This document shows positions 1-64,000 of a DNA stretch of 64,000 nucleotides, one piece after another; positions within the stretch are counted from its first letter, which is position 1, and the number at the start of each line of letters is the position of its first letter. The notes below the pieces were generated by a model, which saw nothing but the letters and a program-made list of their open reading frames with translations, was not told the DNA's origin and ran no database searches. The position numbers and the translations under genes are program-made. The stretch is from Pythium myriotylum (Eukaryota; Oomycota; Peronosporomycetes; Pythiales; Pythiaceae), in assembly GCA_023091665.1 (NCBI GenBank), contig JALJCQ010000017.1, positions 1,736,001-1,800,000 on the forward strand, written 5' to 3'.

Positions 1-1158
1 GAAAAGTCGGACGCCAACGCGCAAATCTTGGCCAGGTACCTTAACACGTCTCTGCAGGACGCGCGTGTAGCAGAGGCCCGCCTAGCCACGAGGCGCCAGC
101 AGCTCGCAGACGACGAGCAAAAGCTGTACGTTGAGCGCGCGGCATTCGCCTCACACCGAGAGGAGTGGCTTGAGCAGCAAGAGCGCGATTGCGCTGAACT
201 AAAAGCACAACGTATTGCGTTGGACCGAGAGTGGCGCTCGCTGCATCGTGAGAGAGAGGACCTAGAAGACATGATCGCCTCCCACGAGGACGCATTTGGA
301 GCGATGAAGCAACAGCAGCAGGCGCTTGAGGCTGAGAAGGAGCGTGTAGCCATGGGAGCTCTTCACGTGGCTGAAATGGCAGCGAAGTTCGAGTTACTAA
401 CAAGGCAGCTTGTCGAGAAGGAGCAAACGATGCGGGACCAACAACGAACGGTTGAGGAAGTGCAGCGTGAATGGGCAATTCGCGAGAAGGCAGTCGAAGC
501 TGAACGTATGAAACTTTTGGAGCGTGAAGGAAGACTACACACACAGCTTAAGCAGATGGAGGCGACTCGACGAAAATTGAATGATGAGAGAAAAAAGCAA
601 CTGCAGCGAGTACGGGACAGTAAAACCACAGACGCGACAGTAATTGGGGCCGTGCGATCTCACACCACGCTTGGCAGTGGCATGAGAACTCGTTTGGAGT
701 CGACAGCAACGTCTTCACCGCCACGCACGAATCTTCCCCCGTCTTTACTCGCTCTTTCACCTCAGGCTGGTCCGGTTGCCGAGCCAATACCATACTTTTC
801 TCGCCCTGTGCTCACCAAAAGTACCAAGTCTCCAGTAGAGACGATGAAGTCAAGTACCACCGACCCGTCCGGCTTCTCCCCTGCTTTTCGACAGTTAGTT
901 GAGGACAATTGGCGAAAGCCGTTGCATCAGACGAAGTCGGAGCTAGTCAAAGAACGAATGGAAATTCACTGCCTCGGTCTCAATACCTCGCGCCGTGACA
1001 AAAGCATCCACTTGACCAAACAGCAAGAGCCGTCACATTCGATTATGCCTACCAGGACGGTGGCGCATGGTGCGGGTGTGGCACGAATGCACGAGGCACC
1101 ACCACCACCATCCGAGCCGCGGACTTCCCAACCACGATATCTAAGCGTGCATCTCTAA
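1..1158 (+). CDS. Coiled-coil protein, C-terminal part (5' end outside window)
   Basis: The reading frame is open from base 1 and ends at a stop at 1156-1158, so only the C-terminal 385 residues or so are present. The first in-frame start-like codon (28) is a TTG and not a credible start. Roughly the first 200 visible residues are heptad-rich and dense in E, K, R and Q (coiled coil). The remaining part is low-complexity, rich in S, T and P, with a short proline run near the end. The pattern resembles centriole or transition-fibre coiled-coil proteins such as FBF1, but that is only an impression. The stop lies 19 bp from the stop of the convergent HisG gene. Confidence 0.7.
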   Translation, partial: EKSDANAQILARYLNTSLQDARVAEARLATRRQQLADDEQKLYVERAAFASHREEWLEQQERDCAELKAQRIALDREWRSLHREREDLEDMIASHEDAFGAMKQQQQALEAEKERVAMGALHVAEMAAKFELLTRQLVEKEQTMRDQQRTVEEVQREWAIREKAVEAERMKLLEREGRLHTQLKQMEATRRKLNDERKKQLQRVRDSKTTDATVIGAVRSHTTLGSGMRTRLESTATSSPPRTNLPPSLLALSPQAGPVAEPIPYFSRPVLTKSTKSPVETMKSSTTDPSGFSPAFRQLVEDNWRKPLHQTKSELVKERMEIHCLGLNTSRRDKSIHLTKQQEPSHSIMPTRTVAHGAGVARMHEAPPPPSEPRTSQPRYLSVHL

Positions 1159-1177
1159 AGTCACGTCTCCAATCAAC

Positions 1178-2053
1178 TCAGACACGGCAATTCTCGATGT
1201 CGAAGAGCAAGATGTCTGTCGCGCCAATCTCGTGGAGCTGGTCCATAATCTCGGAGACCTCCTTCTTCTCAACCATGGCAGACACGGCATAGTCCCCGTT
1301 TGTGAGTGTGTTGATAGTTGGTGAGCGGCGCCCAGGAGTGATCTGTTTAGCTTGCTCAATGAGCTCTTTGCTGATGTTGTATGACACCATCTTGTACTTT
1401 GTTGCAGTTATGTAGCCGAGGAACCGCTGGTGGATCTTCTGCACAAGCTTTTGCTTCTTCGTGTTGGGGTTGGCGATCAGCACTGCCTGAGTCTCCATGA
1501 TCGTGCCGACCATCTCTAGACCGGCGGCACGCATTGTTGTACCGGTCTCGACGAGATCCACGATGCCGTCGGCGAGACCTAGTCCACACGCAGCCTCCAC
1601 GGACCCGGAGACGTACTTGATCTTGGTCTTGGGCACGCCGTCTGTCTCAAACTGCTTGAAATACTGCTCTGCAATGACGGGGAATGAGGTGACGATGCGC
1701 TTCCCCGCGAGCTGCGCAGGCGACGTGACGCCGTCCTTGACGGGCGCCTGGACGCCGAGCTGGCACTTGCCGAAGCCCAGTTGCATGAGTTCGACGACCG
1801 AGGTCTCCGACTCGGCGATGATATCCTGGCCCGTGATGCCCACGTCGACATTGCCCTCGCCCACGTACGTCGCGATATCTGCCGCCGGCAGGAAGACGAG
1901 CGTGATCGGGAGGCTGTTGACGACCGCGATGTCGACGCGGCTCGGGCGGTAGTAGTCGAGCCCCGCGCCCTCAAGGATCTTGAGGATCTTGTCGTGGAGG
2001 CGGCCTTTCTTGGGCACGGCGAAGAGCAGGTTGTCGGCGGTCGAGGGGTTCAT
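1178..2053 (-). CDS. HIS1: ATP phosphoribosyltransferase (HisG/HIS1), long form
   Basis: First enzyme of histidine synthesis, joining ATP and PRPP. The 291-residue protein has the N-terminal LLFAVPKKGRL strand, VFLPAADI, the GEGNVDVGITGQD substrate region and GTTMRAAGL. It also has a C-terminal regulatory (ACT-like) domain containing PGRRSPT, so it is the long, feedback-regulated form. The start is the ATG at 2051-2053, which has A at -3 and matches the fungal N-terminus. The frame runs on upstream to 2152, but only a TTG is found there. It appears to be a single exon. It converges with the coiled-coil gene and diverges from the small gene at 2388 across 334 bp. Confidence 0.95.
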   Translation of the reverse strand: MNPSTADNLLFAVPKKGRLHDKILKILEGAGLDYYRPSRVDIAVVNSLPITLVFLPAADIATYVGEGNVDVGITGQDIIAESETSVVELMQLGFGKCQLGVQAPVKDGVTSPAQLAGKRIVTSFPVIAEQYFKQFETDGVPKTKIKYVSGSVEAACGLGLADGIVDLVETGTTMRAAGLEMVGTIMETQAVLIANPNTKKQKLVQKIHQRFLGYITATKYKMVSYNISKELIEQAKQITPGRRSPTINTLTNGDYAVSAMVEKKEVSEIMDQLHEIGATDILLFDIENCRV

Positions 2054-2191
2054 GGTCACTCGAGGAGTGCCGAGCTGCTGGCGGCGAGTCGCTTCGGAAT
2101 GCGAAATCTTGAGCGGATCGAGTAAACCGTCGCCGCTCAGACTCAGATACAAAACGAAAGGGCATTGGCGGAAAGTCGTAATGGGATTGTT

Positions 2192-2205
2192 GGATTGGTC
2201 AAAAC
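2192..2205 (-). promoter_or_regulatory. CCAAT-type element upstream of HisG
   Basis: Read on the minus strand this is GTTTTGACCAATCC, about 140 bp upstream of the HisG ATG. The core TTTTGACCAATC also occurs at 36013 and 48149. The role is inferred from position and recurrence. Two further ATTGG/CCAAT words lie nearby (around 2164 and 2324). Confidence 0.4.
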
Positions 2206-2387
2206 GAGATTCATGAATGGGATTTTGCGATCATGTCACAGACAACCACAAGCTTTTTCACGAACTTTGGCGAATGTTGGTTCAGAAACCGATCTGGTTG
2301 GCTAATATGGATCATGATTTAAGCCAATAGAAAGATCATTGCGAGGCTCCCAAAGTTGCAGGAGAGCGCGAGATCTGCCCAATCGAG

Positions 2388-2919
2388 ATGGACGAACGCG
2401 AGTTCCAGCGCATGCTTGAGCGCTTCCCCGTCGTGCGGAAGCGCACGCACGCGCGCGTCGAGTGGAACTCGATTGTGAGAAGAGGTTGTCTCGTCTCATG
2501 AGGGAGAGAGAGGTTAACTGTGGCCTGGTGACCGCTAGTATGACGAGGACCCGACGACGAGCAAGGCTCACGCTGGAGCTGCTGGCAGCGGACCTCACGG
2601 TACGCGGAGAATGAGCCAAGGACACGGGGACGACGTTCACCCTTTCCACTTTTTCAACGTTGCAGTTACGTCAATCAGCGACGCAGACTCGCTTCCAGTC
2701 GCAATGACCAAGTTCCTCGAGGCATACTTCTCGTCCGTCGAGGCGACTCATATCCAGCGCGAGTTCGAGAAGGTGAGATCGTTCTTTGTAAGGATAGGAA
2801 AGCCTCGAGTGGTTAACGTTGGAAGTGGTTTGGAGCAGGCACAACGTGATTTTCTCTCCGGTCTCTCACTTGAAGACATCGATGAATTATGTGCTCAGTT
2901 TGTTAGTGGTGAGAAGTAA
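2388..2919 (+). CDS. Small conserved-looking protein, four exons, unknown function
   Basis: I reconstruct exons 2388-2474, 2539-2599, 2666-2772 and 2839-2919, giving 111 residues. Introns of 64, 66 and 66 nt have GTGAGA/GTACGC/GTGAGA donors and CTAG/GCAG/GCAG acceptors, and the phases agree throughout. The N-terminus is MDEREFQRMLERFPVVRK. The C-terminal half looks helical and acidic (FLEAYFSSVEATHIQREFEK, then LSLEDIDELCAQF). I do not recognise the family. The third intron is a multiple of three and free of stops, so retaining it would add 22 residues. The stop lies 13 bp from the stop of the convergent gene on the other strand. Confidence 0.6.
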
Positions 2920-2932
2920 CAATTCAGTCTAC

Positions 2933-3771
2933 CTAGTCGTTGGACTCGTTTGTCTTCTTATTCCAGCTGGAACGTTTTAGTGATTTATCGTGGCGCTAAA
3001 GGTGGATACGGTCATGGTAGTCTTGATACTTGTGTGTGTGACAAATGATACAGGTGATCGTACCTGACGAAACTCTCGGCTTCTCTCTGGGTCAAGGAAA
3101 GGTGAAGTGCTCCAAGAAATGATGAGCGTGCGTAGCTGATCAGTCGTGATGTCGAACGAAACCATGCCAAGAAGCGTCTCCTTGTTAGTGACAACATTGG
3201 TCTCATCAGTCAATGCCAATTTATAATGTCGAGTCAGGTACTCACGATGTGCTGGTACTCGGCTTCAATAGCAGCAAGCTCCGATGCGATGAACTGCGTG
3301 TAGTCGGAACATGAAAGAACGAGATCATTCTTCATCACCCCTTCATCTATATCCACTGGACAAGGAAAGAATTGGGAGAGAAGTCAGTGGATACACTCCA
3401 CTCGGGCTGCCCCCTCCCCTACCTATGAAGTCGATTGAGATGGAGTACATTCGTTCGAGGAGCTCCGCGAACGCAATGCGAAGCTCCTTTATCTGAGCGA
3501 AGAGATCTTCTGCTAGCCATGGGTCCATCGCGGCGATGGCTTCATCCGACGAGGCTGTAAACGGTGTCATAGCTCGATCAGTCCGAGCCGAGTCGCGAGA
3601 ACCTTGACCAAGCGCCTCTCGCATCGCAAGTAGCGCCGTCTGAAAGTTCTCGAGGAGCGAAATTCCTTCTCGTTCCTTCTCCATCCACTGCTTGGTGAGG
3701 GCTTGGACCTCGAGGAAGGCGGCGCGGACTCGCTCGCCGGCATCTGAGGCGCCATCCAATGCCGTTGGCAT
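2933..3771 (-). CDS. Hypothetical helical protein, four exons
   Basis: Exons on the minus strand are 3423-3771, 3246-3355, 3064-3180 and 2933-2995. The introns are 67, 65 and 68 nt, with donors GTAGGG, GTGAGT and GTACGA. Phases match at every junction and give 212 residues. The protein is predicted mostly alpha-helical, with stretches such as FAELLERMYSISIDF, DYTQFIASELAAIEAEYQHI and TDQLRTLIISWST, and it ends in a short basic tail. No membrane segment is evident and I do not recognise the family. Its ATG is only 89 bp from the ATG of the divergent TPR gene, so both must share a very small promoter. Confidence 0.65.
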
Positions 3772-3860
3772 GTTGCCTTTCCTAGTTAAGTATCCACTAA
3801 GTTCGTTCGGTTACACGGGGGTTACTCTGAGCAGATCTCTTTCGTGTCAGGCAGGCCAAC

Positions 3861-4934
3861 ATGCGTCGGTCGCAGCTGCTGCTCACGGTGCTCGTGCTCG
3901 TGCTGCTTCTCTCAGCGCCGCTCGCGGACGCCGCGAAGAAGAAGAAGAAGGCGAAGAAGGAAAAAGCCCCCGCGGCAGCTTCGTCGGGCTCGCCATCGGA
4001 GGCGCCGCCCAAGAGCGAGCGGGACGATGACCCTGTGATCCAAGAAGTGCGGGGCCTGCGCAACTCCGCGATGCGCGAGAACGATAAGAAGGAGTACAAC
4101 GAGGCAATTGAGAAATTGCGAGAAGCGCTAACACTGATGCACCATCGCGTATTTGGTGAAGGTCGCGCAGCAGTCAAGAAAAAGGAAGATCAATCGATGG
4201 ACGCCGCTCTCTACTCTCAGCTGCTGACAGACTACGGCGGTGTTCTCATTCGCGCGAAGCAATACGATGAAGCGATCGATGTCTTAGAAGACGCTATCGA
4301 GATGATTAAGCGAGTGTTCGGGGAGAGCCACCCGTCACTGGGGCTCTCCCTGCGCAGCCTGGCAGATGCTTATTTAGCCAAGAAGGAGTACAAGACCGCT
4401 ATTAAAAAGTACAAGGAGCTCCGCAAGCACGTCGAGATCGGTCTCGGTGTGACCCATGAAGCGTACATTGAAGTACATCTCAAAATTGCAGAGGCGTACA
4501 AGAGCCTTAACAACATACCTCGCGCGGTGAAGGCGCTCAAGCATGTGATTGAGGAACAGGGTGGCAACGTGAACGGAGCAACACAAGGAATCGGGGAAGT
4601 GTTCATGGAGCTGGCTACACTGCAGCTTAAGACGCGGGAGCTGGAAGATGCGGAGCGTGCAGCCATGGCCGCACGTGCCATCATGCACCAGCGAGAAGGC
4701 GAGACGTCGCTGCAGCATGCGTTCAGCCTGAACGCGCTGGCGGGCGTCAAGATGTCTCAGAACAAAGTGGAGGAAGCGTACTCGCTCCTGCAGCACGCCC
4801 ATCGCATTGCACTCCAGCTCTATGGCAAGAACCACGCCATGGTCAAGTCGAGTCAAAAGACCCTCGACCAGGTGCGTCTCCGACTCGAAGACGATCGCAC
4901 CACGAAGGCTGCGGACGAGCACATTGAACTGTAA
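3861..4934 (+). CDS. Secretory-pathway TPR protein with HIEL C-terminus
   Basis: The 357-residue protein starts with a clear signal peptide (residues 1-24: two Arg, a Leu/Val core, then a probable ADA cleavage site). A lysine-rich stretch (25-33) and a low-complexity linker follow. From about residue 60 to 340 it holds tandem tetratricopeptide repeats of the kinesin-light-chain type (for example LYSQLLTDYGGVLIRAKQYD and LGLSLRSLADAYLAKKEYK). It ends in HIEL, a variant of the HDEL/KDEL endoplasmic-reticulum retrieval signal. I infer an ER-lumen protein that binds partners through its TPRs. The substrate is unknown. It is a single exon. Confidence 0.8.
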   Translation: MRRSQLLLTVLVLVLLLSAPLADAAKKKKKAKKEKAPAAASSGSPSEAPPKSERDDDPVIQEVRGLRNSAMRENDKKEYNEAIEKLREALTLMHHRVFGEGRAAVKKKEDQSMDAALYSQLLTDYGGVLIRAKQYDEAIDVLEDAIEMIKRVFGESHPSLGLSLRSLADAYLAKKEYKTAIKKYKELRKHVEIGLGVTHEAYIEVHLKIAEAYKSLNNIPRAVKALKHVIEEQGGNVNGATQGIGEVFMELATLQLKTRELEDAERAAMAARAIMHQREGETSLQHAFSLNALAGVKMSQNKVEEAYSLLQHAHRIALQLYGKNHAMVKSSQKTLDQVRLRLEDDRTTKAADEHIEL

Positions 4935-5190
4935 TGAATTAAGGCGCTTCAACTAGGTTCGAAGGGTCAGCTTTTGGATTTGTTGCAGCTCCCACTAAGT
5001 ACTGCAAACTATTAAAATAGTTTACAGTATTATACTTAGAGGGAGATGAATAGTGGAAGACATAATAATTCAGACTAACGGTATCTTCAACCAAACGTCG
5101 CAGTGGCAGTTGTTTCCACGGATAATATCGAAGAGCTCCGCAGCAACAAGCTCCTTTTGCCCACTCGGCGACTCGCACTATCCAGCGGCA

Positions 5191-5826
5191 ATGGCAGACA
5201 TGGAAGGCGGCCAGTTTGGGCTCGTGTACGAATACCGTGACCCGTGCAACGTCATCGCACTCGTGCAGCTCGTCGTGACGCTGCTTTCGTTCGTCTTCAC
5301 GTACCCCGTGTGGTGGGCGGGATTCTTCGGCATCATCGTCGCAGCGATGGGCTATTACGGCTCAGCACAGCCTGTAATCCAGAGCAAGACCAGCTTCATT
5401 CAGTTCGTACGTGTGTTGTATCTCCGGCGCTTCCATTAGATGCTAACAGAATGCTGGACAGTACTATTTCGGCAACTGTTTCATGCTCGCTCTGCAGATA
5501 TTTTCTGCTGTCGTCCTCCTCGTCCTGGTAACTGAATGGGAGGACTTTGACCTCTGGGCATGGATGATTCTCATCATCGGTAGCCTCTGTCTTGGCCTCC
5601 AGATCGCAGTCACGGTAAGATTCAGTACATGCAAGTCTGAGCCTCCTCTCTCCGATTCCTTGATAACAATATCCTTTCGTTACCACAGTATGTCGCTGTC
5701 CAACGCTCCCAGTCCTTCCGTGCGGAGCTAATGCGCAACCCGCCAGCTGCTGAGAATCTCTACGGCGCCTCCGGCAACCCAAGCAACGTTTACACGTCTA
5801 TGAGCGCCACCGTCAAAACCATCTAG
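5191..5826 (+). CDS. Four-helix membrane protein, three exons
   Basis: Exons 5191-5406, 5462-5614 and 5689-5826 (introns of 55 and 74 nt, all phase 0) give 168 residues. Four hydrophobic segments are visible: VIALVQLVVTLLSFVFTYPV, WAGFFGIIVAAMGYYG, MLALQIFSAVVLLVLV and WMILIIGSLCLGLQIAV. A soluble, Asn/Ser-rich tail of about 45 residues follows. The layout resembles MARVEL or tetraspan-like proteins, but no signature motif is present, so no function is assigned. The stop is 29 bp from the stop of the PI3-kinase gene on the other strand. Confidence 0.75.
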
Positions 5827-5855
5827 TTCTATTCATCTTCTAATGCATGGATGTT

Positions 5856-8800
5856 TTACCCGTGCTTCAGCATGTGGGCTGCGTCGTTTAGCAACGTCGA
5901 GCGAGATATCACACTTTGCTTGAGTAGTTTCAGAAAATGTGCGCTTGCCACATCGTTTGTCAAGTCAAGTTGGAGTTGGGTGCGTAACCAGCTAATATCG
6001 TCTTCAGTTTGGAGCTCAGGCAGAGCGCTTCGAGTCATAATCGAACACATACCATAAAGGAGGCCTGCATGCATTCGAAGAATATTATAGCCGTCGCAGC
6101 ATAGCTGAGTGAACAACTCACACGCAGGGATTGTCAGTTGATCTGTACATAGTCGCGACGGAAGCCGGAGAGATCCATGGATAGTTTGTTGCCACTTGAG
6201 TCGTCGACTCTCAAAAACCTCGTCTCTAACTGAGCGAGTTTGTGCCCAGTTCACTGGCTGATTCGGACTGATATCCATAATAGTGCTTGGTGAGTCTAGA
6301 TGGCAACTCTTGCTATGCTTTGTGTGCTTCAGATGTTTGAGGAAGAACTTTTGACGCTTTCTCGCTCCATCTTGTGACGATCGAGCATCATAGGCTGTCG
6401 ATGATGGGAGCGACGACGTCAATTCTTCGGCTTTTACACTTGTGTCCGACATGAGGATCGCCGCGAACGAAGGAGTGAACACGAACATTGTTCGCTCGCG
6501 TCTCACGCCAAACTTGGTTTTGAAATTACCCAGGATGTGGCCGAAATCGATGTGAAAAACACTCCCAGTCCGCGACATCATAATGTTGTCGTTGTGGCGA
6601 TCTCCGATCCCAAGAATGTAACTTGCAACACAACTCGCTGCGCAGCTTCCTGCGAAAGTGCGCACCGCATCACCATAGCTGAAGAGACCTGACGGCCTTT
6701 TGTTCGCGGAAGACTGATCGTGAACTGAAGATGAAGGTTGCAATTTGAGAGGTGGTCGACTGAAACTATCGAGTAGATTTGGAGCCACAGAGTTCGACAG
6801 CAGCCATTCGGCCAACACATTCTGCTCCCTCATCACTCCGATTGCCGAATGCAGTTTGTGTTGGGCGGTACCTCGCTGGGAACCATGGTTTTGCTGAGCT
6901 CGCCTGCTGAATATACTTGCAATTGTCTCTGCATCTCGAACAATCTCAATCAAGCCGCACTTCGGACCAACCGAGACGCAACCGTACGTTATCAGACGCA
7001 TTCTCTCACTTAGACCTGCACCTTTCCAAACGTGATTCATGACTCGAAAGAGCTGAAGGACGAGCTGATCCTGACGAAGATCGTCCCCTGACTTGTAGAG
7101 AACGTGGAAATGAGACACTACGCTGACTGCCCCTTCCTCATGCACTTCTCGAAATACAAGATACAAAGGCTTCTGCTTTGATCCGAGGACACGGCACTCA
7201 TCGACAACAACCCCACATAGCTTTCGTGTAGGATCAAGCGGAAGAACGAATTCACCTGGCAACACCATGTCTCGGAGACCAGACCGTAGCTTTGCCTGCT
7301 TATCTTCTGTTGAGTCGCACGAGATGAGGTTTTGGTGGATTCGACGGATCTGTTTAGCAACTGATACCTGAGATCTGAGATTTGTTCTATCGAGGTTGCT
7401 CAATGCTCTAACGTACACATCTAAGAGGAAGATGTTACGTTCGCAAACTTGAACGTCATGAATCTCTGAGTACAACAACCAAAAGAATTGATGTCCATGT
7501 GTGAGCGGAGACTCGAGACAGCGGCGAAGCAGGAATCGGGCCAAAGCCGAGTCGTGATATCTTTCGTGACGCAATGCATGCACCAGCTGAAGGAGATACA
7601 ATTCAGTATCTAGATCTTCCAGACATCTAACAGCAAAAGCTCGTACTCGTGCATCTGTAACACGGGGCCCAAGCAAACGCAATGAAACTTCAGGATGAGC
7701 AACTAGCTCCAAGCTATCGAGGAGACGGTAGGCCTCTGAACGACTCCAAGGATCCTTCCAGTTGATCGCATGCAATACGCTCGGCAGCAAACGAGGGTAG
7801 CGAAGCACCATGTGCCGACTGTGCCATATCATCTTCAATTCTGCAGTTGTTGGAGAGTAGAACGGGTCAGTAGCCAATTTCGTCGTTAACACGTCTATCT
7901 CTTCTTGATTCGGTGCTTTCGGAAGAGGTAGTGTGCTTGTTCCATTCCCGTCCAACTTCGTCTGCGCACCCTTGTTTCCGCTCGACTGGTCCCGAACACG
8001 TGATACTGAGCCAGATTGTTCAGTAATCTCAAGTTCGATAACACAATGGGACTCGGGATTTTCGAAGCCTGACTGGGGAACTTTCCCTTCAATATAATTC
8101 ATCCCAGTCCACAAACTCAACCACACCGTTTCCGACCATAGAGCACAGTTTTGGTTAAAGAGATTAAATCCACACCAGCCGAAAAGTATCGGCTCCCCAG
8201 AAGAGGCACCGACTGCTTTTGGTAGAACTTCCTCGTCATTTGCACCCACAGATTCAGCGACATCATTGTTGAAGTCTGCTCGCGATCTCGCAGTCCTGCT
8301 CGCTACCACATCGCAGTTTGTAACACTGGTGAATCCACTGAACAAGGATGAACGCCGACGCAGCCCCTGACTCGCCACGGGAGGCTTAGGATCAATGCGA
8401 AAGTCAACAATAACTCGCGTAGCTGGAGGAAGCCGCCCAGCTACGCAAGAATCTGGCCAATTGACGACATCCGGAAAGTCGAAGCGAGCAATATCACCCT
8501 GCATGTTCATGGTATTAGAAGCAATCGAGGAGGAACCTTGATAAAGTGTCTCAACACCGTCTACTAGCTTCATGGATATGGTGACCCGCAATCCAGTTAA
8601 AAGCGAGGGTCGAATCATTGAAACTGGAACGCAGAAGTTGTTGACATGTAGGGAGAAAGGTGTCATGGCTTCACTCAACGTCACATCCGCCAAACTGCAA
8701 GTGAGTCGACTGAGGACAACGCCATGCATTCGTCGGATAACGGACTTGATAAGACGAGCATGTGCCTCAGTAAATTGATTTGTCTTGTGTGCGAGTTGGA

Positions 8801-10437
8801 TAATGACCGTTGTAGCTGACTGAGTTGGCGACTGCTCCGATGAGCTTGATGAAAACGTCGAAAGAAACTCGTTGTCCGCACCAATATCAACAGATGAGTC
8901 AAATATCGTATCTTCTGACAGCTTTCGTGGGTAATGGTCGAGTCCATGAGTAGCGGCATACCCAGCGATACCTTTTACCGGAAGATTCCCAACGGCATGC
9001 GCCAGGGAGCCGATAGGAAGAATTCGTGTCATCTTGCTTGCACGCCGGTCAACAATGAACAATGCTAGATTGCTCACGGACATGTGCGACCCAACAACTC
9101 GCATCATATTTTGCAGCACAGATATGAGTGGGACGTCATTAACATCAAGTTTGAGCAACTCCAACTGGAGACTACTCATACCTGGCTCTCCATCGTGTCT
9201 TTCGTTTAAAGTGACGAGATCTTGGATATGTTGGATATGTTCATAGAGTTGACGAAACTCGTCCAACTTCCGCAGATTGGGAATTCGTCCACCAAGAAGT
9301 AACGTCGTATCTGCAAGCGCTATCTGAATTGCTCCCTTCTTGATTTCTACGCACAACGCAACTGTCTGGGCACGAACGGATGCTGTTCGTCGACCATGCG
9401 TGGATGGATCGATCAACGCTTGCTCGCCAAAGAACGCGGGACCAACTAATACTCGCTCAGTTAGCGTGCTTCCTGAAGGTGACTTGTCTGATTGACTGAT
9501 TGGTCTTGCTGACTCTAGCACAATACCAGTGGATAGATAAAAGAGAGTGTCTCCCGGTTCACTCTCCTCAAATATTGTGTCACCGCCTTGGAATGTCTTT
9601 AGTGCACAAGCTCCCGAGCTACAGAGTCGAGTAAGGTGGTCATGGGTGAAGTCCTAACATCCAGAACAACGTTTATTAGCTTGAGCACAGCTTATCACTC
9701 AGGTTGGACTCACTTGTTACCTGGAAGAAAGGGAGTCGATACAGTATGTCGACTACATTGGACACTCCATCAGTCGGGGCGTTGTCACCGCGTTGAGTTG
9801 TGGCATTGAGAGCTGGCTGCATTGAGTGTGTCGCCTCAATGGGATCGTTCACAACCTCGATACTGCAGTCACGGGTCGATGACGTATTACAACGAGAGAA
9901 GATTCTTTCCGAGCAGCAGCTCGTTTGTTTGCCTTGAGAAACATGATCAGATTCAGAAGCATCTTGTTCCAGAGCCTCAACGCAGCACGTGGAGTTGATG
10001 TCAAACTGTTTCTTAGAAGATATCACGCCACTGTCTTGGTATGGAGAACTGCAGCTTGCCCAGTTGTCCTCCACAACATTTGCCAATTTCTGGTGCCCCT
10101 CACTATGTTCTTCCCACTCGGTCTCTGACCGCTCCGATACGATTTCCGATTGCGTCACAGAACATTGTTGATGAATAGCGCGTGCTTTCGCGTCCTTGGC
10201 CAGGCGTTCCAGAGCCTTCCATCGCGTTGCAGCACTAAAAACCTCATAACTCGGCTTCTCCAAAACGCTCTGCAACTTGGCATACAGGATATCAGCGTCT
10301 TGGTCACTCTCGGACGCCTGGTTCCCTGACGCTTCGCGTCGAGCCACATTGGGCTCGCCGTCCTCTGGTCCTGGCTCAGCCTTGCCGACGCTCGCGCGAC
10401 GGAAAGCGAGCCGCAGCGACTTGGCGGCGCTGAGCAT
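5856..10437 (-). CDS. Phosphoinositide 3-kinase with N-terminal cNMP-binding and GAF domains
   Basis: Exons 9721-10437 and 5856-9653, joined across a 67-nt intron, encode 1504 residues. In order there are: an acidic N-terminal region (1-240); a cyclic-nucleotide-binding domain (about 245-365) with the FFGEQAL phosphate cassette and RRTASV arginine; a GAF domain (about 395-560); a PI3K-type C2 region (about 565-765); the helical PIK domain (about 810-965, containing FWLLYSEIH); and the catalytic domain (about 1025-1480). The catalytic domain has SGDDLRQDQ, GIGDRHNDN and FHIDFGHILGNFKTKFG, all catalytic residues present. The activation loop resembles class I enzymes that make PIP3. No p85- or Ras-binding domain is seen, and I infer control by cNMP or another small ligand. 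The ATG at 10435-10437 has a GCC context. Confidence 0.9.
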
Positions 10438-10774
10438 GGCGCGGGTCGATCTTCGTTCCGAGTGGCGCCATCGAGGCCGACGACGCGAAGCGCAAATATA
10501 GATCCCGTGCACGAGTTATCAAGCTCATGCCATTTCCGTTGCCGAGTGATTTAACCAACTTCTTTAAAACGATGAACGGTTCTAGCTGAACCGCGGTTCG
10601 GACCGCCCACTCGTCTAAGTACGATCCAGCGATTGACTGGACTGAGTGGTTGGTGGAGTGAGCTTCCGACGGTGGGTCAGCATACAAATTCCAAGTACAG
10701 GTGCGACGGAATGGAGCTTGCCAAAGAGGCCCTCATCATTAATTCTTTGGGACAGACTTAGTGACAAAAACAAC
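10438..10774. promoter_or_regulatory. Shared promoter between PI3-kinase and RPL19
   Basis: This 337-bp gap separates two divergent start codons. Open frames crossing it lack good starts and I see no gene. No strong motif was recognised. Confidence 0.4.
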
Positions 10775-11596
10775 ATGGTCTCCTTGAAGCTCCAGAAGCG
10801 GTGAGTACTCTCGCGAAGGCGGCGGCGGCAGCGAGGTCGAGATGTCGGTGGACCCTCCGAAAACGGCGTGACTGTCATCGGCGACTTGCGGTGAGACCGA
10901 CGGATTAGGTCTCCTTAGCCCAGCCTCGAGATCCGTCGAAACGTCTGCTCGCGTGCTCCCCAACAACTGCCCCCTGCCGCCGCCGCTACAGACTAGGTTC
11001 TTCGAGCAGGTCCTCATCATCTCGTTGCGCGTTTTCACAGTTTGGCTGCCTCCGTGCTTAAGTGCGGTAAGCGCAAGGTCTGGCTCGACCCTAACGAGTC
11101 GAGCGAGATCGGCCTCGCCAACTCGCGCCAGAACATCCGCAAGTTGGTGAAGGATGGTTTCGTCATCAAGAAGCCGCAGGTGATCCACTCGCGCGCTCGT
11201 TTCCAGAAGCGTAACGAGGCCAAGCGCAAGGGCCGCCACACCGGCATTGGTAAGCGCCGTGGTACTGCCAACGCCCGTCTCCCGTTCAAGGTCATCTGGA
11301 TGCGTCGTATGCGTGTGCTCCGTCGTCTGCTCCGCAAGTACCGTGATGCGAAGAAGATCGACCGTCACATCTACCACGAGCTGTACATGCGCAGCAAGGG
11401 TAACCAGTTCAAGAACAAGCGTGTCTTGATGGAGACCATCCACAAGATGAAGGCCGAGCGCCAGCGCGAGAAGTCGCTCAAGGAGCAGTCGGAGGCCCGC
11501 AAGGAGAAGGCCAAGGCCTCCCGCGCCCGCAAGGAGCTCAAGGCTGCTGCTCCTGCTGCCGAGGCCAAACCGAAGGCCAAGGCCGCGAAGAAGTAA
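10775..11596 (+). CDS. RPL19: 60S ribosomal protein L19 (eL19)
   Basis: Exon 1 (10775-10800) encodes MVSLKLQKR and exon 2 (11041-11596) continues [19 protein letters not shown]. Together they give 193 residues, the usual size of eL19. The basic body with [19 protein letters not shown] and the Ala/Lys-rich tail are diagnostic. Exon 1 is only 26 nt and the intron is 240 nt, three to four times longer than any other intron found here. Long first introns near the start codon are common in ribosomal protein genes of several eukaryotes. The start codon is certain only when the small exon is included. Without it the frame begins in the middle of the protein. Confidence 0.95.
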
Positions 11597-11874
11597 ACGG
11601 GCTTCTACCCTCTTACCTCTCAGTAGCTCCGCTGGTTTTCTGGTTGGGCAAGGAATAATCGCAGTCACGACCATCCCGTCGTTTTGTCCCAAATGCTTTC
11701 TTTCTTTAGTTCGTTCGATGCTTTCCACTCTCACTAGGTTTCACGTGGGTCGTCGTGGCGATGCGCAGAGTCCGAATCCGTGGGGTCGTCATTTTCCTCC
11801 ATGGAGAGATCGCTAAGTTCGCAAGGGTGTCTCGGCTCTAACTTAGTCAAGTGGTGAACCGAACGCACACAACA

Positions 11875-12481
11875 ATGGCATCGACCAAGCCAGATACGAC
11901 CGAGCAGGACGAGCTCACCTTCGCGAGCCGCAACGGGCCCGTAACTAAGCCCCAGCTCTTCGAGGTGCACCCACCCAGCCATGAAATAGCTGACGTTAGA
12001 ACCTCACTTGCTATGCGCCGTTTGCGAAGACGTTTGACGTTGTGCCAAGTCTAATTGACGTGCTCAAGGACATTCTATCGGCGGGCGCGAGCCAGGAAAC
12101 GACTCGCCTGGGCGATATCTCTGCCTCGGTAAGAGCTATTGAAATAAGTATCACCCCATTCGGAGTGGCTACTGAGCGCTTGCTTCGCTAGGCTGTGGCG
12201 ATCAAACAGAAGTATAGTGAGGCGCTTGAATTGCTCCGGTCCCTTCCAGGCACGGACACCTCGCTGGACGAACAAGAAGCAGCGATTGAGGAGGCAAAAG
12301 AAGAGCTCAAACGCGTGAGGTAATCCCTAAACGACTGGTTTATATGGCTACGCAGAGCGAAACCTGACACACGCGTTCACTCAACAGTGAGATGGTTGAG
12401 TTTTACAGCAACACGCTTTACCGAGGGACCGACGAGCCACGAGCAGAAATTGACGACGCATTCTCACGCCGTAGCCTCTAA
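11875..12481 (+). CDS. MED9: Mediator subunit 9-like protein, four exons
   Basis: Exons 11875-11964, 12030-12128, 12192-12319 and 12388-12481 (introns of 65, 63 and 68 nt) give 136 residues. The central part, TFDVVPSLIDVLKDILSAG followed by a helix ending LRSLPGTD and a coiled-coil stretch, matches the layout of the MED9/Cse2 domain. That domain is part of the middle module of Mediator that links transcription factors to RNA polymerase II. An alternative acceptor at the end of intron 1 would add ten residues in frame but leave a 35-nt intron, so I prefer the longer one. Family assignment is by pattern only. Confidence 0.6.
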
Positions 12482-12669
12482 CGTCCGTTGAAAATACACA
12501 GAATCCTGCATGGGGAAATGCTGTCTGTCAACGCAGGAATTGCTCTTAAGTTTCCAATCGTAATAGTTCAGAACCAATGCAGTAAGGCCCGTGACAGTCG
12601 GATTTTGTATCTTATCTAAATCGTACGGTGTACACGAAACCGAGTCTACCAACGATCTATTCAGATAGC

Positions 12670-13914
12670 TTACTTCATGCCAAGGTACGTGAGGAACTTC
12701 TTCGAGAACTCGACACCCAGGAAACAAGCGGCGTTTGCTGGGAAAGCACGAGCAAGGGCTGGCCCGACGCCCTTGAAAAGCGCCCCTGCTCCTTCTTCCT
12801 TCATGAGCACCTCGTAGCAGTGCAAAATGCCACGGTAGGTGCCTTCCGGAGCAGTCTGAATGCGCGACTTGATCACATCGGCAGGGATCGCAATGGTCCA
12901 GTTGAGCATGCCAGCAAGGCCACCAGCCACAACAACGCTCACGGCACTGAGCTCTTGCGAGTCCTTTGGCATCAGGGCGCGCTTGATCACTTCGTAGCCA
13001 CCGAAGTAGCCGACGGAGCTGTTCACCATATTCACTTAGTTGCAGGTCTCAGCAGTTGTAAAATAAAGCAAACTTACGCAGGCACGTCGCGGAGAAGGGT
13101 AGCCTCCCAACCTCGGAAGACACTCGAGATGCCACCCGTGCGGTACAGCTTCTTAGCACAGTCTACCATGCCATCGTAAAGCTTCGGCTCGCCACGGTCC
13201 ATAGCTTGGGCCTGAATCTGGAGGAGGCACTTGATACGCTCACCGGGAGCCATCACGACAGTTGTGGGGATTGCCGAGAAACCACCGGCGAACATGAGCT
13301 GACCGGTTGAGAGTGGCTTGTCATCCGGAGTTTTCATGGCAGTGCGCTGTTATTGATTGAAGAAGGGATAAATGGTGAGAATTGAAGTCTTGGACTCGAG
13401 GAATCAAGTAACGAACCGCGATGAGCTTGCCCATGTCATTGCCCCAGAAGCAAACGGCGAAGATCGGAGTAACGCCAACAAGAGGCGCAGACATACCACG
13501 GTACAGACCCGCAAGCTGCCCCATGGAACAGGAATTGGGTTTGATACAATTCCAAGCACGATAGGCTATACAAGGAAACTTACACCATCGCGAGCGACAA
13601 GCTTACGAGCGCAGTCCATAGCGCCAGTGTACATTGGCGGCTGGCCCGGCTTGGGCTTCTCCATTGTCTGGAGGTTTACCTTGACGAGATCCATCGGGTG
13701 ACCCGTCACGACGAGACATGCACCTATCGCCATTAGGAGTGAGCACATTCATGCTTTAAAAAATGAGTAGCGACCACGCACCGCCAAAGCCGCCGGTGAT
13801 GAACGACATAAGGCCCGACGGAGCTGCTCAAAAGATCGCGAGCGCGTTAGTTTCCTCAACGGCAGCCCGAGGGTCCGCCGCGCACTCACGCTGCTCGGCT
13901 TTTGAGTTGGACAT
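12670..13914 (-). CDS. Mitochondrial carnitine/acylcarnitine-type carrier (SLC25 family)
   Basis: Six exons on the minus strand (13890-13914, 13782-13823, 13584-13723, 13417-13515, 13078-13346, 12670-13018) give 307 residues in consistent phase. The introns are 58-70 nt. Three carrier repeats each carry the P-x-D/E-x-x-K/R signature: [20 protein letters not shown] and [11 protein letters not shown]. The [13 protein letters not shown] string and [11 protein letters not shown] near the C-terminus are typical of the carnitine/acylcarnitine carrier (SLC25A20), which exchanges acylcarnitines across the inner membrane for fatty-acid oxidation. The first two coding exons are only 25 and 42 nt. The start is the ATG at 13912-13914. 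Confidence 0.9.
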
Positions 13915-14697
13915 GGCTGATTCGGGTCTGGGGCTGGTGCTCTGTTCTGTGCTTGAAGCGAAGTGAGTGCGTGGTGGCTGAATCGGCGGGCTGACGCGGC
14001 GGGTGCACGTTCGGCTCGCTGGCGAGTAAGCACACGTCAACAAAAGCGTTGAACTACGGGCCCCGGGGCATCAATTATGCGACACACGGTACGTCTTCTG
14101 GTTAGAATCGCGTCCTCCACCGGTTCTGGGAAACTCGCACGGCAACCCTCCACTTTTGGGAATGGTCTGGTTCAACTCTGAAGCATCACGCTGATACAGT
14201 CGACGCTGGCCGCGGGCCAAACGTCCCCCCGCCCGCTGCCGACGTCCGGCGGCTGAGAAAGGACGGCCGTTGTGGGCGGCTCGCTGGACTTCTTCGCTGC
14301 ACGTCGCGGCGTCGCAGACGAGCGAGCCCCTCGGGCTGTCTGCCCCGAGCGGATCTCTTCTAGCGAGCGGCTCTCTCTTCCATCCTTTCTTTTTGGTGTC
14401 CCTCGCCCATGGCCGCGCGGTCCCTCGTTTAGTCGCCTTCACTTGCCACCTGCCACTCGGTTTCTCAGTGCAGGACCAGTGGTCCGGGTCTCAGTTCCAG
14501 GTGCCTTATGCACCTTCTTTTGACATTTCGCACGACAGAGTGATGGTCATAGCGGGTGTGAACGCGACAACTCTTCCGGCTCCCTTCTCATTCTGCAATT
14601 TGCCGTCTCGCGCGCAAGTGGCTCAAGCCAATCCGAGAGCGTGACGTCCCGTCGGTGGATACATCTTTGTTGCCGCCCGGAAAGGCCATCGCTCGCC
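13915..14697. other. Intergenic, divergent promoter region
   Basis: This 783-bp stretch lies between the carrier (minus) and the gene at 14698 (plus). Several GC-rich open frames cross it on both strands, but none has a convincing start, domain or composition. I see nothing firmer. Confidence 0.4.
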
Positions 14698-15294
14698 ATG
14701 GACGCACTCGGCTCGTCGACGCTCAACCAACACTTCAAGAAGCGCAAGGCGCGGACCTCCAGCGCCCCCATCAGCCCACGACGAGCGGCCGTGAGCTCCC
14801 CGATCGCCACCCACGCCAGCTCGGCGTCGAGCTCGCGCGCGTCTAGCCCCGCACCCGTCTCATCGCACATCTCTGCAGACGGTATCAATTTGTCAGCAGC
14901 GCTGACTGCCCTTAAGGTCTCGCTTAAACGTGAAATGGAGTCCTTTCTTCCCCCGACGCCCGCGGCGTCTCCCATCCACTCCCGGTCTGCCAAGCGCCCG
15001 CGCTTTGACTTCAGCTCATCGCTACCTGATCCTACGGAGACGAAGATCGCCACGCCGAACATCACAAGACCCAAAGCAAGCCCTGCCCCAAAGCTGCAAG
15101 GCACAGCGTTCCTCTCGGTTAGTAAGAGCTTGCAGCAGGAGTTGGACCGAACATCAAGGCCGGACTCATCGGATGTGGCGCTTCGAGCTCGAAAACGCAG
15201 ACAGCAGCTCAGCTACTTCGCTATTGCCAGGGCTTTCCACCGCGCTGCACACGAACGTGAGCTGGCTCTCGTACCTGCTACCCCTGTGGAGTGA
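14698..15294 (+). CDS. Hypothetical Ser/Pro-rich protein, probably nuclear
   Basis: The protein has 198 residues from the ATG at 14698. The frame runs further upstream only to a GTG. The N-terminus has LNQHFKKRKART and the middle SAKRPRFDF, both resembling nuclear localisation signals. There are low-complexity Ser/Ala/Pro stretches and a C-terminal helix rich in Arg and Ala. No catalytic motif is visible. The family is unknown. Codon use and GC content match neighbouring genes, which supports it being real. Confidence 0.55.
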   Translation: MDALGSSTLNQHFKKRKARTSSAPISPRRAAVSSPIATHASSASSSRASSPAPVSSHISADGINLSAALTALKVSLKREMESFLPPTPAASPIHSRSAKRPRFDFSSSLPDPTETKIATPNITRPKASPAPKLQGTAFLSVSKSLQQELDRTSRPDSSDVALRARKRRQQLSYFAIARAFHRAAHERELALVPATPVE

Positions 15295-15441
15295 GCAGGT
15301 CCAATTTTCGACGACCGGGATTATAGTATAGCGTGGAGTCTGAGCCACAATAGTATTGTAAATGTAGATATCTTTGATGAACAATCGCTGTGTCAGACCA
15401 AACCCGGAAATCCCAGCCCCCCCCCCGCGGGAATGAAAGTG

Positions 15442-15863
15442 TCAGTGACTCGTCCAAGAGGCGAAGGATCGCCTTGCGTTAGGCAGAGGCATGTCTTTTA
15501 CTGGACGGCCCAGTCGTTCACCATCTAGTAGATGCGTCCCGATCGCAGCCACATGATGCTTCAGCCAGGCTTCTTCTTCGCCGGTCGAGGTGAACCCAGA
15601 CGGACGGGAAGAAGAACGGAAGAGCTCAAATAGAAGACTCTTCAGCCACTTGTTTGAAAGTTTGACCCATGTCACAGGCACCGTCGGCAGATGAATAGAC
15701 CCCCCCTATCGAACACAACTTCAACCTGCACCTGGCTTGACGACAATGAGGACACACGACAGTTTTCCTGCTTAATAACATCAGCAGTTGGAGATTGAAT
15801 GGTTGACGCTCTGATCAACGATCCACAGCCCCACTCGCGAACTGCTAGTTCGAGCAGCTCCAC
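15442..15863 (-). pseudogene. Possible gene fragment broken at a homopolymer run
   Basis: Two minus-strand frames join sensibly if one base is added to the seven-C run at 15700-15706. The upstream frame ends VEVVFDRGG, and the downstream frame then continues through TWVKLSNKWLKSLLFELF to the stop at 15442. No ATG opens the upstream frame: a TGA lies just before 15863. Either an upstream exon is missing, or this is a decayed fragment, or the run is a sequencing error. The product is unknown. A plus-strand ORF (15799-16200) overlaps and is probably its shadow. Confidence 0.3.
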
Positions 15864-16127
15864 TCAATCAGGCCCGGGTGAACTCCGTTCGCCGCTCGAG
15901 ACAGAGAGTTTCGAGGATCGTGACGATCGTATTTTTAGTACACTGATCAGTACGCTAGAGGATCGAGGGACCAGGTTGCTCGGCCAGAACGACGGACAGA
16001 GAGCGCTCAATTGTCAGGACAGAGCCTTCTTCTGCACGTGGATGCAGCATTCCTGCAACTGGGATTGTGATCAGAACATTGCCCGCTTCTTGGACGCCAC
16101 CGCAGCAAACGAGGCCCTACCTAGAAG

Positions 16128-17499
16128 ATGCCGTGCGAGGCCTCACATCAGAAGACACCCGCGGAGCATAAGAGCAATAGCCTTTGGTATGTGGGCGTGA
16201 TTCTTAGCATCATCGGCTCGATTTGCACGAACATGGGTGTGAATTTGCAAAAGTACTCGTTCATGTGCGAGGCCAAGCGCAGCGTCAAGAGCAAGCGTTC
16301 CTACTCAAGGCAACCATTGTGGGTCATTGGTCTGTTGCTCGTGGTTGCTGGGAGCCTGCTCGACTTTGTTGGTCTTGGCTTTTTGCCACAGTCACTCGCC
16401 ACGCCGGTGGGAGGCTCCACTATGGTGGCTAACGTCGTGTTTGCATCTCTGTTTCTCAAGGAAAAGTTCAGCCGCATGGATGCGATTGGGACGGCTCTAG
16501 TACTTATTGGCATCTGCATCGTTGCAGCCTTCGCCAACAAAGAAAGTGCCTGCTACACCGTTGAGGAGCTTGTGACTCTCTATGGGGAGCCCGTCTTCGT
16601 CATCTACCTGGTGCTTGTCGCACTCTCTTGCTTCGGTCTTTATACACTGGCGAAGAAATTAGAGCGAGTGCTGAAGAATCAAGGATCGTCATCGCCAGCC
16701 TACAGAAAGTTTGCGAGGATGCACCCAGTGACGTATCCTGCTTTATCCGGGATATTCGGAGCCCAGTCTGTTCTCTTTGCCAAATCAGTTGCCGAACTCT
16801 TTAAGACTACGCTTGAAGGCACGAATCAGTTCACGAACTTTGGCACCTATCTTATCTGCAGCTCAATGTTTGCGTGCATCTTCCTCCAAATTCATTGGCT
16901 CGCGAACGGGCTACAGTTTTTCGACGCTGTCTTCGTGGTACCCGTGTTCCAGTGTTTCTTCATCTCAACCTCAATATTTGGTGGTGGCGTGTATTTCAAG
17001 GAATTCTCGTCCATGTCAACGCTAGCGGTATGTTGATCGACGAAGTGGCTACATTTGTTGCTGACGTGGTACTGTGTAGCTCGCAATGTTTTTTTTCGGT
17101 GCGAGCGTGACTCTATCAGGTGTGTATCTGCTCTCACGACGCGAGATGAACGTGTTGAAACCATCGGCGAAATTGCGAGCTGCTGTGAAAATGATTATCT
17201 TCATCAAACGCACGCAAAAAGCAAGGAATATTGACCATCGGTGGGTCCAGCCCACAGAGAAAGATCACTGCTCAGTTGGCATTCCTGTCTCGAAACCGTC
17301 CACTAGTGCAACAACTCCGCCACGGGTAACGCTCCCCCCTGTAAAGATCTCGAAGGCATCTGTGATGCCAATTGATGGCAACCACCCTCCGGCACCTCCG
17401 ATTATTCGAACGGACGTCAACGCTAGTGAAGCAACAACGGCGCTGGACTTATCCTCGAACTCGCAGATTCAGATCACTCCTAAACGATTTGACAAGTGA
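16128..17499 (+). CDS. NIPA-like magnesium transporter, copy 1
   Basis: Exons 16128-17027 and 17080-17499 (52-nt intron, phase 0) encode 439 residues. The nine or so hydrophobic helices and motifs SICTNMGVNLQKYSF, GFLPQSLATPVGGSTM, LFLKEKF, LIGICIVAAFA and GGGVYFKEF identify the NIPA/DMT superfamily of magnesium transporters (non-imprinted in Prader-Willi/Angelman type). A cytosolic tail of about 120 residues follows the last helix. The neighbouring gene at 17724 is a clear tandem duplicate with the same intron position. The tails differ and carry most of the divergence. Confidence 0.9.
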
Positions 17500-17723
17500 A
17501 ACCTTCGGGGTAGCAGAGGCCATTACCATCAACGAAGGCGGAAGAATCTCCTCAAGTGCATTCAGTCGTCGAAAGATTTGAGAATCGTGAGACTGCAAAT
17601 GCTCAGGCGTTTCGAAGGTATGATAGCCGGTCAAGTAAAAATACGACTATCCTTGAAATCTCATGGTCGTAGTTTGTCAGACTCAATCTGCAGGCGGTGA
17701 TCTCCATACCGCTATCACTAGCT

Positions 17724-18983
17724 ATGGGGTGTTACAGCGAGAAGCTTGAAGGGGACGGCGCTTCGAAAGGTAATTCACTGTGGTATGTCGGCGTTATCCT
17801 GAGCATCGCGGGTTCCGTAGGCACCAACATGGGGGTGAACTTGCAAAAGTATTCGTTCATGTGTGAAGCCAAGCGCAGTGTCAACCGAAAGCGAACTTAC
17901 TTCCGACAACCAATGTGGGTTGTTGGCCTTGTGCTCGTCGTTGCCGGCAGCATATTGGACTTCGTTGGCCTTGGATTTCTGCCACAATCGCTCGCAACTC
18001 CAGTCGGTGGATCCACAATGATAGCCAATATTGCGTTTGCCTCGCTCTTCCTGAAGGAAAAGTTCGGACGCATTGATGCCATCGGAACAGCGCTCGTGCT
18101 CATTGGCATTTGTATTGTCGCTGCGTTCGCACAGAAAGAAAACGCTTGCTATACTGTGAGCAAGCTAGTCCAACTCTATGGGCAGCCATTGTTCTTGTTG
18201 TACCTCACTCTCGTATCATTATCCTGCCTCGCGCTCTATTGGATGGTTCGAAGGTTCGAGCGGGTTCTTAGTGCCCAAGGATCCTCATCTATCCATTACA
18301 AGAAGTTCGCTCGAATTCACCGCGTTGCATACCCAGCACTCTCAGGCATCTTCGGAGCTCAATCAGAACTCTTCGCAAAGTCAGTTGCAGAGCTCTTTAA
18401 AACGACGCTCAAGGGAATGAACCAGTTTTCGAATGTCGGAACGTACCTCATATCCGTCTCGATGTTCTCTTGCATCTTCTTGCAGATCCACTGGTTGGCA
18501 AAGGGACTCGAGTTTTTCGATGCGGTGTTCGTTGTACCTGTTTTTCAGTGCTTCTTCATCTCGACGGCGATTTTTGGTGGTGGAGTATACTTCAAAGAGT
18601 TCTCGTCATTATCAACAGTCTCGGTACGGTTGCTCCTTTGTTCTCCGGAGTTTATGACGGAGACCTTAGATCGGCTGTAATGCTTGTAGCTTGTCATGTT
18701 TTTCTTCGGCGTTTGTGTGACGCTATCAGGAGTATCCTTGCTGTCGCAACGGGAGATGAATGTTTTGAAACCGTCGAGCAAGCTTCGCGCCGTGGTCAAG
18801 ACGGTCATTTTCATCAAGCGAGCACAAAAAGCAAGGAACATTGAGTATCGTTGGGTTCAGCCTCCGGGTATTGAAAGTTCGACATTCGTCTCGAAATTCC
18901 AGCCAAGACCGCACGCAACTCCACTCGTCCGGCTGACGAAAGTGTCAGTCGTACCTATCCGGACAGCCATGGCGACGACATGA
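17724..18983 (+). CDS. NIPA-like magnesium transporter, copy 2
   Basis: Exons 17724-18623 and 18690-18983 (66-nt intron, phase 0) encode 397 residues. The protein is collinear with the upstream copy across the whole membrane domain, sharing SLWYVGVILSI, NMGVNLQKYSFMCEAKRSV, GFLPQSLATPVGGSTM and FFDAVFVVPVFQCFFIST. It has a shorter, different C-terminal tail. The first ATG is at 17724; the frame begins upstream at a GTG. The spacing between copies is 224 bp, so each likely has its own promoter. The stop is 76 bp from the stop of SAICAR synthetase. Confidence 0.9.
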
Positions 18984-19059
18984 GCAGACAGAGCGATTAC
19001 AGGATGTGCTAACTCAACAGGCTTCAGTAGATTTTGAATTTACTTCCTTTTGAGTTGGT

Positions 19060-20103
19060 CTAGTTGGTGAGCAAACTCGCTCGCACGCTTTCAACGAGTT
19101 GCTCCTCTTGTGTCTTCGCTTGGGCGTCCGAAGATGTCGGTGGAAACGCAAATCGATCACCCGTTATGAGCTCGTACAGCAGGATGTAGCGACGAGAGAG
19201 CTCGAGCACAAGATCCTTCGGGGCTTCTGGTAGCACCGCGTCATTGTACGGGTCGCAATGGTCCTTGAACCAGAGACGTAGGAACTCCTTGTCAATGTTT
19301 TCGGGTGACAGGCCTTGAGCCATGCGTTCTTCGTAGGAGTGTGCAAGCCAGTAGCGACTCGAGTCAGGCGTGTGGATTTCATCGATCAGGAAGATCTTGC
19401 CCTCGTCATCGAACCCAAACTCGTACTTGGTATCGACAAGAATGAGACCTCTCTTGGCAGCCTCTTGCTGTCCAAAAGCAAAAAGTTCGAGCGCCTTCTG
19501 CTGACAGTAGTCCCACTGGTCTTGGGTCATGCGGCCACTGCGCACCACCTCCTCACCCGAAATGAGCTCATCGTGCACGTCGTCCTTGGTTGTCGGGGTG
19601 ACCATGTTGTGGGGCAGTTTCTGGTGCTGCTTCCAGCCATCATCCAGCTTGTTGCCGCAGAAGTCGCGCACGCCCTTAGCGTAGTTCGTCCACATGGACG
19701 TGCTTGTTGAGCCCGTGATGTAGCCGCGCACGACGAACTCGACGGGGAACACGGTGCATTTCTTGCAGAGCATGGCCGACGGGTGCGGCGTGCTGATGAG
19801 GTGGTTGGGCACGATGTGCTGCGTGGCGTGGAACCACCAGACGCTCGTGAGCGTGAGCACGCGGCCTTTGTACGGGATGGCGGCGAGCGCGCGGTCGAAG
19901 GCGCTCTGCCGGTCCGTCGAGATGAGCAGCACCTTGTCGGCGAAGACGTAGACGTCGCGCACCTTGCCGACGATGTGCTTGAAGGCCGGCACCTCGTGGG
20001 CGACGCTGGCGAGCGACGTGGCCGTGAGCACGTCCGTGGGGTCGATGCGCGCGACGTACGCCTGCGTGCGCTGCTGCGCGTCGTCCACCGAGCTCGTCGC
20101 CAT
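19060..20103 (-). CDS. PURC: Phosphoribosylaminoimidazole-succinocarboxamide synthase (SAICAR synthetase)
   Basis: Step in de novo purine synthesis that joins aspartate to CAIR using ATP. The 347-residue protein has GKVRDVYVF, LISTDRQSAFDR, FVVRGYITGSTSTSMW, LVDTKYEFG, LIDEIHTPDSSRYW and a C-terminal helix. It is single-exon and unfused to AIR carboxylase, unlike the animal PAICS enzyme. The start is the ATG at 20101-20103 (context ACG). The frame runs upstream to 20193, but only a GTG is found there. The 864 bp upstream are very GC-rich and carry only overlapping shadow frames. Confidence 0.95.
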   Translation of the reverse strand: MATSSVDDAQQRTQAYVARIDPTDVLTATSLASVAHEVPAFKHIVGKVRDVYVFADKVLLISTDRQSAFDRALAAIPYKGRVLTLTSVWWFHATQHIVPNHLISTPHPSAMLCKKCTVFPVEFVVRGYITGSTSTSMWTNYAKGVRDFCGNKLDDGWKQHQKLPHNMVTPTTKDDVHDELISGEEVVRSGRMTQDQWDYCQQKALELFAFGQQEAAKRGLILVDTKYEFGFDDEGKIFLIDEIHTPDSSRYWLAHSYEERMAQGLSPENIDKEFLRLWFKDHCDPYNDAVLPEAPKDLVLELSRRYILLYELITGDRFAFPPTSSDAQAKTQEEQLVESVRASLLTN

Positions 20104-20967
20104 CGTCGGCCGCGTTGGAGTCTGCGGTGCCGCGCCGAGCTGGGTGGCGTGGCTGGTGGTACGGCGCGGTGTGGTCCACACCAGCCGCGCCACGAGACAG
20201 GGCGTGTCTTCTCACACTCGATACTCGTAGCAACGCATAGAAGATGACTTGTCGGAGGTCGGGAGGTTGCGCCAAGGGGCGAGGCCCGCTCGGGCGTCTG
20301 TCTGCTCGCGAGGGTGGACTGTTTGCTCGCGGGGGATGCGCGCGGGTGTCGCGTGCGTCCGTGGCTTCCCCCCGCAGGTGACGGCAGGACCGTCGCCAGA
20401 GCCGCCGCCGCCGCGCTGCAGCTGCCGCCGCGCCGGCGAGTCGGAGGCGGCGAGCAAACAGGCCCGCCCGCGCAACTGGGGGTGTGTCGGCGGCACCGGA
20501 CCCGCTCGGCGGCGCAGAGTGTTGGTCCGCGAGCGGAGACCGTGGCGCGCGAAGGGACGCGGGTCACGTCGGTGGGTTCTGGCTGATTTGGCGAGCGCGG
20601 CGGCGCGGGATCTTCCATTTTTCTTCCTGCAGCTGCGCCGGCGCCGGGCGCCCCGACTGCTGCTCCTCCTGGAACCGAAAGAACTGGCTGCTGGAGTTGG
20701 CGACACAGGGCGCTGGCCGACCCAGAGGCCAGAGCAGAGCGAGAGGGAGCGGAACTGACGCTCTCGACAGTAGATGGACCAGGATCGCAGCCCCGTCGGC
20801 CCGAATCTAATGGAGCGCGTTCGGACACAAAGCAGCGAGCGGGTCATGTGGGGTGGGGGCTGGAGGAGGGAGTTGTATTTGACAGTCACACATAACGCAC
20901 ATGATCTAACTGCTACTACTACTACTGCTTACTACTTTGCTACACACGTCGAGGAACGACTCCACAT
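20104..20967. other. GC-rich intergenic region upstream of PURC
   Basis: Long frames are open here on both strands because of high GC, including one over 400 codons that overlaps PURC out of frame. Their translations are Arg/Ser/Ala-rich without domains. A short CTA repeat lies at 20911-20932. No gene is supported. Confidence 0.4.
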
Positions 20968-21798
20968 TCAGCACAGGATGGACTTCAGAGACATGCTGTC
21001 CTTCCGATCGTCCGTCGTGAGGTCCACTGACGGAGGGGACGCGACTGGAGACCACGTTGGATCCGCCATGTCCTCGTCCAACTCTTGCTCGTCGTCGTCG
21101 TCGCTGATTGCAGCTAGGGCGGCAGCCGACTCCAGCTGCTTCATGTCCTTTGCGCGCTTCGCTCGCTTGGCCATTTCCTCCGAGGCTGGGGAAGCGAGCC
21201 GCCCGGTGGAGATGCCCTTAGCGGCGGTGTTTGGATCTTGCATAATACATTCAAGCGTGTACTCGAACGCAGCAATCTTCTTCGCAATGTACTCCTTGTT
21301 TGAGCCCTTGGCGACCGCTAGCGACTCGCGCAACATGTCGATGCTCTTCTGAAGGCTGCGGATCTGGCGGTGCGGCCAGCGCTGGATGCCGTGGCGACGG
21401 CAGATCTTTTTGAGAAGGGTCGCACAGATTCCGAACTGTCGCGCCACGGCCGCGATTGGCATGTTGAAGCACTTGCGCAGATCTTCGAGCTGGATGACTG
21501 GTCCGTAGCGCTTGGTGCGCTCGGACGGGGACTGCACCGAGGGCGGAAGCGCGTACATGGAGGACGCGACGGGGCTGGCCGAGTTGAACGGCGAGCGCTC
21601 GAACGACTCGATGTCTTCTGGGCTTGGCATCGCAACCTTGAGGTCGACCTTGCTGCGGAATCCGGCTTGGACGGCGGCGGCGCCGGGCGCGATCGCAGGC
21701 GGCGCGCACTGTGCGTCATGCACGACGGGATCGCGCTTGAGGGCGATGAGGATCTCGCCGATCGCGAAGTCGTCGACACTGAGCGGCGCTGGGGTCAT
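20968..21798 (-). CDS. RWP-RK domain transcription factor (RWPHRQ variant)
   Basis: The 276-residue protein starts at the ATG 21796-21798. The RWP-RK domain spans about residues 93-150: a helix (IQLEDLRKCFNMPIAAVARQ), then FGICATLLKKICRRHGI and QRWPHRQIRSL. The invariant RWPxRK reads RWPHRQ here, with the final Lys replaced by Gln. A predicted coiled coil follows, and a strongly acidic stretch (SDDDDEQELDED) near the C-terminus could be an activation region. RWP-RK proteins bind DNA in plants (NIN-like) and are expanded in oomycetes. The target genes here are unknown. Confidence 0.9.
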   Translation of the reverse strand: MTPAPLSVDDFAIGEILIALKRDPVVHDAQCAPPAIAPGAAAVQAGFRSKVDLKVAMPSPEDIESFERSPFNSASPVASSMYALPPSVQSPSERTKRYGPVIQLEDLRKCFNMPIAAVARQFGICATLLKKICRRHGIQRWPHRQIRSLQKSIDMLRESLAVAKGSNKEYIAKKIAAFEYTLECIMQDPNTAAKGISTGRLASPASEEMAKRAKRAKDMKQLESAAALAAISDDDDEQELDEDMADPTWSPVASPPSVDLTTDDRKDSMSLKSILC

Positions 21799-23195
21799 GG
21801 TGGGAGGAGAGCGCTTGCGGCGTTGACGTCCGAGTGGAGAATGACAGGAGGCGGCGGAGGCGGCGCGGGAGCCACGCGCGTCTCTTGTGATGGATACGGC
21901 CAGAGAAGGGAGCGGCGTCTCTCCAGTCCACGGCGACGTTGCGCTGCTCCTCCCGCCCTTCCTGCTCCTCCGACCGCCTTGTTCGATTTTTCCCCTCGCG
22001 TTGCCCGCACGAATAAAATCCACTTCAAAACCTGTGTTTAGCCCGCTGCCCCTACCCCTGGTACCGCGCTGATTGGATGATGTCCCTCGACCCGCCCATG
22101 AGTGACGACGCGTCTGTCTACGTGGACCGCATGACGCAAGTGCGAACCTCCGAAATTTGATCCTCGGGAGCTTCACTCCGCTGCTCAAGGCGTGCGACAA
22201 GGTTTCCACGACCTTCACACGACACTCACGATGCTGATCTGACAGTGAAGCTTAGAACTCAATGAACAATCTGGACGATGAATAGAATTGAGTATTTGAC
22301 GTGGTCCACATTGAAGGATGTGTACACACTATCCTAGTGAGGAAGTCGCTCAAGCCTAATTGTGTGTGCGCCGTGGTTGATGACTTCGATGAATTTTTCG
22401 GCAAACAAGCGTCGCACTTCACCTCCCATCTCCATCGCAATCATCTCCATTGTCGAGATCGTTCCTGCGTCCAACGGAAAGCTTCAAACCAAAGCTGAAC
22501 CTTCCCCGACCACCAAGGCGACGCTTGAAGATCAGCTCCACGCGGCTCGTGTTTCTGCTGCGAAGAAACCAACGCACCGAGAATCATCGGCTACCACTCG
22601 CCGCTCGAGTTGCATTGCTCCTCCTCCTCGCCATCTGTGTTGGTGGTTGGCTAGTGATGTGACTTGGACTGTTTTCTGTTCTGCGAAGTCAATTCGACTC
22701 GCTGAGCAAGCGCCACCTGCTCGCTCGCTCTCTCAGGTCACTGCACATTCTGCCATCAATGCGGACTGCTGTTGACGAGATCTGATGGTGAGAAAGAAGA
22801 CCAGGAGGGGGGGAATCCAGCAAGCCACCAAGCAAGAGTATCCATCTCTGGCATTCCTCTCGGAACACGACGGCAACCCTACACCCTCCGAGAAAGCCCT
22901 TCTGGCGTAAACCTGAGAAAACTGGCAACGTAACTAGCCATTCGCTCAAGAAGGGATAACATTTTAGCAGAAGATGAGTCTACGTACAAAAAGACTAATT
23001 CCTTAAAGTGTAGTAAATATTCATGAGGTGTATGCGTTACCAGAGTTCAATCGCCAACTGCAATGTGCGACTCGGGTGGGTGATGTCAGCAGCTTTTCCG
23101 CGTCGGTTCACTCTCCTCAAGGCTGTGCCGCTGTCACAGAACGCCGCCCTCACAACCTCTTCAGCCGCACCCGAATTAGAGCCAAGCAGTAGGTC
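21799..23195. other. Intergenic region with weak coding hints
   Basis: This 1.4-kb gap holds no convincing complete gene. A plus-strand frame ending at a stop at 22660-22662 would encode a basic stretch followed by a hydrophobic tail (VALLLLLAICVGGWLVM). It lacks an ATG and would need an upstream exon. A minus-strand 38-codon frame around 22330-22445 begins MEMIAMEMGGEVRRLFAEKF. Neither is reliable. Confidence 0.25.
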
Positions 23196-23807
23196 ATGTC
23201 AGACGTCGTGCCTTCGTTCTTCCCGACTCCGCATGAGATCGCGGGCGGGATCCGGTGGGTCCGCGAGCACCCCGTCGTCGCCACAGCCGCCGCCGCCGCC
23301 GCCACTGCCGTCAGTGTCATCACATTCCTGCGCTCCAAAACACTCTTCGAAGACGACAACGAGCTGGTTCCTTCGCGCAACGAACGCGGTGACGGCGAGT
23401 TACCGGAACCTCGAGAGCGGTTCGCCACGTGGACCGACCACTACCCTCCTCCCATCCAAACTGAGCTCAACAGCGACTCGATCCTTTTGCACCGACGGAG
23501 TCGTTCCCTCCAAGAAGTCCTTCCAAGCAAGTTGCGCAATGATGCGAAAGATGCCGAAGACGTGTACAGTATTACCGACAGCGAGCTCTCAGCCGCGTCA
23601 CCACACCTATCTCGCCGGAATAGCCCAGCCTCGTCCAAGAAACTTTGCGAAGATACCACCACCAATGAAGAATCTCCGCGTGGCGTCAATGTCCCGCCTA
23701 CGTGTGTAGAGGGTGTTTGTTTTGAGCCCGAAGATGACCCAGATTCAGCTTCCCCACAATGGGGTTGGTATGTGTCCACGACTCCGCCTGAGGAACAATA
23801 CTACTAG
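23196..23807 (+). CDS. 'WGW' family membrane-anchored protein, member 1
   Basis: The 203-residue protein starts at the ATG 23196. Near the N-terminus it has SFFPTPHEIAGGIRWVREHP followed by a single hydrophobic segment (VVATAAAAAATAVSVITFL). A long hydrophilic Ser/Glu-rich region follows, and the C-terminus is SPQWGWYVSTTPPEEQYY. The gene at 32636 (minus strand) has the same plan: FFPTANEVVRAVQFVRENP, a membrane segment, a polar linker, and DPDWGWFIPTSHDEE at the C-terminus. I infer one family with a conserved N-terminal anchor and a C-terminal aromatic motif. The function is unknown. Confidence 0.7.
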   Translation: MSDVVPSFFPTPHEIAGGIRWVREHPVVATAAAAAATAVSVITFLRSKTLFEDDNELVPSRNERGDGELPEPRERFATWTDHYPPPIQTELNSDSILLHRRSRSLQEVLPSKLRNDAKDAEDVYSITDSELSAASPHLSRRNSPASSKKLCEDTTTNEESPRGVNVPPTCVEGVCFEPEDDPDSASPQWGWYVSTTPPEEQYY

Positions 23808-24255
23808 ACGCCAGTGACTACTGCACGAACGCTGGACGGCAAACCCCCCTCCCTCCCTCACTCCTTCCCCCTCTAATGGTCGGTCGGGTGTAGATCGAAA
23901 GGCCACAGTCGAGGACTACATCCTTCAAGGGCTCCCGTAGCCCAAGTTGTGGTCTGCCTATACCTCGCCGTAGATCGCGAAGATATAGTGTTCCTTAGAG
24001 CGGTGATGCTGAGAGAAGATTCATTGTGATCTTCACAACGCTTTAATTTAATTTCATCTCTATTGACTTCTTTATTGTCCCGCGTTAATGTTTCTTGGAA
24101 GTTTGCTTCAATGAACATCCGTTTCATCGCACAGAAGGCGAATCACAACCATCCAAGCCGTTCCGAAACGTCGTCGGTTATAAGCAATAATGCCAAAGAG
24201 GAATAAAAAGATTGCTGAATGGTCTCAATAGATGTCAATTACTGGTTCATAGCAC
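23808..24255. other. Intergenic, convergent
   Basis: There are 448 bp between convergent genes, with a C/T-rich tract at about 23846-23877. I see no gene. Confidence 0.4.
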
Positions 24256-25836
24256 TCATTCAGTCATAATACCACCATCACTCGAGACACGATGAAGCTT
24301 TGGCACCATTCCTCCACTCACAGCAGCTTGAATGATTGTCTGGACACCCTCAGGGCTCAAGAAGTTGTCCTCTAGGCCGAGGAACCGCATTTGAGGGCAT
24401 GCACCACTCGCCAACACGTCTCGCAAAGGCTCCACGCAGTTATCGGTGATGAGGTTCCCGCCGAGACAAAGATACTTGAGCTTCCTCGTAGGAGCTGGTG
24501 AAGAGGCAAGCGAAGCCATAAGCCTGCGAAGACCACACTCGCCAATGTAGTTTCTGCGCAAGTCAAGCCGCATGAGATGAGGGAGCGATCGCGACTCAAG
24601 AAGTCGAGCTACGTCGGCCGAGCCTGCATCAGTAATACTGTTGCCACCAAGAAGCAAGTCTTGCAGCATGGGGCATGCTCCCCGAGAGAGTACTTGGCAT
24701 AAAGCTCGGAGGCCATTGCGACGGCTTGTGTTTGTGAAGGCTGACACAATCTGTAGCTGGCGCAAGCGCCTACCAGCCCCAGCGTCGATAGCCCCGGCGA
24801 GCTGCTTGATGACAACCTCCCCGAGGTTGTTGTGGGAGACATCCAGTTCCGAGCATCCCCACGCATGTAAGGCGTGCTTTTGGTCGGGGGAAGTGGGTTC
24901 TCCACACGGGTTTGTCGCCTTGAAAACCACGAGGCGCTCCAGATTCACCATCCTACGCAGGGTCGAATATGATTTGTCCAGGATGAAACACTGATGAAGT
25001 TTGTTGATCTCGATCTCCAGCTTGTAGACGCACGAAGGCAGCAAGGTAGCGGCACAACGGTTGAGGCAACGCAGTGACATAGTTTGGCGACCATCAAGAA
25101 ACGAGAAGACGGTCCGCAGACAGTCTTCTGGGAGCGGACCGATGATACGGCCAGAGAACCCCGTTGCTGGTACGAGAGACGTTGAGTCGGCGGTGCGTCG
25201 GCGTTTGGCAGTGCCCACCGCGCCATGAGTAGGCTTTTGGCGTTTGACACCAACAAAGTGAGTTGCAGGGCTCGAGGATTCCTCTCGGGTCGCTGCAGCT
25301 TCGTGGAAGCTGAGCGACACAAGAGACTGGAGACGGCGTCGTAGGGTCGCGGTGTTCCGGTATTCTTCCAAAGAGCCTGCCCGAGAGTACAAGGAAAGTT
25401 CGATGCGCTTGGCGAGTGCTGTGGCGCCTTCTCGGGCAGAAGCAGCCGCGGCGGAGGTCCCTGTGTTTCGACGCTCACGTCGGCGGGTCGAGGTCGCCTG
25501 GGAGGCTAGGAAGGCTTGGACCGGAGTGGGGGCTCCCGCAGGTGCGGTCGGCGGGAGCGCGCGGTGTCGTCTCTCCGTGAGAGTCAGGATGCGCTGCACC
25601 ATGACGCGTCGGTCCGGGAGGTCTCGCGCCGACTGCCACGGCACGGGCTTGGGCTCTTCTGGAGCCGGCTCCTCCTCCTCTTCGGGCACGGGCGTGAGAC
25701 TCAGGCGTGCGTTTTCAGCGAGCCGCTGCTTGAGCTCGGCGTCCGAGGGCTCGTTCGAGGGCGTAAGCTGCGTCCACTGGTACTGGAGCGCCGTGGCCGT
25801 GAGCGGCGTCACGGGCTGGCGCGTGTTCTCGAGCAT
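24256..25836 (-). CDS. KIX-like, F-box and leucine-rich-repeat protein
   Basis: This is a single exon of 526 residues from the ATG at 25834-25836. Residues about 67-172 resemble a KIX domain: it opens WQSARDLPDRRVMVQRILTL and closes with LAKRIELSLYSRAGSLEEYR, the typical start and end, separated by a 45-residue low-complexity insertion. A basic patch (VKRQKP, AKRRR) follows. An F-box-like segment at about 233-268 (PLPEDCLRTVFSFLDGRQ) and RNI-type leucine-rich repeats from about 330 to the end (LMRLDLRRNYIGECGLRRLM and LKYLCLGGNLITDNCVEPL) complete it. KIX domains bind transcriptional activators and F-box/LRR proteins recruit substrates to SCF ubiquitin ligases. The combination is inferred from sequence only. 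Confidence 0.75.
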   Translation of the reverse strand: MLENTRQPVTPLTATALQYQWTQLTPSNEPSDAELKQRLAENARLSLTPVPEEEEEPAPEEPKPVPWQSARDLPDRRVMVQRILTLTERRHRALPPTAPAGAPTPVQAFLASQATSTRRRERRNTGTSAAAASAREGATALAKRIELSLYSRAGSLEEYRNTATLRRRLQSLVSLSFHEAAATREESSSPATHFVGVKRQKPTHGAVGTAKRRRTADSTSLVPATGFSGRIIGPLPEDCLRTVFSFLDGRQTMSLRCLNRCAATLLPSCVYKLEIEINKLHQCFILDKSYSTLRRMVNLERLVVFKATNPCGEPTSPDQKHALHAWGCSELDVSHNNLGEVVIKQLAGAIDAGAGRRLRQLQIVSAFTNTSRRNGLRALCQVLSRGACPMLQDLLLGGNSITDAGSADVARLLESRSLPHLMRLDLRRNYIGECGLRRLMASLASSPAPTRKLKYLCLGGNLITDNCVEPLRDVLASGACPQMRFLGLEDNFLSPEGVQTIIQAAVSGGMVPKLHRVSSDGGIMTE

Positions 25837-26250
25837 TCTCGATGGGGTACTCGAAGGGAGGGCTCGAGTGGGTACTGGATGGCGGTCCAGTGGCTTGGCG
25901 CTGGAAAAGCGGAAGTGGCTGGGGCCCCGGTCGAGCGCCAGCGTGAGTTACCTTCGGTTCCATCTCACCGTCCATTTCCGTCAGCCGGCGCGACTGTTCG
26001 GTTGTGCGGTTCCAACAAACCAGGTGGCCCCGCCCTATCCCCGGATCCGGCTGCGGTCGTCAGCAGCTGTTGAGTGCCTTTTCCGGAGAGCTGCTGGTGC
26101 CTCACAGACGTCGCGCGTGTCGTGCCGACGTCAAGACTGATGACAGCTGGACACATCAGCCCAAGCACTGGTCGAGCCTCGAAGATCGGCGCCGCCGTGG
26201 CTCCCGACAGGACCTCGCTCCCCACTGAGGAGGCAGCCACCATGCCGCCC

Positions 26251-26258
<8 letters not shown>

Positions 26259-26282
<24 letters not shown>
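26259..26282. repeat. (GA)n microsatellite
   Basis: About twelve GA units lie in a row within the gene-poor interval upstream of the KIX/F-box/LRR gene. Confidence 0.9.
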
Positions 26283-26649
26283 ACGAGCCGAGTGGAGGAG
26301 AGGTCGGCGTGGAAGGCTGTGGATGCCCATCCAGAGTTTCCCTCACGGAATCCACATGAGGCCAGTTTGGTGGCGAGCCTCTTCGCCCGAGAGGCGCCCA
26401 CTGTGTCGTGCGCCATCTTGGTCATTAAGATTGTCCGTTCTGGAGCCACGCAGACGGCCCGTCGGCGGCAGCCCTTGAGGGCAGTCGGCGCGACCTAAAC
26501 GTGGAAGCAAGCCGATCTTGGACGCACGAAATCAAGCGTCCCACTCTGGCCGCGCAAAGCTCTCCTACACCGCATCCCCGTCCGAAGTGATATGGATTAC
26601 CGTCGCAAACCACTTGCAAACGCCTGTGAGAGTTGAAGAGGAACTGTAC

Positions 26650-26704
26650 ACACTAGACCTCCTGACTGGACTGGCTACCCTAGTGTCACTCTAATCAGGA
26701 GGTC
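26650..26704. repeat. Nested inverted repeat
   Basis: GACCTCCTGA (26656-26665) is matched by its exact reverse complement at 26695-26704, and ACACTAG (26650-26656) by CTAGTGT (26680-26686). The two pairs interleave, so a single RNA cannot form both stems at once. No coding gene is near. Confidence 0.6.
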
Positions 26705-27576
26705 GCGGTGTCTGGAGGACTGACGTGGTGAAACTCACGGCGCGCGACTACGCTCTCTGGCACTTCTCAGGGATGTTGATCCACATCGGATCTGTCTGTG
26801 TGCGGCTACTCATTTTACCAGCCCGCCCGCCGGCGTTCCACTTGGCCGTCTCTCGCAGCTTGGTTACACTCATCGTGATCAACTCGCGGGCACTTCCACC
26901 GGCAGCTCTCGAACGGTGAACAGTTACACGTCGAAACGCGTGCGTCACCCTGCAATCGACTGACAGGATGCGTGAGATGCAGCATACGAAGAAGATAGAC
27001 TGCGAGGTACGCCGTGTGACTCCAGAAACCAGACCGTGCGCGCGCCTCACGACACCACTGCCTGCTTTTCTTTCTCGCATGTGGGATTCACGAAGCGCCT
27101 CAACGTTTCCATGAACGGAGGGTGAAGGGTCGGCTCGGTTGGATTTGTCAATCAGATCATGGCGGACGACTGGTGGGCGGCGAGCTTCCTTCTTCAAGTC
27201 GTCACTGGTTGTCCTTTCGCGACATTTGCGTAAGTCACAGGACGCTGAAACCAACAACACTGCCGACATGAGATCCCGGCGCGAAGGGAGAGGATCCGGA
27301 ATGGTGGTGTGAGGCCAAATGGGATTACTGCCTCCGGTGTCCTTTACGTCCGGTCTGTGCCGTGTTGGCGGGGAAGATCATACCAATACTGTACTCTACA
27401 TCCTCGCATGATGGAATGCATTTTGGAAAGTGAAGCTAAGGAAAGTTGGCTTAGGGTAGCTCAATCAACCTGCGAACCTAAGCTGAGGTGGCAGTTCAGT
27501 CCCTGTCCTGAAGTAACGCGATGAAGTAAACACGAAGTGAGGCATCGAGTTGGGCACGTGGATGCTTGCATACCCC

Positions 27577-28874
27577 ATGACCATGGCGGAGAATCGAACC
27601 AGCGACTTCATTCAGCGGTGTCAGCAGTACTCGCAGCGGCTGGGAGACACCAAACAAAAGGTCCGTTGTGTCTGCTCGTATGCGCTGCTGGAGTCGCAGT
27701 CGTGATTGATTGCGTCCGGTGCGTTCATCCAGAAAGCCCCGTCGCCGATTCAGGAGAACGCCCAGTTCAATGCCGCAGCCGCGGATGTTTCGAGGGAGAT
27801 CACGCAAGTGACCAAGCGAATGCAGCAATTGACTCAGTGTGAGCTCGTTCGGCCCCTGGCGTGTCATGGTAGAGGTCCAGCCGTCCTTACGTGGAGATGC
27901 TTGCTTGCAGTGGTTAGACAGAACAACATGTTCAATGATCCTACCGAAGCGATCAATGAGCTTGCCGCACTCGTGAAGAAGGACATCACAGACATCAACG
28001 TACAACTGGACAACCTTCAGGTGAGGGCCAAGGATCCCAGTTGGTTGCGTATTGTCAAGAGCTTACAGAATGGCGCGATACTTGCTCAGGAGTACATCAA
28101 TAGTCGTCGCTCGACGTACACGTCTCGCCAGGCCGCGAACCATTCAGACGCAATAGTCTCTTTAATGAAGACCAACCTGATTGCCACTACCAGAGGTTTC
28201 AAGGACATCCTAGAGGTAGGCGAATAGCAGGGGTTGTGAGCTCTCGGCAAACCGTGGACTGAGTCTCACGCCGCGCAGGTGCGACAAGAAAACATGAAAT
28301 TGACACAAAACCGCAAGGCTCGCTACGGAAAAACTGCTTCAAGTGCTCTGGGCAAACCACTTGCGTTCAAGGCGCCGCCACGTCCGGGATCGACGAGCAC
28401 CAATGGATCTGATATCAATCTTTCGAACTCCCTTCCACGCCCACACGGGGTTCAGAATGACGAGTCGAGCGGCAGTGAGATCACGCCTTTGATCTCGACA
28501 ATTGCACAAGAGCAAATTGTCGCGGAGCAACAAAACTACATGTCTGCACGAGCTGAGGCTATCACACAGATTGAGAGCCACATCGTGGAGATTGGTCAGC
28601 AGTTTGGCCGGTTATCGACATTGATTCAGGAGCAGGGAGACCTTGTTCGAAGGTGAGTCGTACTTGTGGAGCTTGCTGGTTTATAGCATTTTGACGGCGT
28701 GTGATGACGAGCAGAATTGATGACCACGTCGACGACACTGTTGGCAACATCCATGCGGGAGAAAACGAGTTGCTCAAGTACTATTCGAGCCTCTCGAATA
28801 ACCGCATGCTGGCAGTCAAGGTATCGGCTATTTTATTCCTTTTCCTCATTTTCTTCATGTTCTTCCTAGCTTAG
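27577..28874 (+). CDS. SED5: Syntaxin-5 (Sed5) Golgi Qa-SNARE
   Basis: Six exons (27577-27660, 27733-27838, 27911-28020, 28090-28215, 28279-28652, 28715-28874) with introns of 72, 72, 69, 63 and 62 nt give 319 residues. The N-terminal helix region includes NNMFNDPTEAINELAALVKKD and FKDILEVRQENMK. The Qa-SNARE motif runs from about residue 225 to 285, with the zero-layer Gln in HIVEIGQQFGRLSTLIQEQ. A C-terminal anchor (ILFLFLIFFMFFLA) ends the protein. Sed5 drives vesicle fusion at the cis-Golgi. ATG 27583 has a better context (ACCATGG) than 27577 and may be the real start. The third intron is stop-free and in frame. Confidence 0.93.
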
Positions 28875-28973
28875 AGGCAAAGTCGTAGACAGGAAGGCTG
28901 CTACAGCCCTGTCGAAATAATAGAGAGCGAACGAGGTACCACAACGCGCCGTATGGTACTCCTTATCACGCGG

Positions 28974-29294
28974 TTACTTCTTTTGCTTCTCTGCAAGTGC
29001 AATAAACGAACCGACGGCCACAGCCACTACCGTCGCTCCCTGTGCAACCACTCTCGCGCGCATGAATCGTTGCTGAGTCTTCTGGTCGGCCATGGTGACG
29101 AAGGATCGGAGACCTCCAACCAGCACGCCCGCCGTGACGAGGCACCCAATGGGCACTAGCGGCTCTTCTGCGAACTTGCGCTTGGTCTTCTCCCAACCGG
29201 ATTCCGGGAACGGAGGGATTTCCATGGTCGCCGTCGACGTTCTTCCAGCTCGCTCAATCTTGCGATGGCCATCACTGCGCCTGGACAAAGACAT
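28974..29294 (-). CDS. HIG1-domain mitochondrial inner-membrane protein
   Basis: The frame gives 106 residues from the ATG 29292-29294, or 83 from the ATG at 29223-29225, which has the stronger context (ACCATGG). The core, FAEEPLVPIGCLVTAGVLVG then QRFMRARVVAQGATVVAVAV, is the HIG1 hairpin: two membrane helices around the conserved loop containing RARVVAQG. HIGD1/Rcf1 proteins assemble with respiratory supercomplexes and cytochrome oxidase. The gene diverges from ATP synthase subunit d across 174 bp, so two respiratory genes share a promoter. The Arg-rich extension of the longer form could be targeting sequence or 5' leader. Confidence 0.8.
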   Translation of the reverse strand: MSLSRRSDGHRKIERAGRTSTATMEIPPFPESGWEKTKRKFAEEPLVPIGCLVTAGVLVGGLRSFVTMADQKTQQRFMRARVVAQGATVVAVAVGSFIALAEKQKK

Positions 29295-29468
29295 GGGAGA
29301 GTCAACTTTTGCGGGCGCGAAAGTTAACTTTGAATCGCGCCTCGTGCGGGCGACTCAATTCACGGATCGATCAGGTTTCACAGGTCGCGCGCGTGCCCCC
29401 CCAGGTAACCACAGGCTCCTGCGTGCTCCCCCACCGCTCGCTTCACTCGGGAGATCAGAACCGTCAGC

Positions 29469-30147
29469 ATGCTCAAGCTCCGCCAGCAGGTCGTGCGCCG
29501 CGTCGCGGCCCAGCGCTCGTTCGACTGGGAGGGCGTCTCCAAGAAGCTCTCGGACCCGCGCGCGCGCGCCGCGCTCGACAGCCTCCGCAACCTCCACGGC
29601 GAGATCCAGGCCGAGGCCCGCGAGTACATTAAGGAGCCGGAGGCCATCGACTTCGACTACTACCGATCCGTCATCAAGAACAAGGACCTCGTCAACGCCA
29701 TGGAGGTTGGTCGCGCCGAAATATTCCAAGTGTCGACAGGACGAATCGGCTTACTTGATTTTACTTGTAGGAGAACTACAAGAGCATTGTGTTCCCGACC
29801 ATCTCGGCCGACGACCTGGACAAGTTCTCGGAGGTCCCGGAGGAGCTTCGTGTGAACGAGAAGGAGACCATCGACCAGCTCGTAAGAATCGACGACTGCG
29901 CTGTGGACGCAGTTCAGATGGTCTGATGGGTTCTGCTTGGATTGTATAGTTTGCTCAGCTCGAAGACAAGGTTCAGGACTCGAAGAACCGCATTGTTGAG
30001 CTTCAGGAAATTATCTCGTTGCTCGAGGAGACTCGCACGACTCTTGCCACCACCATGGACGAAGTCACGGCCATGTACCCGGAGGTTGCTGAGGAGATCG
30101 ACGATGAAATCGCCAACTTCGAGTGGGAGAAGGACACCCAGGGCTAA
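29469..30147 (+). CDS. Mitochondrial F1Fo ATP synthase subunit d
   Basis: Exons 29469-29705, 29771-29881 and 29950-30147 (introns of 65 and 68 nt) encode 181 residues. The N-terminus (MLKLRQQVVRRVAAQRSFDW) resembles a short mitochondrial presequence followed by the FDWEG start typical of subunit d. The rest is helical and ends DEIANFEWEKDTQG. Subunit d belongs to the peripheral stalk. Family identity is based on layout and partial motif similarity. It shares a 174-bp divergent promoter with the HIG1 gene. Confidence 0.8.
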
Positions 30148-31247
30148 GCTGTCGCACATCCCTACATACATGTGCGATCTGCAGAAGACAAAGAAAGAGA
30201 TTCGTGTGGGTCTTTGTGGTGATGAATCGCAAACTTTCGCTAATTGAGGGTAATACGCCTTGAGTATTTCCTCAGCATTGTTAGCTAGGTTGTGACTCTT
30301 TGCAACATGCAAACTAAACCTCCCCTGGGCATCGGAATTGAAATGATAGCACATTCTCAACGCTATAGCACGAGGCGTCTATCGTGGGCTAACATTGCAG
30401 TATATAGAGCGTCCAACGTACGAGAGAGCTGAAGCAGAATCAAATCATTTGCTGCGGCCTGGTACCCACACGGTCATTTACAAGAGGCTCTTGCGATGGG
30501 GTCCAGTTGGTTACTCCTGAGGCCAAGCCCGTGGACAAACCATCATCGCCGTGATCACCCTAGAATCACTGTGCTTGCACAAAGCGTGTGTGATCATCGC
30601 TCACGAGTACCGATACCAATTCGAACTCGACTCGCCACTAGTGTAGTTCGATTTGATCGATCCAGTAGAATTCCCAGTCCAAAAGAAAACCTTGACTACG
30701 GGTACCCGAAAAGCCCTTACTGTGTGATCTTGAACGCGCATCCGTTTCGTACATCGTGCACCAGAGTTACCCAGCGGGAAAAAAGTTGTCCCAAGTGGCC
30801 GGACTAATGAACTACATGGAGGCTTAGGAATGACTCGGTTTTCCAGCCGAATATGCATACAACTTGCGGTTGAGGATCCACGAACTGTGCTGTGTGGCTA
30901 CTGGACCTGCTGTAATGAGTTTGAGATCTTGTTGCGCAGCTCTGTTGGCTCTCACACGTAACGTCTGCATCCGATTGAGTCTTCCGACAGTCAGAGCCTG
31001 TCGACCAGCCTCGTTGTACAAAAGGCAACCGCAATGATCTCTATCCAGTTTATGTTCTATCGGAGACTTCGCATAAGCAGGGAGTCGCAACAAGCAGTAG
31101 ATACGATTGATGCCGATGTCCTTGACATCGAGCGCAGTTCCTGTCGTATCAACTAAGCAAGCATGGGGTCTCCTTCCAGAATCTGCCGAGAAGAAAATGA
31201 TATCCACACACGTTCAGTCTGGGTCAGAAGCTCTATTGTGGACTATC
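30148..31247. other. Intergenic, 1.1 kb
   Basis: No reliable gene was found. A minus-strand frame at 30824-31207 (127 codons, opening at a GTG) sits just downstream of the twin CX9C gene and has balanced composition but no recognisable motif. It may be relic sequence. Confidence 0.35.
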
Positions 31248-31532
31248 CTATTCGTCCCGAACACGGTACGCCTCGGGCACACGGAAGAGCTTCTTCGGCG
31301 CCGCCTCAGCTGCCTTGTCGACACAGTTGTTGTAAGCCTGGAGGAGCGACTCGCACTTGATCAGCGCCTTGTTTCCGACATCCGCGTCCGGGGCGTCCTT
31401 AGACTGCTTTCCGTGTTCGTAGAAGCAAGCGAAGAACGGCTCGGCGACCTTGCCACAGCCAGCGGGCACGCGCGGGAAGTGTTTGCTCACGCACGGCACG
31501 TTCTCATCCGCCTGGATCGTCTCGGTCGCCAT
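31248..31532 (-). CDS. Twin CX9C (CHCH-like) mitochondrial protein
   Basis: A 94-residue protein from the ATG 31530-31532. Two CX9C motifs are visible, GCGKVAEPFFACF and KCESLLQAYNNCV, about 35 residues apart, plus one extra Cys near residue 14. This spacing is the hallmark of proteins oxidised by the Mia40 relay in the mitochondrial intermembrane space, such as cytochrome oxidase assembly factors. The exact family member is not recognised. It ends in a charged tail. It lies about 1.1 kb from ATP synthase subunit d and the HIG1 gene, making a small local group of mitochondrial genes that may be coincidental. Confidence 0.75.
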   Translation of the reverse strand: MATETIQADENVPCVSKHFPRVPAGCGKVAEPFFACFYEHGKQSKDAPDADVGNKALIKCESLLQAYNNCVDKAAEAAPKKLFRVPEAYRVRDE

Positions 31533-31958
31533 TGGCTTTCGTTATTCGACGCGGTTCGCAAAAGGTTTTGAAACTGTGACACTGACACGCACTCGGGCAA
31601 TACAAAGATCAAGACATGGGCCAAAGCCACCCATCAACAGAATGCCAGGATGTCTATTTGGATATTGAAACTGCTACACTAGCTAGGAGGAATAGCGAGC
31701 CAGAGTGGCGATCACGTGCCGTGAAGGGCTTCAGCTCGTCGACTGGAGCTGTTGAATCGAGATCTAGTTCGTGTTATCTGCGCAAACCCGAAAGCGATAT
31801 TAACTGCTCAGTGTCAGATCCTCATCAACACCAACGAGGTTGGGTGCCAACGAGCCAGTTGATCGCCCACGCCTAGAGCGCTGCGCTCCAAGGGTCAGCA
31901 GCAACTGAGGGCTGAGACGAGATCGCGGCTGGCTCGTTGGTTCCTCAACAAGCTGAGA
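31533..31958. other. Intergenic
   Basis: This 426-bp stretch separates two minus-strand genes. A plus-strand 86-codon frame (31616-31876) opens with an ATG at 31616 and has no recognisable features. Confidence 0.35.
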
Positions 31959-32283
31959 TCATACGTACGTGCCGTCGTCGTCCTCACCCTCTTCGAAGAA
32001 GAGGAACTGCGAGGCCTGGAAACTCAGGCCAGAGTCGATGGCAGCCGCCATCGAGGTCACTGCTGTCCGTGCAATCTGCTCAGCCACACAGCTCCCGTGA
32101 GCGCCAGTCGAAACACCTTCGCCGTCGGGTTGCGTCACGCACCGATCCTCCCAGTCTGTGCTTGCTGTTCTGGACCAGTCTCTCGATGGTCTCAACGCTG
32201 GAATTCTTATTGCCGGAGCGAGCCATCGCGCGCGTGATCGCTCGCGTCATGCGCACGCGCGCTCCGCTGCGGTAGAACGCCAT
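31959..32283 (-). CDS. Small two-exon hypothetical protein
   Basis: Exons 32143-32283 and 31959-32075, separated by a 67-nt GTGCGT...GAGCAG intron with consistent phase 0, give 85 residues. The ATG at 32281-32283 has a strong context (GCCATGG). The N-terminus is basic (MAFYRSGARVRMTRAITRAM) and could target mitochondria. The second exon has IARTAVTSMAAAIDSGLSFQ and an acidic end (EEGEDDDGTYV). The family was not recognised. A GTACGT just before the stop could be a further donor, so the C-terminus is uncertain. Confidence 0.5.
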
Positions 32284-32635
32284 GGCCCTGCCGCGCTGGT
32301 CAATCCCACACGTTGCTGTCCTCTCGTGCCCAATGGACCAAGCACATCGTATTTGAGAGGTTCCTGGATGAACTGATACGAACTGTTGCCTTGTTGATAC
32401 GAACCGTATCAGATTCCAAAGTGAAGCCACTTCAGCATCACGTCGGACTTGCAGGGTGTGGAAACGTGAGCGTCGTCAACGACGTCGAGCCGATAATGGC
32501 GTTATCGAGGGCGCCTTCTCAGGACACCACAGCATAGTACGTAGTGCGACGCAGGAACCGATTCTGTGACGGACCAAACGTCAGCCTTTGCATTCGAGAA
32601 TTCTTCAGACATTCATTAAATATGACGCTACTTTT
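32284..32635. other. Intergenic
   Basis: There are 352 bp between two minus-strand genes. No gene or repeat was seen. Confidence 0.4.
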
Positions 32636-33187
32636 TCACGGATGTGTACTACCACCGGCGTGGGCATGGCCGTGGTGTTCTTCGTCGTGAGATGTCGGGA
32701 TGAACCACCCCCAATCTGGATCGCAGCATGCCTCTGCGCTCTCGGTGTTTTGGTTGCAGAAGGAGCAGTTCCGATGGATCTTGTCGCCATGGGCCTCCTG
32801 GCCATCCTTCGCGCCAGTCTCGAGTGATGACCCACACGAAGTCATGGTCTCTGTTGAGGTCGTCCCAGGAATGGACTTTTCCTCTACGCTTGGTGGAAAG
32901 CTCGTCGATCTATGGGATCGGGGTAGCCTCATTTGTGGCGCATCTGGAGCTTCTTGTGCTGGATTCTCCTCGACGTCATTCGCCCCAGAGACTAGCATTT
33001 GGCTCTCGTTCTCCTCGTGCTCGTGTCCTTCCTCGCCCTCATAATATCTTGCCACGGACAAACTCGTGATACCGACCACGACTCCCAGCACAACCGCTGG
33101 ATTCTCGCGCACAAATTGCACAGCTCGGACTACCTCGTTCGCGGTTGGGAAGAACGATGCCGCGGCTTCTGCCTCCTCGATCAGCAT
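32636..33187 (-). CDS. 'WGW' family membrane-anchored protein, member 2
   Basis: A 183-residue protein from the ATG 33185-33187. The frame extends upstream to a GTG. The plan is: FFPTANEVVRAVQFVRENP, a hydrophobic segment (AVVLGVVVGITSLSVA), an acidic Glu/His linker, a Cys pair region (NCSFCNQNTESAEACC), then PDWGWFIPTSHDEE and a His/Gly-rich tail. The N-terminal FFPT...E...VREnP block and the C-terminal WGW block match the plus-strand gene at 23196. The middle is not alignable. The extra cysteines and histidines are absent from member 1. The function is unknown. Confidence 0.7.
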   Translation of the reverse strand: MLIEEAEAAASFFPTANEVVRAVQFVRENPAVVLGVVVGITSLSVARYYEGEEGHEHEENESQMLVSGANDVEENPAQEAPDAPQMRLPRSHRSTSFPPSVEEKSIPGTTSTETMTSCGSSLETGAKDGQEAHGDKIHRNCSFCNQNTESAEACCDPDWGWFIPTSHDEEHHGHAHAGGSTHP

Positions 33188-34182
<995 letters not shown>

Positions 34183-34858
34183 GCGGTCGGACCTGCTGGC
34201 TTGCACGCTCGGTGCGACGTCGACACTCTTTCTCTGCTGCTATCAGCTTGTCTATTCAATCCCAGCTCTCGTCAATGTTGGTGGGCTACTTCCATTGCTG
34301 TGGGCCAGTTCTCTTGGCGCTGCAAACAGTGATGTGGCAGCGACAGCGGCAACCCGAGCTAGCATTGTAAAGATGCTTGGAATATGAATTATGGCTGACT
34401 GTGGTCCCAAAAGATGCTGATGTTTCACCCAGTGGTTCTATTTCTCACTGTCTGTATCTGTCTATCTCTTGCTGTAATTTGGATGCAAGCCAAGTTGTCG
34501 AGTCACGCGGCGGGTTATTGCAATTCAGCGACCGCACTTGATGGACGCTTCTGGCAACGAACATGTTGATCGACGGCTGCTCAGCAGTGTACAACTTGCG
34601 TATGCTCGATGTTGGAGATGTGCGTAGCTCCTCATTGAAGGTCACCAAGCCTGTCACACAGTGCATGCCAAGCCCAGATAACTGAGGTGTGTACCGTGAT
34701 CAAACAGTGTTGATGATAGAGTAAAACCCAGCCAGAAAGCTTGAAGCTTCTGCTGCACGAGCTAGCCGTGAGTACATTGAAATGATTAGCTAGACTAGTA
34801 CATTCTACGCGTCAGGGCCAGCGAGCGCCCGGATACCGGAAGACGTAAGGCAGCAAAC
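34183..34858. other. Intergenic, convergent
   Basis: A 676-bp stretch between ubiquitin-L40 and RACK1. No gene was seen. A short minus-strand frame (34445-34666) has no features. Confidence 0.4.
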
Positions 34859-35812
34859 TTAGTTGCCAACGGCCCAGACACGGATGGCACCATCGGTGTA
34901 GCCCGAGAAGAGGACCGAGCCGTCCGCCGACCAGGCAAGCGACACGGCGTGCGGCACCTGGGCGAGCTTGCCCTTCGGCTGCTCGAACTCCGGCTGGAGG
35001 TCGTGGACGACGATCTTCGACTCGAGGTCCCAGATCTTGATGCCCGACGACGTGGCAGCGCAGAGCCAGTAGCGGTTGGGCGAGAACACGAGGGCGTGGA
35101 TGATGTCGCCGGCCACGAGCGAGTAGAGGCGCTTGCCCTCGTTGAGGTCCCAGAGGTTGGCGGTGCCGTCCTTGCCACCCGAAGCGCAGATCGATCCATC
35201 AGGCGAGACGGTGACGGTGTTGAGGTAGCCCTGGTGGCCGAAGAGGTTCGTGCGGAGCTTGCAGTTGGCAAGGTTCCAGATCTTGACAACCTTGTCCCAG
35301 CCGGCCGAGACGATCAGCGGGTTGGCCGTCGACGGCGAGAAGCGCACGCACGAGACCCACTCGGTGTGGCCCTCGTCGGTGATCGTGTACTTGCACTCGC
35401 CGAGGGTGTTCCAGAGCTTGATGGTCTTGTCGCGCGAGCCCGAGACGATCTGGCGGTTGTCGGCGCTGAAGGCAACCGAGAGCACATCCTTGGTGTGTCC
35501 GACGAAGCGGCGCGTGGTGATGCCCGTGTTCAGGTCCCAGAGACGGAGCGTGCCATCCCACGAGCCCGAGAGCGCGAACTGGCCGTCCGACGAGATCACG
35601 ACGTCCTGGACGAAGTGCGAGTGGCCGGTGAGACGGCGGCGCTCGAAGCCGTACGACTCGCCGTCGTGGGTGAGCTGCCAGACCACGAGGGTCTTGTCGC
35701 GCGAGCCCGAGACGAGGAGGTTCGGGTTCTCGCGAGTGGTGGCGAGCGCCGTGACGGCCTTGCCGTTGTGCGCCGCGAGGGTGCCGCGCGGGTAGATGCT
35801 CGTGTCAGCCAT
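34859..35812 (-). CDS. RACK1: RACK1, ribosome-associated WD40 scaffold
   Basis: A 317-residue single-exon gene with seven WD repeats (for example [57 protein letters not shown] and [14 protein letters not shown]), each with the GH...WD spacing. The N-terminal [15 protein letters not shown] and overall length are those of RACK1. It sits on the 40S head and docks protein kinase C and other signalling proteins. It diverges from LAMTOR3 across 270 bp that contain a CCAAT element. The GC-rich third positions suggest high expression. Confidence 0.97.
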
Positions 35813-36012
35813 GGTGCCTTGAGGTTCTTCCGGGTTTTACTGGAATGGAGGAGACTCGTGCCGGATGGTGACCCCCTCGGGAGCCGAGAGCTCAGATGAC
35901 CACCAGTATTAAGGTTCTCCAATTGGTTGAAACTGTCAACACAAGTATGTACCACCATGGACTATGGCCGTTGTATGTGGTATTAGAGGCTACTGAGATT
36001 GTGTTAACTGTA

Positions 36013-36032
36013 TTTTGACCAATCCCATCGGT
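36013..36032 (+). promoter_or_regulatory. CCAAT-containing element between RACK1 and LAMTOR3
   Basis: TTGACCAATCCCATCGGT (36015-36032) is identical, over 18 nt, to 60022-60039 upstream of Got1. It lies about 50 bp upstream of the LAMTOR3 ATG and 200 bp upstream of RACK1. The role is inferred. Confidence 0.45.
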
Positions 36033-36082
36033 TGACTACATGAGAACGCTCTCTGCAGGAAGAGAAGTATTGACGCCCGAGC

Positions 36083-36679
36083 ATGTCGGCAGGAGATCTG
36101 GTGCGTCGGTCGAGCGCGTGTGCTCTCCTGTGCCGAGTGCTGAGCGGTGCCGTGTGTCTCCCGTAGAGTCCCGTGCTCACTGAGCAGCTCCAGGCCGCGC
36201 TGGACAGGTACGCAACGTCGGTCTGGCTCGGATTTCCACTGGGCTCACCATGACACGCTACCAGGTTCGACAAACTGCACGCGATCCTCGTGTCGACCGT
36301 CGAAGGCGTGCCGCTTCTCAACGTCACGGCCAGTAGCGCCCCTGATCTCCCGTTCGATTTCGCTGAGACCGTGCTGCCCACTGTTTTCTCTGGCGCCGCT
36401 GAGCAGGTACTGAGCTACCGAGTCGGAGCGCTGCTGACATGCAAGATCTAACGACTGGAATCGTAGATTGGCAAACTCCACTTCGGTGCTGTGCAGAGCG
36501 TGACTTCATTCTACGGACGAGACCTCGTGCTACTCCACGCCAATGACCAGCCTCTCGTGCTGACGCTTGTGGCTGCCCAGTCAGCCCAAGTTGGTGCCTT
36601 GCAGGCGCTCGCCGTGCAGGTGCGGGATGCCCTCGCGCCGTTGAAAAGAAGCGTCGAAAGCGTGGATGTGCAGCACTAG
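36083..36679 (+). CDS. LAMTOR3: LAMTOR3 (MP1)-like Ragulator subunit, four exons
   Basis: Exons 36083-36100, 36167-36207, 36265-36406 and 36467-36679 (introns of 66, 57 and 60 nt) give 137 residues. FDKLHAILVSTVEGVPLLNV matches the MP1 core LHAIVVSDRDGVPVIKV. The rest keeps the roadblock/LC7 fold order, with a Phe/Gly-containing strand and a Leu-rich helix, and ends in APLKRSVESV. LAMTOR3 is part of the lysosomal/vacuolar Ragulator scaffold for MAPK and TORC1 signalling. Exon 1 encodes only six residues. The stop is 71 bp from the stop of the EXS gene. Confidence 0.8.
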
Positions 36680-36750
36680 AGAAACTGAAGTGCAGAGAAA
36701 ACGATCGCTATGCAAATCTATGGCGTTGTCTATGTTGGTATTATATCCGT

Positions 36751-38367
36751 CTATGCATTATCTTTTGTGGACAGAAGTCCGTAGGTTTCGTCGGCATCGT
36801 CACCGCTCGAACGGGGTTTACGATGAGACGTCGTATTAGCCGTCAGTGAGAACGCAGCAGTTGATGAGGTCGACGTTGGTTCCAGCTTAGTGGGCGAGTT
36901 CGTCGCCGACAGGTTCCCCAACCGAATACCTCTGAGCGGCGGTGACGTTACGGACGCGGGAGGAGCAGGAGGGGACTCGTCATCGCTTGTTTTCTCGCCG
37001 TCTCGCCTCGATTGGCGTGAATCCTGCTCGGTTTTCGTAGTCGAACGGGGTGGCGCAGTGTGGGCCACGCGGAGGACACCCAGTTCTACGCCGCCCACAC
37101 TGGTTTCGTCAGCTGGGGAATGGCTGTCCGGATCATGCTCCCCTTCTTCATCATCGTCCTCGGTCATGAGTGGCATCTTCTCCAGACCTTGCTCCAGTTC
37201 CATGCTGTCCTCTGAAAGCTTCTTGCTGCCAAGGATTTCGAGCTTGATGCATTGCCACTCGACGCGCAGCACATTCCACACACAACGCCGCACGACTTCG
37301 GCAAGCATCGAGAGCATTTTGAAATCCACCCCATAGTATTCCCAACCAAACCACTTGGTGACCCACAGGATCCGAAGCAGAAAATCAACGAGGATCACAA
37401 CATAGTAGAGGATGCGTGGACGGTAAAGCAACTGGTGGCGCAAGAAGCGTACGCGCTTTGGAAGGTTCGGTTGTCCGAGACCCCAATCCATAATGACATC
37501 CCACAGAAACGAATAGAGCGAGTTGAAGACGGCGCAACAAAGGAAGAGGGTGCTCTTGTCGAGACGCGTGGTAGCATACCCCATCACTTGCGGAAACGCA
37601 CCTACCGAGATGACCAACAGGCTCGACCCGTACTTGAGCGTGTTGAGCAGGTGCAAGAAGCGGTCATTCGCGCTCGAGGTGCGCTGGAACGAGATGAGAC
37701 ACTGCGTGGCGCGAATAATGTACGGCATGCTCGCGGCAAAATAGGGCAGCGGTGAAGCCTTCATCTTCGAAACGTAAGACGCCTTGAGCTCGTCCATTTC
37801 TTGCGTCAGCGACAACGTCAGCAGCATCCACGCGACAGCCGAGTCCTGGATGAACTTGGAGAGCGACGTGAGTCCATCGGCGAGAAAGACCTCAATGAAG
37901 GGCGTGGCGTGCGGCGGCAGCGCGAGCGAGAAGTTCTGGAAGGGCCAAAGGCATCGCCCGAGGCGGCGGATCAAGAAGTACCGCGCCTTGCGGTGCATGA
38001 TGTCGAATGGCCAGAAGAGCATCATCGCCGCGACGAAGCAGTAGAGCACGAGCAGAAGCTCCATCTGGACCTCGTCCACGCCGAACGCGTCGCCTCGACG
38101 CCAGGCCTCGAACCCGAAGAGCAAGAACTGGATCGCGAGCAAGGATCCGCCGAAGGCCGCGATGCCTCCGGCGGTCGGGACCTCGTCGCGCCGCATGTCC
38201 ATGACCTTGTCGAAGGCCAGCTCGTGTCGCTTGAAGACGCGCACGTTCCACGCGAGCCCGAGCAGGAAGACGTTGAGCGAGAGCGGTCCGCACATGAAGA
38301 ACCACGTGTTGACGCGGCGCGGCGGCGCGGCGGCCGCCGCCATCGTCTCGGGCGCGAGCGAGGCCAT
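36751..38367 (-). CDS. EXS-domain membrane protein (ERD1/XPR1 type)
   Basis: A 538-residue single exon from the ATG 38365-38367. The frame runs to a GTG further upstream. Several hydrophobic helices occupy residues about 20-360. Typical EXS pieces include LWPFQNFSLAL, FIEVFLADGLTSLSKFIQD, YIIRATQCLISFQRT, LNTLKYGSSLLVI and FLWDVIMDWGLGQ. There is no N-terminal SPX domain, so the protein is more like yeast Erd1 (Golgi phosphate recycling) than the XPR1 phosphate exporter. The C-terminal 140 residues are acidic and Ser/Thr/Pro-rich and probably cytosolic. The substrate is inferred from the family only. Confidence 0.88.
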   Translation of the reverse strand: MASLAPETMAAAAAPPRRVNTWFFMCGPLSLNVFLLGLAWNVRVFKRHELAFDKVMDMRRDEVPTAGGIAAFGGSLLAIQFLLFGFEAWRRGDAFGVDEVQMELLLVLYCFVAAMMLFWPFDIMHRKARYFLIRRLGRCLWPFQNFSLALPPHATPFIEVFLADGLTSLSKFIQDSAVAWMLLTLSLTQEMDELKASYVSKMKASPLPYFAASMPYIIRATQCLISFQRTSSANDRFLHLLNTLKYGSSLLVISVGAFPQVMGYATTRLDKSTLFLCCAVFNSLYSFLWDVIMDWGLGQPNLPKRVRFLRHQLLYRPRILYYVVILVDFLLRILWVTKWFGWEYYGVDFKMLSMLAEVVRRCVWNVLRVEWQCIKLEILGSKKLSEDSMELEQGLEKMPLMTEDDDEEGEHDPDSHSPADETSVGGVELGVLRVAHTAPPRSTTKTEQDSRQSRRDGEKTSDDESPPAPPASVTSPPLRGIRLGNLSATNSPTKLEPTSTSSTAAFSLTANTTSHRKPRSSGDDADETYGLLSTKDNA

Positions 38368-38552
38368 GAGGGAGAGATCCCCTTTGAGTGGCGCCTGCGC
38401 AAACACAGGCGTTCCGAGTATTCATTGATAGAGTCTCGTGTGAACAGAGATAGTGTGCACTGAAGCGTATCATTCGTATTTATTTTCTATGTCGCATGCG
38501 TTGAGAGAGGTAACCAAGACTGAGAAGAGTCGCGCATGGAGCCATTCTCGTC

Positions 38553-39519
38553 TCACAGCTTGCGCACGTGGCAGGCGTCGGCTTGCTTGATGAGGGCGAG
38601 CAGCGTCTCGTGGACGTCGCCCTTGCCGTTCGAGGCCACGAGGTTGCGCGTGCTGAGCGTGAACGGGTTGCCTTCGCTGTCCGTGACCTTGCCGCCGGCC
38701 TCGGCGACCAGCAGCGTGCCGGCGGCGATGTCCCACGAGTTGAGGTCCAGTTCGTAAAACGCCTGCGACAGAGCAGAGCGCACGGTTAGTCAGCGCCGAG
38801 CGATCCCGCGGCGGCGAGAGCCGTACCGTTTGGCGCCCGCAGCACGTCCACGCGAGCTCGAGCGCGGACGCGCCTTGCAGGCGGATGCCGCGACACTTGG
38901 CCGAGAACTCGCGCACGCAGTCGAGCATGGGCAGGCGCACGCCGTTCTTCGTGCCGATGCCGAAGGCCACGAGCGCCTCGCTGAACGTCTCCTCGCTGCT
39001 CACGTGCACAGGCTCGCCGTTCCACTTGGTGCCGTGGCCCTTTTGCGCCGAGAAGAGCTCGTCGCGGTACGGGTCGAGAATGACACCGACGACGACCTCG
39101 CCCTTGTGGGCGCACGCGACAGAGACGACGCTCGCGGGTCGGTGGTGCACGAAGTTGGTCGTGCCGTCGATCGGGTCCACGATCCAGAGCCACTCCTTGG
39201 CGACCATCTCCTGGAGCGCGCGCGCCGAGGCCTCGCTGCCGGGCTCGACGTCCTCTTCGCCGAGGAACTCGTGGTGCGGGAAGGCCTCGCGGATCGTGTC
39301 GAAGATGAGGTCCTGGCACTGCTTGTCGACGACCGTGACGAGGTCGTCCTTGTTGCTCTTGGTCTTCTCGACCACGACGGTCTGGAGCCGCGCCTTCATG
39401 TGGTCGCCCGCGGCGCGCGCGGCCTTGACGGCGACGGCGAGCACGGCGTCGAGCGAGGCACTCGGCGCCTCGGCCGAGCCCGTGCGCGCGCGCTTGGTCG
39501 GCGACCCGGAGCTGCTCAT
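38553..39519 (-). CDS. Inositol monophosphatase family enzyme
   Basis: Exons 38827-39519 and 38553-38762 (64-nt intron, phase 0) encode 300 residues. The metal-binding motifs are complete: GEED (motif around residue 98), WIVDPIDGTTNF, and WDIAAGTLLVAEAGG across the second exon. This family hydrolyses myo-inositol phosphates with magnesium and is inhibited by lithium. The start chosen is the ATG 39517-39519 (MSSSGSPTKRART). Another ATG at 39622-39624 would add 35 residues. Confidence 0.93.
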
Positions 39520-39712
39520 GGGGTCCGGAGGAAATCGTGTTGTGGCGAATCTCCCACGGCCGCACAAAGTTCGAGAATTGAAACCCTCCACGATCGCACA
39601 ACACCAGCTGGCGCCAAGCGCCATTCCCAATATTCCGGAAAACCCACTAAGATAAGCTACTATGGACGTTGAAGTCGAAGCTCCCGAGCAGCTCCGGTCA
39701 CGGCGACGCCTG

Positions 39713-40510
39713 CTGCCGCGCCACGAGCGCCTTGTACACGCCGCCAGGCAGCGCCATCAGCTGCTCGTGCGTGCCCTGCTCCACGATCGACCCGTCCCTC
39801 GTCACCGCGATGAGGTCCGCGTGGCGGATCGTCGACAGGCGGTGCGCCACGATGATCGTCGTGCGCTTCTTGAGCGCCAGCAGCCGGTCCAGCGACGCCT
39901 GCACCACGCGCTCGCTCTCGTTGTCCAGCGCGCTCGTCGCCTCGTCCAGCAGCAGCACCTCCGGGTCGCGCAGGATCGCGCGCGCGATCGCGATGCGCTG
40001 CTTCTGCCCGCCAGACACCTGCGCGCCGCGGTCGCCCACGTCCGTGTCGAAGCCGTTCGGGAAGTTGACGATAAAGTCGTACGCGTTCGCCTTCTTCGCA
40101 GCATCCTCCACCTCCTCGCGGCTCGCGCGGGGCTTCCCCATCGCGATGTTCTCGCCGATCGTGCCGGCGAACAGCACCGGCTCCTGTGACACCAGCGAGA
40201 TGCGCTCGCGCAGCCACGCCAAGTTGAGACGGCGCAGGTCTGTGCCGTCCAGCGTGACTGACCCGGCGGCCGGGTCGTAGAAGCGCTCCAACAGCGAGAT
40301 GGCCGTGCTCTTGCCGCTGCCGCTCGCGCCGACGAGCGCCACGGTCTGGCCTGCCGCGATGCGCAGGTTGTAGTTCTTGTAGATGGACGCGTCCGGACGC
40401 GACGGGTATGCGAACGCGACGCCGTTGAACTCGATGTTGCCGGCGAGTGTTGGCAGCTTTTCTCCGCTGTCGGATGTCGCGTCGATCTCGGGCGTGCGGT
40501 CGATGATGCG
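39713..40510 (-). repeat. NBD2 block of ABC copy A
   Basis: A 798-bp block coding for the second nucleotide-binding domain. It is the same length as, and to my reading identical to, 43988-44785 (B) and 48336-49133 (C). The flanks diverge abruptly. Confidence 0.85.
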
Positions 40511-41636
40511 AAACACGCGTTGTGCGGCGCGCTGGGTCTTCGACGGATCTGTTGCGTTCTCGGTTGCAGTTCCAATTGCAAAGGAACTGAACATCATCAC
40601 CTGGATCACCATGAACATTTGTTCAAATGTAATGCGTCCGCTGCTCACCCACCTGGCGCCGACGTAGAAAAGAAGAGCTAGACTTAGCCATGTCGAGCCT
40701 TGAGCAATACCGAAAGCCACACCACCGAGAATTCCAGTCCGTGTGTCAGTGGAGGATGTTGCATGGATGAGCAGGTGGGACTCTGCTATCTTCTTCTCCT
40801 CCATGGAGAACGAGGCAACCGTGCGAATGGCACCAATCGCTTCTAACACCAAAGAACCGGCAGCGGAGTCTGCGCTCGCGAAGTGGGAATTGTTCGTGCC
40901 GTTCAGAACGGTTCCTTGAAGCGTGGACGCGAGAATCATGATGGGTGAGACAGAAAGTAGCAGCAACGTCATCTCCCAGCTGAAGTAGAAAGCAAAGCTG
41001 AAACCGATCGTGAGCGTAGCTACGGTCACTAGCCCTTGGCTCAAAGCTCCTGATGTCATCCCCTGAAGCACCGCAGAGTCTGTGGTCAGCAGAGTTAGGA
41101 GAGAACCGGATGAGTTCTCGTCGAAATCGAACCAGCCAACTTCTTGACGAAGCATAGCAGAGAAAGTAGCGAGCCGAACGCGTGAGACCAGTCGTTGTGA
41201 TGCGACTGCAAACCCGTAGTTTTGCAAAATGCTTGAGATCAGGAAAGAGACACCCAGGCCAACAAAGCCAAGCGACCACTTGTGCGCCGTGGCCAACAGT
41301 TCGCTCCGAGAATGATCTTCGAAAAATACGACGAGGATCTTGGTCAGAAGCACACCCCACAAGGGGTACATGGCAGCGTTGATGATGGCGCGAACCCACC
41401 AGCAAGCAAGTACGCCAATTCTGGCAGAGTGAATCGCCACAAGCGAGAAGCAGGAACACGTTGATCGTTGTCAAGTCTAGCACTTGCCATCGAGGGAATC
41501 CTCACCTCAGTAGTCACTTCAAACGACTCGACTACATCACTCACTGCCGCAACTTGATTCTCACGTTCCAGCATCGCCTTCGATTCATGAGCCGAATCAC
41601 CGTAGCTATACTGGCTTTGGGCTTCAACCAGCAAGT

Positions 41637-42564
41637 GGTAATGACCACTCGGATTCTTCATCAACTCCTCGTGCGTACCCAGCTCCACAATCGACCCACG
41701 ACTGTGCACCGCGATCTTGCTCGCGTTCCGGATCGTCGACAAACGGTGCGCCACGATGATCGTCGTGCGGCTAGACGACGCCAGCAACCGGTCGAGTGAC
41801 TCCTGCACGATACGCTCGCTCTCCGTGTCCAACGCACTCGTGGCCTCGTCCAACAAGAGGATGGGAGGGTTCTTGATGATGGCGCGCGCGATAGCGATGC
41901 GCTGCTTCTGGCCGCCCGACAGCTGCGCGCCGCGCTCGCCCACCTCGGTCTGGAAACCCTGCGGGAACTCCTTGATGAACGTGTACGCGTTCGCCATCTT
42001 GGCCGCCTCCACCACCTGCTCGTCCGTCGCGCCAGGACACCCGTGTCGGATGTTCTCCATGATGGACGTCGCGAACAGCGCCGGTTCCTGGCCCACCAGA
42101 CCCACCTGCTCGCGAAGCCACTTGACGTTCAGCTCGCGCACGTCGACACCATCCAACTTGACCGCACCGCTCAGCGGGTCGTAAAACCTCTCCAACAACG
42201 ACACGATCGTCGACTTGCCACTGCCGCTCGGACCCACCAGTGCCACGGTCTCGCCCGGCTCGATCGACAGCGAGTAGTTGCTGCACACTTTGACCTCCGG
42301 ACGAGACGGGTACGCGAACGAGACACAGTCGATCTCGATCTTGCCTGCGACCTTGTCAAGTTTCTTGCCGTCTTCACTGAGCGGGTCGATGAGTGACTGT
42401 CGGTGGATGACGGCGAAGACGTCGTAGGCTGCGGCTCGGGCCGAGAAGATGGCTTGTACACTTGGACCGGCCTGGCCGAGAGCCATTGCCCCTAGCATGA
42501 CGCAAAAGAAAATGGTAAACACTTTCCCTCCGTCGTAGCAGTCTGTTGTACAGCCGTCTCGACG
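41637..42564 (-). repeat. NBD1 block of ABC copy A
   Basis: A 928-bp block coding for the first nucleotide-binding domain and the end of the first membrane domain. It appears identical to 50243-51170 in copy C. Copy B (45949-46786) matches over 838 bp with a handful of substitutions. Confidence 0.85.
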
Positions 42565-43512
42565 GTCGTTTGCAATCTTGAGTGCTCCGTAAAACATGCC
42601 GCATCCCTATGTGCAGAAGATAGGAAAGAAGAGAAGCCCTGATCCCCACCCGATTGCGAGCCCTCTCTTGACTCCTGCTTTTGTGGATGATTGTAGGACG
42701 TTCTCGTACTTCTTTATGAAAGCTGACATTGCGTTCAACGAGTAGACAGTGCGCACACTTCCCAAAGACTCTTGAGCAACGGCACCTGCCCTTCCATTGG
42801 CCTCGATTCCCTCTTGCGTCGTCTTCGATAGCACGCGGATAGAAACGTACGCCGAGAAAGCGATAAATGGTGTAAATGCTAACAAGACCAACGCGAGTTC
42901 CCAGCCCTTAACGAATCCGATGACGACGGACGAGATGGCCATGGAGGCAAACTGGATACCATCCCCAACCTTGCGACCGATGCCTCCTTCGATGATCAAG
43001 GCTGACTCTGCGACACGCGTCGATAATTGCATGGGTTCGTTCACATCGAACCACGCGATCTCCTTCGTGAGGATAGCTCGGAGGCATGCCGTGCGCATCC
43101 TCTTGACTTGTCGGGATCCTGTCACGGACCAGCAGGCAGCCTGAAGGAAGCAGCAGACAATCACGGCCGACGATACGAGTGCGAAATTGCGCGCCACTTT
43201 ATCGACTCCGCTGCGGAAGTCTGTGGGACTCTTCGGGGCGCTCGGATTGAGAGAGTTGATGACGTCGCCGAAGAGTACGACCTGGAGCGGCTGAGCAACG
43301 CCGGAGGCGGCTGCGAGCGTGCCAACCGCCATCAGCGCGGCGTCGATCGAGTCGCTGAACGAGAACAATCGCGCGAACGAGACGAGCCTTGCCGACGATG
43401 AAGCGGCGTCCGTCGGAGCTTCAACGGACGCGAGCGAGGCTGACGTCGGCGTGCTCAGGACCGCGAAGGGCGGAGCTTGGTCGGCTTGGTCATCGAGCGA
43501 CGGGGTCGCCAT

Positions 43513-43972
43513 GGCCGTCGATCTTCCTGGCGACAGAGCGGAGAAACCGAAGTGGAGCTGCGGCATCCGCGCGCGTCGCCATCTCCAGCAACGCCGCTCT
43601 GTCGGCGACAACGACCGCCAGCATCAGCAGGTCGAATGGGCTGAAGGAGATGACGGCAAGTGCTCTGGATATCGATTAGTCGAAAATGCATCAAACAACC
43701 TTTTATTGGATAAATAATTCGAATAGACCTCTTCGATTAGATGAGGCAATCACCGAAAGCAAGCATGCGGATTGGTTCAAGTTGCGCACCGCCGACTTTG
43801 ATACGACGAACGGGCCGGGGGCAATCACACGCAACATATCAACAGGTCATCATCAGAGAACACAAGCTCGCGCTTCCGTGGATCGTATTGTCCACGACAC
43901 CGTCGTCCAAAACCAAGTCTACGTGTATGAAGTAGTTGACGCTCACTTCCGCTCGCGTCTACAAGATCAAGT
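43513..43972. promoter_or_regulatory. Promoter region of ABC copy A
   Basis: A 460-bp stretch between copy B's stop and copy A's start. A plus-strand 96-codon ORF (43686-43976) has an ATG but no recognisable features and runs into copy B's 3' end, so I do not call it a gene. Confidence 0.4.
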
Positions 43973-46900
43973 CTAATGAGCCCCCACCTGCCGCGCCACG
44001 AGCGCCTTGTACACGCCGCCAGGCAGCGCCATCAGCTGCTCGTGCGTGCCCTGCTCCACGATCGACCCGTCCCTCGTCACCGCGATGAGGTCCGCGTGGC
44101 GGATCGTCGACAGGCGGTGCGCCACGATGATCGTCGTGCGCTTCTTGAGCGCCAGCAGCCGGTCCAGCGACGCCTGCACCACGCGCTCGCTCTCGTTGTC
44201 CAGCGCGCTCGTCGCCTCGTCCAGCAGCAGCACCTCCGGGTCGCGCAGGATCGCGCGCGCGATCGCGATGCGCTGCTTCTGCCCGCCAGACACCTGCGCG
44301 CCGCGGTCGCCCACGTCCGTGTCGAAGCCGTTCGGGAAGTTGACGATAAAGTCGTACGCGTTCGCCTTCTTCGCAGCATCCTCCACCTCCTCGCGGCTCG
44401 CGCGGGGCTTCCCCATCGCGATGTTCTCGCCGATCGTGCCGGCGAACAGCACCGGCTCCTGTGACACCAGCGAGATGCGCTCGCGCAGCCACGCCAAGTT
44501 GAGACGGCGCAGGTCTGTGCCGTCCAGCGTGACTGACCCGGCGGCCGGGTCGTAGAAGCGCTCCAACAGCGAGATGGCCGTGCTCTTGCCGCTGCCGCTC
44601 GCGCCGACGAGCGCCACGGTCTGGCCTGCCGCGATGCGCAGGTTGTAGTTCTTGTAGATGGACGCGTCCGGACGCGACGGGTATGCGAACGCGACGCCGT
44701 TGAACTCGATGTTGCCGGCGAGTGTTGGCAGCTTTTCTCCGCTGTCGGATGTCGCGTCGATCTCGGGCGTGCGGTCGATGATGCGGAAGACTCGGCTCGC
44801 TGCCTTTTTCACTTTTGTTTGGTCTGTCATGTTCTGAGCCGCCATGCCGACGGCAAACATGCTGAGCATGATCACCATGATCACCATGAACATATCTTCG
44901 AACGTAATGCGCCCGCTGCTGACCCACTTGCCTCCGATGTAGAACAAGAAGGCAATGTTGAAAAACATGGTTCCTTGGGATACACCGAAAGCAAGCCCAC
45001 CCACAATGCCTGTACGAGTGTCGGCAATCCGGGAAGCATCGAGGTATGCTGTGTATGCTGCGTTGAGGGATTTTTCCATGCTGAAAGAGGCGACAGTGCG
45101 GATGGACCCAATGGCCTCGGAGAGCAGTGAGCCCGCAGCCGTGTCAGCGTCGTTGTTCTTCTTGTTGTTGATCGTGCCACTCATCATCTGCGCCTGGATG
45201 AACGACGTGAAAATAAGAATCGGAGACGTTGCGAGCAAGATGAGTGTCATCTCCCAGCTGTAGTAGAACGCGATACCAAAACCAATCACGAGCGTCGTGA
45301 AATTGACGAGCCCTTGGTTGAGTGTGTCCGAGGTCATAGCCTGCAGTGTTGCTGAATCCGTCGCGAGCCGCGACACAAGTGCACCAGACGAGTTTTCTTC
45401 CAGGTCAAACCACCCAACCTCTTGTTGCAGCATCGCTGTGAATGTCATCAGTCGCACACGTGAGACAAGGCGCTGCGAAGCTACCGCGAATCCGTAGTGC
45501 TGCAGTGTGATCGACGCGCCAAAGACGATGCCGAGTCCAATGAAGCCAAGCGACCAGTAACGAGCAGTCCTGAGGAGTTCATCACGAGGTCGAACTTCGA
45601 AGAAAAGCACTACAATCTTGGTGAGAAGTACACCCCACACAGGAAAGACCGCTGCATTCAAGACTGCTCCGAAGCCACCGCCAACCATGAACTTCCACTC
45701 GGGTAGGCTCATCTTCCATACGCGAGACACTGGGACGTTATCGATCGCCTCCCCGTCCACTGAGTCATCAGTATCCACATCTTTCTCCTTCATGCTCAAC
45801 TTGCTTCCTGTTCGCTCTATGCTTCGGTTCGACATCGTTCGCTTCGCCAAAGACTGACCATTTTCACCGTCATGATGAGTCAACGCCAAATTGCAATCTT
45901 CAACCAAATCATCATTCTTCTTCCGGTTTTGGGCCTCGACCAGCAAGCGGTAATGACCACTCGGATTCTTCATCAACTCCTCGTGCGTACCCAGCTCCAC
46001 AATCGACCCACGACTGTGCACCGCGATCTTGCTCGCGTTCCGGATCGTCGACAAACGGTGCGCCACGATGATCGTCGTGCGGCTAGACGACGCCAGCAAC
46101 CGGTCGAGTGACTCCTGCACGATACGCTCGCTCTCCGTGTCCAACGCACTCGTGGCCTCGTCCAACAAGAGGATGGGAGGGTTCTTGATGATGGCGCGCG
46201 CGATAGCGATGCGCTGCTTCTGGCCGCCCGACAGCTGCGCGCCGCGCTCGCCCACCTCGGTCTGGAAGCCCTGTGGGAACTCCTTGATGAACGTGTACGC
46301 GTTCGCCATCTTGGCCGCCTCCACCACCTGCTCGTCCGTCGCGCCAGGACACCCGTGTCGGATGTTCTCCATGATGGACGTCGCGAACAGCGCCGGTTCC
46401 TGGCCCACCAGACCCACCTGCTCGCGAAGCCACTTGACGTTCAGCTCGCGCACGTCGACACCATCCAACTTGACCGCACCGCTCAGCGGGTCGTAGAACC
46501 TCTCCAACAACGACACGATCGTCGACTTGCCACTGCCGCTCGGACCCACCAGTGCCACGGTCTCGCCCGGCTCGATCGACAGCGAGTAGTTGCTGCACAC
46601 TTTGACCTCCGGACGAGACGGGTACGCGAACGAGACGCTGTCGATCTCGATCTTGCCTGCGACCTTGTCAAGTTTCTTGCCGTCTTCGCTGAGCGGGTCG
46701 ATGAGTGACTGTCGGTGGATGACGGCGAAGACGTCGTAGGCTGCGGCTCGGGCCGAGAAGATGGCTTGTACACTTGGACCGGCCTGACCGAGGGCCATAG
46801 CTCCCATGATTACTGAGAAAAAAACTGTGAGGACGCGGCCACCATTGTAACAACTATCACCGACGCAGCCATCTCGCCGATCGTTTGCGATCTTGAGTGC

Positions 46901-47860
46901 TCCATAAAACATTCCACATGCGTAGGTGCAAAAGACGGTGAAGAACATCAAGCCCGTTCCCCAGCCGACGGCCACGCCTTTCTTGACTCCAGCCTGAGTG
47001 GAAAGTCCGAGAGCACTTTCATACTTTTTGACGAAGTGATCAATGGCGTTGAACATGTGGACGGTGCGTACGTTACTCAAGGATTCTTGCGCGATGGCGC
47101 CAGCCTTTCCATACGAGTCGATGCCTGCCTGAGTCGCGGTCGACAGCACTTTCATTGCAAGGAATGCCGTGAAGGCTATCACTGGCGTGAAGGCCAAGAG
47201 AATCAGCGCGAGCTCCCAGCCTTTGATCAACCCGATGATAATTCCAGAGGTTGCCATCGATGCAAAATGAAGCCCATCGCCCACCTTCCTTCCCATACCT
47301 TCTTGGATCGTCACGGTCGAGTCGGCGACTCTCGTCGAGAGCTGCATCGGCTCGTTCAAGTCAAACCAGCCGATCTCTTTGTTGAGAATGGCGGTCACGT
47401 AGGCGCTTCGGATGCGTTTCGCCTGGCGAGAGGCCGTCATGGACCAGCAGGCGACCTGCAGGAAGCAGCAGACGATGACCACTCCCCCGAGGATCGCAAA
47501 GTTCCGCGAGACTTTGTTGATCGACTTGCGGAATTCTTCCGGAGGCTGCGGCGTGTTGGGGTTGAACGAGTTGATCATGTCGCCGAAGAGCACGATCTGG
47601 ATGGGCTGCGAGAGCCCGGCGGCGAGCGCGCCGAGCGTGCCGACGATCATGAGCGTGACGTCCGTGCGGTCGGCGTACGCGAACAGCTGGGCGAGCGGCA
47701 CGATCTTGCCGTCGGTCGTGGCGCTCTGCTTGGACTTGGACTCCTGGGGCTCGTCCACGGCGTCGAAGGCGACCTCGAGGCGGTTGCTGGCCGCCGGCGG
47801 CGTCTGCAGCGCGGCGAAGGGGGCGTCGGCGGCCACGTCGAGCTCGCGGGCTTGCGTCAT
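43973..47860 (-). CDS. ABCB full transporter copy B (P-glycoprotein type)
   Basis: A 1295-residue single exon from the ATG 47858-47860. The frame extends to a GTG at 47974, passing through a GA/CT repeat. The layout is two halves, each with a six-helix ABC membrane domain followed by a nucleotide-binding domain. NBD1 has GPSGSGKST, LSGGQKQR, LLLDEATSALD and VAHRLSTIR. NBD2 has GASGSGKST, VSGGQKQR and the same Walker B and H-loop. All catalytic residues are present. By family this exports hydrophobic compounds, peptides or drugs using ATP, and the substrate cannot be read from sequence. The membrane domains differ clearly from copies A and C. Confidence 0.95.
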   Translation of the reverse strand: MTQARELDVAADAPFAALQTPPAASNRLEVAFDAVDEPQESKSKQSATTDGKIVPLAQLFAYADRTDVTLMIVGTLGALAAGLSQPIQIVLFGDMINSFNPNTPQPPEEFRKSINKVSRNFAILGGVVIVCCFLQVACWSMTASRQAKRIRSAYVTAILNKEIGWFDLNEPMQLSTRVADSTVTIQEGMGRKVGDGLHFASMATSGIIIGLIKGWELALILLAFTPVIAFTAFLAMKVLSTATQAGIDSYGKAGAIAQESLSNVRTVHMFNAIDHFVKKYESALGLSTQAGVKKGVAVGWGTGLMFFTVFCTYACGMFYGALKIANDRRDGCVGDSCYNGGRVLTVFFSVIMGAMALGQAGPSVQAIFSARAAAYDVFAVIHRQSLIDPLSEDGKKLDKVAGKIEIDSVSFAYPSRPEVKVCSNYSLSIEPGETVALVGPSGSGKSTIVSLLERFYDPLSGAVKLDGVDVRELNVKWLREQVGLVGQEPALFATSIMENIRHGCPGATDEQVVEAAKMANAYTFIKEFPQGFQTEVGERGAQLSGGQKQRIAIARAIIKNPPILLLDEATSALDTESERIVQESLDRLLASSSRTTIIVAHRLSTIRNASKIAVHSRGSIVELGTHEELMKNPSGHYRLLVEAQNRKKNDDLVEDCNLALTHHDGENGQSLAKRTMSNRSIERTGSKLSMKEKDVDTDDSVDGEAIDNVPVSRVWKMSLPEWKFMVGGGFGAVLNAAVFPVWGVLLTKIVVLFFEVRPRDELLRTARYWSLGFIGLGIVFGASITLQHYGFAVASQRLVSRVRLMTFTAMLQQEVGWFDLEENSSGALVSRLATDSATLQAMTSDTLNQGLVNFTTLVIGFGIAFYYSWEMTLILLATSPILIFTSFIQAQMMSGTINNKKNNDADTAAGSLLSEAIGSIRTVASFSMEKSLNAAYTAYLDASRIADTRTGIVGGLAFGVSQGTMFFNIAFLFYIGGKWVSSGRITFEDMFMVIMVIMLSMFAVGMAAQNMTDQTKVKKAASRVFRIIDRTPEIDATSDSGEKLPTLAGNIEFNGVAFAYPSRPDASIYKNYNLRIAAGQTVALVGASGSGKSTAISLLERFYDPAAGSVTLDGTDLRRLNLAWLRERISLVSQEPVLFAGTIGENIAMGKPRASREEVEDAAKKANAYDFIVNFPNGFDTDVGDRGAQVSGGQKQRIAIARAILRDPEVLLLDEATSALDNESERVVQASLDRLLALKKRTTIIVAHRLSTIRHADLIAVTRDGSIVEQGTHEQLMALPGGVYKALVARQVGAH
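43988..44877 (-). repeat. NBD2 block of ABC copy B
   Basis: 890 bp shared with copy C (48336-49225). The first 798 bp are also shared with copy A. The extra 92 bp reach into the last membrane helix region of B and C only. Confidence 0.85.
45949..46786 (-). repeat. NBD1 block of ABC copy B
   Basis: 838 bp matching copies A and C with a few substitutions. One changes Cys to Ser in EIDxVSFAYP. Copies A and C match each other more closely. Confidence 0.85.
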
Positions 47861-48326
47861 GGCGTCGACGCAGCGAAAGTCGGAATGAGGAGAGGGGAGG
47901 GTCCATCTCTCTCTCTCTCTCTCTCTCTGGACCTCCGGATTCAATCCGGAAGAAACCAACTCCAAACACGCCACTGACGTTCGTCAGGTGACAGGGTGGC
48001 GACCGTGGATTGGTCGAAATGCGTACAGTTGGACTGATATAGGGGATCTGATTGGGTGTAAAGGCCATTGGCACAGAGGTGATTAGATTTTGAGCAGCTG
48101 GGTAATCCTTGCTGCATCTTTTTCCGGCAGCAAAGCGATATATAAGTATTTTGACCAATCATGAGTCGGTGGAATGGCAGGATTCGAAACGGCCGTCTAG
48201 AGTAATCCTTGCGGGTCTCTCCACATTCATTCTTCCAGACGGAAACTTCCAACGACCCTCACTCTCTCAACAATGCAACAAAAGGTGTGACCTACACCAC
48301 GCGCACAGCGAATAGGATGGATCTCT
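47861..48326. promoter_or_regulatory. Promoter region of ABC copy B
   Basis: A 466-bp stretch with a (CT)n tract at 47906-47928. Two CCAAT elements lie in opposite orientation: GGATTGGTCGAAA at 48008-48020 and TTTTGACCAATC at 48149-48160. No gene was seen. Confidence 0.5.
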
Positions 48327-51300
48327 TCACGGGAGCTGCCGCGCCACGAGCGCCTTGTACACGCCGCCAGGCAGCGCCATCAGCTGCTCGTGCGTGCCCT
48401 GCTCCACGATCGACCCGTCCCTCGTCACCGCGATGAGGTCCGCGTGGCGGATCGTCGACAGGCGGTGCGCCACGATGATCGTCGTGCGCTTCTTGAGCGC
48501 CAGCAGCCGGTCCAGCGACGCCTGCACCACGCGCTCGCTCTCGTTGTCCAGCGCGCTCGTCGCCTCGTCCAGCAGCAGCACCTCCGGGTCGCGCAGGATC
48601 GCGCGCGCGATCGCGATGCGCTGCTTCTGCCCGCCAGACACCTGCGCGCCGCGGTCGCCCACGTCCGTGTCGAAGCCGTTCGGGAAGTTGACGATAAAGT
48701 CGTACGCGTTCGCCTTCTTCGCAGCATCCTCCACCTCCTCGCGGCTCGCGCGGGGCTTCCCCATCGCGATGTTCTCGCCGATCGTGCCGGCGAACAGCAC
48801 CGGCTCCTGTGACACCAGCGAGATGCGCTCGCGCAGCCACGCCAAGTTGAGACGGCGCAGGTCTGTGCCGTCCAGCGTGACTGACCCGGCGGCCGGGTCG
48901 TAGAAGCGCTCCAACAGCGAGATGGCCGTGCTCTTGCCGCTGCCGCTCGCGCCGACGAGCGCCACGGTCTGGCCTGCCGCGATGCGCAGGTTGTAGTTCT
49001 TGTAGATGGACGCGTCCGGACGCGACGGGTATGCGAACGCGACGCCGTTGAACTCGATGTTGCCGGCGAGTGTTGGCAGCTTTTCTCCGCTGTCGGATGT
49101 CGCGTCGATCTCGGGCGTGCGGTCGATGATGCGGAAGACTCGGCTCGCTGCCTTTTTCACTTTTGTTTGGTCTGTCATGTTCTGAGCCGCCATGCCGACG
49201 GCAAACATGCTGAGCATGATCACCACGATTACTGTGAACATATCTTCGAACGTGACACGACCGCTGCTGACCCACTTCCCGCCAACGTAGAACACGAGTG
49301 CAATGTTGAAGAACGTCATGCCTTGGGAAGCACAGCCGCTGACGATTCCTGTCTTGGTGTCCGTGGCACTGGATGCGTTGAGATAAGTGGTGTATCTGAG
49401 ATTGATCGAGTGTTCCATGGTGAAGGCTGCGACTGTCTGAATGGCACTGATAGCTTCGGTCAATAGAGATCCTGCCAACGTGTCGTGATCGTTAGCGGCC
49501 TTGCTGTTGAAAGTGCCATTCATCACACTAACCCGGAGCTTCGAGGAGACCATTAGAACTGGTGATGTCGCGACGAGCAACAGAGTCATCTCCCAACTGT
49601 AGTAGAACGCGATGCTGAAACCGATAGAGAAGGTCGCAAAAGTCACAAGGCTTCGGTTGAGTGTTTCAGCTGTCATAGCTTGCAGCGTTGCCGAGTCAGT
49701 CGCAAGACGAGTAACTAAAGCGCCGGATGAATTCTCTTCCAAGTCAAACCAACCAATCTCTTGGTGTAGTATCGATCGATATGCAGATGAGCGAACGCGC
49801 ATAATAAGCCGATTGGATGCAACTGCAAAGCCGTAATGTTGAGCTACGATGGAGATACTGAAAACAACACCGAGACCGACAAAACCCAAAGACCAGTAAC
49901 GAGCAGTTCTCAACAGATCGCTTCGGGTGCGATCTTCGAAGAAGAGAACGAGCATCTTGGTCAGCAACACACCCCACATGGGAAACATGGCTGCGTTCAC
50001 AATCGCACCGACGGAACCCAGACACAAATATTTCCAATCTCCAAGTGTCATCTTCCACAGTCGAGATGTTGTCGTATCCTTACGTTTCGAATCGTACCCA
50101 TCGACGATCTCCTCTTCCGTTGATACATCGAAATTGTAGTTTTCGCGGATGACAATACTTTCATCAACATTTCCAACCATCGCAACTTCTGAAGTTCTCG
50201 ACGATTGATGACGGTCCACCCGCTGCGATTCAACCAACGAGCGGTAATGACCACTCGGATTCTTCATCAACTCCTCGTGCGTACCCAGCTCCACAATCGA
50301 CCCACGACTGTGCACCGCGATCTTGCTCGCGTTCCGGATCGTCGACAAACGGTGCGCCACGATGATCGTCGTGCGGCTAGACGACGCCAGCAACCGGTCG
50401 AGTGACTCCTGCACGATACGCTCGCTCTCCGTGTCCAACGCACTCGTGGCCTCGTCCAACAAGAGGATGGGAGGGTTCTTGATGATGGCGCGCGCGATAG
50501 CGATGCGCTGCTTCTGGCCGCCCGACAGCTGCGCGCCGCGCTCGCCCACCTCGGTCTGGAAACCCTGCGGGAACTCCTTGATGAACGTGTACGCGTTCGC
50601 CATCTTGGCCGCCTCCACCACCTGCTCGTCCGTCGCGCCAGGACACCCGTGTCGGATGTTCTCCATGATGGACGTCGCGAACAGCGCCGGTTCCTGGCCC
50701 ACCAGACCCACCTGCTCGCGAAGCCACTTGACGTTCAGCTCGCGCACGTCGACACCATCCAACTTGACCGCACCGCTCAGCGGGTCGTAAAACCTCTCCA
50801 ACAACGACACGATCGTCGACTTGCCACTGCCGCTCGGACCCACCAGTGCCACGGTCTCGCCCGGCTCGATCGACAGCGAGTAGTTGCTGCACACTTTGAC
50901 CTCCGGACGAGACGGGTACGCGAACGAGACACAGTCGATCTCGATCTTGCCTGCGACCTTGTCAAGTTTCTTGCCGTCTTCACTGAGCGGGTCGATGAGT
51001 GACTGTCGGTGGATGACGGCGAAGACGTCGTAGGCTGCGGCTCGGGCCGAGAAGATGGCTTGTACACTTGGACCGGCCTGGCCGAGAGCCATTGCCCCTA
51101 GCATGACGCAAAAGAAAATGGTAAACACTTTCCCTCCGTCGTAGCAGTCTGTTGTACAGCCGTCTCGACGATCGTTGGCGATTTGGACTGCGCCGTAGAA
51201 CAACCCAGTCGCATAGGTGCAGAATATCGCTAAGTAGAGCATACCTGTCCCTGATCCAACCGCGATTGCTTTCTTGACTCCGGCCACACAAGAAGCACGA

Positions 51301-52097
51301 AGCGCTTGCTCGTACTTGTAGACAAAGTGACGTATGGCATTGAACATGTGTACGGTGCGAATGTTGCTGAGCGACTCTTGAGCGATCCCTCCTGCCTCAC
51401 CATACGAAGCGATACCAGCCTCCGTCGCTTGGGACAACATCCGGATTGAGATGAATGCAGAGAGAGCAATAACCGGCGTGATAGCGAGCATGACGAGAGC
51501 GAGTTCCCAGCCTTTCACGAGGCCGATAGTGATGCCAGCCACAGCAGTGGAAGTGAATTGAAGCCCATCGCCCACCTTCCTTCCCATGCCTTCTTGAATC
51601 GTCACCGCAGCTTCAGCCACTCGTGTCGAGAGTTGCATCGGCTCGTTCACGTCGAACCAACCGATCTCTTTGCTCAGGATCGCACTAACATAGGCACTAC
51701 GGATGCGCTTCGCCTGGCGAGAGGCTGTCACGGACCAGCAGGCAACTTGGAAAAAGGAGGAAAGCAGCACGACAGCCCCAGTGATGGCAAAGTTCCGTGC
51801 GACTTCATTCACGTTGCTGCGAAAGACCCCAGAGGCCTGGGGCTCGCGAGGGTTGAACGAGTTGATCACGTCGCCAACGAGCAGCATCTGCATCGGCTGG
51901 GCGAGGCCTGCCGCGAGCGCGCAGATCGAGCCGACGGTCATTAGCGCCTTGTCGGTTCGGTCAGCGTACGTAAAGAGCGTGAGGAATGGGACGAGTTTTC
52001 CCCCACCGGGCTTCGGAGGCTGCTGGTCGGGGCGACTCGGACTCGCCGAGTCCTCTGGAGACTGGAGCACCGCATACTTGGTCGGAGAGGACGCCAT
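48327..52097 (-). CDS. ABCB full transporter copy C (P-glycoprotein type)
   Basis: A 1256-residue single exon from the ATG 52095-52097. Order: membrane domain 1 (about residues 35-320), NBD1 (about 370-610), linker and membrane domain 2 (about 690-960), NBD2 (about 1010-1250). Walker A (GPSGSGKST and GASGSGKST), signature (LSGGQKQR and VSGGQKQR), Walker B (LLLDEATSALD) and H-loops are complete in both halves. The inter-NBD linker is acidic and unlike that of B. NBD1 matches copy A and NBD2 matches A and B at DNA level, while the membrane domains are unique. A role in efflux is inferred from the family. Confidence 0.95.
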   Translation of the reverse strand: MASSPTKYAVLQSPEDSASPSRPDQQPPKPGGGKLVPFLTLFTYADRTDKALMTVGSICALAAGLAQPMQMLLVGDVINSFNPREPQASGVFRSNVNEVARNFAITGAVVLLSSFFQVACWSVTASRQAKRIRSAYVSAILSKEIGWFDVNEPMQLSTRVAEAAVTIQEGMGRKVGDGLQFTSTAVAGITIGLVKGWELALVMLAITPVIALSAFISIRMLSQATEAGIASYGEAGGIAQESLSNIRTVHMFNAIRHFVYKYEQALRASCVAGVKKAIAVGSGTGMLYLAIFCTYATGLFYGAVQIANDRRDGCTTDCYDGGKVFTIFFCVMLGAMALGQAGPSVQAIFSARAAAYDVFAVIHRQSLIDPLSEDGKKLDKVAGKIEIDCVSFAYPSRPEVKVCSNYSLSIEPGETVALVGPSGSGKSTIVSLLERFYDPLSGAVKLDGVDVRELNVKWLREQVGLVGQEPALFATSIMENIRHGCPGATDEQVVEAAKMANAYTFIKEFPQGFQTEVGERGAQLSGGQKQRIAIARAIIKNPPILLLDEATSALDTESERIVQESLDRLLASSSRTTIIVAHRLSTIRNASKIAVHSRGSIVELGTHEELMKNPSGHYRSLVESQRVDRHQSSRTSEVAMVGNVDESIVIRENYNFDVSTEEEIVDGYDSKRKDTTTSRLWKMTLGDWKYLCLGSVGAIVNAAMFPMWGVLLTKMLVLFFEDRTRSDLLRTARYWSLGFVGLGVVFSISIVAQHYGFAVASNRLIMRVRSSAYRSILHQEIGWFDLEENSSGALVTRLATDSATLQAMTAETLNRSLVTFATFSIGFSIAFYYSWEMTLLLVATSPVLMVSSKLRVSVMNGTFNSKAANDHDTLAGSLLTEAISAIQTVAAFTMEHSINLRYTTYLNASSATDTKTGIVSGCASQGMTFFNIALVFYVGGKWVSSGRVTFEDMFTVIVVIMLSMFAVGMAAQNMTDQTKVKKAASRVFRIIDRTPEIDATSDSGEKLPTLAGNIEFNGVAFAYPSRPDASIYKNYNLRIAAGQTVALVGASGSGKSTAISLLERFYDPAAGSVTLDGTDLRRLNLAWLRERISLVSQEPVLFAGTIGENIAMGKPRASREEVEDAAKKANAYDFIVNFPNGFDTDVGDRGAQVSGGQKQRIAIARAILRDPEVLLLDEATSALDNESERVVQASLDRLLALKKRTTIIVAHRLSTIRHADLIAVTRDGSIVEQGTHEQLMALPGGVYKALVARQLP
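48336..49225 (-). repeat. NBD2 block of ABC copy C
   Basis: 890 bp shared with copy B, of which 798 bp are shared with copy A. Lengths are equal and no gaps were seen. Confidence 0.85.
50243..51170 (-). repeat. NBD1 block of ABC copy C
   Basis: 928 bp shared with copy A at equal length. The first 838 bp are shared with copy B with a few substitutions. Confidence 0.85.
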
Positions 52098-52674
52098 GAG
52101 GGACTTTCACGGGCCGCTTAGCCACTTCAGGGGGAGTCCGTGAATGAGTGCAAGAGTCCACAGCGTCATAGCGGCCCCGCGCGGTCGGCATGGTCATGTC
52201 TAGCCGTCGTCGCAATGAGAATGCTCTCATCGCTGCATCTCGTCGCTTATTCAGACAGTCGTTGGCCAAAAGTCTAGCTTATGCTGGTATGATTGGCTGA
52301 AAATTTTCTGTTTCGACCCCGCATGAGATCGCAATCGATGCTTTCAACCAATGACGAATCGATTCGGTTCTGCTGTCACGAGCAATCGACTTTCTGCTGC
52401 GAGCGCTCTGCTTTTCCTCGAGCACATGCGACTTAGTTGATGTCGTCACCAAGATCCGCGTACCATCGAAATGACACCGACAAGGTGTTGAAGACTGCGA
52501 GAGGTCGCGAGGTCCCACCAGGCATGTATCATCAGGATCGAGATCCCTCTCCACCGGAACCTGACGCGTCCAACCTGTCGACGGGGCTCATCGCGACCCC
52601 AGTTCTCTCTGTCGGAGCTCAGACGCACCACCAAACGCTTCGATGATGATAAAGTCTATTGAGTTCGAGCCACT

Positions 52675-52727
52675 TCAAGCAAGACGTCCGAAGGATTTAA
52701 TTAACCTCAAGCAAGACGTCCGAAGGA
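52675..52727. repeat. 21-bp direct repeat with 32-bp period
   Basis: TCAAGCAAGACGTCCGAAGGA occurs at 52675-52695 and again at 52707-52727, each followed by a short T/A-rich stretch. The function is unknown. Confidence 0.8.
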
Positions 52728-53220
52728 GTTAAGCAGTCCCAGTACAGACCGGAGTCCAAGTCGTAGGAACAGGGTGAAGGGTAGGCTATTAGGTTCGCAG
52801 GTTGAGCTCAATAGACCTCACATGCATCATCATCATCATCATGAGTTCGAGCCACGGAATAACCAGTAGGCCGTTGTGCAGCATCACCGAGAGGTCAGAT
52901 TGACCTTCACGGTGGTTGGGCGAAAGACTTGCGAGCTAGATCACGAGTCCATCGCATATTGGCGAGCAGATCAAACAGCCAAACGCTTCAGCGAGTGGCG
53001 CTGGGGCTCGTCCTGCCATCCGCTGAGTGGATCGCTCGTGGGAATGCTCATTCAACGAATATCATTCCTCCTCCTCTCTCTCCCTCGACCACCTTCTCTT
53101 GGCAGCCACTAAGCGCGCACCCACGGCCCACGTGGCCGGAGGAGGAGCCGAATGCGCAGAGCTTCTTCAAGAGAGCGAAGCCATCGCGACTGGGGAGATC
53201 CACTCAGAAGACTACCGTTG

Positions 53221-53353
53221 ATTGGCTAAAATAAATAATGAATCCACCGACTAACCAATCAACAACCACCTTGAAGTGCCCATCCACCAGTCATAGTCGA
53301 TGCAGCGGTTTGACAAGGGTTGATTGGTTCAGTGGGGATGATTTTGATCCAAT
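53221..53353 (+). promoter_or_regulatory. Cluster of four CCAAT boxes upstream of peroxiredoxin
   Basis: ATTGG at 53221-53225, CCAAT at 53255-53259, ATTGG at 53323-53327 and CCAAT at 53349-53353 lie 150-280 bp upstream of the ATG. A role through NF-Y-type factors is inferred. A CT-rich tract immediately precedes the start codon. Confidence 0.4.
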
Positions 53354-53501
53354 CCGCATTTGGATCCGCTCACCAAGCTCACTTGCTCACCCGGCGAACG
53401 CACCCACGCTCGCCTCGCCTCCCGCAGCTTCTCCCCACATCCCAATCGACTCCAGTCCGCGCAAGCCCCTCGCTCCCTCCTCTCTCTCTCTCTATCTCAA
53501 G

Positions 53502-54191
53502 ATGGCCAGCCAGACCAGCAACAAGCGCGGCTTCACGCTGCTCGACACGTTGCCGGACTTCGAGTTCACGGCCAGCGACGGCTCCGAGAACACTCTCCAC
53601 GGCTACTTCAAGGGCTCGTGGGGCCTCCTCTTCTCGCACCCGGACGACTTCACGCCCATCTGCACTACCGAGCTCGGTGAAGCCGCGCGCCTGCAGAATG
53701 TAGGCGAGTTCGAAAAGCGCAACGTCAAGCTGCTCGGCCTGAGCTGCAACAGTGTGGAGAGCCACCAGAAGTGGATCCAGGACATTGAGAGTTACTCGGG
53801 CGAGAAGGTCAACTACCCCATCATTGCCGATACCAAGCGTACGATTGCTGCTGAGCTCGGCATGCTCTCGCAGGACGACCTTGACAAGGCAGGTCTTCCA
53901 CTGACCGTGCGTACCGTCTTCGTGCTCGACCCATTGGTGCGTATCCGTCTCACGCTCACGTACCCTGCGAGCACGGGCCGCAACTTTGCCGAGCTTCTTC
54001 GCGTGATCGACTCTCTCCAGCTCACGGAGAACCAGAAGCTGGCAACGCCTGTGAACTGGCAGAAGGGTGATCCTGTCGTTGTTGCCGCCACGCTCTCGGC
54101 CGAGGAGGCCAAGGAGAAGTACTCGGACCTGTCTGTCAAGGAGCTGCCGTCGGGTCGCCAATACCTCCGTTTTACTTCGCAGGCCAAGTAA
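53502..54191 (+). CDS. 1-Cys peroxiredoxin (Prx6 type)
   Basis: A 229-residue thiol peroxidase that reduces peroxides. The peroxidatic Cys is residue 54 in HPDDFTPICTTELG. The absence of a C-terminal resolving-Cys motif, the length and the long C-terminal domain (VNWQKGDPVVVAATLSAEEA) place it in the Prx6 subfamily. VRTVFVLDP and LTYPASTGRNFAELLRVIDS are family hallmarks. The start is the ATG at 53502. The frame is open upstream to 53238, but that part is low complexity. Its promoter carries four CCAAT boxes. Confidence 0.95.
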   Translation: MASQTSNKRGFTLLDTLPDFEFTASDGSENTLHGYFKGSWGLLFSHPDDFTPICTTELGEAARLQNVGEFEKRNVKLLGLSCNSVESHQKWIQDIESYSGEKVNYPIIADTKRTIAAELGMLSQDDLDKAGLPLTVRTVFVLDPLVRIRLTLTYPASTGRNFAELLRVIDSLQLTENQKLATPVNWQKGDPVVVAATLSAEEAKEKYSDLSVKELPSGRQYLRFTSQAK

Positions 54192-54222
54192 GCAATCGAC
54201 GCACCCACGATACTAATCCTTG

Positions 54223-54293
54223 GGTGTGAATCGAGATTGCACAGCGTCTCGCTCACTATTTTGAGCTTTTCTACTGTACCACTGAGCTACACC
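54223..54293 (-). other. tRNA-like relic
   Basis: Read on the minus strand, these 71 nt contain a perfect tRNA A-box (TAGCTCAGTGG at 54279-54289). A weak T-arm-like part (CTCGATTCACACC) follows, and GGTGT/ACACC ends could pair. The D-stem lacks its 3' partner and no normal anticodon loop forms. I read it as a decayed tRNA or SINE head, if anything. It lies in the gap between two convergent genes. Confidence 0.3.
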
Positions 54294-54339
54294 ACAATAT
54301 ATTGTCTGATTTGAGTGTGCATTTCCCCGTTATGCAGTT

Positions 54340-55875
54340 CTACGATGACCCATGGAGCAGCTGCTCGAAGCCCCGAAGTAAGAACTCACACATAGCCTCG
54401 GTTGGAAGCTCAAGATCCAGCGTGCGGTCGTGTGCGGAAAGCGACAAGTACCGCTCGTACTTGGCCACGTCACCCGAGCGCTTGAGCACCTCAGTTTTCA
54501 TGCCTCGAACGACCTGGATTACGTCGGCCAGCAGTAAGGATTGGTCCAGCTTTGCCTTCTTGGCCTTGGCCTCCTTACCAGGCTTCATCCAGAAGATACG
54601 TTTGAATTCCATGTCCGCAAAAATTGTACGTGCGTGGGGGCTTCCTCGCCGTCCATGCTTCAGAACCTCGAAGCCGTCGAGAAGAAGATCCTTGAATTTG
54701 AACATATCGACGTTGCTGTGACTAGCTGATGAAGGTTTTCTCAGCGTCTCGGATGTAGTCTGTGTAGCAGGGGACGAAGCTGGATTTTGCGTCGGTGTGG
54801 CTGGCAGTTCAGTGTTGTTTGATTGGAAAGTGAAAGTCTCCGGTGCGCCCTTTCCTCGTGCTGACGAAGGTGAGGAAGATGGAGATGATGAGGGCGACGA
54901 CGAGGCTGATTGGTCAGTGTCAGTGGCTAGGTGGTGCCCTGCATCAGTGTGTAGAGCCTTGAAACTAATGGCAATACGAGGCAGCTCCTCGGCGACCGTG
55001 CCTGGAGCAAGGGATGTCTGGGTAGGAGACGGCCGTTTGGTCTCATCTGCGTCTCCGTAGTCGAACTCACTGTGAACCTCACGTGCTACCTGCTCTTCAT
55101 CCTCTTCATCAATCTTGTGGGGGGCTTGAAGGCGGCGCTTGGTCACTGGGACTTCAGCCTGCAACAAGCGACTCAACGCAGGCACCACGGTCATTTGAGT
55201 TTGATTTCCTCTAGCGGCGTTTCTTGCCAAGGCGTCGAAGTTCTGCTGGGGACGAACTGAATGCAGCAAGTCGACAACTGCGTTGAACACCTCTTGTATT
55301 GGCTTGCGACTCACGTCAATCCGATGAAGCACTGCGTGATAAAGCATATTGGTCGCTTCGCCGTGTTGGCGATACGCTTCGAATCGCGGAGGAAGTTTGT
55401 CAGCCACGTCATCACTACGTTTGGTGAGTCGTGCGAGCACAACCGAGTCCCGTGGCATGATGGTCGGCATGTGGTAGATCTTGCTGGTGACCGGATCAAA
55501 GCGGCGGCCTGTGATACGCTTGACGCACTCGGCTTCGCTGAGCTCGAGGACGACGGCGACACTCGGGAAGATCTGCTTTCGCCGCAATGCAGCACTCTGC
55601 TCCGTGGTGCGTGGGAATCCATCTAGTACCCACCCCTTCCTGCCGACACACTCGCAAATCTTCTCCGCGACCATGTCGACCACGACGTTGTCGGGTACGA
55701 GGCTCTTGCGACTGATGCAGTCCTTGGCGACGACACCGAGTGGCGTCCGTTGAAGAATGTTCTCGCGTAAGAGGTCTCCCGTCGCCACGAGCTCGAGCCC
55801 GAACTCCTCGCAGAGCATCTTGCAGACCGATGTTTTACCGACCCCTGGAGGTCCGCTCAGAAAGAGCTGCAGCAT
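54340..55875 (-). CDS. Adenylate kinase fused to a PH-like C-terminal domain
   Basis: A 511-residue single exon from the ATG 55873-55875. Residues 1-205 are an adenylate (nucleoside monophosphate) kinase: P-loop GPPGVGKT at 8-15, ATGDLLRE, GWVLDGFPRT and a LID with GRRFDPVTSKIYH. A low-complexity Ser/Thr/Pro linker spans about 230-385. Residues about 395-505 (LLLDGFEVLKHGRRG, FKRIFWMKPG, YLSLSAHDRTLDLEL) look like a pleckstrin-homology domain of the PLC/ELMO type. I infer a kinase tethered to membranes or a partner. The domain call for the C-terminus is by pattern only. Confidence 0.85.
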   Translation of the reverse strand: MLQLFLSGPPGVGKTSVCKMLCEEFGLELVATGDLLRENILQRTPLGVVAKDCISRKSLVPDNVVVDMVAEKICECVGRKGWVLDGFPRTTEQSAALRRKQIFPSVAVVLELSEAECVKRITGRRFDPVTSKIYHMPTIMPRDSVVLARLTKRSDDVADKLPPRFEAYRQHGEATNMLYHAVLHRIDVSRKPIQEVFNAVVDLLHSVRPQQNFDALARNAARGNQTQMTVVPALSRLLQAEVPVTKRRLQAPHKIDEEDEEQVAREVHSEFDYGDADETKRPSPTQTSLAPGTVAEELPRIAISFKALHTDAGHHLATDTDQSASSSPSSSPSSSPSSARGKGAPETFTFQSNNTELPATPTQNPASSPATQTTSETLRKPSSASHSNVDMFKFKDLLLDGFEVLKHGRRGSPHARTIFADMEFKRIFWMKPGKEAKAKKAKLDQSLLLADVIQVVRGMKTEVLKRSGDVAKYERYLSLSAHDRTLDLELPTEAMCEFLLRGFEQLLHGSS

Positions 55876-57531
55876 GGTGGATTCGCCGAGCTTGGAAGAT
55901 AAGGAAGTGACGCGTCCGCGCAGCGATGATTGACTCCAGGAGGACCAGAAATAGCATCCTGAAGATAGCTGCAAATAGTGATCCAAGGAAGCTCAAGATT
56001 CTAAGGGTCAAGCTATCATCCCAACGCAAGAGAGCACCGTGTCATCTAGTGAACGAAGGCAACTCCAACTGGGAAACAGCAACAAACGCTGAGCCGCTTG
56101 TGCCTCTGTGTTGGCCTTTGCAGGCTCCGTGTTGAGGCCGCATTCTCGCCCTTTCTTATGCCTGCCACCTTCGAGACCACGCGGTGTTGCAACCACTATT
56201 GCGGGTAGAGCTGCATGGGATCCAACGCGTGTTGACAAGGCGACCAGATGCGAGATTCAAGATCGCACACTTCATGTTGCTAAACAGCATATTGTCCGCT
56301 GCGCTGGACACATTCGCGACCCACCTGCCTCGAGCTGTAGCACTGACGTTTAATCGTCATTCTCGCATGCGAGCGTGGATGGTCCCGAGCGAGTTCGCTG
56401 CTGCCAAAATCCAATCTCCACTCACTGAAGCAGATGTTGAGGACCTCAAGCTGCTACAGGTGCGCCCGATATCCTCCGATCTCGGCATTGAAGCTCCAAA
56501 CACTGGTGAGCGGATACTTGGGATGAAGTCTGTATCCCTCACGCGGAGGAATCAGAGGAAAGAAACGAGACGTGAACTTCATTGCGGTCTTGGTGACGCA
56601 TTTAAGCAAGCACTTGAGTATCGGGTGGATCACCTTTCTTGGGATAAACATCCGCTCGTACAAGGAAGCGTACGGGGGCGGCTCGATCGTATGGACGTCG
56701 ATTTTTACGACGGGGCCGCAAGAAAGCCAAAAAACTGGTGCTGAGGTGTCGATATGAAAGAAAACACTCTTTGACTCTCTCGCTGCCGCCATCCTTGTCG
56801 GTTACGCGGCTTTGGCTAAGGCTCAGGTCGACAGCTTCGACTCGGCGGAGAAGTGTCTCTCGACGTGCGACAACTAGCCACGGAACCTGCGGACAGCAAC
56901 ATCTTCGGCAGTGCCGTCGTAACATCGCCATTCATGAAGCTTTGCCACGGAGGTATCGAACTTGGTTAGGGATTAATTGATGTCGCCCATGCTATGACAA
57001 AGGAAACTCATAGCATTGGGGCGAACTTTGTTGTTACGGTGATGTTCTTGTGGTTGTACTTGATCAGACATACCACGGACAGAAAAAGGAATCGTTGTGG
57101 TTTGCTCGTCCGATGCTGCTTGGGAAGATATCTTTCTCACTCAGGCCCAGGCCGACAATGACTGAATACTGGAAGTCGAATCGCTGCATTGCAAGTTCAC
57201 CATACCTATCCCTGCCTCTTTGTGACAGTATACGTGACATCGGCCACGGGAAGCCGCCTTGGAATTGACTACGGCTTCAATCATCACTACGAGCCGGCTG
57301 TGAGCAAAGCACTATTGGAGAGTTCTCGAGCACCATGCTTTCCGTGCGCTTCAGACAAGTACCCTCGCAGAGATCATGGTTGCCGTCTTAATGCAAAGCT
57401 TTCGCGACAACTTCTCTTAGTATAGCGGGTATTTTCAGCTCCAAGCGTCTCGTCCTCGATCTTGGGAATAATGGATACACGACTCTGAGCGCGTCTCTGG
57501 TTCTCAAGTTCCTCCACTGCGCTTCTGTGAG
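55876..57531. other. Unresolved region, possible gene at 56274-56760
   Basis: A plus-strand frame from an ATG at 56274 runs to 56744. Its first part ends EADVEDLKLLQ just before a GTGCGC donor-like site. A 69-nt intron ending GGATGAAG (56530) could join it to a downstream exon, but no frame gives a recognisable product. A competing minus-strand frame (56454-56792) is equally plausible. 56760-57531 shows nothing. Confidence 0.25.
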
Positions 57532-58077
57532 ATGGTGGTGGTGCCAACGCAGAACTCAGCAGCACCACTGCCATCCTCTCCGTTCGCGTTCTTCGAAGAG
57601 AACGACCTTCTACGATTGTGGCTGCGCTCGCTGAACACAGTGCTGACCGTGTACTGCATTGTGCTGGTCGGACTTCTCGTCAATACCTCATGCACAGGCT
57701 ATACGGCCTCGTTCCACTGCGATCCAACCACGCGAACAACATCTTTTGCGCAAAAGGTGAGCCGCCTGCACACTTTCTTCGCGCTCTACTTCGGCCTCTC
57801 GGCGTGGTCGCTCCGCCGGCCTCGGCGGTGGTTCGTGCACCTCAATACGACCGCGTTCGCTGGCTTTGGTCTCGCGCTCATTGGTTTCGGGATCAACCAG
57901 TGTGCGCTAGCATCTCGCAGTCGCAACGTTGCCGCGTCAGCAATGGTTGGTATGGAGTTGGTGCTCCTGGGGTTCTTGACAAGTGTGGGCGGCGGATACG
58001 GCGGCTGGTGCTACCACAAGCGGCGGATGCTGGAGATTCGCGTGGTCGTGGAGCTGCTCATTCCGTCCAACAGGTGA
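57532..58077 (+). CDS. Hypothetical four-helix membrane protein
   Basis: A 181-residue protein from the ATG 57532. Hydrophobic segments are LNTVLTVYCIVLVGLLVN, LHTFFALYFGLSAWSL, TTAFAGFGLALIGFGI and MVGMELVLLGFLTSVGGGYG. A loop of about 25 residues with two Cys lies between helices 1 and 2. No motif is recognised. The ATG context is GAGATGG. It is probably a real gene because the hydrophobic pattern is regular and composition matches neighbours. Confidence 0.6.
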   Translation: MVVVPTQNSAAPLPSSPFAFFEENDLLRLWLRSLNTVLTVYCIVLVGLLVNTSCTGYTASFHCDPTTRTTSFAQKVSRLHTFFALYFGLSAWSLRRPRRWFVHLNTTAFAGFGLALIGFGINQCALASRSRNVAASAMVGMELVLLGFLTSVGGGYGGWCYHKRRMLEIRVVVELLIPSNR

Positions 58078-58852
58078 CGAACTGCGTGCCGTATTCAGAT
58101 GCTCCGGTTGAAGCTCCTGGTGGACTCGCATGGCGACGAGACGAGGCAGGGAGATCGAAATCATCCTGACAAGACCGTCATGTCGTCCAGCAGCCACGAT
58201 TGCCATGAAAAGACTTCCAGGATCCAGTTTCTAGAACTTTTGTCTTCGTAATCTACGAGCTGATGACGTCACCATTTCAGCTGATACAGCCAATCATATC
58301 ACATTGACCCCAAGTGTTGATGATTTCAGCCAACAGAACGTCAATAGTGGGGATTACTCACTCACCCTACCCCTGTTTGGGAAACCAACAAAACAGCATT
58401 CCCGCACAGAACTTCCTATAATTACTATTTCTTGATTTATTATATGGATTGTTATGCTTTATACTTCGTCTTCCCCTGTAAGAAAGCATTTCACCAACTT
58501 TTATGATTAGGTTGGGCTCGCCTCCCTGCCGTTTATGACGGCCACTCGGCCACTTCTTGTGGCCCACTCCGACCGTCAGCATCAGCCTCCGGACCCGGCG
58601 GATGGAAAGCGGCCGATAACGATAGCACTTGTGAAGAGCTCCGCTGTCGCGAGGTCCCTCTGTGTGTCATTCCTGCATTGTCTGCATCGCCCTCTGCATT
58701 GCCTCTGCCCGTTGCATCTGCACCGCCTCCGACTCGACTCCAGTCGGCCCCTGCATCCCATACCCCCTCCCCACCTGCCGTTTCATCCCTCTGACGTGTC
58801 TATCGCACACGTCCATCCCGTTGACCCCCCTCCATCCTGTCTAGTTTCCAAG
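58078..58852. promoter_or_regulatory. Upstream region of GTP cyclohydrolase II
   Basis: The frame of the next gene is open from an ATG at 58535, but residues before 58853 are Pro/His/Leu-rich, so I treat this as leader. CCCTACCCCT lies at 58365-58374. Confidence 0.4.
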
Positions 58853-59713
58853 ATGACCAGGGAGAACAGCACCAAGATCGACGGGACCACCGCCTCGCTG
58901 CCTCCGCACTCGCCCGGCCTCACGTGCCTCGGCGACGACGTCCGCACCGAGTTCATCGCGGAAACCAACCTCCCGACGACGGATGGTTACTTCCGCGTAC
59001 GTGCGTACCGCTCGACGGGCACGCTGCGCGAAGCCGAGCCAATTGCCATGGTATGCGGCGATGTGCGCGGCAAGGCTGGCGTACCCGTGCGTGTCCACGA
59101 TCAGTGCTTCACGTCGGAGGTCTTCGGTTCCCTCAAATGCGACTGTCGCGAACAGCTTGACTATGCCAAGAACTACATCCGCAAGCACGGTGGTGTAGTC
59201 ATCTACATGCCACAAGAAGGCCGTGGAATTGGTCTCGCGAACAAGATCCACGCGTACGCTATGCAAGAGAGGGGACTGGATACAGTGGATGCCAACCGTG
59301 TCCTGGGCTTCCAGGACGACTACCGTTCCTACGAGCCTGTTCCCGCCATTCTCAAAGATCTTGGCATCCAGTCGATTCGGCTGCTGACCAACAATCCTCG
59401 CAAGATCCGTCTTCTCAACAGGCTGTCGGTAGAAGTGGACGGCCGTCTTCCTGTCATCATCAAGGGCGGCGAACACAGCCAAGGATACCTGACAGCCAAG
59501 GCCGCTCGGATGGCGCACTTGCTTCCCGGCTCAGGTGGCGATGGGGTCGAGGTTGACGAGGACGCTGACAGTGACGACAGTGCGGGCTATAGCGATCTTT
59601 CGCTCAACCCCCAGGAGGCAGCCGACAAACTCACGATGATCTCCCCAACAAGTTCGTCAACGTCTACGTCGTCGTGTGATGACATCTACCTCCGCTTCCA
59701 GTTTGTCGCGTGA
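58853..59713 (+). CDS. RIBA: GTP cyclohydrolase II (RibA), riboflavin synthesis
   Basis: A 286-residue protein from the ATG 58853-58855. The zinc-binding set is present: HDQC followed by SLKCDC. IYMPQEGRGIGLANKI, TVDANRVLGFQDDYR, IRLLTNNPRKI and the HSQGYLTAKAARMAHLL end complete the family pattern. The enzyme converts GTP to the pyrimidine precursor of riboflavin. It is not fused to DHBP synthase, unlike many plant and bacterial forms. The last 60 residues are acidic and Ser/Thr-rich. An ATG at 58535 would add 106 low-complexity residues and cannot be excluded. Confidence 0.93.
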   Translation: MTRENSTKIDGTTASLPPHSPGLTCLGDDVRTEFIAETNLPTTDGYFRVRAYRSTGTLREAEPIAMVCGDVRGKAGVPVRVHDQCFTSEVFGSLKCDCREQLDYAKNYIRKHGGVVIYMPQEGRGIGLANKIHAYAMQERGLDTVDANRVLGFQDDYRSYEPVPAILKDLGIQSIRLLTNNPRKIRLLNRLSVEVDGRLPVIIKGGEHSQGYLTAKAARMAHLLPGSGGDGVEVDEDADSDDSAGYSDLSLNPQEAADKLTMISPTSSSTSTSSCDDIYLRFQFVA

Positions 59714-60147
59714 GCTCATCACGATCTGTCGTCGATGCGACGTGGGAGGGGAACCTGCGGACTCGAGGGCTAGACCCCTTGGAGTCTGCATTGCCTCGAA
59801 ACGGAGGCCAACTGTAACAATATTTAGAGATCACATCTGTGGCTTTTGGTCACGTGTGAGAGGGCTATCAAAATCGAAACGCCAGTGTGTATAAGAGTGT
59901 CCATGGCTGTTGCCTCCGCTGCATGTGCGTCAAAACAAGAGGGCAGCTTGATCAAGACGTTTCCACCAATAACGCAGCAGGCTCAGTAAATTAGATCAAT
60001 CAAACCGCCAATAGCCGATTATTGACCAATCCCATCGGTCCTTGTCACCGCAAGACAGCGTGACGCCCGTCCTCGCTGGCTTGTTCAGTTGCAAACGGGC
60101 ACGTGGCGTCGGCGCCAAGTCTCAGTTTCTCTCTGTGCCCCTTAACG
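59714..60147. promoter_or_regulatory. Upstream region of Got1 with CCAAT element
   Basis: TTGACCAATCCCATCGGT at 60022-60039, about 110 bp upstream of the Got1 ATG, is identical to 36015-36032. A second CCAAT lies at 60008-60012. No gene was seen between 59714 and 60147. Confidence 0.45.
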
Positions 60148-60567
60148 ATGCTGGACGACAACCGCAAGATCGGCACGCTGCTGCTGGGCGTGGGCTTCCT
60201 CTTCCTCTTCCTGGGCGTGATCCTCTTCTTCGACGCGGCGCTCCTGGCGCTCGGCGACGTGCTCTTCCTCTGCGGCCTCGCGCTCACCATCGGACTCTCG
60301 CGCACGATCCGCTTCTTCACACGCAAGGAGCGATGGCGCGGCATCGTTTGCTTCCTCGGCGGCATTGTGCTCGTGATGCTGCGCTTCCCGATCATCGGGA
60401 TGTTCCTCCAGGGCTTCGGCTTCCTCAATCTCTTCGGCTCGTTCTTCCCCGTGGCCGTGGCGTTCCTCCGACAGACCCCCGTGATCGGGAACGTGCTTAG
60501 CCTCCCAGTCGTGAGCGATGTCGTCGACAGGTTAGCCGGCTCGTCCAAGCGAGGGTACCAAGTATGA
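60148..60567 (+). CDS. GOT1: Got1-like Golgi vesicle-transport protein
   Basis: A 139-residue protein with four membrane segments ([52 protein letters not shown] and [19 protein letters not shown]). It starts MLDDNRKIG and has [11 protein letters not shown] between helices 2 and 3 and a short charged tail. Length and pattern match Got1/GOLT1B, which act in ER-Golgi transport together with Sft2 and the syntaxin Sed5. A Sed5 gene lies at 27577 in this window. ATG 60148 is preferred; the upstream ATG at 60103 adds 15 residues without homology. Confidence 0.92.
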
Positions 60568-60855
60568 AGGCGGAGCCGACGGAGAAGCTGCTCGGCCAAT
60601 CTGGTGCTTGAGTGAATGGACGTGGAGGTCCTGGAGGCATCTCTGGAAACGACTCGCTGCCGGCCAGCCGCTGCAGCCACCCTCTCCGTCGATTAGCTGG
60701 TAATAGAGACATATCCTTCCGAGTGCGGAGCCGCCGTTGCCCATTATGGGCCGATTCCTGGCGGCCTTATAAATCAGGCGCTTGGTTATCATTTTCGATC
60801 CAATTGAGTGTGGCTTCTTGAAATATCAGCGAATCAGCAGAGAGCGACGCAACCG

Positions 60856-62483
60856 ATGGCGTCCTGTGACGGTGACGGAGAGCTCTTCCGCTCTTCCACA
60901 TCCAATTTCGCAGCACCACCACCCGCGCCAATGAGCTTCTTCAGCCTCCTCCGCGACCGCGTCCGCGCCGTCGACTCTCTGCTCTGCATCGGCCTCGACC
61001 CGCACGTCGCCGAGCTGTCCGAGCCCACGGCCGCGGCCGCCGAGGCCTTCTGCCTGCGCCTCATCGACGCCACGCACCACGTCGCAGCCGCCTACAAGCC
61101 CAACTCGGCCTTCTTCGAGGCCTTTGGCGCCGACGGCATCTCCGCCTTGAAGCGCGTGATCAAGGCTATCCCGCAAGGCATTCCCGTCGTGCTCGACGCC
61201 AAACGAGGCGACATCAGCACCACGGCCGCCGCGTACGCCGTCGCCGCTTTTGACGAGCTGGAGGCTCACTCGATCACGCTCGCGCCCTACATGGGCCAAG
61301 ACTCGATCGACCCTTTCGTGCGCGGCCATCCTGCGCGCGGCTGCTTTGTGCTGTGCAAGACCTCCAACCCGAGTGCCAATGACTTCCAGACATTGCCTGT
61401 GGGAGTTGGTGCGGGGGAATCGCGTCTGCTGTACGAGCAGGTCGCGCTCAAGGCAGAGCAGTGGAACTCGGAGGACAACGTGGGTCTTGTCGTCGGCGCC
61501 ACCGACGTAGAGGCTTTACGTCGTGTGCGCGCGGTGACGCCGTCATTGTGGATTCTCGCGCCAGGTATTGGGGCGCAGGGTGGCAACCTCGAAGAGGCGG
61601 TGTCTGCGGGTCTGTCTGCTGATGGACTAGGTATGCTCATCCCGATCTCGCGTGGCATCTCCAAGGCCGCCAACCCAAAAGAGGCCGCCGAGAGCTTTCG
61701 GAACGCAATCAATGTGGTGCGAGCTGCCAAGGTTGCGCACAGCGACGCCGCCTCACTAGGTGCCGATGAGCGCGATTTCATCAAGTTCGCGCTGTCGCTC
61801 GGCGTCTTGAAGTTCGGCGATTTCACGCTTAAGTCAGGACGCAAGAGCCCCTACTTTTTCAACGCCGGGCTGTTCCGTACCGGGCGTGCACTTGGGCAGT
61901 TGGGCAAGTTTTACGCCCAGGCTATCCACCAGAGCGGCATCCAGTTCGACGTATTGTTCGGGCCAGCTTACAAGGGAATCACCCTTGCAGCTGCCGTCGC
62001 CATCGCATACTCGGATCTGTACAACGTCGACATTCCTTTTGCATACAACCGCAAAGAGGCCAAGGATCACGGTGAAGGCGGCGTTCTCGTTGGCGCGGAC
62101 ATGACTGGCAAACGGTACGAAAGCACTTTAGTCCTGACCGCGACTTGAGTGAATCTCACAACTTGGTATGTTTCAGTGTGCTCATCATTGACGACGTTAT
62201 CACGGCCGGCACTGCCATCAACGAGGCCATGGAGATTCTCAAGCACGCTAACGCCACGGTCTCTGGTGTGGTCATCTCCCTCGACCGTCAAGAGAAGGTG
62301 TCAGCGACCGATACTCGATCAGCGATCGACCGCGTTCAGGAGAATTTCGGCATTCCGGTTGTGAGCATCGCGAACCTCGACAACCTCGTTGCGTTCCTCG
62401 AGACTGCGCCCTCGAGCGATGCCAACGCGCAGTTCCTCCCAGTGATCAAGGGCTACCGCAGCGAGTATGGGGTGTCCAAGTAA
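60856..62483 (+). CDS. UMPS: UMP synthase with inverted domain order (OMPDC-OPRT)
   Basis: Exons 60856-62114 and 62177-62483 (62-nt intron, phase 2) encode 521 residues. The N-terminal half is orotidine-5'-phosphate decarboxylase ([34 protein letters not shown] with the catalytic Lys/Asp array, and [10 protein letters not shown]). The C-terminal half is orotate phosphoribosyltransferase ([25 protein letters not shown], and the PRPP loop [14 protein letters not shown], which spans the splice site). Together they convert orotate to UMP. Animals and plants have the opposite order. A second in-frame ATG at 60931 would remove 25 residues. Confidence 0.95.
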
Positions 62484-62764
62484 GGGGCAATCTCCGGACC
62501 CGTGATCTCCGATCTCCACAGAATAACGATCTTGTTGATCACATATTTCATTAGGGTTTGACTCACACGATCCGTATTTATCTATTGACTATTGATTTAT
62601 GATTTGTTGTTTGTGTTCTTCGTGTGTTTCGAGATTTTCAAAACCAGGTGTGCTCACTGACATTTTTCTCAGGGCTAAAAAGCACTTCCTTCTCGCAATA
62701 CGAAACAGATTGGACACGAGTTCATAAGCCAACACTACCGAGCCTTCGATTTGACAAGCAGGAA
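62484..62764. other. Intergenic, convergent
   Basis: A 281-bp stretch, AT-richer than its surroundings, between the stops of UMPS and the LRR gene. No gene was seen. Confidence 0.4.
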
Positions 62765-63676
62765 TTACTGGGCTCCGGTTTGCTTGTTCAATGCTGTGAT
62801 CTTTTGATATGTCCAGACGAAGTCCCAGTCGATCGTACCTTGAATGGTTCGAAAGTTAATCCCGCAAGACTCGGCGACTCGCGAAGGTTGTGCAAGAGTG
62901 TCTGATGAGTTCTTGCTCAAACAAACGTCGCTACCGTAAAACGAGACGATCGATTTGACGGTCTGAGATTTCCATGTATCGATCCATGGAGGCACGCTTT
63001 GCAATTGGGTAAACTCAACATACACCTCCCGTAGCGAAGGCGACACTTCGCGAACAGATTGAGGTAGCTGGAGCATCGGATTTCCTGACAGCACGATCTT
63101 CTGTAGCGATGCAGACTCAAATGCTTCCGGTTGGATTTGATCGAGTTTGTTGTCGACGAGCCACAGGGTTTGAACCCGTATGTTGAAAAATCTGGTGGGG
63201 ATCTCTTGAAGCATCGTATGATCGAACGAGATTGCCACCCACTCGTGTCGAGTCCAGAACCGATCTATATCACTTGGTAGAGCGCTCAAGTTGGAATGTG
63301 ACCATTCAATCTCGCGCAGCGAAAGCGGAAGACGGTCGTGAAGCAAGACTGATGGAACAGTGGTCATGTTAGTGTAGCCAAATAATATATATCCGAGTTG
63401 AGGATGATGTGTTTGGTCAATTTCGAGGCCTTCGTCCCACGTAAGCGATGACATATTCACGAACTTGAGCTGGCGGATGTTTACGAAACTGTTCAGACGG
63501 ATTGGGATACGGAGAGAATCGGAACAATGCGATACGATCAAAGCAGTCAATACGGATGGATCCAGCCTCCTCAGCAATGAATCAATATCTTGATTCTGGG
63601 GGCAACTGTAACGGAGGACGGAGCACGGGAACTTAGGAGTGAACCATGAGTCCACATGCAGCAAACAAGCCGGCAT
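62765..63676 (-). CDS. Leucine-rich-repeat protein, C-terminal part (5' end unresolved)
   Basis: At least 303 residues from an ATG at 63674-63676, with irregular LRRs (SLREIEWSHSNLSALPSDID, VQTLWLVDNKLDQIQPEAF and LQKIVLSGNPMLQLPQSV) and several Cys residues near the C-terminus. The frame stays open upstream to a TGA near 63858 and includes a hydrophobic stretch, WCFAVIGVFVVVAH. A separate frame at about 63868-64000 with ITSTLDLVSSLALHLGVLWA looks like another exon. I could not place the intron, so this is probably a membrane-anchored LRR protein whose 5' exons lie at or beyond the right edge. Confidence 0.7.
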   Translation of the reverse strand: MPACLLHVDSWFTPKFPCSVLRYSCPQNQDIDSLLRRLDPSVLTALIVSHCSDSLRIPIRLNSFVNIRQLKFVNMSSLTWDEGLEIDQTHHPQLGYILFGYTNMTTVPSVLLHDRLPLSLREIEWSHSNLSALPSDIDRFWTRHEWVAISFDHTMLQEIPTRFFNIRVQTLWLVDNKLDQIQPEAFESASLQKIVLSGNPMLQLPQSVREVSPSLREVYVEFTQLQSVPPWIDTWKSQTVKSIVSFYGSDVCLSKNSSDTLAQPSRVAESCGINFRTIQGTIDWDFVWTYQKITALNKQTGAQ

Positions 63677-64000
63677 ATCTGACGGATCACGCTGGGACTG
63701 GATGTGTGCGACGACAACAAATACACCAATTACCGCAAAGCACCATTCAGTAGCCGAGTGAATCCGCCGAATGTATCGTGTTTTCGCACTAAAGTCAACG
63801 ACAGTGTCTTGCGAGCCCGATAAGGTCTCCGCCCAGCCAGAACGCGCCTCTCATTATCTACCTTGACGGTTTCCTCGCAACGAACGTCTACAGCAGTCGT
63901 CAACAATGCCCAGAGGACCCCAAGATGCAGTGCGAGAGACGAAACGAGGTCAAGCGTGGATGTAATCAGCAGCTGCCGAGCCTCGGCGACACTGTCTGCC

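What the first reader, a model, noticed from the sequence alone, without database searches (positions are those of the whole stretch)
5856..10437. PI3-kinase with cyclic-nucleotide-binding and GAF domains
The 1504-residue kinase carries, before its C2, helical and catalytic domains, a cNMP-binding domain with the phosphate-cassette Glu and Arg intact (FFGEQAL...RRTASV) and a GAF domain. Animal class I PI3Ks have adaptor- and Ras-binding regions there instead. Inference: this oomycete enzyme couples cAMP/cGMP or another small ligand directly to PIP3 production.
Basis: partly seen in the sequence, partly recalled or inferred. Interest (0 to 1): 0.8.

Follow-up and report, generated by a model that had tools for sequence, protein, structure and literature searches.

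The report
Cyclic-nucleotide-sensor PI3-kinase of stramenopiles
A water-mould gene encodes a PI3-kinase with two built-in small-molecule sensor domains ahead of its catalytic core, where animal enzymes have Ras- and adaptor-binding parts; the same layout recurs in other stramenopiles and suggests a direct, still untested, link from cyclic nucleotides to lipid signalling.

Summary
Exon 1 (10437-9721) and exon 2 (9653-5856), minus strand, joined over a 67-nt GT-AG intron, encode 1504 residues: cyclic-nucleotide-binding domain (CNB; Pfam 1.6e-8), GAF, C2, helical and kinase domains. Pfam misses the GAF in this copy; a family profile and the predicted fold show it, with a divergent second half. 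It is no one-off: 61 of 140 listed homologues carry a Pfam CNB; nine of the 61 bear an organism name, all stramenopiles. 52 of the 61 keep the phosphate-cassette Glu and Arg, as the window does. The activation loop is of class I type. A full-length model of a relative aligns with class I PI3Ks from just after the CNB to the C-terminus. The same genome holds a sister PI3K that keeps the CNB shell but lacks the cassette, as do the 16 other oomycete sequences aligned with it, and two PH-RBD PI3Ks. Best reading: a cyclic-nucleotide-regulated, class I-like PI3K. Ligand and regulation are inferred. Ten paper searches found no description; one relevant paper could not be read.

The parts
9721..10437 (-). 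exon 1: 239 aa without Pfam domain; its last residues DILYRLPFFQ begin the CNB domain
   Evidence: continuity with P0001 across the junction; a short N-terminal motif (DILYAKLQSVLEKPSYE / DDLHRELREVLSAPKYE) resembles P0001 by eye and regex only; BLASTP finds nothing significant
9654..9720 (-). 67-nt intron, GTAACAAG...TTAG
   Evidence: no RNA data
5856..9653 (-). exon 2: 1265 aa and stop
9324..9599 (-). cyclic-nucleotide-binding domain (Pfam stretch, exon-2 residues 19-110)
   Evidence: 1.6e-8; family profile 1e-13 in 145 sequences with the window not in the seed; Foldseek matches to PKG, PKA-R and HCN
9375..9431 (-). phosphate-binding cassette FGEQALIDPSTHGRRTASV with Glu77, Arg89 and Thr90 of exon 2; three residues longer than in the four relatives
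8691..9194 (-). GAF domain (exon-2 residues 154-321), second half divergent
   Evidence: family profile; fold; not found by Pfam
8064..8684 (-). PI3K-type C2 domain (exon-2 residues about 324-530, with a low-confidence stretch 427-484)
7395..7913 (-). helical (PI3Ka/PIK) domain
   Evidence: 1e-37
5859..7109 (-). PI3/4-kinase catalytic domain with DRHNDN (6585-6602) and class I-type activation loop DFGHILGNFKTKFGVRRERTMFVFT (6474-6548)
6123..6455 (-). insert of 111 aa just after the activation loop; inserts in the same place in P0001, P0002 and P0003

Best explanation
A class I-like phosphoinositide 3-kinase whose activity or membrane engagement is set directly by a small ligand bound to an N-terminal CNB domain, with the GAF as second sensor or docking module. 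SHOWN by sequence and predicted fold: one gene, domain order CNB-GAF-C2-helical-kinase, intact cassette Glu/Arg and catalytic motifs, class I-type activation loop. INFERRED: cAMP or cGMP binds the CNB (the Thr after the cassette Arg leaves cGMP possible); binding moves the C-terminal helix of the CNB and the linker helices that follow, which in the model of a relative appear to align with the segment between adaptor- and Ras-binding domain of class I p110; this relieves (or imposes) inhibition and so changes production of 3-phosphorylated phosphoinositides, probably PIP3.
For: Pfam CNB above cut-off, helical and kinase domains. 61 of 140 listed homologues have a Pfam CNB; the nine with organism names are stramenopiles (taxonomy; MAST-4 by its record name); Pfam re-runs confirm CNB, GAF, helical and kinase in 8 of 9 CNB members scanned, P0103 lacking the GAF. 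52 of 61 keep cassette Glu and Arg, next residue A 25, T 15, S 5, N 4, others 3. Activation loop close to that of a p110-beta-like row, unlike class II and III rows. Model of relative P0047: pLDDT 83.8, pTM 0.84; residues 139-1110 align to p110-delta 112-1027, rmsd 2.3 over 673 residues. The genome has matches to class III cyclases (PF00211, 33, five at E below 1e-46), PDEase_I (14) and PTEN_C2 (3), matches being exon pieces, not genes. In the sister clade the cassette is lost while the rest of the CNB is kept.
Confidence: 0.55

Rival explanations
1. The CNB and GAF are structural or protein-docking modules with no ligand: they stand in front of C2 and keep the core in shape or recruit partners.
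For: The other oomycete clade keeps a recognisable CNB shell without the cassette (none of 17 aligned rows keeps FGE...R) and has intact kinase motifs; bolidophyte-type members lost the Arg; the window GAF is degenerate.
Against: 52 of 61 CNB-bearing relatives keep both ligand residues, which pure scaffolding would not require; the window keeps them although its CNB and GAF have otherwise diverged.
Confidence: 0.25
2. The CNB binds a small ligand other than cAMP or cGMP, for example a purine nucleoside or another nucleotide, as known for some protist PKA-like proteins (recalled, no call).
For: Three extra cassette residues in the window protein; variable residue after the Arg.
Against: Glu and Arg, the usual ribose and cyclic-phosphate contacts (recalled), are intact; the genome has many cyclase and phosphodiesterase matches.
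Confidence: 0.15
3. Gene-model artefact: a CNB gene and a PI3K gene wrongly joined.
For: No RNA data here.
Against: Nearly all of the CNB, the GAF, C2, helical and kinase domains lie in one 1265-aa open frame, and independent genomes and transcriptomes show the same order.
Confidence: 0.02

Closest known systems
Animal class I PI3K catalytic subunits (p110 alpha, beta, gamma, delta)
   Same: C2, helical and kinase domains; class I-type activation loop; best solved-structure matches by sequence (for the window, for the family profile) and, for P0047, by Foldseek
   Different: No adaptor-binding (PF02192) or Ras-binding domain (PF00794) found in the window protein; CNB and GAF stand ahead of C2 instead
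Cyclic-nucleotide-binding domains of PKG, PKA-R and HCN channels
   Same: Fold and cassette Glu/Arg; a GRRTASV stretch like that of HCN channels (HCN sequence recalled)
   Different: Attached to a lipid kinase, not to a protein kinase or channel; cassette with three extra residues
GAF domains of PDE2/5/6/10
   Different: The window copy keeps only the start of that stretch (IFDSSVD)
Oomycete PI3Ks of Phytophthora, Pythium, Albugo and Aphanomyces (clade with own paralogue C23)
   Same: Same catalytic type and a vestigial CNB ahead of it
   Different: Cassette lost; separate clade in the trees

Membership tests
Class I PI3K catalytic subunit | PI3Ka helical plus PI3/4-kinase domain | tested here: met
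Class I PI3K catalytic subunit | class I-type activation loop and catalytic DRHNDN | tested here: met
   DFGHILGNFKTKFGVRRERTMFVFT against class I, II and III rows
Class I PI3K catalytic subunit | PI3K C2 domain | tested here: met
Class I PI3K catalytic subunit | Ras-binding domain (PF00794) | tested here: not met
   no hit at E up to 1; the paralogues C12 and C9 do have it
Class I PI3K catalytic subunit | adaptor-binding domain (PF02192) | tested here: not met
   no hit at E up to 1
Class I PI3K catalytic subunit | converts PIP2 to PIP3 | not testable with these tools
   inferred from the activation loop only
Cyclic-nucleotide-binding domain | profile score above curated cut-off | tested here: met
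   34.8 bits against 27.5
Cyclic-nucleotide-binding domain | cassette Glu and Arg | tested here: met
Cyclic-nucleotide-binding domain | binds cAMP or cGMP | not testable with these tools
   no experiment
GAF domain | Pfam GAF profile score | tested here: not met
   eight relatives score 5e-7 to 1e-18, P0103 has no hit
GAF domain | GAF fold | tested here: met
Cyclic-nucleotide-type GAF | complete FDxxVDKxTGxxT...P stretch (motif recalled) | tested here: not met
   window keeps IFDSSVD only

The most novel reading that the evidence does not exclude
Stramenopiles possess a lineage of class I-like PI3Ks gated directly by cyclic nucleotides through a CNB (and in many members a GAF) that stand, in chain order, where animal p110 has adaptor- and Ras-binding domains, so that cAMP or cGMP controls PIP3 without kinases, G proteins or Ras in between; in oomycetes one paralogue keeps the switch while the other has lost its ligand cassette and runs unswitched.
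Probability: 0.45. Interest if true: 0.88.

Novelty: new variant of a known kind. Interest (0 to 1): 0.72.

Why it matters
In animals cyclic nucleotides reach PI3K through intermediates such as PKA, Epac and G proteins (recalled). A single polypeptide joining a cyclic-nucleotide sensor to a PIP3-type kinase would be a direct crossing of two major second-messenger systems, spread over a large eukaryotic group that includes thraustochytrids, marine flagellates, algae and water moulds. It also offers natural controls: relatives, and a paralogue in the same genome, in which the ligand cassette has been lost while the rest of the CNB is kept.

Tried and rejected
Artefactual fusion: rejected (one open frame; same order in independent sources). 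Sensor region without relatives: (window residues 1-560 alone) found none at E 1e-5, probably because candidates must share exact short words; two searches found them. Exon-1 homology to P0001 by BLASTP: nothing significant; only a short motif by eye and regex. NCBIfam: nothing above cut-off. Literature: ten searches, of which I saw the listings with abstract starts, and term look-ups inside five papers (PMC3019232, PMC9694693, PMC3823935, PMC4617754, PMC3024228), of which I saw term counts and passages only; none describes this architecture. Meijer and Govers 2006 (MPMI 19:1337), a survey of Phytophthora phospholipid-signalling genes seen only in a reference list, is not held and may hold relevant gene lists. 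Ligand identity from the residue after the cassette Arg: not decisive. A single gain of the sensor: not proved; the node joining all CNB-bearing PI3Ks has 0.65 (FastTree) and UFBoot 31, and the place of P0006 differs between the two trees. Loss of the window-type gene in other oomycetes: not shown; see the full report. Fold evidence for class I over class II: not decisive.

Full report
Gene and domains. On the minus strand, exon 1 (10437-9721), a 67-nt GT-AG intron (9720-9654) and exon 2 (9653-5856) give 1504 residues. Three splice choices stay in frame; the 9720 donor is the one that gives a CNB start colinear with a relative (ILYRLPFFQDFTHDHLTRL beside LLAIPMFQSLTDEQLSSL). Pfam on exon 2 finds cNMP_binding (1.6e-8, above its cut-off), PI3Ka (1e-37) and PI3_PI4_kinase (7.8e-48), a sub-threshold C2 (0.16) and no GAF. 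Sequence search of solved structures ranks PI3K gamma and alpha first.

How widespread? The first search returned 24 proteins, 4 of them with Pfam CNB and GAF (P0001, P0004, P0005, P0006). A profile of pieces of these four returned 3172 proteins at E up to 1e-20, of which the best 120 are listed. The two lists hold 140 different proteins, 61 with a precomputed Pfam CNB. Nine of the 61 bear an organism name: Lagenidium giganteum, a MAST-4 stramenopile, Triparma strigata, Cafeteria roenbergensis, Thraustochytrium sp. LLF1b, Hondaea fermentalgiana, Mucochytrium quahogii, Chrysophaeum taylorii and Aureococcus anophagefferens. Eight were looked up and are stramenopiles; MAST-4 is called a stramenopile in its record. 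Pfam re-runs confirmed CNB, GAF, helical and kinase in P0001, P0004, P0005, P0006 and P0047, P0033, P0048, P0068; P0103 showed a CNB but no GAF.

Ligand residues. Aligned with a CNB profile built from 45 relatives chosen for the motif (so biased towards it), of all 61 Pfam-CNB proteins 58 keep the cassette Glu and 52 keep Glu and Arg. The nine without Arg are five of the Triparma group (P0033, P0034, P0035, P0040, P0066) and P0072, P0073, P0076, P0085. The window keeps both, with Thr next; the 52 have Ala in 25 and Thr in 15. The window was not in the seed and scores 1e-13 in a search of 145 sequences. Its CNB is nevertheless weak: 34.8 Pfam bits against 52-73 in the eight cassette-intact relatives scanned.

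A natural contrast. The own genome holds a paralogue on contig C23 (L021) whose CNB shell is recognisable (4.4e-9 with the family profile; Pfam 0.0032, below cut-off) but whose cassette is missing. Of 17 sequences of that clade aligned here (C23 and 16 from Pythium, Globisporangium, Phytophthora, Plasmopara, Nothophytophthora, Albugo, Aphanomyces and one unnamed source), none keeps FGE...R; in 16 the segment is simply missing, in Aphanomyces it is replaced. P0092 was in the alignment but misaligned and is not counted; ten further clade members (P0095, P0098, P0104, P0106, P0109, P0111, P0118, P0127, P0129, P0132) were not given to that call. In the trees the window groups with P0002 (1.00) and these two with Lagenidium P0001 and P0003 (1.00; UFBoot 100 and 100), apart from the C23 clade, so the two look like old paralogues, although deep nodes are weak. 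C23 lies next to P0127 and Pythium oligandrum P0087 (1.00), which suggests a Pythium-like host. No window-type orthologue from the named Phytophthora, Pythium, Globisporangium or Albugo proteomes appears, but one search lists only 120 of 3172 hits and leaves out even P0001 and P0006, which were in its profile; so loss in those species is an open question. Two more PI3Ks of the genome (L022, L023) carry PH and Ras-binding domains.

Catalysis. The Lys of YKSGDDLRQDQL, DRHNDN, DFG and a basic activation loop (NFKTKFGVRRERTMFVFT) match class I rows (NKKKKFGVRRERVPFVLT in a p110-beta-like row) and differ from class II and III rows. PIP3 as product is inferred from this.

Verdict. The structure of the finding is confirmed and extends to a family found in several stramenopile groups; the direct cyclic-nucleotide switch is the best-supported but untested reading. 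Ten literature searches found no description (listed under Tried and rejected); individual proteins are visible with these Pfam domains in the database searched, so what seems new is the family view, its class I-type core and the cassette loss in the sister clade.

Noticed in passing
L023 4093-8847 (own genome C9): A PH-RBD-PI3K whose last open frame (7495-8847) runs from the end of the PI3/4-kinase domain straight into a protein kinase domain (PF07714 1.3e-24): a possible lipid kinase-protein kinase fusion; the junction between the two open frames was not checked.
   Followed up: partly
window 6123-6455: Insert of 111 aa after the activation loop, with inserts in the same place in P0001, P0002 and P0003; a PRR[KR]WQ...SLR-like motif recurs in all four (window: SRRLKWQQTIHGSLR), a KSC motif followed by an aromatic or His in some.
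   Followed up: partly
P0082, P0103 (pelagophytes): CNB-PI3Ks with an N-terminal endonuclease/exonuclease/phosphatase-family domain (PF22669; precomputed for P0082; P0103 only 1.4e-4, below cut-off), possibly an inositol phosphatase joined to a PI3K.
   Followed up: no
P0068 and other members: An N-terminal WW domain is added to the CNB-GAF-PI3K architecture (P0068 PF00397 2.7e-9; precomputed in others).
   Followed up: no
own genome C29:267118-510398: A cluster of 20 weaker PF00211 (cyclase) matches in short open frames of about 350-680 aa.
   Followed up: no
own genome: 134 PF00027 matches, many in large open frames with several copies: CNB domains are abundant in this genome.
   Followed up: no
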